Below are positions 1 through 64,000 of a stretch of 64,000 nucleotides of DNA, piece after piece; the stretch's first letter is position 1, and every line of letters starts with the position of its first letter. Made by a program: the position numbers and the translations under genes. The notes beneath the pieces were generated by a model that saw nothing but the letters and a program-made list of their open reading frames with translations, ran no database searches and was not told where the DNA came from. This DNA is from Rubrivivax gelatinosus (lineage in GTDB: Bacteria; Pseudomonadota; Gammaproteobacteria; Burkholderiales; Burkholderiaceae_C). The stretch is from positions 1 to 64,000 of the forward strand of contig NZ_SLXD01000015.1 in the NCBI RefSeq assembly GCF_004340905.1. Reading direction: 5' to 3'.

Positions 1-83
1 AGGGCCTCGTCGCTCGTCTCATAGTCGACGTCGCTCGCGCCGCGCCGAGAACTGGCAAGGTGATCAGGCAGGCTGACGAACAT
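1..83 (-). CDS. possible 5' end of an unidentified gene, cut by the window edge
   Basis: Reading leftward from an ATG at 81-83, an open frame of about 27 codons runs off the window without a stop, beginning MFVSLPDHLASSRRG. It lies downstream of the PHA thiolase on the same strand, 54 bp after that gene's stop. There is no strong ribosome binding site, and the stretch is too short to recognise a family. Acetoacetyl-CoA reductase (phaB) often follows phaA, but these residues do not resemble its N-terminus. Treat this as a weak prediction; the 136 bases left of the thiolase otherwise hold nothing I can name. Confidence 0.25.
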   Translation of the reverse strand, partial: MFVSLPDHLASSRRGASDVDYETSDEA

Positions 84-136
84 TTCTAATCAGGACGACA
101 CTAGCGCCTCCTCTTCGTGGGGGGCGCCGCGCCGAC

Positions 137-1318
137 TCAGCGCTCCACCGTGAGCGCCACGCCCATGCCGCCGCCGATGCACAGCGAGGCGATGCCGCGG
201 CGGGCGTCGCGCCGGTGCATCTCGTGCAGCAGCGTGACCAGGATGCGACAGCCGGAGGCGCCGATCGGGTGGCCGATCGCGATCGCGCCGCCGTTGACGT
301 TGACCTTCTCGGTGTCCCAGCCCATCTGCTGATGCACCGCGCAGGCCTGGGCCGCGAAAGCCTCGTTGATCTCGAGCAAGTCGAGGTCGGCGGCCTTCCA
401 GCCGGCACGCTCCAGCGCCTTGCGCGAAGCCGGCACCGGGCCCATGCCCATCGTCGCCGGGTCGAGACCGGCGCTGGCGTAGCTGGCGATGCGTGCCAGC
501 GGCTGCAGCCCCAGGCGATCGGCCCGGGCCGCGGTCATCAGCATCACCGCCGCGGCACCGTCGTTGAGCCCCGAGGCGTTGCCGGCGGTCACCGTGCCGG
601 CCTTGTCGAAGGCCGGGCGCAGGCCGGCCAGCGCCTCGGCGCTGGTCTTGCGGTTGACGTACTCGTCGGCGTCGAAGACGACCGGGTCGCCCTTCTTCTG
701 CGGCAGCACGATGGGCACGATCTCGTCCTTGAAGCGGCCGGCGTCCTGCGCCGCGGCCGCCTTGCGCTGCGAGGCCAGCGCGAGCGCGTCCTGCGCCTCG
801 CGCGTGATGCCGTAGTGGCGCGCGACGTTCTCGGCCGTGATGCCCATGTGGTAGTGGTTGTAGGCGTCCCACAGGCCGTCGACGATCATCGTGTCGACCA
901 TCTTCCAGTCGCCCATGCGCTGGCCGTCGCGCGAGCCGGGCAGCACGTGCGGCGAGGCGCTCATGTTCTCCTGGCCGCCGGCGATGACGACTTCGGTGTC
1001 GCCGTCGCGCAGCGCCTGCACGCCCAGCATCACCGCCTTCAGCCCCGAGCCGCAGACCTTGTTGATCGTGTAGGCCGGCACCGCGTTCGGCAGCCCGGCC
1101 TTGATGACGGCCTGGCGCGCCGGGTTCTGGCCGCAGCCGGCCTGCAGCACCTGGCCGAGGATGACCTCGCCGACCTGGCCGCCCTCCAGCCCGCTGCGCT
1201 GCAGCAGCGCGCGGATGACGGCGGCGCCCAGTTCCGCGGCCGGCGTCTTCGCGAGCGCGCCGCCGAACTTGCCGACCGCGGTGCGGGCGGCGGCGACGAT
1301 GACGATGTCGGTACTCAT
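137..1318 (-). CDS. phaA: acetyl-CoA C-acetyltransferase (beta-ketothiolase, PHA pathway)
   Basis: This 393-residue cytoplasmic thiolase condenses two acetyl-CoA to acetoacetyl-CoA, the first step of polyhydroxybutyrate synthesis; the reverse reaction degrades acetoacetyl-CoA. The start [20 protein letters not shown] is typical of the family, so a longer upstream reading of the same frame was rejected. The acyl-accepting cysteine is Cys89 in NKVCGSG. The C-terminal half carries the INEAFA stretch, the GHPIGASG histidine motif, and the second catalytic cysteine in CIGGGMG. Length is as usual for biosynthetic thiolases. It lies 37 bp downstream of phaC on the same strand, so the two are probably cotranscribed. 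Assignment as the PHA thiolase rather than a paralogue for fatty acid degradation rests on this position. Confidence 0.95.
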
Positions 1319-1355
1319 GCTTGTCTTGTCTCCTGCTGACGGGCAGTTCGTGGTT

Positions 1356-3047
1356 TCAGGCCTTGGCCTTGACGTAGCGGCCGGGTGCCGGCTCGATCGC
1401 CTTGTACCGGCGGTTGCCGGGGGTTTTTGGTGCGGCGACGAGCTTGCCGCCATGGGACTTGAGCCACTCGGTCCACACCGGCCACCAGCTGCCGGCGTGT
1501 TCGGTGGCCCCGGACAGCCACGCGTCGGCGCTGGCCGGCGTCGCGGCGTTCGTCCAGTGGCAACGTTTTCCCTTGGCCGGCGGGTTGATGACGCCGGCGA
1601 TGTGGCCCGAGGCGCCAAGCACGAAGGTCCGCTTGCCACCGAGCAGCGGCACCGACGCATAGGCCGCCTTCCACGGTACGATGTGGTCCTCGCGCGAGCC
1701 GTAGACGAATGTCGGCACGTCGATCGTGCCCAGGTCGACCTTCTCGCCGCAGACCGTCAGCGCGCCGGGCTGCCTGAGTTCGTTGTGCAGGTACATGTGG
1801 CGCAGGTACCAGCAGTACATCGGCCCGGGCAGGTTGGTCGAGTCGCTGTTCCAGTACAGCAGGTCGAAGGCCGGCGGCTTCTCGCCCTTCAGGTAGTTGC
1901 CGACGACGTAGTTCCAGACCAGGTCGTTGGGACGCAGGAAGCTGAAGGTCGTGGCCAGTTCCTGGCCCTTCAGCAGCCCGGGGCCACCGGGCGCGTCGGC
2001 GCCGATCGTCATCTCGCGCCACTGCACGCCGGCCTCGTCGACGAAGAGGTCCAGCACGCCGGTGTCGCTGAAGTCCAGCAGCGTCGTCAGCAGCGTCATC
2101 GACTGCGCCGGGCGCTCGCCGCGTGCGGCCAGCACCGCCAGCGCCGTGCTGAGGATGGTGCCGCCGACGCAGAAGCCCAGCGTGTTGATCGTCTCGCAGC
2201 GCGTGATCTCGCGCACGACGCGGATCGCCTCGATCGGCCCCTGGGCGATGTAGTCGTCCCAGCCCAGGTGGCGCGCCGAGGCGTCGGGGTTGCGCCAGCT
2301 CATCACGAAGGTGCGGTGGCCCTGCTCGACGGTGTAGCGGATCACCGAGTTCTCGGGCTGCAGGTCCAGGATGTAGTACTTGTTGATGCACGGCGGCACG
2401 AACAGCATCGGCCGCTGGTGCACGGTGGCCGTCAGCGGCCGGTACTCGATCAACTGGAACAGGGCGTTCTCGAACACGACCGCGCCCTCGGTCGTCGCGA
2501 CGTTGCGGCCGACCTCGAACAGCGTCTCGTCGGTCTGCGAGACGTGGCCCTTGGCGAGGTCCTCGACCAGCTGGCGCACGCCGGTGGCGATGCTCTGCCC
2601 CTGGCTCTCCAGCGCCCTGCGCAGCGCCTCGGGGTTGAAGGCCAGGTAGTTGCTCGGGCTGGCCGCCTCGACCCACTGCTGCACGGCGAAACGCACGCGC
2701 TCGCGCGCCTTGGCGTCGCCCTGCACCGCGTCGGCCATGCGCTGCAGCGTGCGTGCGTTCAGCAGGTACATCTCGGCGACGTAGGCCGCGCCCAGGTTCT
2801 GCGCCCAGTCGGCTGCGGCGAAGCGGCGGTCGCCGAGCGCCTGCGGCGTCGTGGCCTCGCTGCCGGCCCGCTGCAGCGCCGCGTTCCAGAGTTCGGTCGC
2901 GGCCTTCAGGTACTCACCCTGGATGGCCGCCAGCGCCTCCTGCGGAACCCGCAGGCCCGACATCGACCTCAGCATCTCACCCACGGCGGCGCCGAATGCC
3001 GCGGCCTGAGTGCCGTCGGCGGCCGGCAAGCTGCGCTTGCTCGTCAT
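1356..3047 (-). CDS. phaC: class I poly(3-hydroxyalkanoate) synthase
   Basis: PhaC polymerises 3-hydroxyacyl-CoA into polyhydroxyalkanoate at the surface of the growing granule. The 563-residue length fits class I enzymes. The lipase-like box GFCVGG places the nucleophile at Cys293. The other triad residues are visible as the Asp in [11 protein letters not shown] and the His in GASGHIAG. An N-terminal region of about 190 residues, variable in the family, precedes the alpha/beta-hydrolase core. The ATG is preceded by a clear GAGGAGA ribosome binding site. It is followed on the same strand by phaA, while the phasin gene lies 27 kb away. The upstream gap to the divergent small membrane protein is about 130 bp and should hold its promoter. 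Confidence 0.97.
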
Positions 3048-3178
3048 TGCTTGTCTCCTCGCTGGCGATGGTGGCCCGGCAAAGCGCGGCCCCGCGACGC
3101 ACGACGGTTGTAGGCCGGACGGCTTACCTCGGCTTGACGCGGGCCGCGATACTTACGCACCGCAACACCCTAACCCAG

Positions 3179-3439
3179 ATGTACATCGTTGCCATCGCCT
3201 GGATCTACGTCGTGCTGATGATGGCGCTGGCCGAAGCGCTGTCGGCCAACGGCAGCGTGCTCGGCGCCATCGTCACCTTCACGATGTACGGCGTGCTGCC
3301 GCTCGCCATCGTGCTCTACATCATGGGCACGCCGGCGCGCCGCCGTGCGCGCCGCGCCGCCGAAGCCTCAGCCGCGGCGCCAGACGGCGGCGGCCATGCG
3401 GCCGGTGATCCGGTCGCGGCGGAAAGAAAAGAACCGTGA
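3179..3439 (+). CDS. small conserved two-helix membrane protein
   Basis: An 86-residue protein with two hydrophobic segments (about residues 2-20 and 28-50), then an Arg/Ala-rich cytoplasmic stretch and a polar tail ending in AAERKEP. From memory, similar small proteins with a glycine/histidine-rich tail occur beside pgeF in many Burkholderiales; their function is unknown. No ribosome binding site is visible before the ATG. A TTGACG hexamer about 45 bp upstream could be a -35 element. The last 72 bases overlap the 3' end of the convergent pgeF gene on the other strand. Supported mainly by hydropathy and remembered conservation. Confidence 0.7.
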   Translation: MYIVAIAWIYVVLMMALAEALSANGSVLGAIVTFTMYGVLPLAIVLYIMGTPARRRARRAAEASAAAPDGGGHAAGDPVAAERKEP

Positions 3440-4162
3440 GCCGTCCTCGACGGTGCACCAGGCGCCGCCGCTGACACGCTCGACGCCCAGCGCGGCCAGC
3501 CGCTGCCGCGCCAGCCCGGGCAGGTCGGCGAGCCAGCGGCGCTGGCCGTCGTCGCGCCTGCGCGGTCGAAACAGTGCCGGCACGTCGGCGGCCGGCTCGG
3601 CGTCGGTGTCGCCGCCGAAGGCCTCGACGACCTCCTGCCCGACCTCGAACTGCCGCGGCCCGATGCAGGGCCCGAGCCAGGCGACGAGATCCCGCGGCGC
3701 CGCGCCGGTGGCCTCGCACAGTGCGGCGGCGGTGGCTTCGACGACACCCCCGGCCAGCCCGCGCCAGCCGGCATGCGCGGCGCCGACGCCGCGCCCATCG
3801 GCCGTGCACAGCAGCACCGGCAGGCAGTCCGCGACCAGCACCGTGCACGCGACGCCGGCGGCCGTGGTGACGCAGGCGTCGGCGCGGGCGAGCAGGTCCG
3901 ACGGCTCGTCGCCACGCAGCCGCACGACGGCCACGCCGTGCACCTGGTCGAGATAGACCGGGCGTGCACCGAGCGCGGCGGCGAAGCAGCGCTGGTTCTC
4001 CAGCACCGCCTCGGGTGCGTCGACGGCATCGCCGCGCAGGCCCGGCGGGCGCAGGTTCAGGCTGTCGAAGGGCGCGGCGCTGACGCCGCCCTGGCGCGTG
4101 CTGAACGCGGCGCAGACGCCTTCGGGCGCCGGCCATTCAGGGTGCAGCAGCACCGGTCTCAT
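3368..4162 (-). CDS. pgeF: peptidoglycan editing factor PgeF (YfiH, multicopper polyphenol oxidase/laccase-domain family)
   Basis: A 264-residue member of the YfiH/DUF152 family. The metal-binding set His75 (QVHG), Cys113 (ADCLP) and His130 (AAHAGWRG) is intact, and HAGWRG is the family signature. Family members have been reported as purine nucleoside phosphorylase or laccase-like enzymes. In E. coli PgeF prevents incorporation of a wrong residue into the peptidoglycan stem peptide. The start overlaps the stop of maiA by ATGA, so the two are translationally coupled. The 3' end overlaps the convergent small membrane gene. In many proteobacteria pgeF follows rluD; that gene is not adjacent here. 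Confidence 0.9.
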   Translation of the reverse strand: MRPVLLHPEWPAPEGVCAAFSTRQGGVSAAPFDSLNLRPPGLRGDAVDAPEAVLENQRCFAAALGARPVYLDQVHGVAVVRLRGDEPSDLLARADACVTTAAGVACTVLVADCLPVLLCTADGRGVGAAHAGWRGLAGGVVEATAAALCEATGAAPRDLVAWLGPCIGPRQFEVGQEVVEAFGGDTDAEPAADVPALFRPRRRDDGQRRWLADLPGLARQRLAALGVERVSGGAWCTVEDGSRFFSFRRDRITGRMAAAVWRRG

Positions 4163-4794
4163 GGCTCGGCGTCGGGACAGCGCGACGGCTGGGTGTCGGC
4201 AAACGCCGGCAGCTGCATGCAGGTGTCGAAGATGCGCTGCACGTTCGGCACGTGCTCGGTGCGGCAGTCGAAACGCTGCGCGTTGACGACCTGCGGCACC
4301 AGCACGCAGTCGGCCAGCGTCGGCGCCTCGCCGTGGCAGAAGGTCGAAGGCCGCGCGGCGAGCTGGCGCTCGAGCGTCTCCAGCCCGGTCTCGACCCAGT
4401 GGCGATACCAGCGGTTCTTGTCGTCCTCCGAGAGCTTCAGGTCGCGCACCAGGAAACGCAGCACGCGCAGGTTGTTCAGCGGATGCACCTCGCAGGCGAT
4501 GTCGTAGGCCAGCGCGCGCACGCGGGCGCGGCCGGCCGCGTCCGCCGGCAGCAGCGGCGGCTCGGGGTGGGTCTCGTCGAGGTACTCGATGATCGCCAGC
4601 GACTGCGTGATGACCGCGTCGCCGTCGCGCAGCAGCGGCACCAGGCGCGCCGCCGACACCGCGGCATAGGACTCCTGGAACTGCTCGTCGCGGCGCAGGT
4701 GCACCGGCTTGTAGTCGTATTGCAGCCCCTTGAGCGCGAGCGCGATGCGCACCCGCCAGGACGCCGACGAACGGAAGAAGTTGTAGAGCTCCAT
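4159..4794 (-). CDS. maiA: maleylacetoacetate isomerase (zeta-class glutathione S-transferase)
   Basis: This 211-residue glutathione-dependent enzyme isomerises maleylacetoacetate, or maleylpyruvate in related enzymes, to the fumaryl form in aromatic ring breakdown. The N-terminal thioredoxin-like domain carries the zeta-class signature SSASWR at residues 9-14 and the ITQSLAIIEYLDE segment that binds glutathione. The helical C-terminal domain follows, with the ADCVLVPQVVNA stretch typical of the class. The start used lies 2 bp downstream of the fumarylacetoacetate hydrolase-fold gene, and its stop overlaps pgeF by ATGA. The pairing of isomerase and hydrolase supports a role in tyrosine/homogentisate or gentisate catabolism. 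The dioxygenase is not in the window, so the exact substrate is open. Confidence 0.93.
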   Translation of the reverse strand: MELYNFFRSSASWRVRIALALKGLQYDYKPVHLRRDEQFQESYAAVSAARLVPLLRDGDAVITQSLAIIEYLDETHPEPPLLPADAAGRARVRALAYDIACEVHPLNNLRVLRFLVRDLKLSEDDKNRWYRHWVETGLETLERQLAARPSTFCHGEAPTLADCVLVPQVVNAQRFDCRTEHVPNVQRIFDTCMQLPAFADTQPSRCPDAEP

Positions 4795-4796
4795 GC

Positions 4797-5489
4797 TCAC
4801 CTCACGGCCACGCGCAGGGTGCCGAGGCCTTCGACGGCCCCCTCCATCACGTCGCCCGGCACGACCGCCCCCACGCCTGCCGGCGTGCCGGTGAAGATCA
4901 GATCGCCTGCTTCCAGGCGCCAGGCGCGGCTGAGCTGCTCGATCGTCTCCGGGATGCTCCAGATCAGGTCCGACAGATCGCCCTTCTGCCGCGGCTGCCC
5001 GTTGACGGCGAGCGTGATCGCGCCGCGTTCGAGCGTACCGCAGCGCGTGCGCGGCACGAGCGGCCCGATCGGGGCCGACTGCTCGAAGGCCTTGCCGATC
5101 TCCCACGGCCGGCCCTGCTTCTTCATCTCGTTCTGCAGGTCACGCCGCGTCATGTCCAGGCCGACGGCGTAGCCCCAGATGCAGTCGACGGCCTCGGCCG
5201 CAGGGATGTCGCAGCCGCCACGGCCGAGCGCGACGACGAGCTCGATCTCGTGGTGCAGGTTGGCCGTCAGCGACGGATAGTCGATGACGCGGGTCTCGCC
5301 TTCGGCCACCGGCACCAGGGCGTCCGCCGGCTTCATGAAGAAGAACGGCGCCTCGCGCCCGGTGTGGCCCATCTCCTGGGCGTGCTCGGCGTAGTTGCGA
5401 CCGACGCAAAAGACGCGGCGCACCGGGAACGCCGCGCCGCCGGCGACCGGCAGCAGGACGGGGGCAGGAGCAGGCAGCACGAGTTGCAT
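4797..5489 (-). CDS. fumarylacetoacetate/fumarylpyruvate hydrolase family protein
   Basis: A 230-residue FAH-domain enzyme with the short form typical of fumarylpyruvate hydrolases and acylpyruvases. Recognisable pieces are FCVGRNYAEHAQEMGH, FFFMKPADALV, the metal-binding LHHEIELVVALG region, and LIFTGTPAGVGAV near the C-terminus. It should cleave the C-C bond of an acylpyruvate. With maiA directly downstream (2 bp gap), the pair fits a maleylpyruvate-to-fumarylpyruvate-to-pyruvate route or the homogentisate equivalent. The ATG chosen gives the usual N-terminus; the longer upstream frame is not supported. The promoter should lie in the 60 bp separating it from the divergent Nudix gene. Confidence 0.9.
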   Translation of the reverse strand: MQLVLPAPAPVLLPVAGGAAFPVRRVFCVGRNYAEHAQEMGHTGREAPFFFMKPADALVPVAEGETRVIDYPSLTANLHHEIELVVALGRGGCDIPAAEAVDCIWGYAVGLDMTRRDLQNEMKKQGRPWEIGKAFEQSAPIGPLVPRTRCGTLERGAITLAVNGQPRQKGDLSDLIWSIPETIEQLSRAWRLEAGDLIFTGTPAGVGAVVPGDVMEGAVEGLGTLRVAVR

Positions 5490-5552
5490 ATCCAAGATCA
5501 AGACGGTGGACGATGAAACGATGATGCCACGCGCCGCCGCTACACTGCCCGC

Positions 5553-6098
5553 ATGTTCCAGTCCCGCCGCATCCGCCATTGCCGGGTCTGCGGCCACCCG
5601 GCGCGCTACGCCGTCCCCCCCGAAGACACCCGGGAGCGCGCGATCTGCACCGCCTGCGGTGAGATCCACTACGAGAACCCGATCAACGTCGTCGGCACCG
5701 TGCCGGTCTGGGGTGACCAGGTCCTGCTGTGCCGGCGTGCGATCGAGCCGCGGCACGGCCTGTGGACCCTGCCGGCGGGTTTTCTCGAACTCGGCGAGAG
5801 CACCGCCGAAGGTGCGATGCGCGAGACCGACGAAGAAGCCGGCGCGCGCATCGAACTCGGTGCCTTGTTCACGGTGCTGAACGTCGTCAGCGCCGGCCAG
5901 GTGCATTTCTTCTATCTCGCGAGGCTGCACGACACGGACTTCGCGCCCGGCCCCGAGACGCTGGAAACGCGGCTGTTCCGCGAGCACGAACTGCCCTGGG
6001 ACGAACTCGCCTTCCGGACGGTGCGCGAGACCTTGCGCCTGTTCTTCGCCGACCGCGAGCGCGGCCGCTTCGAGGTGCACGCCGGCGACATCCGCTGA
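5553..6098 (+). CDS. Nudix hydrolase with N-terminal zinc ribbon
   Basis: A 181-residue protein in two parts. The N-terminal zinc ribbon has CxxC pairs at Cys10/Cys13 and Cys32/Cys35. The Nudix domain carries a complete Nudix box from Gly76 to Ala98 (G-x5-E-x7-RETDEEAGA), so hydrolysis of a nucleoside diphosphate linked to another group is likely. Zinc-ribbon Nudix proteins of this layout resemble NudC/YjaD-like and ADP-ribose hydrolase families. The substrate cannot be fixed from sequence. It stands alone on the plus strand between a divergent FAH-fold gene and a convergent GGDEF-EAL gene. Confidence 0.9.
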   Translation: MFQSRRIRHCRVCGHPARYAVPPEDTRERAICTACGEIHYENPINVVGTVPVWGDQVLLCRRAIEPRHGLWTLPAGFLELGESTAEGAMRETDEEAGARIELGALFTVLNVVSAGQVHFFYLARLHDTDFAPGPETLETRLFREHELPWDELAFRTVRETLRLFFADRERGRFEVHAGDIR

Positions 6099-6110
6099 CG
6101 CTGCCCGGCT

Positions 6111-7490
6111 TCAGCGCTGGCGCACGGCAGGGCCCGTGGCGGCGTCGAAACCGGCCCCGAACAAGGCCTGGAGGTCAGCATCGTCGTCAACGCCTTCGGC
6201 GACCAGCGTCAGCCCCATGCCGTGCACGAGCCCGACGAGCCCGGCGGCAAAGGCGCGAACGGCTGGGTCGGCCGCCGCCCCGCGCACGAACCTCGCTTCG
6301 ATGCGAACGTGGTCCAGGCCGACGCCGGCCAGCCGGGCCAGCGCGTGCATCGACGCGCCGGCGTGCTCGACGCCCAGGCGCACCCCGCAGGCACGCCAGG
6401 CCACGGCCGCGTCCGCCAGCCGCGGCAGCGCACGTTCGAGCCAGACCCCTTCCCCGACGTCGACGAGCAGGCGCCGCGCGGCCTCGGGCTGGGCCTGCAG
6501 GCGCTGCCGCACCTCGGCGACAAAACCGGGAGTCGTCAGCGACGCCGCGCCGACGTGCACGCAGCGCGCCCGGGCATCGCGCTCGCTGGCCAGCAGCGCC
6601 AGCTCGATCGCCGTCAGATCCACACGCGGCAACAGCCGGGACCGTGTCGCCATCGCCAGCCAGCGCTGGGCCTCGCGGAACGGGCCACCCGGCTCGAGCT
6701 GCAGTCGCAACGGGCACTCCAGGTGCAGCACCCGGCCGTGCGCGTCGGAGACCGGAAACTCGCCCAGCGTCGCCCGGCCTTCCTGCAGCGCCTCGGCGAT
6801 CCGGCTGCGCCAGACCTGCTCGCCCAGCACCGCGCCGCCAGCGGTGTGGATCTCGATGCTGAACGGCCCCGCCGCCTCGGCCTGGGCAAGCGCGAGGTCG
6901 GCCGCCGCCAGCGCGTCGCCGGGCAGGCCGGCACGCAGGTCGTCAGCGGCGCCGATCACCAGTTCGATCGCACCCGGCCCGGCCGCGGGCGTCGCCCGCA
7001 GCGCTTCGAGCAGCGTGCGCGCGGTTTCCTCGGCCACGCCCGCCGCAGGCAGGCACAGCGCGAAATCGCTGTCGTTCAGACGGCCGGCAAAGGCGCCCGG
7101 CACGTGCTGCGGGTAGGCTTCCAGCGCCTCGCCGATCAGCGCCAGGCGCCGTTCGACGGCCTCGCTGCCGGTCTGCAGGCGCAACGCGGCGAGATTGAGC
7201 GCGCGCAGCAGCAGCAACGAGCGCTCGGGCGCGGCGCCCTGGCCGAGCACGCTGCCCAGCAGACCGACGAAATGCCGGCGATTGGGCAGGCCGGACGTCG
7301 GATCGGTATGGGCCTCGAGCCGCAGCGCCTCCACCCGATCGGCTTCGCGTCCGACCTCGACGAGCCGCTCGGGCGACACCTCCACGGGCGCCGGCGGCGA
7401 CGCCGGACGCGGCCCTTCGCGTCGCCCGGCCACCCAGGATGCCAGGCGTCGGCGCAGGGAGTCGGGCGTGAAGTCGGGCAGGTGCGGCAC
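6111..7490 (-). CDS. degenerate GGDEF-EAL protein (probable c-di-GMP receptor or inactive scaffold)
   Basis: About 459 residues from the GTG start at 7488-7490. A GGDEF-like domain is recognisable from HTDPTSGLPNRRHF, but the catalytic motif reads LNDSDF instead of GGDEF. The EAL-like domain begins at LECPLRLQLEPG, where the family has the EAL triad, and the later metal-binding motifs are also altered. Both cyclase and phosphodiesterase activity are therefore improbable. A frame extension to an ATG at 7649 would add 53 residues that look non-coding and run through an AT-rich, promoter-like stretch, so the shorter form is preferred. No membrane segment is visible. It is divergent from hip across about 300 bp. 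It could bind c-di-GMP or a partner protein; no target is apparent. Confidence 0.75.
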   Translation of the reverse strand: MPHLPDFTPDSLRRRLASWVAGRREGPRPASPPAPVEVSPERLVEVGREADRVEALRLEAHTDPTSGLPNRRHFVGLLGSVLGQGAAPERSLLLLRALNLAALRLQTGSEAVERRLALIGEALEAYPQHVPGAFAGRLNDSDFALCLPAAGVAEETARTLLEALRATPAAGPGAIELVIGAADDLRAGLPGDALAAADLALAQAEAAGPFSIEIHTAGGAVLGEQVWRSRIAEALQEGRATLGEFPVSDAHGRVLHLECPLRLQLEPGGPFREAQRWLAMATRSRLLPRVDLTAIELALLASERDARARCVHVGAASLTTPGFVAEVRQRLQAQPEAARRLLVDVGEGVWLERALPRLADAAVAWRACGVRLGVEHAGASMHALARLAGVGLDHVRIEARFVRGAAADPAVRAFAAGLVGLVHGMGLTLVAEGVDDDADLQALFGAGFDAATGPAVRQR

Positions 7491-7603
7491 GGTGCAGGTC
7501 GCGTCAGCGCCGGTGGCATCCGGCCGCCCAGCATGCCAGCACCATCGTCCGTGGTCGGCCGGGACTTGATCGCGCCCCCGCAAAACAGTGCCATTCGCCC
7601 GCC

Positions 7604-7636
7604 CATTTGCAATTGAGAACGCTTCGCATTTGCAAT
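7604..7636. promoter_or_regulatory. direct repeat CATTTGCAAT (two copies) in the hip/GGDEF-EAL intergenic region
   Basis: Two identical decamers, CATTTGCAAT, at 7604-7613 and 7627-7636, start 23 bp apart, about two helical turns. They sit in the only AT-richer stretch of the roughly 300 bp between the divergent hip and GGDEF-EAL genes. This suggests a regulator site or paired promoter elements. The regulator is unknown. The rest of this intergenic stretch (7491-7795) shows no other gene. Confidence 0.4.
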
Positions 7637-7795
7637 CATTAGCCGCCATTGACGTCCATTCGCGACGTAAAGCCGAGCGATATGCGATCTATGTCAGCCG
7701 AATGGACCAATGATGCGTTACCGTCTCAGGTGTTGGTCCAAACGTGCCTTGACGCGGCGGGCCACCCGCATCGACTTTCCTTTCGGAGACCGCGA

Positions 7796-8098
7796 ATGAC
7801 CTCTCGTCGTGAATTCATCCAGATCGTCCCGCTCGCCGGCGCTGCGCTGCTGACTGGCCGCAGTGCCATGGCCGCCCCGGTGGACGAGAAGGATCCGCAA
7901 GCCGTCGCGCTGGGCTACGTCTCGGACGCCGCCAAGGCCGACAAGGCCAAGTACAAGCAGTTCGTTGCCGGCTCGCACTGCGGCAACTGCGCGCTGTTCC
8001 AAGGCAAGGCGACCGACGCCGTCGGCGGCTGCCCGCTGTTCGCGGGCAAGCAGGTTGCCAACAAGGGCTGGTGCAGCGCCTGGGCGAAGAAGGCCTGA
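7796..8098 (+). CDS. hip: high-potential iron-sulfur protein (HiPIP) precursor
   Basis: This 100-residue precursor starts with a twin-arginine signal (SRREF, hydrophobic core, cleavage after AMA), leaving a 74-residue periplasmic protein that begins APVDEK. The four ligands of the single [4Fe-4S] cluster are Cys62, Cys65, Cys79 and Cys93, in CGNC, GGCP and GWCSAW contexts. From memory the mature sequence is essentially that of Rubrivivax gelatinosus HiPIP, which is the strongest species marker in the window. In that species HiPIP is the soluble electron carrier from the bc1 complex to the photosynthetic reaction centre and also works in respiration. A GGAG ribosome binding site precedes the ATG. 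A strong terminator follows, so it is probably monocistronic. Confidence 0.97.
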   Translation: MTSRREFIQIVPLAGAALLTGRSAMAAPVDEKDPQAVALGYVSDAAKADKAKYKQFVAGSHCGNCALFQGKATDAVGGCPLFAGKQVANKGWCSAWAKKA

Positions 8099-8149
8099 GG
8101 AAACCCGGACGCCCGCGCCACCGACGCGGGCCGGCGTTTCGCAAAGAAG

Positions 8150-8180
8150 AGAGGGCTCCCTAGGGAGCCCTCTTCCTTTT
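8150..8180. terminator. bidirectional terminator between hip and lpdA
   Basis: A perfect inverted repeat, centred at 8161-8162 with arms of 11-12 bp (GGGCTCCC/GGGAGCCC core), is followed by TTCCTTTT on the plus strand. On the minus strand it is followed by a pyrimidine-rich stretch. It lies between the convergent stops of hip and lpdA and can serve both. Confidence 0.85.
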
Positions 8181-8191
8181 GGTGCCGGCGA

Positions 8192-9934
8192 TCAGCGCCG
8201 TGCCGGAGGCAGGTCGGTGCAGCTGCCGTGCGCGGCTTCGGCCGCCAGGCCCAGCGACTCGCCCAGCGTCGGATGCGGGTGGATCGTGCGGCCGATGTCG
8301 ACCTCGTCGGCGCCCATCTCGATGGCCAGCGCGACCTCGCCGATCATGTCGCCGGCATGCGTGCCGACGATGCCGCCGCCCAGGATGCGGTGCGTCTGGG
8401 CGTCGAACAGCAGCTTGGTGAAGCCTTCGTCGCGGCCGTTGGCGATCGCGCGGCCGGAGGCCGACCACGGGAACAGGCCCTTCTTGACGGCGACGCCGCG
8501 CGCCTTGGCCTCGTCCTCGGTCAGGCCGACCCAGGCGACCTCGGGGTCGGTGTAGGCGACACCCGGGATCACGCGCGCGTCGAAGCGCGCCTTGTCGTCG
8601 CCGGCGGCGACTTCGGCCGCGACGTGGCCTTCGTGCACCGCCTTGTGCGCCAGCATCGGCTGGCCGACGAGGTCGCCGATCGCGAAGATGTGCGGCACGT
8701 TGGTGCGCATCTGCACGTCCACCGGCACGAAGCCTCGTTCGTCGACCTTGACGCCGGCGTGTTCGGCGCCGATCGCGCGGCCGTTCGGGCGCCGTCCCAC
8801 GGCCTGCAGCACGAGGTCGTAGAGACCGTCGCTGCGGGTGCCGTCGGCGGCCTCGAACTGCACGCGGACGCCGTCGGCGGTGGCTTCGGCGCCGACCGTC
8901 TTCGTCTTCAGCATCAGCCGGTCGAAGCGGTGCGCGTTCATCTTCTGCCAGACCTTGACGAGATCGCGGTCGGCGCCGGCCATCAGGCCGTCGAGCATCT
9001 CGACGACGTCCAGGCGCGCGCCCAGCGTCGAATAGACCGTGCCCATCTCCAGGCCGATGATGCCGCCGCCGATGACGAGCATCTTCTTCGGCCGCTGGCG
9101 CAGCTGCAGCGCGCCGGTGGACGTCACGATGCGGTCGTCGTCGGGCAGGAAGGGCAGCTTCACCGCTTCGGAGCCGGCGGCGATGATCGCCTGTGCGAAG
9201 CGGATCGTCTGCGTGCCGCCCGCGGCCAGTTCGACCGCCAGTTCGTGCGGCCCGGCGAAGGCGCCGACGCCCTGCACCACCGTCACCTTGCGCATCCTGG
9301 CCATCGCCGCCAGACCGCCGGTGAGCTTGGAGACGACCTTCTGCTTGTGGGCACGCAGCTGGTCGAGGTCGATCTGCGGCGCGCCGAAGCTGACGCCGGC
9401 AGCCGCCAGGTGCGCCGCCTCGTCGACGACCGCGGCCACGTGCAGCAGCGCCTTGCTCGGGATGCAGCCGACGTTCAGGCAGACACCGCCCAGCGTCGGG
9501 TAACGCTCGACGAGCACGACCTTGAGCCCCAGGTCGGCGCCGCGGAAGGCGGCCGAATAACCGCCCGGGCCACCGCCCAGCACCAGCAGGTCGCAGTCGT
9601 AGGCGCCGCCGGACGCGGCGGCCACGGGGGCCGCCGGCGCCGGTGCGGGAGACGCCGCCGCCGGCGCCGGCGCTGCCGTTGCGGGCGCTGCCGCCTCGGC
9701 GGTCTCGATGCTCGCCAGCACCGAACCCTGGCCGACCTTGTCGCCGACCTTCACGGCCAGGCTGCGCAGCACGCCGGCGTGCGGCGACGGGATCTCCATC
9801 GACGCCTTGTCGCTCTCGACGGTGATCAGGCTCTGCTCGGCCTTGATCGTGTCGCCGGGCGCGACCAGCACTTCGATGACGGCGACCTCCTTGAAGTCGC
9901 CGATGTCGGGAACACGGATCTCGATGACGGCCAT
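8192..9934 (-). CDS. lpdA: dihydrolipoyl dehydrogenase (E3) with N-terminal lipoyl domain
   Basis: This 580-residue E3 of the pyruvate dehydrogenase complex reoxidises dihydrolipoyl groups with NAD+ using FAD. Residues 1-80 form a lipoyl domain with the modified lysine at Lys43 in [10 protein letters not shown]. An Ala/Pro-rich linker leads to the flavoprotein: FAD-binding [11 protein letters not shown], redox-active cysteines in [13 protein letters not shown], the NAD-binding [10 protein letters not shown], and a C-terminal dimer domain with the catalytic His in GRTIHPHPT. The fused lipoyl domain is known from other betaproteobacterial PDH operons. It is last in aceE-aceF-lpdA, 12 bp after aceF. 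Its lipoyl segment shares an uninterrupted 43-bp match with the second lipoyl domain of aceF. Confidence 0.97.
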
Positions 9935-9946
9935 CGTCGTGTCCCC

Positions 9947-11614
9947 TTACAGCATCACGCGGCGGAAGTCCGCCAGCACCGACGCCAGGAAGGCGTTGAA
10001 ACGTGCCGCCGCGGCGCCGTCGATGACGCGGTGGTCCCAGCTCAGCGACAGTGGCAGCATCAGGCGCGGCACGAACTCGCGGCCGTTCCACTGCGGCTTC
10101 ATCGCGCTGCGGCAGACGCCCAGGATCGCGACCTCGGGCGCGTTGATGATCGGCGTGAAATAGGTGCCGCCGATGCCGCCCAGCGAACTGATCGAGAAGC
10201 AGCCGCCGGACATCTCGGCGGGCGTCAGCTTGCCGTCGCGCGCCTTCTTCGCCAGCTCGGACATCTCGCGGCTGATCTGCAGGATGCCCTTGGCGTCGAC
10301 GTCGCGGATCACCGGCACGACCAGCCCGTTGGGCGTGTCGGCGGCGAAACCGATGTGCACGTACTGCTTGAGCACCAGCTCGTCGCCGTCGAGCGAGGCG
10401 TTGAACTCGGGGAACTGCTTCAGCGCCGCGGCGCAGGCCTTGATCAGGAAAGCGAGCATCGTGACCTTGACGCCCGACTTCTCGTTTTCCTTGTTCAGCT
10501 GGACGCGCAACGCCTCCAGCTCGGTGATGTCCGCGTCCTCGTGGTTGGTGACGTGCGGGATCAGCACCCAGTTGCGGTGCAGGTTGGCGCCGCTGAGCTT
10601 CTTGATGCGCGACAGCGGCTTGCGCTCGACCGCGCCGAACTTGGCGAAGTCGACCTGCGGCCAGGGCAGCAGGCCCGGCAGCGAGCCACCGGCCGCGGCC
10701 GCCGGTGCCGCCGGCGCCTTGGCCTTCTGCGCCGTGGTCTGCGCGTCGCCGGCCATCACGCCCTTGACGAAGGACTGCAGGTCTTCCTGGGTGATGCGGC
10801 CCTTGGGGCCGCTGCCCCGGACCTCGGCCAGCGGCACGCCGAGATCACGCGCGTAACGCCGGATCGACGGCGAGGCGTGCGGCAGCGCGGCCGAGACCGG
10901 CGCCGTCGGGTCGTGCGCCGGCACCGGCGCGGCGGCGGGCGTGGCGGCCGGCGCGGCGGGGGCCGGTGCGGCGGCCGCGCCCGTGGGGGCCGGTGCCGCG
11001 ACCGGCGCCACCGGCGCGCTCGCCGCCGCCACTTCGAGCACCGCGATGACAGAGCCGCGGCTGACCTTGTCGCCGAGCCCGACCTTCAGCTCGCGCAGCA
11101 CGCCGCCGTGCGAGGACGGGATCTCCATCGAGGCCTTGTCGCTCTCGACGGTGATCAGGCTCTGCTCGGCCTTGACGGTGTCGCCGGGCTGAACGAAGAC
11201 CTCGATGACCGTCACCTCGGCGAAGTCGCCGATGTCGGGCACCAGCACTTCGACGCTGCCGGTGGCCGAGGCCGCCGGGGCGGCCGCGGGAGCCGCCGTG
11301 GCGGCCGACGCAGGGGCCGGCACCGCCGCGGGAGCCACCGGCGCCGCCGCGGGAGCGGCCGTTGCGCCGGCGTCGTCGGCCACCTCGAGCAGCGCGATCA
11401 CGCTGCCCTGGCTGACCTTGTCGCCCAGCTGGATCTTCAGCTCGCGCACCGTGCCGGCGCGCTCTGCCGGGATCTCCATCGAAGCCTTGTCCGACTCGAC
11501 CGTCGCCAGCGACTGGTCCAGCGCGACCGTGTCGCCCGGCTTGACCAGCAGTTCGATGACCTCGACCTCATTGAAGTCGCCGATGTCGGGGACCTTCAGT
11601 TCCACCACCGCCAT
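9947..11614 (-). CDS. aceF: dihydrolipoyllysine acetyltransferase (E2) of pyruvate dehydrogenase
   Basis: A 555-residue E2 with two N-terminal lipoyl domains (modified Lys43 and Lys160), each followed by a long Ala/Pro linker. A peripheral-subunit-binding domain follows around residues 250-290 ([13 protein letters not shown]...GRITQEDL). The catalytic core ends with the active-site motif [13 protein letters not shown]. It transfers acetyl groups from lipoyl arms to CoA and forms the core of the complex. It lies 29 bp downstream of aceE and 12 bp upstream of lpdA, all on one strand. Two lipoyl domains here plus one on E3 give three in the operon. Confidence 0.97.
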
Positions 11615-11643
11615 GCGTTATCTCCGTTGTCTTCTTGGGTTCG

Positions 11644-14346
11644 TCAGGCGTACAGCGGGTTCGCCTTGGCCGGATCCAGGCCGTACTTCGTGATCGCCTC
11701 GGCGACCTTGGTCGCCGGCACCGTGCCTTCCTCGGCCAGCGCCTTCAGCGCCGCGACGACGATGTAGTGGCGGTCGACCTCGAAGTGCGCACGCAGGCTG
11801 CTGCGGAAGTCGCTGCGGCCGAACCCGTCGGTGCCCAGCACCTTGTAGACCCGGCCCTTGGGCAGGAACGGGCGGATCTGCTCGGCGTAGTTCTTCATGT
11901 AGTCGGTCGACGCGACGACCGGGCCGGCGTGCGCGCCCAGCTGCTGCGCGACGTAGGGCACACGCGGCTCGGCCGTCGGGTTCAGCAGGTTCCAGCGTTC
12001 GCAGTCCTGGCCGTCGCGCGTCAGCTCGTTGAAGCTCGGTGCGCTCCAGACGTTGGCCGACACGCCCCAGTCGGCGGCGAGCAGGTCGCGCGCGGCCTGG
12101 GCCTCGCGCAGGATGGTGCCGCTGCCCAGCAGGTTGACGCGCGGCGAGTGCTCGGCACCGGGCTCCAGCAGGTACAGGCCCTTGATGATCTGTTCCTCGG
12201 TGCCGGGCTTGAGGCCGGGCATCGGGTAGTTCTCGTTGAGCAGCGTGACGTAGAAGAAGACGTTCTCCTGCTTCTCGACCATGCGCTTCAAGCCATGGTG
12301 CAGGATGATGCCGACCTCGTGCGCGAACGTCGGGTCGTAGCTGACGCAGTTCGGGATCGTGCCGGCCAGGATGTGGCTGTGGCCGTCCTCGTGCTGCAGG
12401 CCCTCGCCGTTGAGCGTCGTGCGCCCGGAGGTGCCGCCCAGCAGGAAGCCGCGCGCCTGCATGTCGCCGGCGGCCCAGGCCAGGTCGCCGATGCGCTGGA
12501 AGCCGAACATCGAGTAGTAGACGTAGAACGGCACCATGATGCGGTTGTTGGTGCTGTAGGACGTCGCCGCGGCGATCCAGCTGGCCATGCCGCCGGGCTC
12601 GTTGATGCCTTCCTGCAGGATCTGGCCGGCCTTGTCCTCGCGGTAGTACATGACCTGGTCGCGGTCGACCGGGGTGTACTTCTGGCCTTCGGGGTTGTAG
12701 ATGCCGATCTGGCGGAACAGGCCTTCCATGCCGAAGGTGCGCGCCTCGTCGACGAGGATCGGCACGACACGCGGGCCCAGCGCCTGGTCACGCAGCAGCT
12801 GCGTCAGGAAACGCACGTAGGCCTGGGTGGTGCTGATCTCGCGGCCTTCGGCGGTGGGCTCGAGCACCGCCTTGAAGGTCTCCAGCGGCGGCACCGTGAA
12901 GCTCTCCTCGGCGACGCGGCGGCGCTGCGGCAGGTAGCCGCCCAGGGCCTTGCGGCGCTCGTGCAGGTAGCGCATCTCCGGCGTGTCGTCGGCCGGCTTG
13001 TAGAACGGGATCTTCGCCAGCTCGCTGTCGGGGATCGGCACGTTGAAGCGGTCGCGGAAGTAGCGGATGTCCTCGTCGCTCAGCTTCTTGGCCTGGTGCG
13101 CGGTGTTCTTGCCCTCGCCCGCCTTGCCCATGCCGTAGCCCTTGACGGTCTTGACGAGCACGACGGTCGGCTGGCCGGTGTGGGCGTTGGCGCGGTGGAA
13201 GGCGGCATACACCTTGTTGGCGTCGTGGCCGCCGCGGCGCAGCTGCCAGATGTCGCTGTCGCTCATCTTGGACACCATCTCCAGCGTGCGCGGGTCGCGG
13301 CCGAAGAAGTGCTTGCGCACGAAGGCGCCGTCGTTGGCCTTGAAGGCCTGGTAGTCGCCGTCCAGCGTGTCCATCATGATGCGGCGCAGCGCCCCATCCT
13401 TGTCGCGCGCCAGCAGCGGGTCCCAGTTGCTGCCCCAGATCAGCTTGATGACGTTCCAGCCGGCACCGCGGAACTCGCCTTCGAGCTCCTGGATGATCTT
13501 GCCGTTGCCGCGCACCGGGCCGTCCAGGCGCTGCAGGTTGCAGTTGACGACGAAGATCAGGTTGTCCAGCTTCTCGCGCGCCGCCAGGCCGATGGCGCCG
13601 GTGCTCTCCGGCTCGTCCATCTCGCCGTCGCCCAGGAACACCCAGACCTTGCGCTGGGAGGTGTCGGCGATGCCGCGTGCGTGCAGGTACTTCAGGAAAC
13701 GCGCCTGGTAGATCGCCATCAGCGGGCCCAGGCCCATGCTGACGGTCGGGAACTGCCAGAACTCGGGCATCAGCTTCGGATGCGGGTAGCTCGACAGGCC
13801 CTTGCCGCCGACTTCCTGGCGGAAGTTCAGCAGCTGCTCCTCGGTGAGCCGGCCTTCGAGGAAGGCGCGGGCGTAGATGCCGGGCGCGCTGTGGCCCTGG
13901 ATGTAGAGCAGGTCACCGCCGTGGCCTTCGCTGTCGGCGTGCCAGAAGTGGTTGAAGCCGGCGGCGAACATGTGCGCCACCGAGGCGAACGAGCTGATGT
14001 GGCCGCCCAGGTCGCCACCGTCCTCGGGGTGCAGGCGGTTGGCCTTGACGACCATCGCCATCGCGTTCCAGCGCATCGCGGCACGCAGCCGGCCCTCGAG
14101 CTCGAGGTTGCCGGGGCTGCGCTCCTCCTCGTCGGGCGCAATCGTGTTGACGTAGGCGGTGTTGGCCGAGAACGGCAGGTTGACGCCGTTGCGGCGCGCC
14201 TCGTCGATCAACTGGTCGAGCAGGAAATGCGCGCGCTGCGGACCTTCGTTGGCCATGACTGCGGACAGCGCCTCCAGCCATTCGCGCGTCTCTTGCGCAT
14301 CGTGGTCAAGGGGATCATCCGGCAGGGCATCCGGCTGAGCAGCCAT
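11644..14346 (-). CDS. aceE: pyruvate dehydrogenase E1 component, homodimeric type
   Basis: A 900-residue thiamine diphosphate-dependent E1 that decarboxylates pyruvate and acetylates the lipoyl arms of E2. The ThDP-binding stretch GDGEMDEPES is followed about 25 residues later by the NLIFVVNCN segment. Family segments such as GHSAPGIYARAFLEGRL and GGHDANKVYAAF are clear, and the length is normal for the AceE family. The ATG is preceded by GAGGAGACA. It is first in the aceE-aceF-lpdA operon and is divergent from a sensor kinase gene across 165 bp, which must hold its promoter. Confidence 0.98.
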   Translation of the reverse strand: MAAQPDALPDDPLDHDAQETREWLEALSAVMANEGPQRAHFLLDQLIDEARRNGVNLPFSANTAYVNTIAPDEEERSPGNLELEGRLRAAMRWNAMAMVVKANRLHPEDGGDLGGHISSFASVAHMFAAGFNHFWHADSEGHGGDLLYIQGHSAPGIYARAFLEGRLTEEQLLNFRQEVGGKGLSSYPHPKLMPEFWQFPTVSMGLGPLMAIYQARFLKYLHARGIADTSQRKVWVFLGDGEMDEPESTGAIGLAAREKLDNLIFVVNCNLQRLDGPVRGNGKIIQELEGEFRGAGWNVIKLIWGSNWDPLLARDKDGALRRIMMDTLDGDYQAFKANDGAFVRKHFFGRDPRTLEMVSKMSDSDIWQLRRGGHDANKVYAAFHRANAHTGQPTVVLVKTVKGYGMGKAGEGKNTAHQAKKLSDEDIRYFRDRFNVPIPDSELAKIPFYKPADDTPEMRYLHERRKALGGYLPQRRRVAEESFTVPPLETFKAVLEPTAEGREISTTQAYVRFLTQLLRDQALGPRVVPILVDEARTFGMEGLFRQIGIYNPEGQKYTPVDRDQVMYYREDKAGQILQEGINEPGGMASWIAAATSYSTNNRIMVPFYVYYSMFGFQRIGDLAWAAGDMQARGFLLGGTSGRTTLNGEGLQHEDGHSHILAGTIPNCVSYDPTFAHEVGIILHHGLKRMVEKQENVFFYVTLLNENYPMPGLKPGTEEQIIKGLYLLEPGAEHSPRVNLLGSGTILREAQAARDLLAADWGVSANVWSAPSFNELTRDGQDCERWNLLNPTAEPRVPYVAQQLGAHAGPVVASTDYMKNYAEQIRPFLPKGRVYKVLGTDGFGRSDFRSSLRAHFEVDRHYIVVAALKALAEEGTVPATKVAEAITKYGLDPAKANPLYA

Positions 14347-14428
14347 GCTTGTCTCCTCATCTGGTCAGTCTGAAACGGCGGCGAGTGTGGCACAACTTGC
14401 GCGAATTCCGAATAGTGCGGCCTCTTCT

Positions 14429-14437
14429 CATATTATG
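14429..14437. promoter_or_regulatory. CATATTATG palindrome in the aceE/sensor kinase intergenic region
   Basis: The 165-bp gap between the divergent aceE and sensor kinase genes is GC-rich except for about 30 bp around the 4-1-4 palindrome CATATTATG. Neighbouring matches (TTC on one side, GAA on the other) extend its symmetry in part. Its place suits an operator or core promoter for aceE. The binding protein is unknown, and the sequence does not match the E. coli PdhR operator as I recall it. Confidence 0.35.
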
Positions 14438-14511
14438 GAATTGATATTGCACCGCAGCACCCGGCATTGCCCCCGAGACCCAACCACGGCGCCCTCGGGA
14501 TAATCCCCGCC

Positions 14512-17100
14512 ATGGCCCCGAACTCCGTCCCGACTCCCGGCACCGCACCGGCCCACCATGCCCGCCGCCGTCCGTTCGCAGGCTGGTGGCGCGGCCTGTC
14601 TCCGTCGCGCCAGGACCGGCTCGCGACGCTGGGCCCGCTGGCTTCGGTACTGCTGTTCCTGGCAGCGATGATTTCGGCGTTCTGGTATCTGCGCAACGAG
14701 GAGATCGTGCGTGAGACCGAATCCATCAAACGCGACGCCGAACTCACGCAGCAGCAGATCGGTTTGCGCCTGATCCAGAACCAGGAGCAACTGACGCCGC
14801 TGGCGCGCGACCTCGCGACGCCCGGCGCGTCGCCGGAACGTTTCATCGAGCAGGCGCTCGCATTTTCCAAGGACCGGCCGGAAATCATCCAGATCAGCTG
14901 GGTCGGGGCAGACCGCGTGCCCAAGGCGATCCATCGTGCGACGCTGTACGCGCCGGACCCGGCGGTGCGCGAGGTGCTCCCGGGCTCGCAGGCGCCGCTG
15001 GCACCGCTGACAGCGCGCAACGGCGCGGCCGCGCTCGCCTTCGACAGCGCGCGCACGACGCGGCTGCCGACCTACTCCGGCGCCTTCGTCGACGACATCG
15101 GCACCGCCTACTTCCAGCTGCAGATGCCGCTGATCGACCACGGCCGCTTCACCGGCGCACTGGTCGTCGAGTACTCGGTGGACACGCTGCTGCGCAACTT
15201 CGTGCCCGCGGACGTCGCGCGCCGGCACATGATCTCCGTCGTCGACCAGTACGGCAGCGTGCTCGTGAGCACCGTCACCCGGCTGCCCGACGCCGCGGGC
15301 GGCCGCGAGCCGCTGACCAGCGACGCCCCGCTGACGCCGGCGCTCAACGGCCTGATGCTGCGTGGCCAGGGTTACCCGACCTCCAAGGGCCTGGTCGGCA
15401 ACACCCTGTTCTGGATGGTCGTGGCGCTGTCGGGGCTGACGGTGTGGATGCTCTTCGGCACCTGGCGCCACGTGCGCCACCGCGCGCGCATCCAGAGCGC
15501 GCTGGTGCAGGAAACCAACTTCCGCCGCGCGATGGAGAACTCGATGCCCACCGGCATGCGCGCGATGGACCTGGACGGCCGCATGACCTACGTGAACGCG
15601 GCTTTCTGCCAGATGACGGGTTTCACCGACCAGGAGCTGATCGGCCGCCTGCCGCCCTTCCCCTACTGGCCGCCCGACCGTGTCGAGGAGAACGGCCGCT
15701 TCCTGCAGCTCGAGCTGCAGGGCCGCAGCCCTTCGGGCGGCATCGAGGTCAAGGTGATGCGCAAGGACGGTTTCGTCTTCGACGCGCGCATGTACGTCTC
15801 GCCGCTGATCGATCCCAAGGGCCAGCAGACCGGCTGGATGACCTCGATGACCAACATCACCGAGGCCAAGCGCATCCGCGACCAGCTCTCGGCCTCGCAC
15901 GAACGTTTCACGACCGTGCTCGAAGGCCTGGACGCCTCGGTCTCGGTGCTGTCGGTGCAGCAGGGCGAACTGCTGTTCACCAACCGCTCGTACCGGCTGT
16001 GGTTCGGCGGCGACGCGCGCGGCCACGCGCTGCTGACCGGCGGCGCGGCGCCGGCGGAGTTCCTGCCCGGGGCCGAGGACGACGTCGACCAGCTCTCGGG
16101 CCTGCCGACGCACGAGCTGACCGAAGTCGGCACCAGCCCGCGCGAGGTCTACGTCGAGTCGCTGCAGAAGTGGTTCGACGTGCGCTCGCGCTACCTGCAG
16201 TGGACCGACGGGCGACTGGCGCAGATGCTGATCGCCACCGACATCACCGCCCGCCGCCGCGCCGAGGAGCAGACCGCGATGCAGGCCGAAAAGGCGCAGG
16301 TGACGAGCCGGCTGGTGACGATGGGCGAGATGGCCTCGTCGGTGGCGCACGAGCTCAACCAGCCGCTGACGGCCATCACCAACTACTGCAACGGCATGGT
16401 CTCGCGCGTGAAGGCCGGCAGCATCTCGCAGGACGATCTGGTCGCCGCGCTGCAGAAGACCGCGCGCCAGGCCGAACGCGCCGGCCAGATCATCCACCGC
16501 ATCCGTTCGTTCGTGAAACGCAGCGAGCCGCAGCGCCAGCCGGCGCAGGCGCAGCAGATCGTCGAGGACGCGGTCGACCTGGCCGGCATCGAGCTGCGCC
16601 GCCGCCAGGTGGCGATCCACACCTACGTCGCGCAGCGCCTGCCGACGCTGATGTGCGACCCGATCCTCGTCGAGCAGGTGCTGCTGAACCTGCTGAAGAA
16701 CGCCGCCGAGGCGATCGACGGCGCCGGGCTGCCGTCGGCCAGGCGCCACATCGAGCTGTCGGTGGTGCCGCGTTTCGCGCAGGAGGAAGGCGACGTCATC
16801 GAGTTCAGCGTCACCGACATGGGCCCCGGCATCAAGGAGGAAGTGCTGGGCCGGCTGTACGAAGCCTTCTTCTCGACCAAGGCCGAGGGCCTGGGCATCG
16901 GGCTGTCCCTTTGCCGATCGATCATCGAGTCGCACCGGGGGCGGATGAGGGCCCAGAACCTCTACAATGGCCACCACATCGTCGGCTGCCGTTTCGCCTT
17001 CACCCTGCCCGTCGACATCGCGGCGCGCCACGAGGCGGCAGGCACGGGGGACGAGGCTGGCAAGGCGGTTTCATCCACCACCACCGTCACCTCCACATGA
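14512..17100 (+). CDS. membrane PAS-domain sensor histidine kinase (DctS/FixL-like)
   Basis: An 862-residue kinase. Membrane segments at about residues 41-60 and 296-316 enclose a periplasmic sensor region of roughly 235 residues. Cytoplasmic PAS domains start near residue 338 (NSMPTGMRAMDLDGRMTYVN) and 460, followed by the dimerisation domain with His613 in SSVAHELNQPL and the HATPase with N, G1 and G2 boxes (EQVLLNLLKNAAEA, DMGPGI, GLGIGLSL). The second PAS ends in a typical PAC segment. The start at 14512 replaces a 15-codon longer reading with no support. The stop overlaps the response regulator gene by ATGA. Its layout recalls kinases for C4-dicarboxylates paired with FixJ-type regulators. 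The signal cannot be deduced, and no transporter target is adjacent. Confidence 0.9.
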   Translation: MAPNSVPTPGTAPAHHARRRPFAGWWRGLSPSRQDRLATLGPLASVLLFLAAMISAFWYLRNEEIVRETESIKRDAELTQQQIGLRLIQNQEQLTPLARDLATPGASPERFIEQALAFSKDRPEIIQISWVGADRVPKAIHRATLYAPDPAVREVLPGSQAPLAPLTARNGAAALAFDSARTTRLPTYSGAFVDDIGTAYFQLQMPLIDHGRFTGALVVEYSVDTLLRNFVPADVARRHMISVVDQYGSVLVSTVTRLPDAAGGREPLTSDAPLTPALNGLMLRGQGYPTSKGLVGNTLFWMVVALSGLTVWMLFGTWRHVRHRARIQSALVQETNFRRAMENSMPTGMRAMDLDGRMTYVNAAFCQMTGFTDQELIGRLPPFPYWPPDRVEENGRFLQLELQGRSPSGGIEVKVMRKDGFVFDARMYVSPLIDPKGQQTGWMTSMTNITEAKRIRDQLSASHERFTTVLEGLDASVSVLSVQQGELLFTNRSYRLWFGGDARGHALLTGGAAPAEFLPGAEDDVDQLSGLPTHELTEVGTSPREVYVESLQKWFDVRSRYLQWTDGRLAQMLIATDITARRRAEEQTAMQAEKAQVTSRLVTMGEMASSVAHELNQPLTAITNYCNGMVSRVKAGSISQDDLVAALQKTARQAERAGQIIHRIRSFVKRSEPQRQPAQAQQIVEDAVDLAGIELRRRQVAIHTYVAQRLPTLMCDPILVEQVLLNLLKNAAEAIDGAGLPSARRHIELSVVPRFAQEEGDVIEFSVTDMGPGIKEEVLGRLYEAFFSTKAEGLGIGLSLCRSIIESHRGRMRAQNLYNGHHIVGCRFAFTLPVDIAARHEAAGTGDEAGKAVSSTTTVTST

Positions 17101-17720
17101 GCCTGATCCCCAAGAAGGGCACCGTCTACGTCGTCGACGACGACGAGGCCGTACGCGATTCGCTGCAGTGGTTGCTGGAAGGCAAGGACTACCGCGTCAA
17201 GTGCTTCGACTCGGCCGAGTCCTTCCTCGCGCGTTTCGACCCGCGCGAAGTGGCGTGCCTCATCGCCGACATCCGCATGGACGGCATGAGCGGCCTGGAA
17301 CTGCAGGACCGGCTGCTCGAACGCAAGAGCCCGCTGCCCATCGTCTTCATCACCGGCCACGGCGACGTGCCGATGGCCGTGACGACGATGAAGAAGGGCG
17401 CGATGGACTTCATCGAGAAGCCCTTCAAGGAAGAGGAACTGGTGTCGCTGGTCGAGCGCATGCTCGACCAGGCGCGCCAGGCCTTCAGCCAGCACCAGGA
17501 GCAGGCCAGCCGCGACGCGCTGCTGGCGCGCCTGACGACGCGCGAATCGCAGGTGCTCGAGCGCATCGTCGCCGGCCGCCTGAACAAGCAGATCGCCGAT
17601 GACCTGGGCATCAGCATCAAGACGGTGGAGGCGCACCGCGCCAACATCATGGAAAAGCTCAACGCCAACACCGTCGCCGACCTGCTGAAGATCGCGCTCG
17701 GCGCGCACGGCAAGGCCTGA
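17097..17720 (+). CDS. FixJ/DctR-type response regulator
   Basis: A 207-residue cytoplasmic regulator. Its receiver domain has the acidic pocket DDDE at 14-17, phosphoacceptor Asp58 in LIADIRMDG, and the conserved Lys in FIEKPF. A LuxR-type helix-turn-helix (LTTRESQVLERIVAGRLNKQ followed by KTVEAHRANIMEKL) completes it. Start and upstream stop overlap in ATGA, so it is coupled to the sensor kinase. Phosphorylated FixJ-family proteins usually activate transcription. The target genes are not identified; the divergent pyruvate dehydrogenase operon is the nearest candidate but only by position. Confidence 0.93.
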   Translation: MSLIPKKGTVYVVDDDEAVRDSLQWLLEGKDYRVKCFDSAESFLARFDPREVACLIADIRMDGMSGLELQDRLLERKSPLPIVFITGHGDVPMAVTTMKKGAMDFIEKPFKEEELVSLVERMLDQARQAFSQHQEQASRDALLARLTTRESQVLERIVAGRLNKQIADDLGISIKTVEAHRANIMEKLNANTVADLLKIALGAHGKA

Positions 17721-17743
17721 GCCCGACCCGCGGACACCCGTCC

Positions 17744-17775
17744 CGAGGCCGCTGCCCCAGCGGCCTTTCTCGTTT
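17744..17775 (+). terminator. probable terminator after the FixJ-type regulator
   Basis: The stem AGGCCGC (17744-17750) pairs with GCGGCCT (17760-17766) across a 9-base loop. It is followed by TTTCTCGTTT, 23 bp after the regulator stop and just before folD. Confidence 0.65.
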
Positions 17776-17792
17776 GTGGAGCCGATAGAAGA

Positions 17793-18644
17793 ATGACCGC
17801 CCAGCTGATCGACGGCGTCGCGCTGTCCAAGACCCTGCGTGCCGGCGTCGCCGAACGTGCCGCCGCCCTGCCCCGCCGCCCCGGCCTGGCCGTCATCCTC
17901 GTCGGCGAAGACCCGGCCAGCGCGGTCTACGTGCGCAACAAGATCAAGGCCTGTGCCGAGAGCGGCCTGCACTCGGTGTTCGAGAAGTACGACGCCGAGC
18001 TCGCCGAGGACGTGCTGCTGGCGCGCATCGCCGCGCTCAACGCCGACCCGGCGATCGACGGCATCCTGGTGCAGATGCCGCTGCCGAAACACATCGACCC
18101 GCAGAAGGTCATCGCCGCGATCACGCCCGAGAAGGACGTCGACGGTTTCTCGGTGCTGTCGGCCGGCGAGCTGGCCAGCGGCCTGCCCGGCCTGCGCCCC
18201 TGCACGCCTTTCGGCTGCATGAAGCTCATCGAGAGCACCGGCCAGAGCCTGAAGGGCAAACACGCGGTCGTCATCGGCCGCAGCAACACCGTCGGCAAGC
18301 CGATGGCCCTGCTGCTGCTGCAGGCCAACGCCACCGTCACCGTCTGCCACAGCGGCACCGCCGACCTCGCCCACCACGTGCGCCAGGCCGATGTCGTCGT
18401 CGCCGCGGTCGGCCGGCGCAACACGGTCACCGCCGACATGGTCAAACCCGGCGCGATCGTCATCGACGTCGGCATGAACCGCAACGACGAAGGCAAGCTC
18501 TGCGGTGACGTCGACTTTGCCGGCGTGCGTGAAGTCGCCGGCTGGATCACCCCGGTGCCTGGCGGCGTCGGCCCGATGACGATCACGATGCTGCTCGTCA
18601 ACACGCTGCAGGCGGCCGAGACGGCCCAGGGCGCGGCGCGTTGA
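17793..18644 (+). CDS. folD: bifunctional methylenetetrahydrofolate dehydrogenase/cyclohydrolase FolD
   Basis: A 283-residue enzyme interconverting 5,10-methylene-, methenyl- and 10-formyl-tetrahydrofolate with NADP. Signatures are [18 protein letters not shown] (with the catalytic Lys), [13 protein letters not shown], the [10 protein letters not shown] region, the NADP-binding [16 protein letters not shown], and [11 protein letters not shown] near the C-terminus. It has the usual family length. The stop TGA overlaps the TTG start of prlC in TTGA, giving translational coupling, an arrangement recalled from other Burkholderiales. Confidence 0.98.
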
Positions 18645-20674
18645 ACCCGCTGCTCGACTTCGCCGGCCTGCCGCGGTTCGACGAGATCCGCGCCGGGCAC
18701 GTCGTGCCGGCGGTCGACACGCTGCTGGCCGAGGCCGACGCGGCGCTGGAGGCCGCGGTCTCTGCCGCGGTGCCGGCCGACTACGGGGCGCTGTCGCTCG
18801 CGCTGGACGTGCCGGTCGAGCGCCTGCGCCGCGCCTGGAGCGCGGTCGGCCATCTGCAGGCCGTCGCCGACACGCCCGAGCTGCGCGCCGCCTATGGCGA
18901 GGCGCTGCCGCGTGTCACCGACTTCCTGACCCGCCTGGGCGCCGACGAGCGCCTGTACGCCAAGTACAAGGCGGTCGCCGCGCGGCCCGACGCCGCGGCG
19001 CTGGCACCGGCACGCCGCAAGGCGCTGGCCGACACGCTGCGCGACTTCGTGCTCGGCGGCGCCGAGCTGCAGGGCGCGGCGCGCGAGCGTTTCGCCGCCA
19101 TCGAGTCGCGCCTGGCCGAGCTGTCGCAGGCCTTCGGCGAACACGTGCTCGACGCCACCGACGGCTTCGCGCTGTACGTCGAGACCGCCGCGCTGGCCGG
19201 CGTGCCGGCCGACGTCGTCGAGGCCACGCGCGCGGCGGCCGCCGCCGAAGGCCGCGACGGCCACAAGTTGACGCTGCACGAGCCGGTGCTGCGCCCGGTG
19301 CTGCAGTACGCGCACGACCGCGGCCTGCGCGAGCAGCTGTTCCGCGCCGACGCCACGCGTGCCAGCGAGTTCGGCGCCGCAGAGCTGGACAACGGGCCAC
19401 TGATCGCCGAGATCGTGGCGCTGCGCCAGGAGGAAGCCACGCTGCTGGGCCTGGCCAGCCACGCCGAGGTCTCGCTGGTGCCCAAGATGGCCGAGACGCC
19501 GGCGCAGGTGATGGACTTCGTGCGCGACCTGGCGCAGCGCGCCCGGCCGTTCGCGCTGGCCGACAAGCTTGAACTCGAGGAGTTCGCCGCGCGCGAGCTC
19601 GGGCTGTCGACGCTGGCGCCCTGGGACCGGCGCTACGCCAGCGAGCGCCTGAAGCAGTCGCGCTACGCCTTCTCCAACGCCGAGGTCCGCCAGTACTTCA
19701 CCGAACCGCGTGTGCTCGAGGGCCTGTTCGGCCTGGTGCACACGCTGTTCGACGTCGAGATCGTGGCCGCCCAGGCGCCGGCCTGGCACCCCGACGTGCG
19801 CTTCTGCGAACTGCGCCGTGACGGGCGCACGATCGCCGGCGTCTACCTCGACCTGCACGCCCGGCCCGGCAAGCAGTCCGGCGCCTGGATGGACGACGCA
19901 CGCGGGCGCTGGCAACGGCCCGACGGCGGCGGCCTGCAGTGGCCGCTGGCGCACCTGGTCTGCAACTTCGCGCCGCCGGTCGGCGACAAGCCGGCGCTGC
20001 TGTCGCACGACGACGTGGTCACGCTGTTCCACGAGTTCGGCCACGGCCTGCACCACATGCTGACCCAGGTCGACGAGCTGGCGGTGGCCGGCATCAGCGG
20101 CGTCGAGTGGGACGCGGTCGAGCTGCCCAGCCAGTTCCTGGAGAACTTCGCCTGGGAGTGGGAGGTGCTGTCGCGGCTGTCGGCCCACGTCGACACCGGC
20201 GCGCCGCTGCCGCGCGAGCTCTTCGAGCGCATGGTCGCGGCGAAGAACTTCCAGAGCGGGCTGATGATGCTGCGCCACGCCGAGTTCGGCCTGTTCGACA
20301 TGCGGCTGCACGCCGAGCCGGGCCGCGAACGGCAGGTGATGGCGCTGGTCGACGAGGTGCGCGCCGAGATCGGCGGCTGGGCGATGCCCGACTGGCACCG
20401 CTACCCGCACAGCTTCACGCACCTGTTCGACGGCGGCTACTCGGCCGGCTATTACAGCTACGCCTGGGCCGAGGTGCTGTCGGCCGACGCCTTCAGCGCC
20501 TTCGAGGAAGCCGGCGTCTTCGACCCGGCGACCGGGCGGCGTTTCCGCGAGTGCGTGCTCGAAGCCGGCGGCAGCCGCCCGGCGCTGGAGAGCTTCGTCG
20601 CCTTCCGCGGGCGTGAACCACGTCTGGACGCGCTGTTGCGCCACCAGGGCATGGCGGCGCCGGTCCTGCGCTAG
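18641..20674 (+). CDS. prlC: oligopeptidase A (M3 family zinc metallopeptidase)
   Basis: A 677-residue thimet-type cytoplasmic endopeptidase that degrades short peptides, including cleaved signal peptides. The zinc motif HEFGH lies at residues 464-468 in [14 protein letters not shown], with the downstream glutamate ligand in the [21 protein letters not shown] region. The gene begins with TTG, the only start in frame that fits; it overlaps the folD stop by four bases. M3 peptidases usually start NPLL(D/E)F, as seen here. No signal peptide is present. Confidence 0.96.
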
Positions 20675-20683
20675 ATTGATCCC

Positions 20684-21295
20684 ATGTCGCACGCGTCCAA
20701 GCTCGTTCTCGCGGCCGCGCTGGCCGCGGCCTGCGCCCCGGCCTGGGCGCTGTACAAGGTCATCGGCCCCGACGGCAGCATCACCTATACCGACCGGCCA
20801 CCGACGGCGTCGGACGCACGCATCACCAGTCTGGGCCGCAATGGCGAGACGACGCCGCTGGGCGACGCCTCGCTGCCGCTGGAACTGCGCCAGGCGAACG
20901 CACGTTATCCGGTCGTGCTCTACGCCACGGCCGAGTGCACGCCCTGCGACAGCGCACGAGCGCTGCTGCAGCAGCGCGGCGTGCCCTACCGCGAGCGTCG
21001 CATCGCGAGCGACGACGACACGCTGGCGCTGGAACGTCTGACCGGCGCCCGCACCGTGCCGGCGCTGACCATCGGCCAGCAGGTGCTGCGTGGCCTGGCG
21101 CCGGCCGACTGGAACGCTTATCTGGACGCCGCGGGCTACCCGAAGGAGTCGAAGCTGCCGCGCAGCTGGCAGCCGCCGCCGGTGGCGCCACTGGCCGAGG
21201 GCACGCCGGCGCGCGCCGCCCGCCCGGCCGCCGTGCCGGCCTCCGCGGCGCCGGCCGAGGCACCGCCACCGGCCGAAGGCAGCTTCCGCTTCTAA
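20684..21295 (+). CDS. exported DUF4124 protein with glutaredoxin-like domain
   Basis: A 203-residue protein with a signal peptide (residues 1-22, cleavage near AWA/LYK). A DUF4124 module follows (LYKVIGPDGSITYTDRPP), then a glutaredoxin-like thioredoxin fold with CTPC (Cys85/Cys88) and the cis-proline segment TVPALTIG. The tail is Ala/Pro-rich and probably unstructured. An exported CxxC protein of this type may act in periplasmic thiol chemistry, but a substrate is not known. It starts 9 bp after prlC, so it may be the last gene of the folD-prlC unit. It is convergent with the MFS gene and overlaps its stop by four bases. Confidence 0.88.
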   Translation: MSHASKLVLAAALAAACAPAWALYKVIGPDGSITYTDRPPTASDARITSLGRNGETTPLGDASLPLELRQANARYPVVLYATAECTPCDSARALLQQRGVPYRERRIASDDDTLALERLTGARTVPALTIGQQVLRGLAPADWNAYLDAAGYPKESKLPRSWQPPPVAPLAEGTPARAARPAAVPASAAPAEAPPPAEGSFRF

Positions 21296-22476
21296 CCGGC
21301 TTCCCCGGGGCGGCGGGCGACCCAGGAGCCGGCGCCGACCGCACCGCCGACGGCCCAGAACAGCACCGCCGCGCCGACCACCGTGCCGGCGGCACCGAAG
21401 ATCAGCGGCATCACCGTGCTCGAGGCGTTGATCGCCATCGACCGGAAGGCCAGCGCCTCGCCGTGGCGGTGCGCCGGCGTCAGCTGGTGCAGCGTGGACA
21501 TGATCATCGGCTGCACTACGCCCAGCGTCACGCCCAGCAGCACCGCGCAGCCGCCCATCGCCCAGGGCGACGAAGCCAGCGGGTAGGCCGCGAAGACCAC
21601 GCCGGTGCCCAGCATCGCGGCGCGCACGACGGTCGTCTCGTCGAGCCGGTGCGCGATCCACGGGATCACGGCGCGCACCGCCGTCACCGACATCGTGAAG
21701 GTGCCCAGCACCAGGCCGATCGTCGAGGCGCTGTAGCCGCGTTCGTGACCGAGGATGGGCACCGCGAAGCTGTGCACGTCCCAGCACATCGACAGCAGCC
21801 AGTTGACCAGCAGCAGGCGCTTCAGGCCGGGGGCGTCCAGCAGGTCCCAGGCCGTGCCGTCGCGGCCGGGGCGGGCCGCCGGCACGACACGCGCGACACG
21901 CCGCGCGGTGATCAGCGTCACCAGCGGCAGCAGCAGCATCAGCGCGTAACCGACGCCGAAACCCGCGAGGTCGATCGCAAAGCCGATCGCCACCGGCCCG
22001 ACGACGTTGGAAAACGAGGGCGCGATGCCCAGCCAGCTGAAGACACGCACGCGCTCCGGCCCGTCGTGCGCCGCCAGCCCGGCGGTGCGCTGGATCGTCA
22101 GCATGCCCATGTTGGCGCCGGCGCCGGCCAGCATGGCCGCCACGCACAGCAGCACGAAGCCGGGCGTGCCGCCGGCGAAGTCCGCTGCCAGCGCGATCAG
22201 CAGCGCCGTGATCTCCAGCACCACGGCGATGTAGACCGGCCGGTGGTAGCCATGGCGGTCGGCCAGGCGCCCCGAATGCAGCGCCAGCGCCACCGGCGCG
22301 GCGGCGAACAGCGCCAGCAGCAGGCCCACCGCCCAGGGGCTGAAGCCCTCGCGCAGCGCCTGCAGCGGCGCGGCCATGCGCAACCCGGCCATCGCCGCGT
22401 GCAGGCCCACCTGGCCGGCGATCAGCGCCGCCAGCCATCCCGCACCGCGCTGCGGCGCCGGGTCGGCCTCAGCCAT
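21292..22476 (-). CDS. major facilitator superfamily transporter
   Basis: A 394-residue inner membrane protein with about twelve hydrophobic segments. The MFS loop motif between helices 2 and 3 is GRLADRHGYHRPV. No substrate-specific motif is evident; it could be a drug or metabolite exporter. The start overlaps the end of rmuC by eight bases on the same strand, so the two are likely cotranscribed. Confidence 0.87.
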   Translation of the reverse strand: MAEADPAPQRGAGWLAALIAGQVGLHAAMAGLRMAAPLQALREGFSPWAVGLLLALFAAAPVALALHSGRLADRHGYHRPVYIAVVLEITALLIALAADFAGGTPGFVLLCVAAMLAGAGANMGMLTIQRTAGLAAHDGPERVRVFSWLGIAPSFSNVVGPVAIGFAIDLAGFGVGYALMLLLPLVTLITARRVARVVPAARPGRDGTAWDLLDAPGLKRLLLVNWLLSMCWDVHSFAVPILGHERGYSASTIGLVLGTFTMSVTAVRAVIPWIAHRLDETTVVRAAMLGTGVVFAAYPLASSPWAMGGCAVLLGVTLGVVQPMIMSTLHQLTPAHRHGEALAFRSMAINASSTVMPLIFGAAGTVVGAAVLFWAVGGAVGAGSWVARRPGEAG

Positions 22477-23740
22477 CGCGGCCCTCGCCGGGCAGCAGCT
22501 CGACGGCGCGGCTCTCGGGCAAGGCCTCGACGCCCTTGAGCTGGCGCGCCATCTGGCGTGTGCGCACCTCGGCCTGGTCGATCGCGCCGTGCGCCTCCTC
22601 GAGCTTCTTCTTCGTCTTGGCGAGCACGTCGCCGAACTTGCCGAACTCGGTCTTCACCGCGCCCAGCACCTCCCAGACCTCGGCCGAGCGGCGCTCCAGC
22701 GCCAGCGTGCGGAACCCCATCTGCAGGCTGTTGAGCGTGGCCAGCAGCGTCGTCGGCCCGGCCAGCATCACGCGGTGCTCGCGCTGAAGCGCGTCGACCA
22801 GGCCGGGGCGGCGCAGCGCCTCGGCGTACAGGCCCTCGGTGGGCACGAAGAGGATCGCGAAGTCGGTGGTGTGCGGCGGCGCGACGTACTTCTGGCGGAT
22901 CGTGCGCGCCTCGGCGCGCAAGCGCTGCTCGATCGCGCGCGCCGAGGCCTCGACGCCGGCGGCGTCGGCACGCTCGTGGGCGTCGAGCAGGCGCTCGTAG
23001 TCCTCGCGCGGGAACTTGGCGTCGATCGGCAGCCACAGCGGCGCACCGTCTTTCTGCCCCGGCAGCCGGATCGCGAACTCGACACGTTCGCTGCTGCCCG
23101 GCACGGTGGCGACGTTGGCCGCGTACTGCTCGGCGGTGAACACCTGCTCCAGCAGCGCCGCGAGCTGCACCTCGCCGAAGACGCCGCGGGTCTTGACGTT
23201 GTTCAGCACCCGACTGAGCGCGCCGACGTCGCGCGCCAGCGTCTGCATCTCGCCCAGGCCGCGGTGCACCTGCTCCAGCCGTTCGGCGACCTGGCGGAAG
23301 CTCTCGCCCAGGCGCTGCTCCAGCGTGGCCTGCAGCTTCTCGTCGACGGTGGCGCGCATCTGCTCGAGCTTGCGCTCGTTGCCTTCCTGCAGCGCGCCCA
23401 GGCGGCGCTCGTTGGCGTCGGACAGCGCCTGCAGCCGTTCGGCCAGCGTCTCGCCGAAACGGCGCATCGAGGCTTCGGCCTGCAGCTGGGAGGCGGCCAG
23501 CTGGCGCCGGATCGCGTCGATCTGCTCGTTCTGGGTGCGCTGGTTCTCGCCGCCGTGGGCCAGCAGCGAACGCTGCAGCGTCGCCAGGTCGGCGCGCAGC
23601 GTGGTCGTCGTGCGTGCGAACTCGTCGCGCAGTTCGGTTTCCAGTCGGCGCTCGGCGCCGTCGTCGGGGCGGCGCAGCGCGATCCACGCCAGCAGCAGCA
23701 GGTTCAGCGCCAGCAGCGCCGGAACGGTCCATTCGGGCAT
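22469..23740 (-). CDS. rmuC: DNA recombination protein RmuC homologue
   Basis: About 423 residues. An N-terminal membrane anchor (residues 3-22) is followed by a long coiled coil (about 30-165) rich in Glu, Arg and Gln. The conserved RmuC nuclease-like domain has NNVKTRGVFGEVQLAALLEQ, WLPIDAKFPREDY, ILFVPTEGLYAEAL and VMLAGPTTLLATLNSLQMGF. RmuC limits DNA inversions and has been linked to anti-plasmid or anti-phage functions in some bacteria. The ATG at 23740 is preferred over the GTG one codon upstream. The downstream MFS gene overlaps by eight bases. Confidence 0.95.
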   Translation of the reverse strand: MPEWTVPALLALNLLLLAWIALRRPDDGAERRLETELRDEFARTTTTLRADLATLQRSLLAHGGENQRTQNEQIDAIRRQLAASQLQAEASMRRFGETLAERLQALSDANERRLGALQEGNERKLEQMRATVDEKLQATLEQRLGESFRQVAERLEQVHRGLGEMQTLARDVGALSRVLNNVKTRGVFGEVQLAALLEQVFTAEQYAANVATVPGSSERVEFAIRLPGQKDGAPLWLPIDAKFPREDYERLLDAHERADAAGVEASARAIEQRLRAEARTIRQKYVAPPHTTDFAILFVPTEGLYAEALRRPGLVDALQREHRVMLAGPTTLLATLNSLQMGFRTLALERRSAEVWEVLGAVKTEFGKFGDVLAKTKKKLEEAHGAIDQAEVRTRQMARQLKGVEALPESRAVELLPGEGRDG

Positions 23741-23899
23741 CACGCCATTGTCTCAGGCCGGGCCTGGCCCCGACGCTGCCGCCCGAAGCGGGATTCATGC
23801 CCGCGATCCGTGAGGGTTCTCACGAATGCCGGGCACGGTCGCTACAGTCGGTCCCCTGTCCACGACCACGGGCGCACGAGCGCCCGTTCTGCTGCCCTG

Positions 23900-26149
23900 A
23901 TGCGAACCCTGCGCCTACAGCTTCGCTTCCTGCTTCCGCTGGTCGCGACGCTGGTGGCAGCCGCCTATCTGGCCCTGCCGCTGATGGACAAGCTGACGCT
24001 GCGCTGGTTCGCGCGCGACCTCAGCACCCGCGGCAACCTCGTCGCCAACACGCTGTCCGACTCGATCGTCGAGTCACTGGCCGACGGCCGGCGCGCCAAC
24101 CGGCTGCGCAGCCTGTTCAACCGCGCCGTGCAGGACGAACGCATGGTCGCGATCGGCCTGTGCGAGCCCGGCGACCGCCTGGCGGTGGCCAGCTACGGTT
24201 TTCCGCCCGACCTGTCCTGCGCCCAGGTGCGCGAGGCCGCGTCGCGCCCCGACCCCGAGCTGTCGATCGCCGGCGGCACGGTGCACGCCGGCATCTACCC
24301 GGTGCAGGGCGAGACCGGCCAGGTCGGCGAACTGGTGCTGCTGCAGGACATGAGCTTCATCGAGCGCCGCAGCCAGGACACGCGGCGCTATCTGCTGATC
24401 CTGATCATCGCGCTGGGCGTGACGATCTCGCTGATCACGATGGTCGTCGCCCAGGTCAGTTGGCGCGGCTGGATGCGCGGCGCACGCGCGCTGCTGCGCG
24501 GCGAAGGCATCGTGCGGCCGCTGGTCGACGAGCCCTCGCCCGAGCTGGAGCCGCTGGCTCTGGAGCTGCGCTCCCGGCTGCGCGACCTCGAAGACGAATA
24601 CAGGCGCTCGCTCGGGCTGGAGTCCGAGTGGACCGCCGAGCGCCTGCGCCTGCTGCTGCGCACCCAGCTGCGGGGCGACGAAGTCATCGTCGTCTCCAAC
24701 CGCGAGCCCTACCTGCACGAGCGCCGCGACGGCGGCGTCGTCGTCAAGCGCCCGGCCAGCGGCCTGGTGACCGCCGTCGAGCCGGTGATGCGCGCCTGCT
24801 CGGGCACCTGGATCGCACACGGCAGCGGCAGCGCCGACCGCGAGGTCGTCGACGCGAACGACCGCATCCGCGTGCCGCCGGGCCACGAGGACTACACGCT
24901 GCGCCGCCTCTGGCTCACCGAGGAAGAGGAAGCCGGCTACTACTTCGGTTTCGCCAACGAAGGCCTGTGGCCGCTGTGCCACGTGGCCCACGTGCGGCCG
25001 GTGTTCCGCGAGTCCGACTGGCAGCGCTACCGCGAGGTCAACCAGCGTTTCGCCGACGCCGTGGTCGCCGAGGCGCGCAGCGAGGACCCGATCGTGCTGG
25101 TGCAGGACTACCACTTCGCGCTGCTGCCGGCGATGGTGCGTGCCAAGCTGCCGCGCGCGACGATCCTGACCTTCTGGCACATCCCCTGGCCCAACCCCGA
25201 GAGCTTCGGCATCTGCCCGTGGCGGCGCGAGCTGCTCGAAGGCATGCTGGGCAGCACGATCCTGGGCTTTCACACGCGCTACCACTGCAAGAACTTCATC
25301 GAGACGGTGGACCGCTACCTCGAGGCGCGCATCGAGCACGAGCACTCGGTCGTGTCCTACCGCGACGACGAGACCTTCGTCGAGAGCTACCCGATCTCCA
25401 TCGAGTGGCCCGACGAAGCGACGGTGGCGGCCTGGCCCTCGGTCGACGAATGCCGCCTCGCGGTGCGCCGCCGCCTGGGCCTGCCCGAGGACCAGCTGAT
25501 CGCCTGCGGCGTCGACCGCTTCGACTACACCAAGGGCATCGTCGAGCGCCTGCACGCCGTCGAGCGCCTGCTGGAGAAGTACCCGCGCTGGATCGACCGC
25601 TTCAGCTTCGTGCAGGTGGCCGCGCCCACGCGCAGCTCGCTGCCCGAGTACCGCGTCTTCCAGGAGCGCATCAAGGAGATCACCGAGCGCATCAACACGC
25701 GTTTCGGCAACGAGCACTGGCAGCCGGTGCGGCTGCTGGCCGAGCACCACGACAGCGACGCGGTCAACGAGCTCTACCGCGCCAGCGAGGTCTGCGTGGT
25801 CACCAGCCTGCACGACGGCATGAACCTCGTCTGCAAGGAGTACTGCGCGGCGCGCGACGACGAGGCCGGCGTGCTGATCCTCAGCCGCTTCGCCGGCGCC
25901 GCGCGCGAACTGAACGAAGCCCTGATCGTGAACCCGTACCACGTCGAGGAGACGGCCGACGCGCTGCACCGTGCGCTGACGATGCCGCGCGCCGAACAGC
26001 GTGAACGCATGGCCAGCCTGCGCATGACGATCCGCGAGGCCAACGTCTTCCGCTGGGCGGGCCTGATGCTTGCCGACGCCGGGCGCTCGCGCCTGCGCGA
26101 ACGCATCGAGGCGCGTGTCGAACGCTACCGGCACCGCAGCAGCCGATGA
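23900..26149 (+). CDS. otsA: trehalose-6-phosphate synthase-type glycosyltransferase (GT20) with sensor-like membrane N-terminus
   Basis: A 749-residue protein in two parts. The N-terminal part looks like a sensor: membrane helix at about 9-30, an extracytoplasmic region of about 130 residues, a second helix at 163-187, then a HAMP-like stretch to about 240. A complete GT20 domain follows from residue 262: VVSNREP, LVQDYHFALLPAM, FWHIPWPNPE, and GVDRFDYTKGI with the phosphate-binding Arg and Lys. Standard OtsA is about 470 residues and soluble, with HIPFP and GVDRLDYSKG motifs, so this is a divergent membrane-bound form. OtsB follows with an ATGA overlap, supporting trehalose synthesis from UDP-glucose and glucose-6-phosphate. 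A related glucosyl transfer, for example to glycerol phosphate, cannot be excluded. Confidence 0.88.
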   Translation: MRTLRLQLRFLLPLVATLVAAAYLALPLMDKLTLRWFARDLSTRGNLVANTLSDSIVESLADGRRANRLRSLFNRAVQDERMVAIGLCEPGDRLAVASYGFPPDLSCAQVREAASRPDPELSIAGGTVHAGIYPVQGETGQVGELVLLQDMSFIERRSQDTRRYLLILIIALGVTISLITMVVAQVSWRGWMRGARALLRGEGIVRPLVDEPSPELEPLALELRSRLRDLEDEYRRSLGLESEWTAERLRLLLRTQLRGDEVIVVSNREPYLHERRDGGVVVKRPASGLVTAVEPVMRACSGTWIAHGSGSADREVVDANDRIRVPPGHEDYTLRRLWLTEEEEAGYYFGFANEGLWPLCHVAHVRPVFRESDWQRYREVNQRFADAVVAEARSEDPIVLVQDYHFALLPAMVRAKLPRATILTFWHIPWPNPESFGICPWRRELLEGMLGSTILGFHTRYHCKNFIETVDRYLEARIEHEHSVVSYRDDETFVESYPISIEWPDEATVAAWPSVDECRLAVRRRLGLPEDQLIACGVDRFDYTKGIVERLHAVERLLEKYPRWIDRFSFVQVAAPTRSSLPEYRVFQERIKEITERINTRFGNEHWQPVRLLAEHHDSDAVNELYRASEVCVVTSLHDGMNLVCKEYCAARDDEAGVLILSRFAGAARELNEALIVNPYHVEETADALHRALTMPRAEQRERMASLRMTIREANVFRWAGLMLADAGRSRLRERIEARVERYRHRSSR

Positions 26150-26916
26150 ACACCCTCAAACGCCATCTCTTCTCGCCCGAAGGCCAGGCCGCCTTCGATG
26201 CCATCTGCCGTCGCGACCCGCTGCTGGCTTTCGACTTCGACGGCACGCTGGCACCCATCGTCGCGCGCCCCGAGGACGCCCGCATCTCGGCGGCACTGTC
26301 GCGCCGGCTGGCACAGCTGGCGGCACGCCGGCCGCTGGCCATCGTCACCGGGCGTTCGGTCGGCGACGTGCGCCCGCGGCTGGGTTTCGAGCCCGGCTGG
26401 ATCGTCGGCAACCACGGCGCCGAGAACCCGATCGCACCCGCATCGACGGAGACGGTGCAGGCGCTGGACACGCTGCGCCGCCATCTGGCCGAGGCCGAGC
26501 CCGCATTGGCTGCCGTCGGCGTGCGCATCGAGGACAAGCAGCATTCGCTCGCCCTGCACTACCGCCTGGCACGCGACCGCGAGGCGGCACTGGCCGAGAT
26601 CGACGCCCGGCTCGGCACGCTGGACGCCGGCCTGCGGCGCTTCGGCGGCAAGTGCGTCGTCAACGTCGTCGGCGCCGACGCGCCGGACAAGGCCGACGCG
26701 GTCTTCTCGCTGGTGGCCGCCGCCGGCTGCGAGAGCGCACTCTTCGTCGGCGACGACCTCAACGACGAGGTCGTCTTCGAACGTGCGCCGCTGCACTGGC
26801 TGACGCTGCGGGTCGGCCGCGAGCCGGCGTCGAGGGCGCGGTTTTTCCTCGACAGCCAGTCCGAGGTCGCGCAGCTGCTCGAGCAGCTGCTGGCGCAGCT
26901 ACCCGAACGCGGCTGA
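26146..26916 (+). CDS. otsB: trehalose-6-phosphate phosphatase
   Basis: A 256-residue HAD-superfamily phosphatase. The catalytic motif I is DFDGTLAPI, with nucleophile and acid/base aspartates at residues 28 and 30. Other motifs are VTGRSVGDVR (motif II), the Lys in RFGGKCVVNVV, and the magnesium-binding GDDLNDEVVF. It removes phosphate from trehalose-6-phosphate to give the osmoprotectant trehalose. Its start overlaps the synthase stop by ATGA, so equal synthesis is likely. The stop abuts the stop of the convergent hydroxyacid dehydrogenase directly. Confidence 0.95.
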   Translation: MNTLKRHLFSPEGQAAFDAICRRDPLLAFDFDGTLAPIVARPEDARISAALSRRLAQLAARRPLAIVTGRSVGDVRPRLGFEPGWIVGNHGAENPIAPASTETVQALDTLRRHLAEAEPALAAVGVRIEDKQHSLALHYRLARDREAALAEIDARLGTLDAGLRRFGGKCVVNVVGADAPDKADAVFSLVAAAGCESALFVGDDLNDEVVFERAPLHWLTLRVGREPASRARFFLDSQSEVAQLLEQLLAQLPERG

Positions 26917-27903
26917 TCAGCGCCGCGCCAGCACCTCGGGGTTGACCGGCGTCGGCGGCGTGCCGCCGGTCAGCGCGGCGATCAGGTTGTCGGCCGCCAG
27001 CTCGGCCATCGCGCGCCGCGTGGCCACCGTCGCGCTGGCGATGTGCGGCGTCAGCACGACGTTGGGCAGCTCCAGGAATCCGGGGTCGAAGGCCGGCTCG
27101 CCTTCGTAGACGTCGAGCGCGGCGGCGGCGATGCGCTGCTCGCGCAGCGCCTCGATCAGCGCCCGGTCGTCGACGATGCCACCACGCGCGATGTTGGTCA
27201 GCGTCGCCGTCGGCTTCATCGCCGCCAGTTCGGCCGCGCCGATGGCGTGGTGGCTCTCCGGGCTGTAGGGCAGCACCAGCACCAGGTGGTCGGCCTCGGC
27301 CAGCAGCGTCGCCTTGTCGACCCAGCGCGCGCCGATCGGCGCCTCCTGCCCGGCCGGCAGGCGGCTGCGGTTGTGATAGATGACCTGCATGCCGAAACCC
27401 AGCGCGCCGCGGCGCGCGATGGCCTGGCCGATGCGGCCCATGCCGAGGATGCCCAGCGTCGCGCCGTGCACGTCGCTGCCGGTCAGCGTGTCGTAGCGCC
27501 AGCGTTTCCATTCGCCGGCACGCAGGTAACGTTCACCCTCGCTCATGCGGCGCGCCGCGGCCAGCATCAGGCCGAAACCGAAGTCGGCCGTGGTCTCGGT
27601 CAGCACCTCGGGCGTGTTGGTCGCCAGCACGCCGCGGGCGTTGAAGGCGGCGATGTCGAGGTTGTTGTAGCCGACCGCCATGTTGGCGACGACACGCAGC
27701 TGCGGGCAGGCCTCGAGCAGCCCGGCGTCGACCTGCACGCTGCCGGTGGCGAACAGGCCGGACTTGCCGGCCAGCCGGGCGAGCAGCTCTTCGCGGCTCC
27801 AGGGCGTGTCGTCGGGGTTGGCTTCGACCTCGAAATGGCGGCTCAGGCGCTCGAGGACGTCGGGGAACACGGCTCGGGCGACGAGCACGGCGGGACGGGA
27901 CAT
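26917..27903 (-). CDS. D-2-hydroxyacid dehydrogenase (glyoxylate/hydroxypyruvate reductase type)
   Basis: A 328-residue NAD(P)-dependent reductase of the D-isomer-specific family. The Rossmann motif is LGILGMGRIGQAIARR. Catalytic residues are the Arg of NIARGGIVDD, the Glu in the YEGEP segment, and the His of LTPHIASAT. Similarity is greatest to GhrB/GyaR-type enzymes that reduce glyoxylate and hydroxypyruvate. It is the last gene of a four-gene minus-strand run, with its start directly against the nitroreductase stop. Confidence 0.92.
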   Translation of the reverse strand: MSRPAVLVARAVFPDVLERLSRHFEVEANPDDTPWSREELLARLAGKSGLFATGSVQVDAGLLEACPQLRVVANMAVGYNNLDIAAFNARGVLATNTPEVLTETTADFGFGLMLAAARRMSEGERYLRAGEWKRWRYDTLTGSDVHGATLGILGMGRIGQAIARRGALGFGMQVIYHNRSRLPAGQEAPIGARWVDKATLLAEADHLVLVLPYSPESHHAIGAAELAAMKPTATLTNIARGGIVDDRALIEALREQRIAAAALDVYEGEPAFDPGFLELPNVVLTPHIASATVATRRAMAELAADNLIAALTGGTPPTPVNPEVLARR

Positions 27904-28605
27904 TCAGGACTCCAGGAAACGCGCGAAACCCGCGACGGGCTCGCGCTCGGTGACGAGGGCATTCTCCGGCGCCTCGGGGTCGGCGTAACCGAGCGCCATG
28001 CCGCAGACGAGCATCTCGCTGTCGGGCAGGGCCAGCTCGTCGGCGACGATGCGGTGGAACTGCGTGAAGGCGGCCTGCGGGCAGGTGTCCAGGCCGCGCG
28101 CGCGGGCGGCGACCATCACGTTCTGCAGGAACATGCCGTAGTCCAGCCAACTGCCCTGGCCGAGCACGCGGGCGATGGTGAAGATCAGGCCCACCGGCGC
28201 GTCGAAGAAGGCGTAGTTGCGGCCGTGCTGCGCGTGCATGCGCGCCTTGTCGCTCTTGGCGATGCCCAGCAGCCCGTACAGGTCCCAGCCGACCTTGCGC
28301 CGGCGCTCGATGTAGGGCGAGACCCATTCGGCCGGGTAGTAGTCGTACTCCTCGGCGTGACGTGCACGTTCGGCCGGGTCGTCGTAGGCGGCACGGATGC
28401 GCGCCGACAGCCGCGCCTTGGCGGCGCCGCTCAGCACCGTCACCTTCCAGGGCTGCACGTTGGTGCCCGAAGGTGCGCGCGAGGCGACTTCGAGGATGCG
28501 CTCGACCGTCTCGCGCGGCACCGGGTCGGGACGGAAGGCGCGGATCGAGCGGCGCGAGGCGATCGCGGCGTCGACCACGGCGATGGAGTCGGGTGTCGGG
28601 GTCAT
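27904..28605 (-). CDS. nitroreductase family FMN-dependent oxidoreductase
   Basis: A 233-residue flavoprotein with the N-terminal FMN-binding [14 protein letters not shown], the [10 protein letters not shown] motif, and the C-terminal [15 protein letters not shown] region. Family members reduce nitro compounds, quinones or flavins with NAD(P)H; the natural substrate is not evident. The start ATG overlaps the stop of the upstream thioesterase gene (ATGA). A longer in-frame reading lies within that gene and was rejected. Confidence 0.92.
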
Positions 28606-29045
28606 GCGGGAACGGCGAGCGGTTGCAGGGCGGCGAGCAGCGCCGGCGGCAGCGCAACCGGGCGCCGCGTGGCCCGGTCGACGTAGACGTGCACGAAGTG
28701 GCCGGCGGCCGCGGTCGTCGGCTCGCCCTCGGCGAACAGGCCGACCTCGTAGCGCACGCTGGAGCGGCCCAGGCGCGCGACACGCAGCCCGGCGTCGACG
28801 CGCTGCGGGAAGGCCAGCGGCGCGAAGTAGTGGCACTGCGTCTCGACGACCAGGCCGATGACCTCGCCGGCGTGCATGTCCAGCGCGCCGGCGTCGATCA
28901 GCCAGCGGTTCACCGCGGTGTCGAAGAAGCTGTAGTAGACGACGTTGTTGACGTGTCCGTAGACGTCGTTGTCCATCCAGCGGGTCGTGATCGAGTCGAA
29001 ACGCGGGTAGTGGCTGCGCGGCAGCGGCTGCGGGCGGTGGCTCAT
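28602..29045 (-). CDS. acyl-CoA thioesterase, 4-hydroxybenzoyl-CoA thioesterase (hot-dog) type
   Basis: A 147-residue single hot-dog domain. The [20 protein letters not shown] segment matches the active-site helix signature (D-x-x-GHVNN-x-x-Y) of the YbgC/4HBT family, whose aspartate is the catalytic residue. It should hydrolyse a short-chain or aromatic acyl-CoA. Both ends overlap neighbours by ATGA: its start with the deacetylase-like gene stop, its stop with the nitroreductase start. Substrate unknown. Confidence 0.92.
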
Positions 29046-29986
29046 GCGTTCGATTCTCGGGCCCAGGCGCGCTGCGCCGCCAAGGCGTTTTCCAGCGTGC
29101 GGCGCTGGATCTCGACGGTGGTCGTGATGTCGCGGCCGTAACCGCCGGCCATCGCCACGGCGACCGGCACGCGGCGCGCGGCCAGCGCGGCGAAGACGCG
29201 CCGGTCGCGTTCGGCGAGGCCTTCGGCGCTGAGTTTCAGCCGGCCCAGGCGGTCGCCCTCGTGCGGGTCGGCGCCGGCGAGGTAGAAGGCCAGCCCGGGC
29301 GGCGTGCGCAGGCGGCGCCAGGCCTCGGCCAGTGCGGCATCCAGCGCCGCCAGGTACTCGGCGTCGGCGCAGCCGTCGGGCAGTTCGACGTCCAGGTCGC
29401 TCGCCTCCTTGCGGAACGGGAAGTTCTTCGCGCCGTGCAGCGAGAGCGTGAAGACACTGGCGTCGTCGCGGAAGATGGCCGCCGTGCCGTTGCCCTGGTG
29501 CACGTCGAGGTCGACGACCAGCACCTGCAGCCCGGCGCGCCGGGCGCGGTGCCATTCGGCCTGCATCAGGCGAGCGGCGACCGCGACGTCGTTGAAGACG
29601 CAGTAACCCGAACCCTTGTGCGCGTGAGCGTGGTGCGTGCCGCCGGCCAGGTTGGCGGCAACGCCGTCGCCGTCGAACAGCGCCGCGCGCGCCGCGGCGA
29701 TCGTCGCGCCGACCGAGCGCCGGGCACGTTCGGCCATCGCCTCGCTCCACGGGAAGCCGATCTCGCGCTGCTGCGCAGCGCTGGTCGTGCCGTGGGCGAC
29801 GGCGTCGATCCAGGCCGGCTCGTGCGCCAGCGCCAGTTCGCCGTCGCTGGCCGCCGGCGCGGGCTCGACGCGGATGGCCGGCAGCGTGGCGGCCACCGCC
29901 TCGCGCAGCAGGCGGTACTTGTTCATCGGGAACGGGTGGCCGGCCGGCAGCGGGAGCACGAAACGGTCCGAGTGGAAGGCTCGCAT
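29042..29986 (-). CDS. histone deacetylase-superfamily amidohydrolase
   Basis: A 314-residue class II HDAC/acetylpolyamine amidohydrolase-like enzyme. The active site is recognisable: [19 protein letters not shown] (the His-His pair), the zinc-binding [10 protein letters not shown], and the second aspartate in [12 protein letters not shown]. It probably removes an acyl group from a small molecule or from protein lysine. It opens a run of four genes coupled by ATGA overlaps or abutting ends (deacetylase, thioesterase, nitroreductase, hydroxyacid dehydrogenase). The promoter should lie in the roughly 50 bp before the ATG, next to the phaP upstream region. Confidence 0.93.
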
Positions 29987-30017
29987 CGCGGCCGATTCTA
30001 GGAACGGCTCCCTAGAA

Positions 30018-30032
30018 TGTTGCGGTGCAGCA
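30018..30032. promoter_or_regulatory. upstream PhaR-like operator half of the phaP control region
   Basis: TGTTGCGGTGCAGCA is an imperfect 7-1-7 palindrome resembling the perfect copy 59 bp downstream. It lies just upstream of the phaP -35 element. TGC-rich palindromes are the type of site bound by PhaR, the PHA-responsive repressor. Confidence 0.5.
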
Positions 30033-30040
30033 AAAATCGC

Positions 30041-30068
30041 TTGCAGTGCCCGGAGTCGTCCCTATACT
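30041..30068 (+). promoter_or_regulatory. phaP sigma-70 promoter
   Basis: A -35 element TTGCAG (30041-30046) and a -10 element TATACT (30063-30068) are separated by 16 bp. This predicts transcription to start near 30075, about 45 bp before the phasin ATG. Confidence 0.75.
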
Positions 30069-30076
30069 TCGAGTCA

Positions 30077-30091
30077 TGCTGCAGTGCAGCA
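30077..30091. promoter_or_regulatory. perfect palindrome TGCTGCAGTGCAGCA, probable PhaR operator of phaP
   Basis: A perfect 7-1-7 inverted repeat begins at the predicted transcription start of phaP, a classic position for repression. The upstream imperfect copy lies on the other side of the promoter. By analogy with other PHA producers, the PHA-binding repressor PhaR would occupy it until granules form. No phaR gene lies in the window. Confidence 0.6.
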
Positions 30092-30119
30092 ATCTTGCCA
30101 CCCTCAATCGGAGATCGAC

Positions 30120-30677
30120 ATGACCTACACCCCGGAACAATGGCTCGCGGCGCAGAAGGCCCAGGTCGAGACCCTGTTCGGCCTGACCCAGACCGCCTTC
30201 GAAGGCGTCGAGAAGCTCGTCGAGCTGAACATGCAGGTCACCAAGACCTCGCTGAGCGAACTGGCCGAAACGACCAAGGCCGCGCTGTCGGTCAAGGACC
30301 CGCAGGAACTGCTGACGCTGCAGGCCGGCCTGCTGCAACCGAGCGCCGAGAAGGCCGCCGCCTACAGCCGTCACCTGTACGACATCATGGCCGGCACCAA
30401 CGCCGAGTTCACCAAGGTCGCCGAAACGACGATGGCCGACGCGCAGAAGACCGCGATGACGATGGTCGACACGGCGGTGAAGAACGCCCCGGCCGGCACC
30501 GAGAGCGCCGCCGCGCTGGTGCGTTCGGCCGTCTCGGCCGCCAACAACGCGTTCGAGAGCGTGCAGAAGGCCGCCAAGCAGGCCGCCGAAGTGGCCGAAG
30601 CCAACTTCCAGGCCGTCACGAACACCGCCGTCAAGGCCACGCAGACCGCCGGCCGCGCCAAGCGCACCGCTGCCTGA
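30120..30677 (+). CDS. phaP: phasin (PHA granule-associated protein)
   Basis: A 185-residue Ala/Thr/Lys-rich helical protein of the phasin_2 family (TIGR01841-like). The hallmark start is [22 protein letters not shown]. An amphipathic N-terminal half ([16 protein letters not shown]) is followed by the [13 protein letters not shown] segment and a C-terminal Ala/Lys repeat-like tail. Phasins coat PHA granules, control their number and size, and can activate the synthase. GGAG precedes the ATG. The gene has its own promoter with flanking palindromes and its own terminator, so it is monocistronic and probably regulated by granule formation. Confidence 0.95.
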
Positions 30678-30785
30678 GTCTTGAAATCCTGCGGGGCGCA
30701 CCGCATCTGAGTTTCGTCGGGGCGCGCCCCGGCATTCTCTGGAAGGTTGTCTCCTCGGCATCCGCGCCTGCGCAAGGATGTCTTC

Positions 30786-30812
30786 AGCCCGGCCCCGTGC
30801 CGGGCTTTTTAT
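30786..30812 (+). terminator. phaP terminator
   Basis: AGCCCGG (30786-30792) pairs with CCGGGCT (30800-30806) over a 7-base loop, followed by TTTTATTT. It lies 108 bp after the phaP stop; the intervening stretch contains only a GC palindrome (30718-30731) without a T-run. Confidence 0.85.
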
Positions 30813-30940
30813 TTGGTGCTGCCAGGCGCCGGTCTTAGGATCGCGGCATGAAGCCCCGCACGCCTCTTGCCCAGCCCGAGCACGCGCTCGGCGCGGCGGC
30901 GCGCGTGCGGCGCTGCCCGATCGCGGCCGCACTTTCCTGA

Positions 30941-30986
30941 GCCCGGCGACCGCCTCTCCCGATTCCCTCCCCTCCGGTCGCCGGGC
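30941..30986. other. long GC-rich stem-loop upstream of rnk
   Basis: GCCCGGCGACCG (30941-30952) is perfectly complementary to CGGTCGCCGGGC (30975-30986): a 12-bp stem with a 22-base loop of almost pure pyrimidines. A smaller CCCC/GGGG hairpin follows, then the rnk ribosome binding site 35 bp later. It may be a structured 5' leader of rnk or a dispersed intergenic repeat. No other gene is supported in the 350 bp between phaP and rnk. Confidence 0.5.
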
Positions 30987-31030
30987 CTCCCCCAAGGGGA
31001 ACCCGCGCCTTGCGCCGATCGGAGATTCGC

Positions 31031-31450
31031 TTGAACACACCCGCCCCGGAACGCCAGCTCGGCTGGCTGGACCACGTCCGTCTCTTCAACCTGCTGAACG
31101 TGCCGCGCGCCGGCCAGCAACTGCCCGAGGCGCTCGCCGAACAGGCGCGCGACCTGCTGGACCTGGCCGAGGTCGTCGACCCGCAGACGATCCCGGCGGA
31201 CCTCGTGACCATGCGCTCGCGCGTGCGCCTGGAGCGCGGCGGCGGGCAGCAGGAGCTGACGCTGGCCTACCCGGCCGACGAGCCGGACGCCACCGAGCGC
31301 ATCTCGGTGTTCTCGCCGCTGGGCATGGCCTTGCTGGGTGCCCGTGTCGGCGAGCAGATCGCCTGGCGCGGCCCGGTAGGCAAGCAGTACTCGGCACGCG
31401 TCGCCGGCCTGGTGTACCAGCCCGAGGCCGCCGGCGACTTCAGTCGTTGA
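31031..31450 (+). CDS. rnk: regulator of nucleoside diphosphate kinase (Rnk, GreA/GreB family)
   Basis: A 139-residue protein with an N-terminal segment (LGWLDHVRLFNLL...LPEALAEQARDLLD) and the GreA/GreB C-terminal FKBP-like domain (MRSRVRLERGGGQQELTLAYPADEP, ISVFSPLGMALLGARVGEQIAW). Rnk binds RNA polymerase in the secondary channel and influences nucleotide pools. Two in-frame TTG codons are possible. The one at 31031 has GGAG six bases upstream, whereas that same GGAG lies inside the coding sequence if 31010 is used; hence this choice. It is convergent with the EamA transporter gene and overlaps its end by 11 bases. Confidence 0.88.
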   Translation: MNTPAPERQLGWLDHVRLFNLLNVPRAGQQLPEALAEQARDLLDLAEVVDPQTIPADLVTMRSRVRLERGGGQQELTLAYPADEPDATERISVFSPLGMALLGARVGEQIAWRGPVGKQYSARVAGLVYQPEAAGDFSR

Positions 31451-32339
31451 CGCGGCAGCGCCGCGGCTTCAGCTCGCTGACCAGCGTACCGGCCAGCACC
31501 AGTGCGGCGCCGACGAAGGCCTCGGCCGGCAGGCGGTCGCCGGCCAGGCGGCCGACGACACCGCCCCAGACCGGCTCGCCGGCGTAGATGATGGTCGCGC
31601 GCACCGGCGCCACCGAACGCTGCGCCCAGTTGATCGTCAGCTGGATCGCGACGCTGGCCGCGCCCAGGCCCACCGCCGCCGCCAGCCACACCCACGAGAA
31701 CGCCGGCAGCGCTTCGCCGAGCACCGGCATCGCCGCCCAGGACAGCAGGCCGGCGGCCAGCAGCTGCACGGCGGTGATGCGGCGCACGTCCACACGGCGT
31801 GCGAAGCGGCCGATCAGCAGGATCTCGGCGGCGATCGCGAAGGCGCTGAGGATGGTGGCCAGTTCGCCCGGCCCGATCGCGCCGCTGCCGGCTTGCGGCC
31901 CGGCAAGCAGCACCAGCCCGGCGAAGGCCAGCACGATGCCGAGCATCGCCATCGGCCTGGGCGCCTCGCGCAGCACCAGCCACTGCAGCAGCGGCACCAG
32001 CGGCACGTACAGCGCGGTGATGAAGGCCGACTTGCTGCTGCTGATCGTCTGCAGGCCCATCGTCTGCAGCCCGTAGCCGAGGAAGATCGAGATGCCGATC
32101 GCGACGCCGGCCCAGAGCTCCTCGCGCGTCAGGCCCGCCAGCGCGCGCCGGAACACCAGCAGCGCCAGCAGGCCGGCGGTGACGAAACGCAGCCCGACGA
32201 AGAACAAGGGCCCGCTGTGGCGCATCGCGACGTGCACGATCAGGAAGGTCGTGCCCCAGAGCATCGTGATCGCGATCAGCGCCGCCTCCTGGCGGCTGAA
32301 AGGCCATGCGGCCTTGCCGCGATCGGACGTGTGCAACAT
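31440..32339 (-). CDS. EamA/DMT-family transporter
   Basis: A 299-residue inner-membrane protein with ten hydrophobic helices in two EamA repeats. The first begins IAITMLWGTTFLIVHVAM, and the second contains the TINWAQRSVAPVRATIIYAGEPVWGGVVG signature. Members export amino acids, purines or other metabolites; the substrate is unknown. The start ATG lies only 15 bp from the start of the divergent XRE-cupin regulator, which is probably its controller. An inverted repeat covers the gap. Confidence 0.9.
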   Translation of the reverse strand: MLHTSDRGKAAWPFSRQEAALIAITMLWGTTFLIVHVAMRHSGPLFFVGLRFVTAGLLALLVFRRALAGLTREELWAGVAIGISIFLGYGLQTMGLQTISSSKSAFITALYVPLVPLLQWLVLREAPRPMAMLGIVLAFAGLVLLAGPQAGSGAIGPGELATILSAFAIAAEILLIGRFARRVDVRRITAVQLLAAGLLSWAAMPVLGEALPAFSWVWLAAAVGLGAASVAIQLTINWAQRSVAPVRATIIYAGEPVWGGVVGRLAGDRLPAEAFVGAALVLAGTLVSELKPRRCRVND

Positions 32340-32341
32340 AC

Positions 32342-32361
32342 TGCTCAGAATACCATGAGCA
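32342..32361. promoter_or_regulatory. inverted repeat TGCTCA-N8-TGAGCA over the exporter/regulator start region
   Basis: The two arms (32342-32347 and 32356-32361) are perfect complements. They span the 15-bp gap between the divergent EamA exporter and XRE-cupin genes and run into the regulator's start codon. The size and symmetry suit an operator for a dimeric XRE protein controlling both genes. Confidence 0.55.
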
Positions 32362-32924
32362 ATAAACTGCACATCGCACCCCGCCACGGCGACGTGCTCG
32401 CCTTCGTCGGTCAGAACCTGCGTGCCGCGCGACAGCGCGCCGGCCTCAGCCAGGCCGCGCTGGCCGAAGCCTCCGGCTTGAGCCGGCGCATGATCGTCGC
32501 GCTCGAGCAGGGCGACACCAACATCAGCCTGTCGCGGCTGGACCGCCTGGCCGAGGCGCTGGGCGTCGGTTTCGTCGACCTGGTGCGCGATCCGGCGGCG
32601 CAGACGCTGCGCCTGGACGCCGTGGCCTGGCGTGGCCGGCACGAGGGCAGCGTCGCGCTGCTGCAGGCCAGCGTGCCGGCACGCCACGAGGCCCAGCTCT
32701 GGGCCTGGACACTGGCACCGGGCGAACGCTACGACGCCGAGCCCGACCCCGAGGGCTGGCACGAGATGATCGTCGTCGTCGAAGGCCGGCTGCGGCTCGA
32801 ACTGGCCAGCGGCGCACACGAACTGGCCGCGGGCGACTACCTCGTCTATCCCAGTTCGCAGCCCTACGCGTACCTCAACGCCGGCGAGGCGCCGACGCGT
32901 TTCGTGCGCAACGTCGTCGCCTGA
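32355..32924 (+). CDS. XRE-family transcriptional regulator with C-terminal cupin domain
   Basis: A 189-residue regulator. The N-terminal helix-turn-helix (about 18-72) contains LRAARQRAGLSQAALAEASG and VALEQGDTNISLSRLDRLAEALG. The C-terminal cupin (about 105-185) has the WHEMIVVVEGRLRLEL and AAGDYLVYPSSQPYAY motifs. Cupins in such regulators bind a small effector, often an amino acid or polyamine. It is divergent from the EamA exporter with 15 bp between starts and an inverted repeat covering them, so it likely controls export of its own ligand. Untranslated leaders, if any, must be very short. Confidence 0.92.
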   Translation: MSNKLHIAPRHGDVLAFVGQNLRAARQRAGLSQAALAEASGLSRRMIVALEQGDTNISLSRLDRLAEALGVGFVDLVRDPAAQTLRLDAVAWRGRHEGSVALLQASVPARHEAQLWAWTLAPGERYDAEPDPEGWHEMIVVVEGRLRLELASGAHELAAGDYLVYPSSQPYAYLNAGEAPTRFVRNVVA

Positions 32925-32939
32925 GCGCCGGTCAGCGCC

Positions 32940-33839
32940 TCAGCGCGTGAGCACCGCGATCTTCGCCTTGATCGCCGGCAGCGCCGCCAGCGCGGCTTCG
33001 CGGCCGGCCTGGATCGAACGCCGGCGCGCCGTGAAGTCGGCGCTGGAGACACCGGCCAGCGCCGGGCGCAGCACGACGTCGGCGTCGCGCAGCTCGTAGT
33101 GGTTGATGCTGCGGCTCATGATCGAGAAGGTCTGCAGCAGCATCTTCATCGCGTCGCCGGTCGGCGCGCCCTCGGGCACGGCCGAGATGTCGATCGCGAT
33201 GACGAGTTCGGCGCCCATCTGGCGCGCGAAACGCACCGGCACCGGCGACACCAGACCGCCGTCGACGTATTCGCGGCCGGCAATCGTCACCGGCTGGAAC
33301 ACCGCCGGAACGGCGCTGGACGCGCGCACCGCAGTGCCGGTGTCGCCACGCTGGAACAGGATCGCCGCACCGCTGTCCAGGTCGGTGGCGACGATGCCCA
33401 GCGGCAGCCGCATCTGCTCGATCGCGCGGCCGCCGGTGTGCTCGCGCACGTAGCGCGCCAGCGCCTCGCCGCGCAGCAGCGCACGGCCGGGATAGGCCCA
33501 GTCGGTGATCGCGCCTTCGTCCATCGTCATCGCCAGCATGCCCAGCTCCGCGCCGCTCTTGCCCGAGGCGTAGAGCGCGGCCACCAGGCTGCCGGCCGAG
33601 GTGCCGGCGACGAGGTCCGGGCGGATGCCGTTCTCCTCGAGCACCTGGATCACGCCGATGTGCGAGAAGCCGCGTGCCGCACCGCCGCCCAGCGCCAGGC
33701 CGATGCGCGGCGGGCGCGGCGGTGGCTTGGGCGTGGTCGCGGTGTCGGTGGCGGGGTGGGAAGGGGGCGGTGCCGGGAGCGGCACGCTCTGGCACGCGGC
33801 CAGAAGAAGGACGAGGAGCGTCCCGAGAAGTCTGCGCAT
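32940..33839 (-). CDS. patatin-like phospholipase, lipoprotein (RssA-like)
   Basis: A 299-residue lipid-anchored esterase. The signal peptide ends in a lipobox, LLLAAC, with the lipidated Cys16, then a proline-rich spacer. The patatin core has the oxyanion loop GGGAARG, the nucleophile Ser81 in GTSAG, and the catalytic Asp193 in VDGGL. It should act at the periplasmic face on phospholipids or other esters. Upstream in-frame sequence without a signal peptide was rejected as the start. It is divergent from the sulfite reductase gene; the 120 bp between them must hold both promoters. Confidence 0.92.
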   Translation of the reverse strand: MRRLLGTLLVLLLAACQSVPLPAPPPSHPATDTATTPKPPPRPPRIGLALGGGAARGFSHIGVIQVLEENGIRPDLVAGTSAGSLVAALYASGKSGAELGMLAMTMDEGAITDWAYPGRALLRGEALARYVREHTGGRAIEQMRLPLGIVATDLDSGAAILFQRGDTGTAVRASSAVPAVFQPVTIAGREYVDGGLVSPVPVRFARQMGAELVIAIDISAVPEGAPTGDAMKMLLQTFSIMSRSINHYELRDADVVLRPALAGVSSADFTARRRSIQAGREAALAALPAIKAKIAVLTR

Positions 33840-33960
33840 GGTCGCCGGTGATTGTAAGAAGGCTTGCTCATAACCAAAGGCGATAAGCACGTCACGACTC
33901 TGTAGTTTGCATCTATAAGGGAGGTCCCTAAAGTCGGGGCTCCAGCGAATCCTGCCGTCC

Positions 33961-35673
33961 ATGTACCAGTACACCGAGTTCGACCGCCAGTTCATCCGGG
34001 CCCGTGCCGCGCAGTTCCGCGACCAGCTCGAACGTCATCTGGCCGGCCAGCTGCCCGACGAGCTGTTCCGCCCGCTGCGGCTGCAGAACGGCTGGTACGT
34101 GCAGCGCCACGCGCCGATGGCACGCATCGCGGTGCCCTATGGCGAACTGTCCTCGCGCCAGCTGCGCGCGCTGGCGCGTGTGGCGCGCGAGTTCGACCTG
34201 CAGGACGCCGGCACGCCGAACGAACGCGGCGGCTTCGGCCACTTCACGACGCGCCACAACTGCCAGTTCAACTGGATCCCGCTGGAGCGCTCGGCCGATG
34301 TGATGGAGCTGCTGGCCGAGGCTGACCTGCACGGCGTGCAGACCAGCGGCAACTGCATCCGCAACGTGACCACCGACGCGCTGGCCGGCATCGCGCCCGA
34401 CGAGATCGTCGACCCGCGTCCCTATGCCGAGCTGCTGCGCCAGTGGAGCACGCTGCACCCCGAGTTCGCCTTCCTGCCGCGCAAGTTCAAGGTCGCGATC
34501 ACCGGCGCGACCGATGACCGCGCGGTCATCGCCTGGCACGACGTCGGCCTGCAGCTGCTGCGCGACGACGCCGGCGAGGTGGGTTTTCGCGTGCTGGTGG
34601 GCGGCGGCATGGGCCGCACGCCGGTCATCGCCACCGAGGTCGCGGCCTTCGTGCCCTGGCAGCGCATCCTGGTCTTCCTCGAAGCCGTGGTGCGCGTCTA
34701 CAACCTGCACGGCCGGCGCGACAACCTCTACAAGGCGCGCATCAAGATCCTCGTCAAGGCGCTGGGCGAGCAGTTCATCCGCGAAGTTCACGCCGAATAC
34801 GAGGCCCTGCTGGCCGACGGCGCGCCGGAGCTGCCGCAGGCCGAGCTCGACCGCGTCGCGGCGAACTTCGTCGCCCCGGTGACCGAAGCCGCGCCGCCGG
34901 CCCACGCCGTCGACGCCGACGCGCCCAAGGCCTACACGCGATGGCTGGAGCGCAACGTGCACGCGCACCGCCTCGCCGGCTACCGCGCCGTGACGCTGTC
35001 GCTCAAGCGCGCCGGCCAGGCGCCGGGCGACGTCACCGCCGACCAGATGGACCGCGCCGCCGAACTGGCTGAGCGCTTCAGCCACGGCGAACTGCGCGTC
35101 ACGCACGACCAGAACCTGCTGCTGCCCTGGGTCGCCGAGAGCGAACTGCGCGCGCTGTGGCTCGCCGCCCGCGAAGACGGCTTCGCGACGCCCAACATCG
35201 GCCTGCTGACCGACATGATCGCCTGCCCCGGCGGCGACCTGTGCTCGCTGGCCAACGCACGTTCGCTGCCGGTCGCCGCGGCGATCTTCGAGCGTTTCGA
35301 GGACCTGGACGCGCTCTACGACCTCGGCGACCTCGACCTGCACATCAGCGGCTGCATGAACTCCTGCGGCCACCACCACACCGGCCACATCGGCATCCTC
35401 GGCGTCGACAAGGACGGCAGCGAGTGGTTCCAGGTCACGGTCGCCGGCTCCGACGGCTCGCAGGCCAACGGCCCGGCCGCGGCCGGCAAGGTGATCGGCC
35501 CGTCCTTCGCCGCCGACGAGGTGCCCGACGTCGTCGAGGCCCTGGTCGAGCTGTACCGCGCCGAGCGCCAGGCCGGCGAACGTTTCGTCGACACCGTGCG
35601 CCGCCTGGGCGTGGCCCCGCTGCGCGCCGCCGCCGACGCCGTGCGCCGCAGCACCGCCGCGGCCGAAGCCTGA
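33961..35673 (+). CDS. cysI: sulfite reductase hemoprotein (nitrite/sulfite reductase family)
   Basis: A 570-residue siroheme/[4Fe-4S] enzyme reducing sulfite to sulfide with six electrons. Cluster and siroheme ligands are Cys422 and Cys428 (CPGGDLC) and Cys465 and Cys469 (GCMNSC). Substrate-binding arginines are in the FTTRHNCQFNWI and SGNCIRNVT segments. The neighbours (DUF934, APS/PAPS reductase, siroheme methyltransferase) make assimilatory sulfite reduction far more likely than nitrite reduction. No CysJ flavoprotein partner is present; the ferredoxin and ferredoxin reductase 2 kb downstream are candidate electron donors. It heads the cluster. Confidence 0.93.
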   Translation: MYQYTEFDRQFIRARAAQFRDQLERHLAGQLPDELFRPLRLQNGWYVQRHAPMARIAVPYGELSSRQLRALARVAREFDLQDAGTPNERGGFGHFTTRHNCQFNWIPLERSADVMELLAEADLHGVQTSGNCIRNVTTDALAGIAPDEIVDPRPYAELLRQWSTLHPEFAFLPRKFKVAITGATDDRAVIAWHDVGLQLLRDDAGEVGFRVLVGGGMGRTPVIATEVAAFVPWQRILVFLEAVVRVYNLHGRRDNLYKARIKILVKALGEQFIREVHAEYEALLADGAPELPQAELDRVAANFVAPVTEAAPPAHAVDADAPKAYTRWLERNVHAHRLAGYRAVTLSLKRAGQAPGDVTADQMDRAAELAERFSHGELRVTHDQNLLLPWVAESELRALWLAAREDGFATPNIGLLTDMIACPGGDLCSLANARSLPVAAAIFERFEDLDALYDLGDLDLHISGCMNSCGHHHTGHIGILGVDKDGSEWFQVTVAGSDGSQANGPAAAGKVIGPSFAADEVPDVVEALVELYRAERQAGERFVDTVRRLGVAPLRAAADAVRRSTAAAEA

Positions 35674-35680
35674 TCCCGAG

Positions 35681-36064
35681 ATGTCCATGCGTTTGATCGA
35701 TACCCACTCCCCGCTGCCCGCCGATGCGCTGGCCCTCGACAACACCGTCGACGTGCTGGAGCGCCGCGACGAGATCGCCGCCGCCCGCGCCGTGGTGCTG
35801 AACTTCCCGAAGTGGACCGACGGCCGCGCCTACTCGCAGGCCGTGCTGCTGCGCCTGCGGCTGCGCTACGCCGGCGAGCTGGTCGCCGCCGGCGACATCG
35901 TCGGCGACATGCTGCCGATGCTGCAGCGCTGCGGCTTCGACGCCGCCCAGCTGCGCGCCGACCAGGACCCGGCGGTCGCGCTGCGCACGCTGGGCCGCTT
36001 CCCCGGCCAGTACCAGCGCGACGCCGTCGGCGCCCAACCCACCCCGTACGCCCGAGCGGCCTGA
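35681..36064 (+). CDS. DUF934 protein of the sulfate assimilation cluster
   Basis: A 127-residue soluble protein with the DUF934 core FPKWTDGRAYSQAVLLRLRL followed by GDIVGDMLPMLQRCGFDA. From memory, DUF934 genes almost always sit between a sulfite reductase hemoprotein gene and cysH in Burkholderiales and pseudomonads. A role in sulfite reductase maturation or electron delivery is suspected but unproven. It starts 7 bp after cysI and ends 4 bp before cysH, clearly in one operon. Confidence 0.9.
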   Translation: MSMRLIDTHSPLPADALALDNTVDVLERRDEIAAARAVVLNFPKWTDGRAYSQAVLLRLRLRYAGELVAAGDIVGDMLPMLQRCGFDAAQLRADQDPAVALRTLGRFPGQYQRDAVGAQPTPYARAA

Positions 36065-36068
36065 ACGT

Positions 36069-36800
36069 ATGCCCACCGCCATCGAACTGCACGCCCGCAA
36101 GACCCGCGGCCACGATGCCCGGGTCGCGCACGCCGTCGCGCTGCTGCGCGAGGCCGCCGCCGACCATGCCGGCCGCATCGTCCAGGCCACCAGTCTGGGC
36201 GTCGAGGGCATGGTCATCACCGACCTGATCGCGCGCCACGGCCTGGCGATCCCGGTCGCGACGCTGGACACCGGCGCGCTGCACGCCGAGACGCTGGCGC
36301 TGATCCCGCGCATCCGCCAGCGCTACGGCGTCGAGGTGCAGGTCTTCCGCCCGCAGCAGGAGGCGGTGGTGCAGTTCGTGCGCCGCCACGGCGAGGACGC
36401 GATGTACCGCAGCGTCGAGCTGCGCCAGAGCTGCTGCGACGTGCGCAAGAAGGAACCGATGCGCCGCCTGCTCGAAGGCCGCAGCGCCTGGATCACCGGG
36501 CTGCGCCGCGAGCAGTCGGAATCGCGCGCGCGCGTGCCGCACTTCGAGCTCGACGCCGACAGCCGCGAGAAGTTCTACCCGCTGGCCGACTGGAGCGAAG
36601 CCGACGTCTGGCACTACGTGGCCACGCACGACGTGCCCTACAACCCGCTGCACGACCAGTTCTTCCCGAGCATCGGCTGCGCACCCTGCACACGCGCCGT
36701 GTCGCTGGGAGAAGACCACCGCGCCGGGCGCTGGTGGTGGGAGCAGGAAGGCGCCAAGGAGTGCGGGCTGCACCTGCGCGCCGAGCCGATCGCCGCGTGA
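36069..36800 (+). CDS. cysH: APS/PAPS reductase (CysH family, iron-sulfur type)
   Basis: A 243-residue reductase making sulfite from adenylyl sulfate. The four cysteines of the [4Fe-4S] cluster of APS-using enzymes are present: Cys122-Cys123 (SCCDVRKKEPM) and Cys204/Cys207 (GCAPC). The catalytic cysteine is Cys232 in ECGLH. This favours APS over PAPS as substrate, so no APS kinase would be needed. The phosphate-binding region VQATSLGVEGMVI lies near the N-terminus. The sulfate adenylyltransferase genes (cysD, cysN) that often follow are absent here, so they must lie elsewhere. Confidence 0.95.
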   Translation: MPTAIELHARKTRGHDARVAHAVALLREAAADHAGRIVQATSLGVEGMVITDLIARHGLAIPVATLDTGALHAETLALIPRIRQRYGVEVQVFRPQQEAVVQFVRRHGEDAMYRSVELRQSCCDVRKKEPMRRLLEGRSAWITGLRREQSESRARVPHFELDADSREKFYPLADWSEADVWHYVATHDVPYNPLHDQFFPSIGCAPCTRAVSLGEDHRAGRWWWEQEGAKECGLHLRAEPIAA

Positions 36801-36814
36801 TACAACAGGTGTCG

Positions 36815-37555
36815 ATGGGCCGCGTCGTGTTCATCGGCGCCGGTCCCGGCGCCGCCGACCTGATCACCGTGCGCGGTGCGACGCGCCTCGCCGAGGCCGA
36901 CGTCGTGCTGCACGACGCGCTGACCGACCCGGCGCTGCGCGAGCTGGCGCCCCGCGCCGAGTGGATCGACGTCGGCAAACGGGGCTTTCGCCATTCCACC
37001 CATCAGGCCGAGATCGACGCCCTGCTCGTCGAGATGGCGCAGCGCCACGCCGTCGTCGTGCGGCTGAAGGGCGGCGACCCCAGCCTGTTCGGCCGGCTCG
37101 AGGAGGAACTGGCGGCGCTGGCTCGCGCCGGCATCGCCAGCGAGGTCGTGCCCGGCGTGACCGCAGCACTGGCCGCCGCCGCCTCGGCACAACGTCCGCT
37201 GACGCGCCGCGCCCGCGGCCGCAGCGTCGCTCTCAGCACCGCGATGACACGCGAACGCCGGCTGGAGGTGACGCACGCCGCCGACACCCAGGTCTTCTAC
37301 ATGGCCGGGCACCAGCTCGGCGTGCTGGGCGAGCGCCTGCGCGCCGCCGGCTGGCCCGCCGACACGCCGTCGCTGGTGGTGTCGCGCACCGGCTGGCCCG
37401 ACGAAGCGCGCAGCCATCACGACGTCGCCACGCTGGCCGACGCCAGCGCGCGCCACGCCGGCCAGCCGACCGTCGTCATCGTCGGCGCCGGTGCGTCGCC
37501 GCTGACCCTGACGCATGAGCAAGATCAAGCCGGAGCCCCCGAGGGCGAGGCGTAA
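36815..37555 (+). CDS. cobA: uroporphyrinogen-III C-methyltransferase (siroheme synthesis)
   Basis: A 246-residue SAM-dependent methyltransferase making precorrin-2, the precursor of the siroheme needed by the sulfite reductase upstream. Family motifs are FIGAGPGAADLITVRG, VVRLKGGDPSLFGR, VVPGVTAALAAAASAQRPLTRR and YMAGHQLG. It has no CysG-like dehydrogenase/chelatase domain. The ATG at 36815 is preceded by AGG; a GTG two codons upstream is possible. It lies 14 bp after cysH and 69 bp before the ferredoxin gene. Confidence 0.93.
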   Translation: MGRVVFIGAGPGAADLITVRGATRLAEADVVLHDALTDPALRELAPRAEWIDVGKRGFRHSTHQAEIDALLVEMAQRHAVVVRLKGGDPSLFGRLEEELAALARAGIASEVVPGVTAALAAAASAQRPLTRRARGRSVALSTAMTRERRLEVTHAADTQVFYMAGHQLGVLGERLRAAGWPADTPSLVVSRTGWPDEARSHHDVATLADASARHAGQPTVVIVGAGASPLTLTHEQDQAGAPEGEA

Positions 37556-37624
37556 AATTCCGGCCGCTTGGCGCCCTCGCCCGCGACCGCGTCAGTTCCT
37601 GACATCACAACCGAGCCCGTTCCA

Positions 37625-37948
37625 ATGACTCACGTCGTTCTCGATTCCTGCATCCGCTGCAAGTACACCGATTGCGTGGATGTGTGCCCCGTCGACTGCT
37701 TCCGTGAAGGGCCGAACTTCCTCGTCATCGACCCCGAGGAGTGCATCGACTGCGCGGTCTGCATCCCCGAATGCCCGGCCAACGCGATCCTGCCCGAGGA
37801 AGACGTGCCTTCGGACCAGCTGCAGTTCATCCAGCTCAACGCCGAGCTCGCCAAGACCTGGCCGAGCATCACCAAGCGCAAGGGCTCGCTGCCCGACGCC
37901 GACGAGTGGAAGGACCGCAAGAACAAGCTGCCGCACCTGGTGCGCTGA
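37625..37948 (+). CDS. fdxA: ferredoxin FdxA, two-cluster type
   Basis: A 107-residue soluble ferredoxin. The first cysteine set ([14 protein letters not shown]) and the second ([12 protein letters not shown]) fit the [3Fe-4S]/[4Fe-4S] seven-iron family, with the usual C-terminal extension ([15 protein letters not shown]). It carries low-potential electrons. Its position after the sulfite reductase group and 23 bp before a ferredoxin-NADP reductase suggests it links NADPH to sulfite reduction, although FdxA has other possible partners. Translation starts at the ATG giving the standard [10 protein letters not shown]. Confidence 0.95.
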
Positions 37949-37971
37949 CCGGGGCCGCGCCCGGCGAACGC

Positions 37972-39060
37972 ATGACCGTATCCCCTTCGCCCGGCGCCCC
38001 CGCCGCTGTTCCCCCGATCGAGACCGACGCGCTGATCGTCGGCGCCGGCCCGGTCGGGCTGTTCCAGGTCTTCGAGCTCGGGCTGCAGGACATCCGCGCC
38101 CACGTCGTCGACTCGCTGCCGCACATCGGCGGCCAGTGCGCCGAGCTCTACGCCGACAAGCCGATCTACGACATCCCCGGCGTGCCGGTGTGCACCGGGC
38201 GTGAGCTCGTCGAGCGGCTGGAGCAGCAGATCGCGCCTTTCGGCGCGAGCTTTCATCTCGGCCAGGAGGTGCGTTCGCTCGAACGTGCCGCCGACGGGCG
38301 CTTCGACGTCGCCACCAGCACCGGCACGCGGTTTCTCGCGCGCACGGTGTTCGTCGCCGGCGGCGTCGGCTCCTTCCAGCCCAAGGCGCTGCGCCTGCCC
38401 GGCATCGAACGCTTCGCCGGCAGCCAGCTCTTCTACCGCGTCGCCGACGCGGCGGCCTTCGCCGGCCGGCACCTCGTCGTCGCCGGCGGCGGCGACTCGG
38501 CGCTCGACTGGGCGATCCACTTCGCCAGCACCGAGGCCGCACGCCCGGCGCGCGTGACGCTGCTGCACCGGCGCGACGAGTTCCGCGCCCTGCCCGCGAC
38601 ACTGCGCCGCCTGGCCGAGCTGCGCGATGCCGGCACGGTGGAGGTCGTCATCGGCCAGCCGACCGGCTTCGAGGCCGAGGGCGAGCGCCTGGCGCGCCTG
38701 GTGCTGATGCGCCCCGACGGCAGCAGCACGACGCTGGCGCTCGACGACCTGCTGGTGTTCCACGGTCTGAGCCCCAAGCTCGGCCCGATCGCCGAGTGGG
38801 GGCTGGCGCTGGACCACAAGCTGGTGACCGTGAACCCGGCCACCTTCGAGACCAGCACGCCGGGCGTCTTCGCCGTCGGCGACATCTGCCACTACCCGGG
38901 CAAACGCAAGCTGATCCTCTGCGGCTTCCACGAGGCGACGCTGGCCGCCTTCGCCGCCGTGCCCTACGTGGACCCGGAGCGCCGCGCGCTGCTGCAGTAC
39001 ACGACCTCCAGCCCGCAGCTGCACCGGCTGCTGGGCGTCGAGACGCCGTCGCAGGATTGA
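37972..39060 (+). CDS. ferredoxin--NADP+ reductase, thioredoxin reductase-like type
   Basis: A 362-residue flavoprotein with FAD-binding ALIVGAGPVGLFQVFELG, HIGGQCAELYADKPIYDIP, NADP-binding HLVVAGGGDSALDWAIHF, and the C-terminal TPGVFAVGDICHYPGKRKLILCGFHEA. It has no CxxC redox pair, which separates it from thioredoxin reductase and places it with YumC/Fnr-type enzymes. It lies 23 bp downstream of fdxA, so the two probably form an electron-transfer pair from NADPH. The cluster order suggests sulfite reductase as one acceptor. Confidence 0.92.
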   Translation: MTVSPSPGAPAAVPPIETDALIVGAGPVGLFQVFELGLQDIRAHVVDSLPHIGGQCAELYADKPIYDIPGVPVCTGRELVERLEQQIAPFGASFHLGQEVRSLERAADGRFDVATSTGTRFLARTVFVAGGVGSFQPKALRLPGIERFAGSQLFYRVADAAAFAGRHLVVAGGGDSALDWAIHFASTEAARPARVTLLHRRDEFRALPATLRRLAELRDAGTVEVVIGQPTGFEAEGERLARLVLMRPDGSSTTLALDDLLVFHGLSPKLGPIAEWGLALDHKLVTVNPATFETSTPGVFAVGDICHYPGKRKLILCGFHEATLAAFAAVPYVDPERRALLQYTTSSPQLHRLLGVETPSQD

Positions 39061-39138
39061 CACAGCGCGGCGCGCTGCACGCGCTGCTGCCGCTATCATC
39101 CGCCCCGCTTCGCGAGCCGACCCGGTGCGCGAGGCATT

Positions 39139-39282
39139 CGCTAGGGGTGTTGGCCGCCTGCCATCCGCGGACGGCCGACTGAGAGAGTCCCTTTGAACCT
39201 GATCGCCCGCCGACGCCGCAAGGCCGAGGCGGCGACCCGTCCCTCACCGGACGGCACGAGGTAATGCTCGCGCAGGGAAGCA
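39139..39282 (+). ncRNA. TPP riboswitch (THI element)
   Basis: The conserved core is unmistakable: AGGGGTGT (39143-39150), ACTGAGAGAGTCCC (39178-39191), TTTGAACCTGATC (39192-39204), GGTAATGC (39260-39267) and GCGCAGGGAAGC (39270-39281), with GCT/AGC closing P1. Between CCTGATC and GGTAATGC, where the consensus is very short, lie 55 extra bases folding into two hairpins (39214-39234 and 39237-39254). It precedes a TonB-dependent receptor gene and should reduce its expression when thiamine pyrophosphate is plentiful. Confidence 0.95.
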
Positions 39283-39294
39283 CACCACGGGTTC

Positions 39295-39316
39295 CACGGC
39301 GCAGTCATGCGCCGTG
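39295..39316 (+). promoter_or_regulatory. candidate expression-platform hairpin of the TPP riboswitch
   Basis: CACGGCGCA (39295-39303) and TGCGCCGTG (39308-39316) form a perfect 9-bp stem with loop GTCA. It lies between the aptamer and the receptor start codon. There is no U-run, so Rho-independent termination is doubtful; Rho- or translation-based control is more likely. Confidence 0.45.
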
Positions 39317-39359
39317 CTGCGCTCCGGTTTGCCGACCTGCCATCGTCCAAGGCTTTCCG

Positions 39360-41513
39360 ATGGCAATCACACATCACGTCCCGACCCGCTGCGCCCTCGC
39401 CGCGGCCCTGTTCGCCTCCGCCTTCGCCACCCAGGCGCAGGGCACCGAGACGATCACCATCACCGGCACGGCCGAACGCCTGCCGGCCTTCGCCGGCTTC
39501 CCCGGCCAGACCGACGCCCGCACGCCGCTGCAGGCGCAGAGCTGGAACGCCGAGCGCCTGGCCGACGAGAACGTCACCCGGCTGGGCGACATCACCCGGC
39601 TGGACGCCGGCGTCTCCGAGGCCTACGACGCGACCGGCTACTGGGCCGGGCTGTCGGTGCGCGGCTACACGCTGGACAACCGCTTCAACGTGCGCCGCGA
39701 GGGCCTGCCGGTGAGCGGCGAGACCGCGTTCGCGCTGGAGAACAAGGAAGCCGTCGAGCTGCTCAAGGGCGCCAGCGGCATGCAGGCCGGCACCAGCGCG
39801 CCCGGCGGCCTGGTGAACCTGCGCGTCAAGCGCCCGGTGGCCGGCAAGCGCAGCGCCACCGTCTGGTGGGAAGGCTCGAGCACGACCGGCGCGGCCGTCG
39901 ACCTCGGCGACCGCAGCGGCCCCGACGGCGCCTTCGGCTGGCGCGTCAACGCCGCCTACGAGGACATGGAGCCGCGGCTGCACGACACCGACGGCCACCG
40001 CCGCCTGCTGGCCGTCGCGCTGGACTGGCAGCTGAATCCGGGCAGCCTCGTCGAGTTCGAGATCGAGCACAGCCGCCAGCAGCAGCCCAGCGCCGCCGGC
40101 TACAGCCTGCGCGGCAACACCGTGCCTGACGCGCACGACATCAACCTGCTGACCAACCTGAACCACCAGCCCTGGAACGGCCCGGTGGAGATGGAAGGCA
40201 CGACGGCCTCGCTGCGCTGGCGCCAGCGTCTCGCCGAGGACTGGCAGCTGCGCGCCCAGGCGATGGTGCAGAAGCTGCGCACCGACGACCGCACCGCCTT
40301 CCCCTACGGCGTCTACGACGCCAACTACGAGTGCGCCGACTGGTGCGACCGCTTCGCGCCCGACGGCAGCTTCACCTACTGGCAGTACGTCAGCCTGAAC
40401 GAACGCCGTGACAGCACGGCGCTGGAGCTGGCCGCCAGCGGCACGGCGCGCACCGGCGCCGTCGAGCATGCGATCGAGTTCGGCGCGCTGCGCAGCCGCT
40501 ACCGCGGGCGTTTCGAGGACCAGATCTTCGACATCGCCGGCACCGGCAAGGACGACGGCAGCCTGGTGTCGCCGCCCTCCGCCGGTTATCCGGACGCCAA
40601 CACGAACCGCGACGAGACCAGCACCGAGTTCTTCCTGCGAGACGCGATGACGCTGCCCGGCGGCTGGAGCCTGTGGGCCGGGCTGCGCCACACCCGGCTG
40701 GCGCGCGAGAGCTGGCGCACCAGCGCCGACAGCGACGGCAGCCTGCGCGCCACCGACTACGACCAGGCCGTGACCACGCCGTGGATGGCGCTGGCCTGGC
40801 AGTGGACGGCGGCGACGATGGTCTACGCCAGCTGGGGCCGCGGCGTCGAGTCCGCCGTCGTGCCGAACCGGCCGCGCTACGCCAACGCCGGCCAGGCGCT
40901 GCCGGCGCTGAAGAGCCGCCAGCGCGAGATCGGCTTGAAGCACGCCGGCGCCAGCGTCGACGCGAGCCTGGCGCTGTTCCAGATCGAACGCCCTCGCACC
41001 GGAGAGCTGAACGCCGGCTGCGACGGCGACGTCGACGACTCCTGCCGCCTGGGCGTCGTCGGCGAGCAGCGCCACCGCGGCGTCGAGGCCAGCGTCGTCT
41101 GGCGCACCGGCGCCGTCGACTGGCGCGCCAGCGCGATGCTGCTGGACGCCGTGCGCCACGAGAGCGGCAGCGGCGACGGCCTGCGGCCGGAGAACGTGCC
41201 GGCGCGCACGCTGCGCCTGGGCGCCGACTGGCGCGTCGCCGGCCTGCTGCTGCAGGCCGACCTGCGCGCCGAAGGCGACCGCGTCGTGCTGCCCTATGAC
41301 GACAGCGTGCGCATCCCGGGCTGGGCCAGCCTGGACCTGGGTGCGCGCTGGACGCAGGCGCTGGCCGGCGGCCGCAGCATCACCTGGCGCACCGGCGTCG
41401 ACAACGTCTTCGACCGCAAGGCCTGGAAAGAGTCGCCCTACCAGTTCGACCACGTCTACCTGTACCCGCTGCAGTCGCGCACCTGGAGAGCCAGCGCCTC
41501 ACTCAAGTTTTGA
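39360..41513 (+). CDS. TonB-dependent outer membrane receptor, predicted thiamine or thiamine-precursor uptake
   Basis: A 717-residue outer membrane receptor. A signal peptide (residues 1-28, ending TQAQG) is followed by a TonB box-like ETITITGT. The plug domain has the VRGYTLDNRFNVRREGLPV and VELLKGASGMQAGTSAPGGLVN segments. A beta-barrel of about 550 residues ends in aromatic-terminated strands and a C-terminal Phe (SASLKF), as barrel insertion requires. On family alone it would be called a siderophore receptor. The TPP riboswitch in its leader instead predicts import of thiamine, a phosphate ester or a precursor. AAGG precedes the ATG. No inner-membrane thiamine transporter gene is adjacent. 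The tRNA-Asn promoter begins within its stop codon. Confidence 0.93.
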   Translation: MAITHHVPTRCALAAALFASAFATQAQGTETITITGTAERLPAFAGFPGQTDARTPLQAQSWNAERLADENVTRLGDITRLDAGVSEAYDATGYWAGLSVRGYTLDNRFNVRREGLPVSGETAFALENKEAVELLKGASGMQAGTSAPGGLVNLRVKRPVAGKRSATVWWEGSSTTGAAVDLGDRSGPDGAFGWRVNAAYEDMEPRLHDTDGHRRLLAVALDWQLNPGSLVEFEIEHSRQQQPSAAGYSLRGNTVPDAHDINLLTNLNHQPWNGPVEMEGTTASLRWRQRLAEDWQLRAQAMVQKLRTDDRTAFPYGVYDANYECADWCDRFAPDGSFTYWQYVSLNERRDSTALELAASGTARTGAVEHAIEFGALRSRYRGRFEDQIFDIAGTGKDDGSLVSPPSAGYPDANTNRDETSTEFFLRDAMTLPGGWSLWAGLRHTRLARESWRTSADSDGSLRATDYDQAVTTPWMALAWQWTAATMVYASWGRGVESAVVPNRPRYANAGQALPALKSRQREIGLKHAGASVDASLALFQIERPRTGELNAGCDGDVDDSCRLGVVGEQRHRGVEASVVWRTGAVDWRASAMLLDAVRHESGSGDGLRPENVPARTLRLGADWRVAGLLLQADLRAEGDRVVLPYDDSVRIPGWASLDLGARWTQALAGGRSITWRTGVDNVFDRKAWKESPYQFDHVYLYPLQSRTWRASASLKF

Positions 41514-41537
41514 CAACCTGAGTTTTCGGGCTATACT
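41510..41537 (+). promoter_or_regulatory. tRNA-Asn promoter
   Basis: A consensus -35 TTGACA (41510-41515) and -10 TATACT (41532-41537) have a 16-bp spacer and end 12 bp before the tRNA. The -35 overlaps the stop codon of the TonB receptor gene. Confidence 0.85.
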
Positions 41538-41549
41538 CTTGGTCTTCCT

Positions 41550-41625
41550 TCCCCGATAGCTCAGTCGGTAGAGCGCCGGACTGTTAATCCGTAGGTCCCT
41601 GGTTCGAGCCCAGGTCGGGGAGCCA
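41550..41625 (+). tRNA. tRNA-Asn (anticodon GTT)
   Basis: A 76-nt cloverleaf with encoded CCA. The acceptor arms TCCCCGA and TCGGGGA pair perfectly. The D-loop has AGCTCAGTCGGTAGAGC, the anticodon loop CTGTTAA has GTT at 41583-41585, and the T-arm is CCTGGTTCGAGCCCAGG. It has its own promoter and terminator and decodes AAC and AAU. Confidence 0.98.
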
Positions 41626-41634
41626 AACAAACCG

Positions 41635-41672
41635 AAGGGTCAGCGATGAAAATCGCTGACCCTTTTGGTTTT
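41635..41672 (+). terminator. tRNA-Asn terminator
   Basis: A 13-bp perfect stem (AAGGGTCAGCGAT with its complement) capped by a GAAA tetraloop is followed by TTTTGGTTTT, starting 10 bp after the tRNA CCA. Confidence 0.92.
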
Positions 41673-41811
41673 GGCGGACCGACGCGCATTGCACCGCCGC
41701 GGGCAACCCTTTTGCCGCGCCAGCAATCCTGCCGACGCACCCCGATCAGCGCACCGGCGACGCACGGTAGACTGCCCAGAGTCCTGTCCTATCCCCGCAA
41801 AGGGGCCGGCC

Positions 41812-42132
41812 ATGGGGTTTTCAGCCAGCGACATGCTGCCGTTCACCCAGGCACACGCCAACCTGTCCGAACTGGCCGACCCGGCCGGGGCCGTCGCCGA
41901 GATGGCCGTCACCAGGAACGGCGAGGGCTCCGTGGCCCTCCTCGACGCGACGCGGCTGGGCCGCCATCGCCCGTTTCATCAGCACCGCGCGACCGCCGCC
42001 GAGGCGTCCTGCCGCAAGATTGCTTGGGCCCGCATGCCCGCCTCTGTTCCTCGTTGGCCTGAACCGACGAATCAACTGGAAGACGACATCACATGCGACA
42101 TCCGACCAAGACCGACAGCCTGGTTCGCCTGA
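41812..42132 (+). pseudogene. Phd/YefM-type antitoxin remnant
   Basis: The first 48 or so codons (MGFSASDMLPFTQAHANLSE, then VTRNGEGSVALLDATRL) match the dimerising N-terminal domain of a Phd/YefM antitoxin family that I recall. After that point the usual helix (such as DYYHRLERE) is replaced by GRHRPFHQHR and unrelated sequence to the stop, which overlaps the FkbM gene in another frame. No toxin gene follows. The toxin-binding half is therefore lost or replaced and the gene is probably inactive. It is the only recognisable element in the 430 bp between the tRNA terminator and the FkbM gene. Confidence 0.5.
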
Positions 42133-42779
42133 AGTCCCTCGGGCTCCCCATCGGGGCCATCCTCGACATCGGCGTGCTGAGCGCCACCCCCGAACTGATC
42201 GCGGCCTTCTCCGACCACCAGCACCTGTTGGTGGAGCCCATCGTCGAGTGGAACCCGGCCATCGCGACCCACTACGCCGGCGTGGACCACGAGGTGGTCA
42301 ATGCCGCCGCCTCCGACGCCGAGGGCAGCGTCACCCTGGAGGTTCAGTCCGTGATCCCCGGGACGCCGATCTCCCACGCGCGAATGGCCGACCAGATCCG
42401 GGCCGGCTGCGTGGCCCGGGAAGTCCCGATGGTCACAGTCGACAGTCTCGTCGCTCAGAGAAACCTGCCGGAGCCTTTCCTGCTCAAGATCGACGTCGAT
42501 GGGGCGGAGGTGCGCATCCTGCGTGGTGCGCGTCGAACCCTGCCCAGATGCAGCGTCGTGATCATCGAGGCGGGAGTGCTGAACTTCTGGGAGCGTGCCG
42601 AGCCGCTGCGCGACGCCGGTTTCGAACTCTTCGACCTCGTGGGCCTCGCCTACTACGATGGCCGGCTCTGCCAGTTCGACGCCGTCTTCGTCAACAGCGG
42701 AATGATGCGCGACCACCGGCTGGGGATGTTCGAGCAACCCTTCGACTTCACCAAGTGGGTCAACTACGACCCGCGTTGA
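42093..42779 (+). CDS. FkbM-family SAM-dependent methyltransferase
   Basis: A 228-residue protein with the Rossmann-like FkbM fold. Segments are ILDIGVLSATPELI, LLVEPIVEWNPA, AASDAEGSVTLEV, VTVDSLVAQ and the family signature FLLKIDVDGAEVRILRGA. Such enzymes O-methylate sugars or other hydroxylated molecules, often in glycan or natural-product gene sets. Here it stands alone in a small islet downstream of tRNA-Asn, beside an antitoxin remnant. The substrate is unknown and there is no glycosyltransferase neighbour. Confidence 0.85.
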   Translation: MRHPTKTDSLVRLKSLGLPIGAILDIGVLSATPELIAAFSDHQHLLVEPIVEWNPAIATHYAGVDHEVVNAAASDAEGSVTLEVQSVIPGTPISHARMADQIRAGCVAREVPMVTVDSLVAQRNLPEPFLLKIDVDGAEVRILRGARRTLPRCSVVIIEAGVLNFWERAEPLRDAGFELFDLVGLAYYDGRLCQFDAVFVNSGMMRDHRLGMFEQPFDFTKWVNYDPR

Positions 42780-42886
42780 GCCCCTGTTGAACGGTTGTTC
42801 CGAGACCGCGGCGGGGCGTGTCCCGCCACCCTTCGCGCCCTCGGGCCGGTCCGGCGCGTGGCGGGTCCGGCCGGCGAGAGCGCAGA

Positions 42887-43492
42887 TCAGGAGGCTCCCG
42901 CCCCCCGCGCGCGATCGCTCAACCGCCGCAACAGCTCCAGCCCGTAGGTCCACGGCCCGAAGCCCGACTCGACGTTGATGTGCCCGGCCTCGCCCAGGTC
43001 GACGAGTTCGCTGCCCCAGGTGCGCGCCCAGTGCTCGGCGCGGCGCAGGCTCATGAAGGGGTCGCTGTGGCTGGCGACGAGCACGCTGGGCACCGGCAGC
43101 GCCCCGGCCGGCACGCGCTCCTCGGCCTCGAACCTGGCCGGCTCGGCCGGCGCCACCAGCATCAGGCCAGCGACACGCGCCGGGTGGTCGGCCGCCATGC
43201 AGCACGAGGCCAGCGCGCCCAGGCTGTGGCCGACGAGGATCGCGCGGCGCTCGCTGCGCGCCGTCAGCCGGCCGATCGCGCCGACCCAGCGGTCGACGTC
43301 GGGGTCCTGCCAGTTCTGCAAGGTGATGCGCCGCCAGATCGGCAGGCAGCGCTCCCAGCACGACTGCCAGTGCTCGGGCCCGGAGTCGTAGCGCCCGGGC
43401 ACGAGCACGAACTCGAACTCGCGTGCGGCTTCCTGCAGCGCGGCCGAGGTGTCCGGGCAGGCCCGGGCGTCCATCATCGACTGCCAGCTCAT
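42887..43492 (-). CDS. small alpha/beta-hydrolase (RBBP9/YdeN family), last gene of the citrate cluster
   Basis: A 201-residue serine hydrolase. The nucleophile is Ser90 in VGHSLGAL, the acid Asp144 in ASHSDPFMS, and the base His171 in AGHINVESGFGPW, all typical of the RBBP9/YdeN family. It begins 19 bp after citB on the same strand and so is probably part of the citrate lyase gene set. R. gelatinosus has a known citrate lyase deacetylase that removes the acetyl group from the prosthetic arm when citrate runs out. A serine hydrolase in this place is a candidate, by position only. A general esterase is the alternative. Confidence 0.85.
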   Translation of the reverse strand: MSWQSMMDARACPDTSAALQEAAREFEFVLVPGRYDSGPEHWQSCWERCLPIWRRITLQNWQDPDVDRWVGAIGRLTARSERRAILVGHSLGALASCCMAADHPARVAGLMLVAPAEPARFEAEERVPAGALPVPSVLVASHSDPFMSLRRAEHWARTWGSELVDLGEAGHINVESGFGPWTYGLELLRRLSDRARGAGAS

Positions 43493-43511
43493 GGCCGCGC
43501 CGCCGCCTCGT

Positions 43512-44216
43512 TCATTCGCCCTCTTGCGCCGCCGGCCGCAGCAGCCGGTAGCTGCGCTCCGGGCGCCCCACCTTGCCGTAGCTGATCTGCGCGGCGACGA
43601 AACGTGTCTCCACCAGGTACTCCAGGTAGCGCCGGGCGGTGGTCTTGCTGATGCCCACCGCGCGCGCGATGGTGTCGGCGGTCTCCTCGCAGTGTTCGTC
43701 GAGGAAGTGGTCCTTCAGCCGCGACAGCGTCAGCTGGTCGATGCCCTTGGTGCGCCGCTCCTCCAGCGCCGCCTTGGACTGCAGGTTGTAGAGCTCGTCG
43801 ACCCGGCGCTGATCGACGAGCCGGTGCGCCGCCTGCGAGTCCAGGAACTGGCAGAAGCGCTCCAGCGCGGCGTTCAGCCGGTCGTAGGCGATGGGTTTGA
43901 TGATGTAGTCGAAGGCCCCCAGCCGGATCGCCTTGCTGCAGGTCTCCATCTCGCTGGCCGCGGTGATGAAGATGACGTGCGCATCGATCTTCTGCGTCAC
44001 CAGGTGCTCGAGCAGGTCGATGCCCTTGCCGTCGGGCAGGTAGTTGTCCAGCAGGATCAGGCGCGGCTGCAGGCTCTCCAGCAGCCGGCGGGCCTCGGCC
44101 ATCGTCGTGGCGGTGCCCGCGGCGCGCAGCCGAGGGTGCTGGCCGATGAAGTCGGCGTGCAGCCGCGCCTGGCGCGCTTCGTCCTCGACGATCAAGACGT
44201 CATGCTTCGGCAGCAC
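43512..44216 (-). CDS. citB: citrate two-component response regulator (CitB/DcuR family)
   Basis: A 234-residue regulator. The receiver domain has the acidic pair EDE (11-13), phosphoacceptor Asp57 in ILLDNYLPDG, and Lys in DYIIKPI. The C-terminal DNA-binding domain (GIDQLTLSRLKDHF, then ADTIARAVGISKTTARRYLEYLV) is typical of the CitB class. The start overlaps the end of citA by 17 bases. In enterobacteria CitB activates citrate fermentation genes when CitA senses external citrate under anoxia; the placement here supports the same role. Confidence 0.94.
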   Translation of the reverse strand: MLPKHDVLIVEDEARQARLHADFIGQHPRLRAAGTATTMAEARRLLESLQPRLILLDNYLPDGKGIDLLEHLVTQKIDAHVIFITAASEMETCSKAIRLGAFDYIIKPIAYDRLNAALERFCQFLDSQAAHRLVDQRRVDELYNLQSKAALEERRTKGIDQLTLSRLKDHFLDEHCEETADTIARAVGISKTTARRYLEYLVETRFVAAQISYGKVGRPERSYRLLRPAAQEGE

Positions 44217-45909
44217 GTGCGGCTCCTTTGGGGATGAACAGCGAGAAGATGGTGCCGCGCGGCTCGTTCTCTTCGATGGTGATCGTACCGCCCGCCTGCT
44301 CGACGTAGGTCTTCACCAGGTGCAGGCCGATGCCGTGCTCGCCGCCGGGCTTGCTGCTCACGCCCAGGTCGAACAGCGTCTCGCGCACGCTGGCGTGCAC
44401 GCCGGCGCCGCTGTCGGCGACCTCGATGACGATCTCGTCGTCGGACTCGATCATCAGGAAGGACACGCGCTGCCCGGGCTCGCCGAGCGCCAGCGCGGCG
44501 TCGAAGGCGTTGTCCAGCAGGTTGCCGATGATCGACAGCCACTCCGAGACCTTCAGCGTCTCGGGCAGGCTGGTCAGCCGGCAGCCGGGGTCGAACACGA
44601 GTTCCAGCCCCAGCTCGCGCGCGCGGTAGTACTTGCCCAGCAGCATGCCGCACACCGGGGCGTTGAAGAAGGCCTGCGAGATCGTGTCGAGCACACGCTG
44701 CTGGGTGCGCGACTGCATGCGCGCGAGCTGCAGCGCCTCGTCGTAGTGCTTCATCTCCAGCAGGCCGGAGATCGTCGACAGCCAGTTCATGTGCTCGTGG
44801 CGCACGACGCGCAGGTTGTCGGCGTGGCGCCGCACCTGCGACAGCTGCAGGCTGAGCGTGGAGATGTCGTCCTTGCGCCGGAAGCTGAGCACCGCGCCCA
44901 CCGGCTTGCCGGCGACGACGATGGGCAGCCGGTTGGCGATGACCTGCACGTTGTTGAACAGCAGCACCGCGTCGCGGATCTCCGGCGGCGAGTCGGCACC
45001 CTCGCCGATGCCGCTGGGCGCGCCGCTGCCGACGACGTCGGAAAGCCGGCAGCCGATGATCTCGTGGCTGGGCCGCGTGTCGCCGACGATGTCGCGTGCG
45101 GCGTGGTTGATGGCGCGCACCCGGTCGTGGCGGTCGACGGCGATGACGCCTTCCATGATGGAGTCGAACACCGCCTCCTGCTGGCGCACCAGGCGCGAGA
45201 TCTCCGCCGGCTCCATGCCCAGCATCTGGCGCTTGATGCTGCGGGCGAAGAACCAGGCGCTGAGGAAGGTGGCGCCCAGCGCGACGGTGAGGAAGACGAC
45301 GACCGGGCCGCGCTGCGCGACGTCGCGGTCGAAGATGACGTCCTGCAGATAGCTCACCGAGACGACGCCGATGATGTGCTCGTCGTCGTCCTTGATCGGC
45401 GCCTTGCCGCGCAGGCCGTGGCCCAGCGAGCCGGTGCGCACCGTCACCTCGCTCACGCCGTCGTGCAGCACCGGCGTGTTGTCGTCGCCGACCATCGGCG
45501 TGCCCGGCGGCAGCATCGGGTGGTACAGCCGCCGCCCCTCGGAGTCGCCGATGACGATGAAGCTGGCGTCGGTGCGCTGCTTCATGGCCTTGGCGATGCG
45601 TTCGATGACCGGCAGGTCGCGCACCTTCACGGCCTCGACCAGTTGCGGGATCGCGGCGATCTGCTGCGCCTGCACGACGGCATGCTGGCCGAGCTGCTCG
45701 TACAGCGTGTCGTGCATGCGCTCGAAGACGTAGTAGCCGACGACGAGCAGCAGCGAGGACGAGACGCACAGCAGCAGCAGGAACAGCCGCACCTGGAAGG
45801 TCGCCATGCGCGCCAGGCGCTCGGCGAAGCCGGCGGCCAGCCGCCGGGCCGCGGGTCTCGGGCCGGGCGCCGGCGTGTCGTCGGCAAGTCGGGGATGCAC
45901 GCCGTCCAT
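44200..45909 (-). CDS. citA: citrate sensor histidine kinase (CitA/DcuS family)
   Basis: A 569-residue membrane kinase. Helix 1 (about 40-62) and helix 2 (about 202-222) enclose a periplasmic PAS-like (PDC) domain of about 140 residues with the ASFIVIGDSEGRRLYHP core. A cytoplasmic PAS follows (VFDSIMEGVIAVDRHDRVRA), then the dimerisation helix with His371 in RHEHMNWLSTISG, and an HATPase with NLLDNAFDAA, DSGAGV and GGEHGIGLHLV. AGGAG precedes the ATG. It follows citG and overlaps citB by 17 bases. Citrate as ligand is inferred from the gene set. Confidence 0.94.
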   Translation of the reverse strand: MDGVHPRLADDTPAPGPRPAARRLAAGFAERLARMATFQVRLFLLLLCVSSSLLLVVGYYVFERMHDTLYEQLGQHAVVQAQQIAAIPQLVEAVKVRDLPVIERIAKAMKQRTDASFIVIGDSEGRRLYHPMLPPGTPMVGDDNTPVLHDGVSEVTVRTGSLGHGLRGKAPIKDDDEHIIGVVSVSYLQDVIFDRDVAQRGPVVVFLTVALGATFLSAWFFARSIKRQMLGMEPAEISRLVRQQEAVFDSIMEGVIAVDRHDRVRAINHAARDIVGDTRPSHEIIGCRLSDVVGSGAPSGIGEGADSPPEIRDAVLLFNNVQVIANRLPIVVAGKPVGAVLSFRRKDDISTLSLQLSQVRRHADNLRVVRHEHMNWLSTISGLLEMKHYDEALQLARMQSRTQQRVLDTISQAFFNAPVCGMLLGKYYRARELGLELVFDPGCRLTSLPETLKVSEWLSIIGNLLDNAFDAALALGEPGQRVSFLMIESDDEIVIEVADSGAGVHASVRETLFDLGVSSKPGGEHGIGLHLVKTYVEQAGGTITIEENEPRGTIFSLFIPKGAARAAEA

Positions 45910-45995
45910 GCGTCGTCTCCTGGCGGGGGGCCGTCAGCGGCTGCGGCGCGTGCGCCGGTTCGTCGGGGCTCTGGGCTTGCCGGGCGGACGTCGGC

Positions 45996-47003
45996 TCATG
46001 GCGGGCACGCGGCGAGCGGCTCGGGCTTCGCGGCGCGACGGTGCGCGACGGGGAGCCCGGTCCGACCGCACTCTTCCGGTTGGGGATCGAAGCGGGACAG
46101 GAACCACGTCACGGCCAGCAGGTCGGCACTGCCGCCCGGGCTGATGTGGCGCCGGATCATCTCGCGGTCGAGACGGCTCATCTCGGCCAGGTGGTCCGGA
46201 GCGTCGACTCCGCCGGCCGCGAGCAGGGCCCGCGCGCGCGTCTGGACGAACTGCAGGGCCGAGATCCCGCCGCGCGCCACGAGATTCGTGTCCTGATTGT
46301 AGGCGAGCAGGTTCAGCAGCACGGCGTGCAGCGCCCCCTCCTCGCCGTGGCCGGCGGCGCGCGCGCGGCGCCAGGCCGGCAGCCCGTGGCGGCGCACGGT
46401 GGCGAAGCCGCTGGCGGCCTCGCCGCGCGCGCCGGGCAGGCCGTGCTCGCGGTACAGGCGCTCGCCGGCGGTGGCCGCCGGCCCGCCGTCGCGCAACTCG
46501 CGCGCCACCAGGCCGTCGCAGATCGCCGCCACCTCCAGGCACAGCCCGTCGGCATCGGCGGCCACGCCGCGCCCGGCCAGGCGGCCGGCCGCGGCGCACA
46601 GCAGACCGAGCGCGAAGACGCTGCCCTTGTGGGTGTTGACGCCGCCGGTGGCGCGCAACATCGCCCGCTCGCAGGCCTGGCCCTGCGGCCGCAGCCGCGG
46701 CAGGAACTCGACCGCCGGCCGCTCGCATTCGCTGCGCCCGAAGCGGAAGAAGACGCCGAGCCAGGGCTCGATCGCCGCGGCGCTGGCGCGGAACATGGCG
46801 AGGTCCATGTCGTCGTGCGCGCCGTTGTTGAAGCGGTCGACGAGACCCGGCTTGGGGCTCAGCTCGACCTCGCGGATCAGGGCCTCGTGGCCCCAGCCGG
46901 CGACGCGGCGGGTGTCCAGGATCGCAGGCCGGCGCGCGGCGGCCGCCGGCGCACACGCGCTCCCCCCTGCCGCGGGCGCGACGAAATCAGCAAACGGCCG
47001 CAT
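45996..47003 (-). CDS. citG: triphosphoribosyl-dephospho-CoA synthase
   Basis: A 335-residue enzyme that makes the precursor of the citrate lyase prosthetic group from ATP and dephospho-CoA. Family motifs are ELSPKPGLVDRFNNGAHDDM, ATGGVNTHKGSVFALG and the C-terminal HISPGGSADLLAVTWFL. A tail of about 25 residues rich in Arg and Pro follows the domain. The ATG chosen overlaps the citX stop region by 17 bases; a longer reading lies within citX. Its product is used by CitX to modify CitD. Confidence 0.93.
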   Translation of the reverse strand: MRPFADFVAPAAGGSACAPAAAARRPAILDTRRVAGWGHEALIREVELSPKPGLVDRFNNGAHDDMDLAMFRASAAAIEPWLGVFFRFGRSECERPAVEFLPRLRPQGQACERAMLRATGGVNTHKGSVFALGLLCAAAGRLAGRGVAADADGLCLEVAAICDGLVARELRDGGPAATAGERLYREHGLPGARGEAASGFATVRRHGLPAWRRARAAGHGEEGALHAVLLNLLAYNQDTNLVARGGISALQFVQTRARALLAAGGVDAPDHLAEMSRLDREMIRRHISPGGSADLLAVTWFLSRFDPQPEECGRTGLPVAHRRAAKPEPLAACPP

Positions 47004-47529
47004 GGCGATGGTTCTCCAAGAGGCGGGCGATCGCCGCCTGCAGTTGTTCGAGCGGGTGCGCACGCGAGCGCGCGCAGGCGTGGGCCGCCTCGTCGCAGAC
47101 CAGGCAGCGCCGCGGCGCCAGGCCCAGCGCGGTGCGCGACAGCGAGCGCCCGTCCAGGCCCAGCACGTCCAGGTCCCACAGACGGCCCAGCGCGTGCGTG
47201 TCCTCGAGCGCCACCGCGGCGCGCTTGAGCTGCACGGCGTCGGCGTCGATCGCCAGCAGCGCCTCGCAGCCGGTGACCTGCCGCCAGGCGCGGCAGGCGG
47301 CGACGCGCCAGCCGCGCTCGCGGCACAGCGCCTCCAGCCGCGCCAGCGCGACGCAGAACACCTCGCGCAGCGCGGCGCTGTCCTTCACCGGGCCGGGCGC
47401 CACCAGCGTCAGCGACAGCAGCGGCAGCCCGTGGGCCGCCAGCGCCGCCTGCTGGCTGCGCACGCGCTCCTCGCGCGCCGCCAGCATCTGCTCCAGCGTC
47501 ACCGGCACGGGCGTGTGGCTGCCGTCCAT
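46987..47529 (-). CDS. citX: apo-citrate lyase phosphoribosyl-dephospho-CoA transferase
   Basis: A 180-residue transferase that attaches the CitG product to the acyl carrier CitD. Recognisable are the N-terminal VTLEQMLAAREERVRSQQAA, the nucleotide-binding motif GRLWDLDVLG shared with MdcG-type enzymes, and the C-terminal RRCLVCDEAAHACARSRAHP segment. It lies 10 bp after citF and overlaps citG by 17 bases, an order usual in citrate lyase operons. Confidence 0.93.
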   Translation of the reverse strand: MDGSHTPVPVTLEQMLAAREERVRSQQAALAAHGLPLLSLTLVAPGPVKDSAALREVFCVALARLEALCRERGWRVAACRAWRQVTGCEALLAIDADAVQLKRAAVALEDTHALGRLWDLDVLGLDGRSLSRTALGLAPRRCLVCDEAAHACARSRAHPLEQLQAAIARLLENHRHAAVC

Positions 47530-47539
47530 ACGCCCTCCC

Positions 47540-49060
47540 TCAGGGCTTGACCTGGCGCACGACGTCGATCACCGAGCCGTCGCGGTAGCGCACGACGCCG
47601 ACGATCTTGTCGAGGAACTCGATGGCCTGCGGTTCGCCGGTCAGCGCGACCGAGCGCGCATGCAGCTCCTCGATGCCCATCACCGGCAGGCCGGCGGCGC
47701 GCAGGCGCTCGGCGACGTCGGGGCGGTTGGGGTTCACCGCGATGCCGTGGTCGGTGACCAGCACGCCGATGCACTCGCCCGGCGTGACGACGGTCGTCAC
47801 GCGGCGCACGATGGTCGGGATGCGGCTGCGGATCAGCGGCGCGACGACGATCGCCAGATTGGCCGCCGCGGCGACGTCGCTGTGGCCGCCGGAGGCGCCG
47901 CGCATCACGCCGTCGGAGCCGGTGATGACGTTGACGTTGAAGTCCAGGTCGATCTCCAGCGCCGACAGGATGACCAGGTCGACGCGGTCGCAGAACGTGC
48001 CCTTGGAGCTCGGGTTGGCGTACTCGTTGGTCGAGACCTCGACGTGCTCGGGCGAGCTGCGCAGCGACTCGGCGGCGTCGGCATCGAAGCTCTGCGTGTC
48101 GACCAGCTTGGTGATCAGGCCCTTGCGGTGCAGGTCGACGATGCCGCCGGTGATGCCGCCCAGCGCGAACGCGGCCTTGATGCCGGCCTTGCGCATGCGC
48201 GGCTCGAGGAAACGCGTGGCCGCGGTCGACGACGCGCCCGAGCCGGTCTGCAGCGAGAAGCCGTCGCGGAAGTAGCCCGAGTGCTCCATCACGTCGGCGG
48301 CCCAGCGCGCGATCAGCAGCTCGCGCGGGTTGCTCGTCACGCGCGCCGCGCCGACGCTGATCTTCGACGGGTCGCCGACCTGGGCGACCTTGACGATGCA
48401 GTCGACCTGGTCCTGCGAGATGCTCGCCGGCGTGTTGGGGAAGTCGACGAAGTCCTCGGTCAGCAGCACGACGTGGCGCGCGAACTGCGCATCGACCTTG
48501 GCATAGCCCAGCGAGCCGCAGCGCGACTTGCCGCTGACGCCGTTGGCGTTGCCGAACTCGTCGCAGGCCGAGACGCCGAGGAAGGCGACGTCGATCTTCA
48601 GCTCGCCGCTCTTGATCAGGTGCACGCGCCCGCCGTGCGAGTGGATGTGCACCGGGTGTTCCATCAGCCCGTTGGAGATCGCCTCGGCGAGCTTGCCGCG
48701 CATGCCCGAGGTGTAGATGCGGCTGATGACGCCGTTGCGGATGTGCTCGATCAGCGGTGCGTTGCAGCTCAGCAGCGACGACGAGGCCAGCGTCAGCTTG
48801 CGCAGGCCCATGTCGGCCAGCACCTGGACGACGTGGTTGATCGTCTTGTCCCCCTCGCGGAACGCGTGGTGGAAGGAGATCGTCATGCCGTCCGTCAGGC
48901 CGACGCGGCGCACGGCCTCTTCCAGCGAGGCGGCGATCTTGCGCGAGAGCTTGGCCTGCGGGTCGCGCAGGTGCGGGGTGTGGTGCGCGTAGTCCTGGAA
49001 GGCTTCGAGCCCGCGCAGCGCCGGCTCGTGGCGCAGGACGTCTTGCAATGTCGTGTTCAT
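47540..49060 (-). CDS. citF: citrate lyase alpha subunit (citrate:acetyl-ACP transferase)
   Basis: A 506-residue subunit that exchanges acetyl for citryl on the prosthetic group of CitD. It carries clear CitF segments: GMTISFHHAFREGDKTINHV, SGMRGKLAEAISNGLM, DEFGNANGVSGKSRCGSLGY, FSLQTGSGASSTAATRFL and GASGGHSDVAAAANLAIV. The length is normal. The ATG at 49060 sits 20 bp downstream of citE; a very long upstream reading of the same frame is an artefact crossing citE and citD. Confidence 0.97.
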   Translation of the reverse strand: MNTTLQDVLRHEPALRGLEAFQDYAHHTPHLRDPQAKLSRKIAASLEEAVRRVGLTDGMTISFHHAFREGDKTINHVVQVLADMGLRKLTLASSSLLSCNAPLIEHIRNGVISRIYTSGMRGKLAEAISNGLMEHPVHIHSHGGRVHLIKSGELKIDVAFLGVSACDEFGNANGVSGKSRCGSLGYAKVDAQFARHVVLLTEDFVDFPNTPASISQDQVDCIVKVAQVGDPSKISVGAARVTSNPRELLIARWAADVMEHSGYFRDGFSLQTGSGASSTAATRFLEPRMRKAGIKAAFALGGITGGIVDLHRKGLITKLVDTQSFDADAAESLRSSPEHVEVSTNEYANPSSKGTFCDRVDLVILSALEIDLDFNVNVITGSDGVMRGASGGHSDVAAAANLAIVVAPLIRSRIPTIVRRVTTVVTPGECIGVLVTDHGIAVNPNRPDVAERLRAAGLPVMGIEELHARSVALTGEPQAIEFLDKIVGVVRYRDGSVIDVVRQVKP

Positions 49061-49080
49061 GGAAGGAACTCCGGAGGGGG

Positions 49081-49953
49081 TCACTTGCGCACGCCCGAGG
49101 CCTGGGCGCGTTGCAGCACCCGGCGGGCGTGGTTGACGATGGGCGCGTCGATCATCTTTCCGTTGAGCGAGACGACGCCCAGGCCTTCGCGCTCGGCCTT
49201 GTCGGCGGCGGCGATGACACGCTGCGCGTGCTCGACGTCCTCTTCGGTCGGCGCGTAGGCGTTGTGCAGCAGCTCGATCTGGCGCGGGTTGATCAGCGAC
49301 TTGCCGTTGAAGCCCAGCTTGCGGATCAGCTCGACCTCGCGCAGGAAGCCGGCCTCGTCGTTGACGTCGGAATAGACGACGTCGAAGGCGTCGATGCCGG
49401 CCACGCGCGCGGCGTGCAGCACCGCGCAGCGGGCATAGAACAGCTCGGTGCCGTCGCCGCGCTCGGTCTGCATGTCCATCACGTAGTCGAAGCCGGCCAG
49501 CGCGATGCCGACCAGGCGCTTGCTCGCGGTGGCGATGGCCAGCGCGTTGACGACGCCCGAGGCGGACTCGATGGCGGCCATCAGCCGCGTGGAGCCGACT
49601 TCGCGGCCGCATTCGCGCTCGATGCGTTCGACCTGGGCCTCCAGCTCGTGCACGTCGGCGGCGCTGTCGGTCTTGGGCAGGCGCACGATGTCGACGCCGG
49701 CACGCACCACGGCTTCCAGGTCGGCCAGGCCGAAGGGCGTGGACAGCGGGTTGATGCGCACCACGGTCTCGATGTCGGCGTAGGCCGGGTTCTGCAGCGC
49801 ATGGAAGACCAGCAGCCGCGCGGCGTCCTTCTCGCGCAGCGAGACCGCGTCCTCCAGGTCGAACATGATCGAGTCGGGCTTGTAGACGAACGCGGTGCTC
49901 AGCATCGCGGCGTTGGCCCCGGGCAGGAACAGCATGCTTCGGCGCAGTGTCAT
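49081..49953 (-). CDS. citE: citrate lyase beta subunit (citryl-ACP lyase)
   Basis: A 290-residue TIM-barrel lyase splitting citryl-ACP into oxaloacetate and acetyl-ACP. Signatures are [31 protein letters not shown], the acidic metal ligands in [14 protein letters not shown] and DYVMDMQ, and the catalytic [11 protein letters not shown] region. Its start overlaps the citD stop by ATGA. Standard length for CitE. Confidence 0.96.
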
Positions 49954-50246
49954 GACAGTCGGCTCCAGTCGATCTGCACTTGCCCGGCGCCGCGCAGCAC
50001 GGCGGTCTGAACGCGGGCACGAATGGCGCAGTCCAGCGCCCCCTTGTCCTCGACGACGACGAGGCCGGCCGTCACGCCCAGGCGCTCCAGCGTCTCGGCG
50101 ATGACACGGCGGATCTGGGCGCCGAACTGGCGCATCACTTCGCTCTCGATGACCAGCTCCAGGCGCCCGTCGGCGGCTGGAGCGACCTTGACCAGCAGGT
50201 CGCTGGATTCCAGCGTCCCTGCCAGGGCTTCCTTGACGATTTGCAT
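49950..50246 (-). CDS. citD: citrate lyase acyl carrier protein (gamma subunit)
   Basis: A 98-residue acyl carrier. Ser14 in GTLESSD is the residue that carries the phosphoribosyl-dephospho-CoA arm. The remainder ([40 protein letters not shown]) is typical CitD. The ATG follows a GAGAGG-like ribosome site. The stop overlaps citE by ATGA. The acetyl group on this arm determines the active state of the enzyme and is the target of the deacetylase described biochemically in this species. Confidence 0.95.
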
Positions 50247-50307
50247 CGTTGAACCTCTCGTGGTGGGCCGGCCCGCGGGCCGGCCCGTGAATGCACGGCG
50301 TGCCGTG

Positions 50308-51363
50308 CTAGGCACTGACTTCTCCCCGCTCGCGCCGGAACGCGGGGGCGTACTTGTCGTTGAGCAGCTGCAGCGTGTCCGGCGGCACCAGCGACGCGAT
50401 GCGGCCCGGATGGCCGGCGCGCAGCAGCCGCCGCACCTCGGACGCCGAGATCGGCACGCCTTCGCAGGACGTGCGCGGAATCTCGACGACGGCCACCGGC
50501 GGCGCCGCCGAAGGCGCCTGCTGCAGCCAGTACTGCATGTCGGCGTTGTATTTGCGGGTGGTCGCGCAGAAGGGCTCGGTGCCGACGAAGCGGTGCGTCA
50601 CGCCCAGCGCCGGCGCGATGTAGTCGCGGAACAGCAGCAGGTCGATCGCGGTGCAGCAGTCGCCGACGATGCCCTTCTCCTTGAAGAAGTAGTCGGGAAA
50701 GCTGGCGCGCGAGACCATGTATTCAGAGCCGTGGTGCAGCGTCAGCCGCGGGATCGCGCTCACGCCCTTGTGCACCAGCGCGAAGCGGTCGCGGTAGGAG
50801 AACTGCGAGACGTCCTCGCGCACGACGAACAGGTGCAGCCAGTCGCATTGCGCCGCGGCCAGCCGCACCAGGTACTCGTGGCCACGCGTGAACGGGTTGG
50901 CGTTCATCACGACGCAGCCGATGCGCCGGCCCGAGCGGCGCTCGGTGGCCAGGCGGCGGCAGTAGCCGCTGATGCCCACCGGCGTGTTCTCCATCAGGCT
51001 GACGTGGCCCGGCACCTCGGCCAGCGCGTGGAAGCCGCAGCCGGCGAAGAACTCGACATTGCGCGGCCGCGTGTAGAGGAACAGGTGCAGGTGGCCGCGT
51101 TCGAGCGCCAGGTGCACGATCTCGCTCATCAGCGTCAGCGACAGCGAGCTGCCGCGAAAGTCGGGCGCCGTCGCCACGCACTTGACGATGTTGTGGTCCA
51201 GCCCGGCGCAGGCGACCAGCCGGCGGCCGTGGCGGCCGACGACGAAGGTCTCGATGCCGTCCTCGATGTCCAGCTCGCACTGCGCCAGCAGTTCGCGCAC
51301 CTCGGCACGCTCCTGCGGCGCCTCGCGCGGGTCGATGGCGTAAAACTCGATGTCGTCGCTCAC
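50308..51363 (-). CDS. citC: [citrate (pro-3S)-lyase] ligase
   Basis: About 351 residues from a GTG start. It activates citrate lyase by acetylating the CitD prosthetic thiol with ATP and acetate. An N-terminal GNAT-like domain (VACAGLDHNIVKCVATAPDF, then GSSLSLTLMSEIVHLA) is followed by a nucleotidyltransferase domain with NANPFTRGHEYLV. The C-terminal part holds ISASEVRRLLRAG. GGAG lies eight bases before this GTG; a GTG ten codons upstream is possible but worse spaced. It lies between the FAH-fold gene and citD on the same strand. Confidence 0.94.
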   Translation of the reverse strand: MSDDIEFYAIDPREAPQERAEVRELLAQCELDIEDGIETFVVGRHGRRLVACAGLDHNIVKCVATAPDFRGSSLSLTLMSEIVHLALERGHLHLFLYTRPRNVEFFAGCGFHALAEVPGHVSLMENTPVGISGYCRRLATERRSGRRIGCVVMNANPFTRGHEYLVRLAAAQCDWLHLFVVREDVSQFSYRDRFALVHKGVSAIPRLTLHHGSEYMVSRASFPDYFFKEKGIVGDCCTAIDLLLFRDYIAPALGVTHRFVGTEPFCATTRKYNADMQYWLQQAPSAAPPVAVVEIPRTSCEGVPISASEVRRLLRAGHPGRIASLVPPDTLQLLNDKYAPAFRRERGEVSA

Positions 51364-51452
51364 GATGGGCGCTCCGTCGGTGCGGACGGACACGGCGCTC
51401 CGGGGCGGGCCGCGCCGCGGCGGCCCCGGATGCCTTGTCGCATCCGCTCAGC

Positions 51453-52352
51453 TCATGCGGCGGCGGTTTCGGCGGCCTCGGGCAGCTCGTAGCCCTCGAA
51501 GGGTTCGAGCACCTCGTCGGCGATCACGTTGCAGAGCCGGCCGATGCCGGAGATCTCCACCTCGATCGTGTCGCCGGCCTTCATGAACAGCGGCGGCACG
51601 CGCTTCTTGCCGACGCCCCCGGGCGAGCCGGTGATGATCACGTCGCCGGGCGACAGCGCGCTGAAGGTGCTGATGTATTCGATCAGCGCGGCCACCGGGT
51701 GGATCATGTTGGCCGTCGAGTCGTCCTGCACCTGCTGGCCGTTGAGGAAGGTGCGCAGCTGCAGCTGCTGCGGGTCGGGCAGCTCGTCGCTGGTCACCAT
51801 CCACGGGCCGAAGGCCCCGGTCTCGCGCCAGTTCTTGCCGGCGGTGAACCAGGTGTGCTGCCAGTCGCGCGCCGAGCCATCCATGTAGCAGGCGTAGCCG
51901 GCCACGTGCAGCAGCGCGTCCTCGCGCCGGATGCCGCGGCCGCCGGTGCCGATGATCACGGCGAGCTCGCCCTCGTAGTCGAACTCGCGGCTGTGAGCCG
52001 GCTTGATGACCGGGCAGCGGTGGCCGGTCTGCGAGTCGGGGAAACGCACGAACAGCGTCGGCGCCGGATTCGTCTCGTTGAACTCCTGGCGCTTGGCCGC
52101 GTAGTTCATGCCGACGCAGAAGATCTTGTTCGGGTGCTCGATGACGGGCAGGAAGCTCACTTCGTCTTCCTGGTAGTCAGGCGCGGCCGCCTCGTGGTGG
52201 CGGGCCAGCGCGACGCCGCCGGTCACGGCCAGCAGCGAGCGCAGGGAGGGGAAACGTTCGCCGAGGCGGCTGCCGAGGTCGACGATGCCGCGTTCGGTGC
52301 GGATGCCGTAGCTGCGCTTGCCGCGGCTGTTGCGGAAACTGAGCAGTTTCAT
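51453..52352 (-). CDS. FAH-fold hydrolase/decarboxylase in the citrate cluster (candidate oxaloacetate decarboxylase)
   Basis: A 299-residue FAH-superfamily protein. An N-terminal domain of about 80 residues precedes the catalytic core: IFCVGMNYAAKRQEFN, the metal-binding glutamates of FDYEGELAVIIG, aspartate in YACYMDGSARDWQ, then FTAGKNWRETGAFGPW and DVIITGSPGGVG. Members include fumarylacetoacetases, acylpyruvases and oxaloacetate decarboxylases (FAHD1-like). Its place between the citrate transporter and citC is unusual. Citrate lyase yields oxaloacetate, and no oadGAB sodium-pump genes are present, so decarboxylation of oxaloacetate to pyruvate is a reasonable hypothesis. A role in another keto-acid pathway is the alternative. 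Confidence 0.88.
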   Translation of the reverse strand: MKLLSFRNSRGKRSYGIRTERGIVDLGSRLGERFPSLRSLLAVTGGVALARHHEAAAPDYQEDEVSFLPVIEHPNKIFCVGMNYAAKRQEFNETNPAPTLFVRFPDSQTGHRCPVIKPAHSREFDYEGELAVIIGTGGRGIRREDALLHVAGYACYMDGSARDWQHTWFTAGKNWRETGAFGPWMVTSDELPDPQQLQLRTFLNGQQVQDDSTANMIHPVAALIEYISTFSALSPGDVIITGSPGGVGKKRVPPLFMKAGDTIEVEISGIGRLCNVIADEVLEPFEGYELPEAAETAAA

Positions 52353-52438
52353 GGGGTCCTCTTGGGGAGCTGGGGCGTCGGCGCTGCCGCGGCGGCAGGT
52401 CGCCGACGCCGTGGATAGGGAGATGCGGGACTCGGGAC

Positions 52439-53809
52439 TCAGGCCACCAGGCGCGACAGCACCAGCAGCGAGACGGTCACGTTGATCGCGCCGCCGATGC
52501 GGGTGGCGATCTGGGCGAAGGGCATCAGCTGCATGCGGTTGGACGCCGACAGGATGGCCACGTCGCCGGTGCCGCCCTGGCCGCACTGCGTGCAGGACAC
52601 GACGGCGGCGTCGACCGGGTACATGCCGAGCTTGCGCGAGACCAGGAAGCCGGTGCCGACGACGGTCAGCACGGTGGCGACGATGACGGCGATGTTGTCC
52701 AGCGCGAAGGCGGCGACCAGGCGCTCCCACGGCGTGATGGCGACACCGACGGCGAACAGCACCGGGTAGGTCACCGAGGTCTGGAAGAACTTGTAGACCG
52801 AGCGCGCACCTTCGGTCAGCGAAGGCGAGGCGGCCTGCGTCAGCTTGACGAGCACGGCGACGAACAGCATGCCCACCGGCGCCGGCAGCCCGATCACGCG
52901 GAAGCCCAGCATGCCGATCATGTACAGGCTGATGGCCATCAGCGCCGCGGCCGCCAGGCCGGTGACGTCGAGGCCCTTGCCGCCGGCCTCGCTCTTGGCC
53001 GCGAGCTCGTTCTCGTCGGCGGCGCCCGGCAGCAGCTTGCCGTTGCCGGTCAGGTGCGGGTGGCGGTTGCCGATCGCACCGAGCACGCCCGAGAGCATGA
53101 TCGCGACGACGTTGGCCATCATCACCATCGGGATGATCCGGCCGAACATCTCGCCCTGGTCCTGATGGAGGATCTCGGCGAAGCCGATGGACAGCGGGAT
53201 CGCGCCTTCGCCGACGCCGCCGGCCATGCACGGCAGGACGATGAAGAAGAAGGTCTCGTAGGCGCTCTTGCCGACGGCGACGCCGGCCAGCGTGCCCACC
53301 ACCATGCCGGCGACGGCGGCACAGCCCATCGGGATCACGATCTTCATGAAGCCCTGGATCAGCGTCTTGCGATCCATGCTCATGATGCTGCCGACGATGA
53401 CGCAGCAGATGTACAGATAGAGGATGCCGGTGGCCTTGTAGAACTTCGTCGTCGCCTCGACGACGATGTCCGGCAGCAGGCCGTAGTACACCAGCGCCGA
53501 CGGGATGAAGGTGGCGCAGATCGCGGCCGCCCCCATCTTGCCGATCACCGGGATGCGCTTGCCGATCTCACCGCAGGCGAAACCGAAGAAGGCGAGCGTC
53601 ACGGCCATCACCGTCAGCTCGTTCGTCAGGCCGCCCTTGGTATTGGCCAGGGCCAGCACCAGGGCGCCGGCCAGCACGAACAGCGGCAGCGGTATGACGC
53701 CGACCTTGGCCTCCATCAGGCGCCACCAGCCATGGGGCCAGAACTTCTGCCCGGCGGCAGCGGTGCCACCGGGCACGGCCTCCAGGGTTGCGGGGCTTGC
53801 TTCACTCAT
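52439..53809 (-). CDS. citS: 2-hydroxycarboxylate transporter family protein, probable citrate transporter (CitS-like)
   Basis: A 456-residue inner-membrane carrier of the 2HCT family (CitS, CitP, MleP). It has about eleven hydrophobic segments and the two family reentrant-loop motifs: CMAGGVGEGAIPLS in the first half and CTQCGQGGTGDVAIL in the second. In Klebsiella CitS imports citrate with sodium. The gene heads the enzyme genes here, so citrate is the likely substrate, although malate or another 2-hydroxycarboxylate is possible. GGAG precedes the ATG. The upstream 346 bp (53810-54155) contain inverted repeats but no convincing gene. Confidence 0.92.
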   Translation of the reverse strand: MSEASPATLEAVPGGTAAAGQKFWPHGWWRLMEAKVGVIPLPLFVLAGALVLALANTKGGLTNELTVMAVTLAFFGFACGEIGKRIPVIGKMGAAAICATFIPSALVYYGLLPDIVVEATTKFYKATGILYLYICCVIVGSIMSMDRKTLIQGFMKIVIPMGCAAVAGMVVGTLAGVAVGKSAYETFFFIVLPCMAGGVGEGAIPLSIGFAEILHQDQGEMFGRIIPMVMMANVVAIMLSGVLGAIGNRHPHLTGNGKLLPGAADENELAAKSEAGGKGLDVTGLAAAALMAISLYMIGMLGFRVIGLPAPVGMLFVAVLVKLTQAASPSLTEGARSVYKFFQTSVTYPVLFAVGVAITPWERLVAAFALDNIAVIVATVLTVVGTGFLVSRKLGMYPVDAAVVSCTQCGQGGTGDVAILSASNRMQLMPFAQIATRIGGAINVTVSLLVLSRLVA

Positions 53810-53842
53810 GATATCGCTCCGTTGGTTTCCGTCTTGCGGTTT

Positions 53843-53903
53843 CCCCGGTATCCACGGGGGGAGTCTGTCTCTCTCCGGCAATATCCCGAATGGGTATTTC
53901 GGG
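53843..53903. promoter_or_regulatory. paired inverted repeats in the citS leader
   Basis: CCCCG-N7-CGGGG (53843-53859) and CCCGAA-N7-TTCGGG (53885-53903) have the same 7-base spacer and centres 43 bp apart, just upstream of citS. They may be regulator sites or RNA hairpins. A separate 8-bp stem, CGTGCCGG/CCGGCACG, lies at 54067-54088 and could end transcription of the small gene upstream. Confidence 0.35.
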
Positions 53904-54155
53904 TGCCGGCTGCGGTTTCTCGGTGAACGAGGCTTGAATTTCTTTGGAGTGACCCGGACCGCCCGCCACGCGCTTTCGTCCGCCCTTCCCAGGCCTGTTT
54001 CCGGGCGAGCTCCGCCGAGGCTGCCGAACCCGGGAGTTCGGCGCCTGTCGGGGCGTGAAGGGTCATCGTGCCGGCGTCAGCCGGCACGGTTCGGACGAAC
54101 GGCCAGGGGTGCTCGGACCCTTGGCGTCAGCGAGGCTGCGGGCGGCCCGGGGCGT

Positions 54156-54335
54156 TCAGTTGTAGCCGAGCACGGCGACGTGCTCGAGCTCGGCCTCCCG
54201 GGCTTCGTCGTCGAACGGCGGGCGCTCGGCGACGCGTGCGGCGGCGGCACTGAAGCTGACCGCGCGGGATTCCCCCGCGGGTATCGCGCGGGATTTCTTG
54301 AGGGTTTTGCTGGGAATGACTTCGAGAACTTCCAT
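54156..54335 (-). CDS. 59-residue small protein of unknown function heading the citrate cluster
   Basis: A short frame with a strong GGAGGAC ribosome binding site seven bases before its ATG. The product starts MEVLEVIPSKTLKKSRAIPA, has a central Ala/Ser-rich stretch, then an acidic segment (ERPPFDDEAREAELEH) and ends VAVLGYN. It has no cysteine, signal peptide or membrane helix and I recognise no family. The basic N-terminal half and acidic C-terminal half could suit a small regulator or a modified peptide precursor, but nothing shows this. It is on the same strand as citS, 346 bp upstream, with an FNR-like site 115-130 bp before its start. An ATG 19 codons further upstream is possible but lacks a ribosome site. 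Confidence 0.6.
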   Translation of the reverse strand: MEVLEVIPSKTLKKSRAIPAGESRAVSFSAAAARVAERPPFDDEAREAELEHVAVLGYN

Positions 54336-54425
54336 GATGTCCTCCGGATCGGTTATCGGTGTGCAGTTGTCGGTTATTTCCGTGACGTTCAACTGTGCAC
54401 TCAGGGCGAATCGGAAAGTGCGCCT

Positions 54426-54466
54426 AAGTTAGCGCCCGGACGCCCGCCGGACTTGCATCAAGTCAA
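54426..54466 (-). promoter_or_regulatory. FNR-like palindrome with -10 element upstream of the small cit-cluster gene
   Basis: The perfect repeat GACTTG-CAT-CAAGTC occupies 54450-54464. Read as TTGCATCAAGTCAA (54453-54466) it matches TTGAY-N4-RTCAA with two mismatches in one half. On the minus strand TAACTT (54431-54426) follows. A start near 54419 would place the box at about -40, the class II position. The rest of the 465 bp up to eptA also holds an AT-rich stretch (54470-54520) and two TCGGTTAT copies (54349-54356, 54370-54377). Confidence 0.45.
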
Positions 54467-54736
54467 AATCCCGCCGTGGTTTTAATGGCGTTTATTTGGT
54501 TATTGCCGTCAATTCCCGCGGGCGCATCCAGGGCACTTCGGCGCCCCCGGACCGGCGCCGCCCCGGCGCGCCGCGGCAGCAGCCTCGAGCAGGAGGCGCC
54601 GGCCGCACCCGGACCGGTGGCGCGCCGCGCACGGCATGGCGCAAAACCGCAGCGGGTGTCGTGGCGGACGACGGGCACACCGGCGCGGCGCGCACCGGCT
54701 CCGGGCCGGCAGCTCACGGCGAGCGACCGGCGGCGC

Positions 54737-54754
54737 TCTTGACAACTTCTTGAC
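54737..54754 (+). promoter_or_regulatory. tandem TCTTGAC repeat upstream of eptA (PmrA-box-like)
   Basis: TCTTGAC occurs at 54737-54743 and 54748-54754, an 11-bp period (CTTGAC-N5-CTTGAC). OmpR-family regulators such as PmrA bind direct repeats with this spacing. It ends 46 bp before the eptA start. The first copy also provides a TTGACA -35 hexamer (54739-54744). Confidence 0.5.
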
Positions 54755-54800
54755 GGACGCTTCCTGAAACTGCGCAGCCTTCCGCTCATGGGATTTGCGC

Positions 54801-56498
54801 GTGTTTCCACGTCTGCTCTCCGTGCGGCTCAATCCAGTGCAGCTGGGCTGGGTCGCCGCATTCTTCTTCGCGACCTTTGGCAACCTCGTGCTGTGGCATT
54901 CGCTGTGGCACGAGATCGAGATCGACGGCCTCCATGCCCTGTTGTTCGCGCTCAGCCTGCCGGTATTTCTCCTTTGCCTCCTGAACCTGCTGCTGGCGCC
55001 CGTACTGGTTCTGCCTTATCTGCGAAAACCCTTGCTGGCGCTGCTCGTCGTCATCAGCGCGAGTTGCCAGTATTTCATGTTCGAATACTCCGTGCTGATC
55101 GACCGGAGCATGGTGCAGAACATTTTCGAAACCAGCGCGGCGGAAGTCGGCGCATACCTGTCGGCGCCGCTCGTGCTCGCCGTCTTCGTCCTCGGCGTGC
55201 TGCCTGCCGGTGCGCTGCTGGCGATTCCGACCGAAGCCGTCGGCCGCCTGCGGAACGTCGCCCTGCTGTGGCTCGCGAACCTCGGGGTGACGATCGCCGT
55301 GCTGGCGGCGGTGACCCTGGTCTTCTACAAGGACTACGCGTCACTGCTGCGCAACCACCGGCAGCTCAAGGACCAGGTGCTGCCTCTGAACTTCGTGCGC
55401 AGCACCCACGCTTATCTCAAGCGGCAGTACAGCGCGAAGTCGCAGCCCTTGCGCACCGTGGCCGAAGACGCGACGCGCCCCGCCGCGGCCGGTGGCGAAC
55501 GGCACAAGCTGGTGGTGGTCGTCGTCGGCGAAACGGCGCGCGGCCAGAACTTCCAGCTCAATGGTTATGCGCGTGCAACCAACCCGGTCCTCGCGCAACG
55601 CGGCGACGTCATCAGTTTCCGGGAGGTATCGTCGTGCGGCACCGCGACGGCGGTCTCGCTGCCCTGCATGTTTTCTCGCATGCCCCGCTCGCGATACGAC
55701 GACGTCCAGGCGGCAACCGAAGAGAACCTCCTCGACGTGTTGCAGCGAACCGGCCTGAACATACTCTGGCGAAACAACAACAACGGCGGCTGCAAAGGCC
55801 TTTGCAGCCGTGTTCCGAGCGAGGACATGCCGGCGCTGAAAGTCCCCGGGTATTGTCTCAACCAAGATGGAACCTGTTATGACGAGGTCCTCCTGGACGA
55901 TCTCGGGGCGCGCATCGACGCGATGCCGGGTGATGCGCTGATCGTCCTCCACCAGATCGGCAGCCACGGCCCGACGTATTTCGAGCGTTATCCGCCGGAA
56001 GCCGGGACCTTCCGCCCCAGCTGCGACAGCAACCAGATCCAGAAATGCAGCAACGAGGCCCTGCGCAACACCTACGACAACACCCTGGTCTACACCGACA
56101 GGATGCTCGGCAGGACCATCGACTTGCTTGAGCGCCACTCGGCAGAGCGCGACGTGGCGCTGATCTACGTCTCCGACCACGGTGAGTCGCTGGGCGAGCG
56201 CGGGATGTACCTGCACGGCACGCCCTACCTCCTCGCGCCCCGGGAGCAGACGCAGGTGCCGATGCTGATGTGGTTCTCCCCGGAGTTCCTGCGCAACGCC
56301 CGCCTCGGCATCGCCTGCCTGCGCCGGAACGCGGAGCAAGGCGCCTACAGCCACGACAACCTCTACCACTCGCTGCTCGGCCTGTTCGCCGTGCAGACCC
56401 GGGTCTACGAACCCGAGCTGGACCTCTTTGCCGCCTGCCGCGAGCCGGGCCCGGCTTCCCTGCCGCAGTTGGCCGGCGGCGAGGGCATCCGACCGTGA
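54801..56498 (+). CDS. eptA: lipid A phosphoethanolamine transferase
   Basis: A 565-residue inner-membrane enzyme of the EptA/PmrC family. Five hydrophobic helices lie in the first 180 residues, followed by a periplasmic alkaline phosphatase-fold domain. The catalytic Thr245 is in VGETARGQN, the metal ligands include YVSDHGESLGE, and the disulfide cysteines are in SSCGTATAVSLPCMF and NNGGCKGLC. It adds phosphoethanolamine to lipid A and lowers binding of cationic peptides such as polymyxin. The GTG at 54801 is chosen because GGGA lies seven bases upstream; a TTG two codons earlier is too close to that site. A PmrAB-like pair is convergent downstream. Confidence 0.93.
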   Translation: MFPRLLSVRLNPVQLGWVAAFFFATFGNLVLWHSLWHEIEIDGLHALLFALSLPVFLLCLLNLLLAPVLVLPYLRKPLLALLVVISASCQYFMFEYSVLIDRSMVQNIFETSAAEVGAYLSAPLVLAVFVLGVLPAGALLAIPTEAVGRLRNVALLWLANLGVTIAVLAAVTLVFYKDYASLLRNHRQLKDQVLPLNFVRSTHAYLKRQYSAKSQPLRTVAEDATRPAAAGGERHKLVVVVVGETARGQNFQLNGYARATNPVLAQRGDVISFREVSSCGTATAVSLPCMFSRMPRSRYDDVQAATEENLLDVLQRTGLNILWRNNNNGGCKGLCSRVPSEDMPALKVPGYCLNQDGTCYDEVLLDDLGARIDAMPGDALIVLHQIGSHGPTYFERYPPEAGTFRPSCDSNQIQKCSNEALRNTYDNTLVYTDRMLGRTIDLLERHSAERDVALIYVSDHGESLGERGMYLHGTPYLLAPREQTQVPMLMWFSPEFLRNARLGIACLRRNAEQGAYSHDNLYHSLLGLFAVQTRVYEPELDLFAACREPGPASLPQLAGGEGIRP

Positions 56499-56527
56499 AA
56501 TGAGCGCACGCGCGCCGCCTGGCCGGC

Positions 56528-57760
56528 CTACGCCGCGGCCGACATCGTCAGCGTGAAGCTGCTGCCCTGGTCCGAACTCTCGACCCGCATGCACCAGCCC
56601 AGATGCTCGACGATGCGCTGCACGATGGACAGACCCAGCCCTTCGCCGCTTTGGCGCGCGCCCGACACGAAGCGCTGGAACTGCTGCGGGTCGAGGGTGG
56701 GCGGCAGGCCCGGGCCGGTGTCGGAGATCACCAGCGTCGTCCCCCGCTGCACGATGCGCACCTCGCCTTCGTCGGTGTACTGACAGGCGTTGCGCAGCAG
56801 GTTCCAGATGACGCTTCGTGCCAGCTCGGCATGGGTGTGCACCCGGCTGTCCAGCGGCACGTCGACGAGCAGCCGCACCGGCTTGTCCGCCAGCCAGGGC
56901 TGGCAGCGCGCCCTGCACTCCTCGATCAGCGGGCGCAGGGCGACCTCGGTCCTGGCCAGGGTCTGCGGGTCGCGCGAGAGCAGCAGCAGACAGGCGAGCT
57001 GGCGCTGCATCTCCTGCACCGTGCGCACGATGCGCTCGGCGCTGGCCCTCAGATGGCTGTCGGCGGGCAACTGGTGCAAGACGGTCTCCGCAGCGCCGCC
57101 GATGATCGCCAGCGGCGTGCGCAGCTCGTGGCTGGCATCCCCGGCAAAACAGCGTTCACGTTGCAGGAACTGCTCCAGTTCGTCGCTGTGGCGGGCAAAC
57201 GCGCGGGCCAGCACGCCGATCTCGTCGCTCGCATCCTGGAACGGCAGAGGTTTGTGCTTGTTCTGCACGGCCTCGGCCAGGCGGGTGATCGGCGCGATGA
57301 CACGCGCCGAGGTCTTTCGCCCGATCCAGAACGCACACAGGATGCACGACAGGATCACCAGCAGGGCGTAGGCGTCGATGACGTGCTCGAGATACGCGTA
57401 GTGCTCGCCGTCGTGCAGCAGGTAGTAGCGCCGGCCCTCGAGCTCGAACACCTGCAGATGCCAGGCCTCGGGCAGTTGCAGCGGGTGGTAGCCGGGCGCA
57501 TAGGCGCGCAGCGCCGGTGGCACGGTCTGAACGTCGTAGAACTTGCTGCCCGCCGAAATGCCCGGAGCGGCGCCTTGGGCGATGTCCGCCCGCAGGCGCC
57601 GAACCTCGTCGTGCAGGCTCTGCGAGATCACGTACGCGCGCAGATCGTCGTAGTCGAGCTGCTCCGCCGCGACGACGAACGCCATGACCGCCACCATCAG
57701 CAGCACGAACGACACGGTGATGCGCGTGCGCAGCGTCATGGGGCGCCAGCCGAGAGCCAC
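56528..57760 (-). CDS. sensor histidine kinase, PmrB/QseC-like
   Basis: A 410-residue kinase. Helices at about 13-31 and 130-148 enclose a periplasmic domain of about 98 residues. A HAMP-like linker follows, then the H-box with His211 in DASHELRTPLAII, the N-box NLLRNACQYT, and glycine boxes DTGPGLPP and SGEGLGLSIV. It is 23 bp downstream of an OmpR-type regulator on the same strand and faces eptA end to end. A role in envelope stress or metal and peptide sensing is inferred from eptA; the ligand is unknown. Confidence 0.93.
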   Translation of the reverse strand: MALGWRPMTLRTRITVSFVLLMVAVMAFVVAAEQLDYDDLRAYVISQSLHDEVRRLRADIAQGAAPGISAGSKFYDVQTVPPALRAYAPGYHPLQLPEAWHLQVFELEGRRYYLLHDGEHYAYLEHVIDAYALLVILSCILCAFWIGRKTSARVIAPITRLAEAVQNKHKPLPFQDASDEIGVLARAFARHSDELEQFLQRERCFAGDASHELRTPLAIIGGAAETVLHQLPADSHLRASAERIVRTVQEMQRQLACLLLLSRDPQTLARTEVALRPLIEECRARCQPWLADKPVRLLVDVPLDSRVHTHAELARSVIWNLLRNACQYTDEGEVRIVQRGTTLVISDTGPGLPPTLDPQQFQRFVSGARQSGEGLGLSIVQRIVEHLGWCMRVESSDQGSSFTLTMSAAA

Positions 57761-57783
57761 GATGCCTCCGTTTTCTTCGTCGA

Positions 57784-58479
57784 TCAGTGCCGGCCGGGTG
57801 CCGGCGCCTGGGTCAGGCGCCAGCCGATGCCGTGCACGGTTTCTATCAGTGCCGGCGTGAACTTCTTGTCAAGCTGCTGCCGCAGGTCGTGAACGTGGGT
57901 GCGCAAGGCGCCGCTTTCGGGCGGCTGGTCGCCCCACAGGAGGTATTCCAGTGCCTGCTTCTTGACCACGTCCGGCGCGGCGCGCACCAGGCTCAGCAGG
58001 AGTTTGTGCGTGGTGGGCGTCAGCGCGATGGTTCGTCCCTGGCGCGAGGCCTGGGGCACGCGGGTGTCCACCTTCAAGTCCTCCCAGACCAGCGTGCCCT
58101 GCACCTGCCGTCCCTGGGCACGGCGCACCAGCGCCTTGATGCGGGCGTCCAGCTCCATCAGCGAGAAGGGCTTGACCAGATAGTCGTCGGCGCCCAGCGC
58201 AAAACCCTCGATGCGGTCTTCGACCGGGTCGCGAGCGGTCAGCATCAGCACCGGCACGGGATTCTGGAACTCCTCCCGCAGCCTGCGGCACAGCGTCATG
58301 CCGTCCAGCCGCGGCAGCATCAGGTCCAGCAGGACCGCGTCGTAATCGTTGCGTGTCGCCATGCGCAGGCCGGCAAGGCCATCGCGCGCGTCATCCAGCA
58401 CGTAACCCAGGGGTTCGAAGAAACCGTAGAGATTGGCGACCAGCTCGGGGTTGTCTTCGATGATCAGCAGGCGTGTCAT
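57784..58479 (-). CDS. OmpR-family response regulator (PmrA-like)
   Basis: A 231-residue regulator. The receiver has EDN at 8-10, phosphoacceptor Asp52 in AVLLDLMLPRLDG, and the conserved Lys in DDYLVKPFS. The winged-helix DNA-binding domain covers about 130-225 (LTPTTHKLLLSLVRAAPDVV, LRTHVHDLRQQLD, IETVHGIGWRL). It precedes the kinase by 23 bp. OmpR-type dimers bind direct repeats; the tandem TCTTGAC before eptA is a likely target. Confidence 0.94.
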   Translation of the reverse strand: MTRLLIIEDNPELVANLYGFFEPLGYVLDDARDGLAGLRMATRNDYDAVLLDLMLPRLDGMTLCRRLREEFQNPVPVLMLTARDPVEDRIEGFALGADDYLVKPFSLMELDARIKALVRRAQGRQVQGTLVWEDLKVDTRVPQASRQGRTIALTPTTHKLLLSLVRAAPDVVKKQALEYLLWGDQPPESGALRTHVHDLRQQLDKKFTPALIETVHGIGWRLTQAPAPGRH

Positions 58480-58537
58480 GGGTCATCGGGGGTTGGGCGC
58501 CGAGAACGGTCGATGCGGGCGATCCGCGAGACCGAAC

Positions 58538-59182
58538 TCAGGGTGCAGCCGCCGCGCCGGCCGCCGCGGCCTTGGCCGCCTCGACCCTGGCCGCCTCGAT
58601 GTCCGCACACCGCTCCTCGCCGCCGCAGACGCGGCTGCGCACGTAGCGCTGCACGAGGACGAAGAAGCGGTCGTAGAAGCTGCCGGCCGGGATCGTCAGG
58701 CTGCCGACCTTGACCAGCGAGTCGTCCGACGAGGACAGCGGGATCGACAGCGAGCCCACCGGCAGCCCGACGCTGGCCGAAGACGAGGCCTTCTTCAGCG
58801 CGTAACGGTCCTGCACGGCGTTGACGAAAGCCGTCGTCGAGGCCTTGTCGAAGGGATCCGGCGCACAGGTCACGGTGAAGGTGATCTGCACGTGGATGTC
58901 GCCGTCGGGCTGGAAGCGCTTGTTGCCGACGACGAGTTCGGGCGTCGCCGAGGTGACGACGTAGCCCTGGCTCAGCAGCGCCAGCCGCGAGGCCTCGCAG
59001 GTCGTCGGCGCGTCGGCCTCGAACTGGCGCGAATAGGTCTCGTCGGACTTGAAGTGCTCGTTCTGGTAGACCGTGGTGGCGATCTTGTTCGGGGTGCTGC
59101 AGCCGGCGACGGCGGCTGCGAGCAGCATCGTGGCGAAGGCCCCGGCCCGACGGCGGGCCGGCAGCGGCGAATACATGGTCAT
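58538..59182 (-). CDS. DUF2242 lipoprotein
   Basis: A 214-residue lipoprotein. The signal peptide ends in the lipobox AVAGC (Cys at about residue 28). The body has EHFKSDETYSRQFEADAPTTCEASRLALLSQGYVV and VGNKRFQPDGDIHVQITFTV, then VGSLTIPAGSFYDRFFVLVQRYV, as in DUF2242 proteins. The tail is an Ala-rich stretch. The function is unknown. Two start codons two residues apart are possible. It is divergent from the alcohol dehydrogenase gene. Confidence 0.88.
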   Translation of the reverse strand: MTMYSPLPARRRAGAFATMLLAAAVAGCSTPNKIATTVYQNEHFKSDETYSRQFEADAPTTCEASRLALLSQGYVVTSATPELVVGNKRFQPDGDIHVQITFTVTCAPDPFDKASTTAFVNAVQDRYALKKASSSASVGLPVGSLSIPLSSSDDSLVKVGSLTIPAGSFYDRFFVLVQRYVRSRVCGGEERCADIEAARVEAAKAAAAGAAAAP

Positions 59183-59320
59183 CGTGGTCAAACGTCCCCG
59201 CACGGCGATCGGTTGTCCCGACCGGGACGCGGGCTCGCCTCGGCCGCTATCGTACGGGTGCCGCGTGACGGCCCCGCCGACCGTGGCCCCATCCGCCCCA
59301 CCCTCGCACCAGGAGCCGCC

Positions 59321-60370
59321 ATGCCCACGATCCAGGCCTATGCCGCGCAGGACGCCAGCGCCCCGCTCGGCGCGTTCACGATCGAACGCCGCGAACCCGG
59401 CCCCGAGGACGTGCAGATCCGCATCCTCTGGTGCGGTGTCTGCCACTCCGACCTGCACACCGCGCGCAACGAGTGGAAGAACACGCTCTACCCCTCGGTG
59501 CCCGGCCACGAGATCGTCGGCCGCGTCAGCGCCGTCGGCTCGGCGGTGACGAAGTTCAAGGTCGGCGACCTGGCCGGCGTCGGCTGCATGGTCGACAGCT
59601 GCGGCCACTGCCCGTCCTGCGCCGAAGGCGAGGAGCAGTACTGCGACAGCGGCTTCACCGGCACCTACAACGGACCGGTGTTCGGCGGCGAGAACACCTT
59701 CGGCGGCTACTCGCAGAGCATCGTCGTCAGGCAGTCCTTCGTGCTGCGCATCGGCCACCCCGAGTCGCAACTGGCCGGCGTCGCGCCGCTGCTGTGCGCC
59801 GGCATCACGACCTGGTCGCCGCTGCGCCAGTGGGAGGCCGGCCCGGGCAGGAAGGTCGGCATCGTCGGCCTGGGCGGCCTGGGCCACATGGGCGTCAAGC
59901 TCGCGCACGCGCTGGGTGCGCACGTCGTGCTGTTCACCACCTCGCCGGACAAGATCGCCGACGGCCATCGCCTGGGCGCCGATGAAGTCGTGGTCTCGAA
60001 GGACCCGGAGCAGATGCGCCGCCAGGCCGGCCGGCTGGACTTCATCCTCAACACGGTGGCCGCGCCGCACGACCTGAACGCCTTCCTCGCGCTGCTCAAG
60101 CGCGACGGCACGATGACGCTGGTCGGTGCACCGGCCGAGCGCCACCCCTCGCCCGACGTCTTCGCGCTGATCTTCAAGCGCCGCCGCCTGGGCGGCTCGC
60201 TGATCGGCGGCATCCGCGAGACGCAGCAGATGCTGGACTTCTGCGCCCAGCACGGCATCGTCAGCGACACCGAGACGATCCGCATGGACCAGATCAACAC
60301 CGCCTACGAGCGCATGCTCAGGAGCGACGTGCGCTACCGCTTCGTCGTCGACATGGCGACGCTGGGCTGA
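59321..60370 (+). CDS. zinc-dependent NAD(P) alcohol dehydrogenase (YahK/cinnamyl alcohol dehydrogenase type)
   Basis: A 349-residue medium-chain dehydrogenase. Catalytic zinc ligands are Cys38 in LWCGVCHSDLH, His63 in PGHEIVG and a downstream Cys in LLCAGITTWSP. Structural zinc is held by the CGHCPSCAEGEEQYC cluster. The cofactor loop is VGIVGLGGLGHMGVKLAHALG. Enzymes of this group reduce a wide range of aldehydes with NADPH. AGGAG precedes the ATG. No operon partner is seen. Confidence 0.94.
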   Translation: MPTIQAYAAQDASAPLGAFTIERREPGPEDVQIRILWCGVCHSDLHTARNEWKNTLYPSVPGHEIVGRVSAVGSAVTKFKVGDLAGVGCMVDSCGHCPSCAEGEEQYCDSGFTGTYNGPVFGGENTFGGYSQSIVVRQSFVLRIGHPESQLAGVAPLLCAGITTWSPLRQWEAGPGRKVGIVGLGGLGHMGVKLAHALGAHVVLFTTSPDKIADGHRLGADEVVVSKDPEQMRRQAGRLDFILNTVAAPHDLNAFLALLKRDGTMTLVGAPAERHPSPDVFALIFKRRRLGGSLIGGIRETQQMLDFCAQHGIVSDTETIRMDQINTAYERMLRSDVRYRFVVDMATLG

Positions 60371-60376
60371 CAGCGT

Positions 60377-62389
60377 TCAGCGCCCGGCGGCACGTGCCCT
60401 GGCGCGCCAGAAGCCGGCGTCGATCTCCTGCTCCGCGCCGGTGCGCTCGTTGGCCAGCCAGAAACGGCTGCCGTCGGGCGCGATGCGTTGCACCTCGCCG
60501 ACGTGGCGCCCGGCGCGCACACGCCGGCCGGCGATGCCGGCCGGGAAGTCCGGCGCGCGCGCCAGCTCCAGCAGGTCGGCCGCCTCGCGCGTGTCGCCGG
60601 CCAGGCGCAGCCGGCGCACGATCGGCGCCAGCAGCGGGTTGGCGCGGTCGGCCGGCGACAGCCACAGCATCACCTTGGCCTGGGCGCGGCTCAGCGCGAC
60701 GTTGACCAGGCGCGCCGCTTCCTCGGTCTGCAGAAAGGGCTGGCCGCCGTCGGCCGGGTCGAACAGCACCGCGGCGGCCTCGCTGCCCTGGGCCCGGTGC
60801 ACGGTGCTGACGCGCACGCCGGCCACGCCGGCGGCTTCCAGCCGTTGACGGATCAGCGCGCGCTGGGCGCGAAACGGCGTCAGCACGACGATCTCGTGCG
60901 CCTGCCAGGTACCGCCGGCCAGCGCGTCGGCCACCAGCGCGACGATCGCCTCGGCCGACTCGGGCCGCACCGGCCCGCGCCAGGCCGCCGACCAGCCGCC
61001 GTCGCGCGCCACCGGCTCGACGTGCACGTGAACGTCCTCGCCGGCCGGACCCAGCACGCGCCGGCGCGCCGCCTGCCAGCCGGGCGAGGCCTCGGCGTCG
61101 GCGGCGACACGCAGCGCACCGTCGTAATAGAGGTCGCCGACCAGCGCGCCGATCGCCGCGGCCATGCGCGACTGCTCGTCCAGCAGCACGACCGAAGGCG
61201 AGCGCCGCGGCATCGCCGCGAACGGCGAACGCCCCAGCCAGCGCCGCGCCTCGCGCTCGGGCGCACGCTGCACCGGCGACAGCTGGCTCGGGTCGCCGGC
61301 GAACAGGCAGCGCCTGCCCAGCGGCATCAGCGCCAGCGCCTGGGCCAGCGGCACCTGGCTGGCCTCGTCGAAGACGATCAGCTCGAACGGCGGCGCGCCG
61401 TCGTCGGCCAGTTCACGCAAGGTCTTCAGCGTCGCGACGGCGCGCGCCGTCGTCATCGCCGCCAGCCGGCTGGCGCGCAGCACGGCCAGCGAGGCGGCCC
61501 GAAGCTCGTTGCGCAGCTCGGCGACGCGCCGGCTCCAGGCCTCCAGCGCTTCCAGGTCGCGCGCCGGGGGGCGTTCGGACTCGGCACGCGCCAGGCGGGC
61601 CAGCAGCGCCCGGTCGGCGTTCGGGATCAGGTGCTCGCGGCCTTCGTACAGCGCCGGGTTGAAGCGCGTGCCGAGGCGGCGCACTGTCTCGCGCCAGCGT
61701 TCGCGGCGGCCCTTCTCCAGCGCCTTGTCGACGGCAACGGTGGCCAGGTCGACGGCCTGGTTGGTCGTCGACAGCAGCAGCACACGCGCTTCGGGCTCGG
61801 CGTCCAGCGTCTCGGCCAGCAGCACGCCCAGCGTCGTCGTCTTGCCGGTGCCCGGCGGGCCCCAGAGAAAGCTGCCGGTCCAGCGAGGCAGCGCCAGCGC
61901 CTGGCGCTGGGCCGCGCGCAGCCAGCGAAACGGCGCGCCGGTCAGCGCCGGCGCGGCGGTCTCGGCCGGCCGGGACAGCACGGCCTCGCATTCGAGGGCC
62001 CGCGCCGCCCACTCGCCGTCGTCCCAGGCGGCGACCAGCGCGTCGAGGAAACGCGGCGGGTAGACGCGGATCAGCCGCCCCGGCCCGGGCGGCGGACCGC
62101 TGGCGTTGTGCAGGATCAGCTGGTCGTCCTCGACGACGACCGCCAGCACCGCGGCAGCGCCCTTGTGCGGCTCGCCCCACCAGGCCGAGGCGCCGTCCAG
62201 GCTCTCGTCGAGCAGCGCCTGCGCCGAGGCGGCACCCGGCCGCTGGCCCTCGGCATAGACGTAGCCGGCCTCGAGCGTGACGCGCCACAGCGCGCCGTCG
62301 CGCTCCAGGCGCTCGACCTTGAAGTCGAAGTAGGACGGCGTGGCGGCCTGTTCGGCGGCCAGCGCGGCGCGGATCTCGGCAAGACTCAT
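60377..62389 (-). CDS. superfamily 1 DNA/RNA helicase, AAA_11/AAA_12 type
   Basis: A 670-residue protein. An N-terminal region of about 160 residues precedes the Q-like motif and Walker A GPPGTGKTTT (177-186). Walker B reads LIVFDEASQVPLAQ, motif III is LFAGDPSQLSPV, and C-terminal helicase motifs include VLTPFRAQRALIRQRL, VSTVHRAQGSEAAAVLFD and LVNVALSRAQAKVMLW. It resembles Upf1/Dna2-type bacterial helicases of unclear role in DNA or RNA metabolism. It is convergent with the alcohol dehydrogenase and divergent from the lipocalin. Confidence 0.93.
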   Translation of the reverse strand: MSLAEIRAALAAEQAATPSYFDFKVERLERDGALWRVTLEAGYVYAEGQRPGAASAQALLDESLDGASAWWGEPHKGAAAVLAVVVEDDQLILHNASGPPPGPGRLIRVYPPRFLDALVAAWDDGEWAARALECEAVLSRPAETAAPALTGAPFRWLRAAQRQALALPRWTGSFLWGPPGTGKTTTLGVLLAETLDAEPEARVLLLSTTNQAVDLATVAVDKALEKGRRERWRETVRRLGTRFNPALYEGREHLIPNADRALLARLARAESERPPARDLEALEAWSRRVAELRNELRAASLAVLRASRLAAMTTARAVATLKTLRELADDGAPPFELIVFDEASQVPLAQALALMPLGRRCLFAGDPSQLSPVQRAPEREARRWLGRSPFAAMPRRSPSVVLLDEQSRMAAAIGALVGDLYYDGALRVAADAEASPGWQAARRRVLGPAGEDVHVHVEPVARDGGWSAAWRGPVRPESAEAIVALVADALAGGTWQAHEIVVLTPFRAQRALIRQRLEAAGVAGVRVSTVHRAQGSEAAAVLFDPADGGQPFLQTEEAARLVNVALSRAQAKVMLWLSPADRANPLLAPIVRRLRLAGDTREAADLLELARAPDFPAGIAGRRVRAGRHVGEVQRIAPDGSRFWLANERTGAEQEIDAGFWRARARAAGR

Positions 62390-62507
62390 GCGGTGGGCGA
62401 CGGCGGCAGGCGCGCCGGCGGCACGCTGCGGGGGCGCGATTGTTCCTCAGTGCGGCCGTTGACGGCGATCCAGCACGGGAACCGGGCCCTCGGCGATGAT
62501 CCCGCCG

Positions 62508-63098
62508 ATGACGAACAAACCCCTGATCACCCTGCTGCTGGCCGCGGCCTGCTCCACGGCCGGCGCCGGCGCCCCCACGGCCACCGCGCCGACCGCCACC
62601 GAAACCCCGGCCGCCGCCGGCGCGCTGCGCACCATCGACCGACTGGACGTGCCGCGTTACCTCGGCACCTGGTACGAGGTCGCACGTTTCCCCAACCGCT
62701 TCCAGCGCCAGTGCGTCGCCGACACCAGCGCGAACTACACGCTGCGCGAGGACGGCACGCTGCAGGTGCGCAACCGCTGCCGGCTGGCCGACGGCACGAT
62801 GGACGAGGCGCTGGGCCAGGCGCGCCAGGTCGGCGGGCCCGAGTCGCCGACGCTGAAGGTGCGGTTCGCGCCCGAGTGGCTGTCCTGGCTGCCTTTCGTC
62901 TGGGGCGACTACTGGATCGTCGACCTCGACGCCGACTACACGCTGGTGGCGATCACCGACCCGCGCCGCGCCTACGCCTGGGTGCTGTCGCGCACGCCGC
63001 AGGTCGAGCCGGCGCGCTACGAGGCGCTGATGCAGCGCCTGCGCGCGCAGGGGCTGGACGTCGGGCTGTTCGCGCGCTCGCCGCAGACGGCGCGCTGA
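62508..63098 (+). CDS. outer-membrane lipocalin (Blc family)
   Basis: About 196 residues with a lipoprotein-type signal ending LLLAAAC, a Thr/Ala/Pro-rich spacer and a lipocalin domain. The structurally conserved motif GTWYEVARFPNRFQ is followed by CVADTSANYTLREDGTLQVRNRC, FVWGDYWIVDLDADYTLVAI and YAWVLSRTP. Bacterial Blc binds fatty acids or lysophospholipids and helps maintain the envelope. The ATG at 62508 is preferred over one four codons upstream because it gives a compact signal peptide. Confidence 0.92.
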   Translation: MTNKPLITLLLAAACSTAGAGAPTATAPTATETPAAAGALRTIDRLDVPRYLGTWYEVARFPNRFQRQCVADTSANYTLREDGTLQVRNRCRLADGTMDEALGQARQVGGPESPTLKVRFAPEWLSWLPFVWGDYWIVDLDADYTLVAITDPRRAYAWVLSRTPQVEPARYEALMQRLRAQGLDVGLFARSPQTAR

Positions 63099-63116
63099 AC
63101 CGGGCCGGGCGCGCGC

Positions 63117-63452
63117 TCAGCCGCCGCGCCCGCGCATCGCCAGCAGCGGCCAGGCGAAGGCCAGCACGGCGGCACCGGCACCCGCGGCGATGGCCAGCAG
63201 GTTGGCCCAGTCGACCCAGTAGGCCAGTTCGCCCAGCGACGATCGTGTGAGCGAGGGCACCGCCAGGAAGGCGAGTACCAGGCCGGCCAGCCCCGCCAGC
63301 GCCGCCGGGCGCAGCGCGGCCGCCCAGCGGCGCGGCTGCCGTGCGGCCGCCACCAGCACCAGCAGCCAGGCGAGGGCAGCCGCGGCGACCCCCGGCCAGA
63401 CGTCCAGCACGATCTCCCAGACGATGTTCGCGGCGAGCCAGATCTCGTACAT
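63117..63452 (-). CDS. small integral membrane protein of unknown function
   Basis: A 111-residue protein with three hydrophobic helices (about 18-36, 45-66 and 84-105) and an N-terminal segment rich in Trp (MYEIWLAANIVWEIVLDVWP). The short loops contain Arg. No family is recognised. It lies 12 bp downstream of a sulfide:quinone oxidoreductase-like gene on the same strand, with a GGAG-like site before its ATG, so it may be coexpressed and serve that membrane enzyme. Confidence 0.75.
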   Translation of the reverse strand: MYEIWLAANIVWEIVLDVWPGVAAAALAWLLVLVAAARQPRRWAAALRPAALAGLAGLVLAFLAVPSLTRSSLGELAYWVDWANLLAIAAGAGAAVLAFAWPLLAMRGRGG

Positions 63453-63464
63453 GGTGTTCTCCGT

Positions 63465-64000
63465 TCAGACGCGGCCCTTGAGCACCGACAGGTACGCGGG
63501 CTTGAGCAGCCGCACCTTCATCAACCAGGCGAAGTAGCTGTCCTGCAGCGGCTCGATCATCGGCAGCGACGGCGTCAGCCGGCCTTCGTAGTCGAACTCG
63601 ATGAGCATCGCCGAGCCTTCGCGCGTGATCAGCGGGCACGAGGTGTAGCCGTCGAACACGGCGTCGGGCTCGGCGCCGGCGATCAGCTGCACCAGGTTGT
63701 GCACGACCACCGGGGCCGACTTCTTCACCGTCGCCGCGGTCTTGCCGCGCGGCGTGCCGTTGATGTCGCCGACGCCGAAGACGTTGGCGTAGCGGCGGTG
63801 GCGCAGCGTCGTCTTGTCGACCTCCAGCCAGCCGCCGGCGGCGAACGGGCCGTCCTTGCAGGCCAGGTCGCTGTTCCTGACGACGTCGGGCGCACGCATC
63901 GGCGGCACGACGTGCAGGAAGTCGTAGCCGCGTTCGGTGCGGCGGCCGTCGGCGCCGACGAAACTCGCGCGCTGCGCGCCGATGTCCACCGCGGCCAGCC
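63465..64000 (-). CDS. sulfide:quinone oxidoreductase-like flavoprotein, C-terminal part
   Basis: About 178 residues of an FAD/NAD(P)-type oxidoreductase whose N-terminal half lies beyond the window. Visible are YDFLHVVPPMRAPDVVRNSD, the FAD-contacting VFGVGDINGTPRGKTAATVKK, YTSCPLITREGSAMLIEFDY and a membrane-associated C-terminus (DSYFAWLMKVRLLKPAYL). These fit the type of sulfide:quinone oxidoreductase-like proteins common in Proteobacteria. In the visible part one cysteine (CPLIT) occupies the place of the distal redox cysteine. Sulfide oxidation would suit a purple bacterium, but the missing half is needed to confirm the cysteines. Confidence 0.85.
   Translation of the reverse strand, partial: LAAVDIGAQRASFVGADGRRTERGYDFLHVVPPMRAPDVVRNSDLACKDGPFAAGGWLEVDKTTLRHRRYANVFGVGDINGTPRGKTAATVKKSAPVVVHNLVQLIAGAEPDAVFDGYTSCPLITREGSAMLIEFDYEGRLTPSLPMIEPLQDSYFAWLMKVRLLKPAYLSVLKGRV

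Follow-up and report, generated by a model that had tools for sequence, protein, structure and literature searches.

The last gene of the citrate lyase (cit) cluster of Rubrivivax gelatinosus encodes a small serine hydrolase, hereafter HYD, which is a candidate for the citrate lyase deacetylase (EC 3.1.2.16), with a probability of roughly one half. That HYD has some dedicated role with citrate lyase seems close to certain, given its linkage to cit genes, in several arrangements, across alpha-, beta- and gammaproteobacteria, its co-occurrence with citF and the monophyly of the proteins concerned; the initial annotation, which had HYD serve citrate lyase, is well founded in this respect. The wider proposal, that the whole HYD clade supplies the missing citrate lyase deacetylases of these three classes, as a branch of PF06821 that has specialised on an acyl-carrier thioester, is put forward slightly more tentatively.

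Deacetylation of citrate lyase is among the classical examples of covalent control of an enzyme in bacteria, and the enzyme acting as the off-switch was described decades ago. It inactivates the lyase at citrate exhaustion and is reportedly inhibited by L-glutamate. We know of no gene and no sequence for EC 3.1.2.16, as the initial annotation had also stated, and the open-access literature agrees: among the matches listed, at the level of titles and the first parts of abstracts, none tied a gene to citrate lyase deacetylase and none linked an alpha/beta hydrolase to citrate clusters. According to a title in the reference list of one paper, the enzyme has been studied in R. gelatinosa and R. 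palustris (PMC11204750). HYD occurs in beta- and alphaproteobacteria, the classes of these two species. The deacetylase reading draws on chemistry, species and cluster position, on the known activity in both organisms, and on the presence of the only other gene of the cluster without a firm role in clusters that lack HYD.

In the window, i.e. the whole stretch of 64,000 nucleotides that was analysed, the HYD open reading frame (Table 1) begins with ATG and encodes 201 amino acids, with a computed mass of 22.2 kDa and a pI of 5.9. It is separated by 19 bp from the end of the citB open reading frame and ends the cluster on the same strand; beyond it lies an FkbM-type methyltransferase gene (42093-42779) on the opposite strand, in convergent orientation. 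A scan of positions 42700-46100 for promoters and terminators found none. The protein carries the motifs GHSLG at residues 88-92 (Ser90), SDPF (Asp144) and GHIN (His171), and the three catalytic residues are invariant in all 38 cit-type relatives and in all 24 other relatives aligned. The Pfam model PF06821 (Ser_hydrolase) matches HYD with an E-value of 3.6e-52 (177.2 bits, against a cut-off of 22), while none of the NCBIfam models exceeds its cut-off; the alpha/beta-hydrolase fold is seen in an AF2 model (pLDDT 92.6) that superposes on PDB entry 3bdv with an rmsd of 1.0. A copy with 87% identity directly follows citB in Rubrivivax gelatinosus IM 151 (locus L007), which, together with the PF06821 match, places the open reading frame beyond chance. 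The checks of reading frame, motifs and alignment therefore reproduce the 201-residue serine hydrolase with a Ser90-Asp144-His171 triad that had been described as ending the cluster 19 bp past citB. The host genome contains a second PF06821 gene (C13:110709-111224, 35% identical to HYD), which was considered as a partner of citrate lyase and rejected, as it falls outside the cit clade in both trees.

Table 1. Genes of the cit cluster in the window and the basis of their assignment
Gene	Product	Coordinates	Strand	Basis
HYD	PF06821 serine hydrolase	42887..43492	-	Pfam, triad, AF2 model
citB	response regulator (DpiA/CitB type)	43512..44216	-	Pfam Response_reg and HTH_64; best NCBIfam DpiA, below cut-off
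citA	sensor histidine kinase (DpiB/CitA type)	44200..45909	-	Pfam sCache_3_2 and HATPase_c; best NCBIfam DpiB, below cut-off
citG	triphosphoribosyl-dephospho-CoA synthase	45996..47063	-	TIGR03125 over cut-off; start uncertain, overlaps citX
citX	holo-ACP synthase of citrate lyase	46987..47529	-	TIGR03124 over cut-off
citF	citrate lyase alpha	47540..49060	-	PF04223, 767 bits
citE	citrate lyase beta	49081..49953	-	PF03328
citD	acyl carrier subunit, presumed substrate carrier	49950..50246	-	PF06857
citC	citrate lyase ligase (re-acetylating)	50308..51393	-	TIGR00124 over cut-off, PF08218
	FAH-family protein	51453..52352	-	PF01557; in cit clusters with and without HYD
2HCT	2-hydroxycarboxylate (citrate) transporter	52439..53809	-	PF03390

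The cluster is complete and runs in the order 2HCT, FAH-family gene, citC, citD, citE, citF, citX, citG, citA, citB and HYD. Genes with an assignment, together with the FAH-family gene, fill the stretch from 53809 to 42887, with no space for another unassigned gene. The FAH-family gene lies between the transporter gene and citC in most of the cit loci examined, whether or not these carry HYD, and was unmatched in the alphaproteobacterial loci L012-L014, L105 and L106. Proteins of the FAH family are decarboxylases or enzymes acting on C-C bonds, and this one is possibly an oxaloacetate decarboxylase. It was rejected as the deacetylase because it is present in clusters with and without HYD alike and because the chemistry of its family is a different one.

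Read as the deacetylase, HYD would serve a single kind of citrate lyase as its own serine thioesterase. The thioester that links acetyl to the phosphoribosyl-dephospho-CoA arm of CitD would be attacked by Ser90, giving an acetyl-enzyme in the oxyanion hole; His171 and Asp144 would then help water to free acetate and leave HS-citrate lyase, which would stay inactive until re-acetylated by CitC, the counterpart of HYD. By this route, HYD would stop the cell from splitting its own citrate once external citrate runs out, and inhibition by L-glutamate would be expected of it. The size of the protein may count against this reading, as the published mass of the R. gelatinosa deacetylase is reportedly near 14.3 kDa, against the 22.2 kDa computed for HYD. 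Such a mass would suit a different, smaller protein encoded elsewhere, for instance a hotdog thioesterase, with HYD having another role with citrate lyase. We regard this as rather unlikely, since no other unassigned gene fits within the cluster, the region examined in this respect. The estimates for the alternatives overlap, in that a separate deacetylase is compatible with either of the two other lyase-related roles considered below.

With regard to linkage, a search of genome contigs with HYD, by a method that detects close relatives only, returned 35 loci. Sixteen of them reach at least 48% identity, and 15 of these share their locus with citC, D, E, F, X and G, which in L011 occupy the opposite strand some kb from HYD; the sixteenth, Prodigiosinella L015, belongs to a genome with two citF genes elsewhere. 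In the other 19 loci, at 46% identity or less, citC, D, E and F are all missing, and citF is likewise missing from the respective genomes. The genome-level citF tally covers 34 of the 35 genomes, with L017 counted by its locus, which carries the cluster. Among plasmids, 287 records contained a match and only two reached 60% identity, both of them large Azospirillum plasmids with the order citC-D-E-F-X-G-HYD-2HCT; the match in strain B510 coincides in its coordinates with that in G1429 and is not independent of the Azospirillaceae survey described below. Two plasmid matches of lower identity that were inspected had no cit genes within 4 kb.

With the exception of L011, every linked locus measured has HYD on the strand of citG or citB and downstream of one of them. 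In the alpha- and gammaproteobacterial linked loci, citG is its direct neighbour, as in Azospirillum thermophilum, where HYD sits between citG and the 2HCT gene. The likely start of HYD overlaps the citG stop in an ATGA in four of the five Rahnella loci checked (L018, L019, L021 and L022), while L016 shows no such overlap at the assigned citG stop. This proximity would fit a protein that makes or recycles the prosthetic group, or whose substrate is some small molecule of citrate metabolism (an ester, a thioester or a lactone) instead of the lyase's acetyl arm. However, in the betaproteobacterial loci with citB, HYD follows citB, about 2.5 kb from citG. Moreover, citX and citG were both matched in 35 of 36 loci from genomes without HYD, so that the prosthetic group is apparently made without it, and to our knowledge no alpha/beta hydrolase acts on phosphodiesters of the kind involved. 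Although the genetic data fit it as well as they fit deacetylation, a role in prosthetic-group metabolism is considered improbable.

The distribution of HYD was compared with that of citF in samples centred on families, since an even sample of the class contained full-length citF in only two of 369 genomes, too few for a test; one of these two, G106, has no cit-type HYD. In the family of Rahnella, where cit-type was set at an identity of at least 47% and an E-value of at most 2e-51, citF was found in 119 of 295 genomes, and cit-type HYD in 24 of the 119 against none of the 176 without citF (Fisher 7.5e-11, relatedness ignored). Half of these 24 copies lie within a few kb of citF and the other 12 do not. 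HYD matches occur in 39 genomes of this family; the other 15 have weaker paralogues, and G1038 among them also has a truncated cit-type copy. In the Azospirillaceae, citF was present in 13 of 82 genomes, with cit-type HYD in 10 of the 13 and in none of the 69 others (Fisher 1.3e-10, relatedness ignored). In each of the ten genomes whose CitF scores 744-780 bits, an HYD with 60% identity or more lies at a distance of 1.5 to 1.7 kb from citF, while G1424, G1450 and G1484, whose CitF is divergent (535-541 bits), are without cit-type HYD. In the alphaproteobacterial family of Rhodoplanes, citF was found in four of 178 genomes, with HYD adjacent in three and no cit-type HYD in G1127. Finally, in the family of Uliginosibacterium three of 141 genomes have citF: G768 carries HYD (L010), and two genomes have divergent lyases and no cit-type HYD.

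The survey centres (G774, G771, G770 and G768) were chosen as genomes with HYD; without them, the counts among citF-bearing genomes become 23 of 118, 9 of 12, 2 of 3 and 0 of 2 for the families of Rahnella, Azospirillaceae, Rhodoplanes and Uliginosibacterium, respectively. Some genomes, such as G773, G774 and G775, enter more than one tally. A search of 45 genomes without citF (5 congeners and two sets of 20) gave no HYD match over 44% identity. L107 and L108 have a divergent citrate-lyase-like type (CitE 45%, CitF 573 bits), with no cit-type HYD.

Conversely, many citF-bearing genomes do without the protein. The 95 of 119 in the Rahnella family that lack cit-type HYD, together with the E. coli control, in which CitF is present and PF06821 is not, indicate that citrate lyase works without HYD, and with G1127 they count against the deacetylase reading.

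Phylogenetically, the cit-type HYD proteins form one clade (38 rows, support 100/97), which was upheld when a sister group was added (35 rows, support 99). Four residues set the clade apart, each present in 35 of 35 cit-type sequences: D36 (2 of 29 relatives), E117 (1 of 29), R75 (3 of 29) and W155 (3 of 29). The 38-row tree omits duplicates and longer stretches (L005, L006, L044, L061, L064 and L072-L089), the partial L040 and the fragment L071/L090, and L003 and L004 gave no HYD row; the 35-row tree additionally omits the near-copies L019, L026, L034, L041, L052, L053, L060, L062 and L069 and the frame-broken L097. It is very improbable that HYD rides on the cluster by chance, as a common PF06821 hydrolase whose function is unrelated. 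PF06821 is a broad family, and the second member in the host, at 35% identity, is not of the cit type. Nevertheless, chance would have to account for monophyly over three classes with different gene orders, for co-occurrence with citF even where the genes are unlinked, and for the gap seen in the Azospirillaceae, where cit-type proteins stand at 60% identity or more and the next best at 45%, with a generic member also present in six of the ten cit-type genomes.

The same linkage, co-occurrence and monophyly, as well as the invariant residues of the clade, would fit an editing thioesterase equally well. Type II thioesterases remove wrong acyl groups from the carriers of non-ribosomal peptide and polyketide synthases, and HYD might in the same manner strip wrong or stalled non-acetyl acyl groups from CitD and so keep the lyase active. 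The YdeN-like ML-005, one of the relatives, is an esterase that preferred C4 among its test esters (PMC6119806), which is in line with such a role and likewise with deacetylation. On the other hand, an extra activity is less economical where deacetylation occurs in this species without a known gene, and the Rahnella-family genomes with citF and without HYD manage in its absence. Editing is judged unlikely.

With regard to the lyase itself, a quick CitE tree of 81 rows, in which many forks are weakly supported and whose rows are the loci examined and not a random sample, contains a 22-row clade (support 95) drawn entirely from genomes with HYD, 17 linked and 5 unlinked; these five may reflect no more than the species tree. 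Linked HYD is absent from a 29-row group (89), which consists of 25 rows from genomes without HYD, the second clusters of G864 and G986, and G869 and G773, whose HYD is unlinked. The alpha- and betaproteobacterial CitE rows with HYD group together, along with one row without it, G1127. In G864 and G986, HYD lies beside one cit cluster, and the other cluster examined has a CitE of the lineage without linked HYD (a third citF match in G986 stands outside the comparison). Judged from these trees, HYD largely follows one CitE lineage. The CitE tree omits L001, L005, L092 and L093 and matches of less than 280 residues or 150 bits (e.g. L116).

In the preferred interpretation, HYD has been passed on together with a single kind of citrate lyase, which moved between classes. 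In the own family of the window, citF was found in one of 399 sampled genomes and in none of five congeners sampled, yet R. gelatinosus L007 has it, and the nearest CitE rows with a family name after L007 come from Rhodocyclaceae, Chitinibacteraceae and Zoogloeaceae. Taken together, these sequence comparisons make the cit cluster at 42887-53809 look imported. In a comparison of CitD from 32 lyases with HYD and 36 without, no site separated the two sets at the thresholds chosen; it omits L001, L005, L091-L093, L115, L116, L159 and L160, CitE below 70% identity and CitD matches of fewer than 85 residues. This lack of a partner signature in CitD counts against the deacetylase reading, as does the aminopeptidase activity of the best-studied relative, described below.

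Copies of HYD away from cit genes also count against the deacetylase reading. Among the 12 unlinked copies, that of G869 adjoins pieces of citG, and the other 11 have no cit genes within the 14-17 kb examined. These 11 group with the Pectobacteriaceae genus Prodigiosinella in the HYD tree. A DEAD-box helicase gene is adjacent in four of them (L072-L074 and L082); those of the others that were read differ in their neighbours, and the idea that all 11 share one spot was rejected for this reason. Read by eye, with L078 and L080 left out, the neighbours of L075, L076, L077, L079 and L081 are siderophore-type, iron-transport or outO-like (secretion) genes. In view of such neighbours, the function of the unlinked copies may differ or have shifted. 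In G1038, the one genome without citF in which a cit-type copy was seen, a truncated cit-type HYD (L090, 8781-9020) has Tyr in place of the catalytic His and adjoins the same kind of DEAD-box gene as its intact relatives; this copy seems to be a remnant left after loss of citrate lyase.

The sister group of HYD (L094-L096, L098, L102 and L103) shares 35-44% identity with it. Its members resemble the cit clade in having F121 (6 of 6), but they fall outside it, lack E117 and have D36 in only one of six. No citF was found in the genomes G1272, G1274, G1278, G1280 and G756, while G1372, the home of L102, has a divergent CitF. By eye, an ABC transporter ATPase gene of the ssu type is found near L096 and L098, L096 is also beside a peroxiredoxin gene, and L103 is near a cysE-like gene.

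If HYD is the deacetylase, EC 3.1.2.16 would gain a gene and PDB entry 3bdv a function, and PF06821 would have its first member known to us with a carrier-protein thioester as substrate. Citrate lyases would then divide into one lineage that has an enzymatic off-switch and others that lack this particular one, and it could be predicted which citrate users are able to shut off the lyase in this way. With strong genetic linkage, a simple assay and a crystal structure available for a close relative, the question is directly testable.

Among known systems, the enzyme described as EC 3.1.2.16 shares with HYD the species, in the case of R. gelatinosa, and, as far as genomic context predicts, the character of a thioesterase acting on citrate lyase; its reported mass, given above, would differ. 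The nearest solved structure, 3bdv, is ECA3091 of Pectobacterium atrosepticum (phmmer E 3e-60), which is 51% identical to HYD, has a TM of 0.88 to the AF2 model of HYD and is titled a putative 'YdeN-like hydrolase' (DUF1234), with no function assigned. By eye, and over the aligned stretch only, ECA3091 resembles L055 of G948, a member of the cit-type clade in a citF-bearing genome. Unlike HYD of Rubrivivax, this gene lies away from cit genes, beside a DEAD-box helicase gene. YdeN of B. subtilis (1uxo) and ML-005 are likewise YdeN-type alpha/beta hydrolases with a serine triad, the former with a TM of 0.68 but only 18% identity in the structural match, and we know of no link to citrate for either. 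Human RBBP9 (2qs9, 7oex; TM 0.61-0.62) belongs to the related alpha/beta hydrolases and likewise has a catalytic serine, though it is only 17-18% identical to HYD, and the profile alignment is weak at its Tyr99/Glu108 loop. This best-studied of the relatives seen is an aromatic aminopeptidase, whose pocket anchors the free alpha-amine of the substrate via Tyr99 and Glu108 (PMC8866121). Ester and amide chemistry are thus both represented among the relatives, and by analogy thioester chemistry is plausible for HYD.
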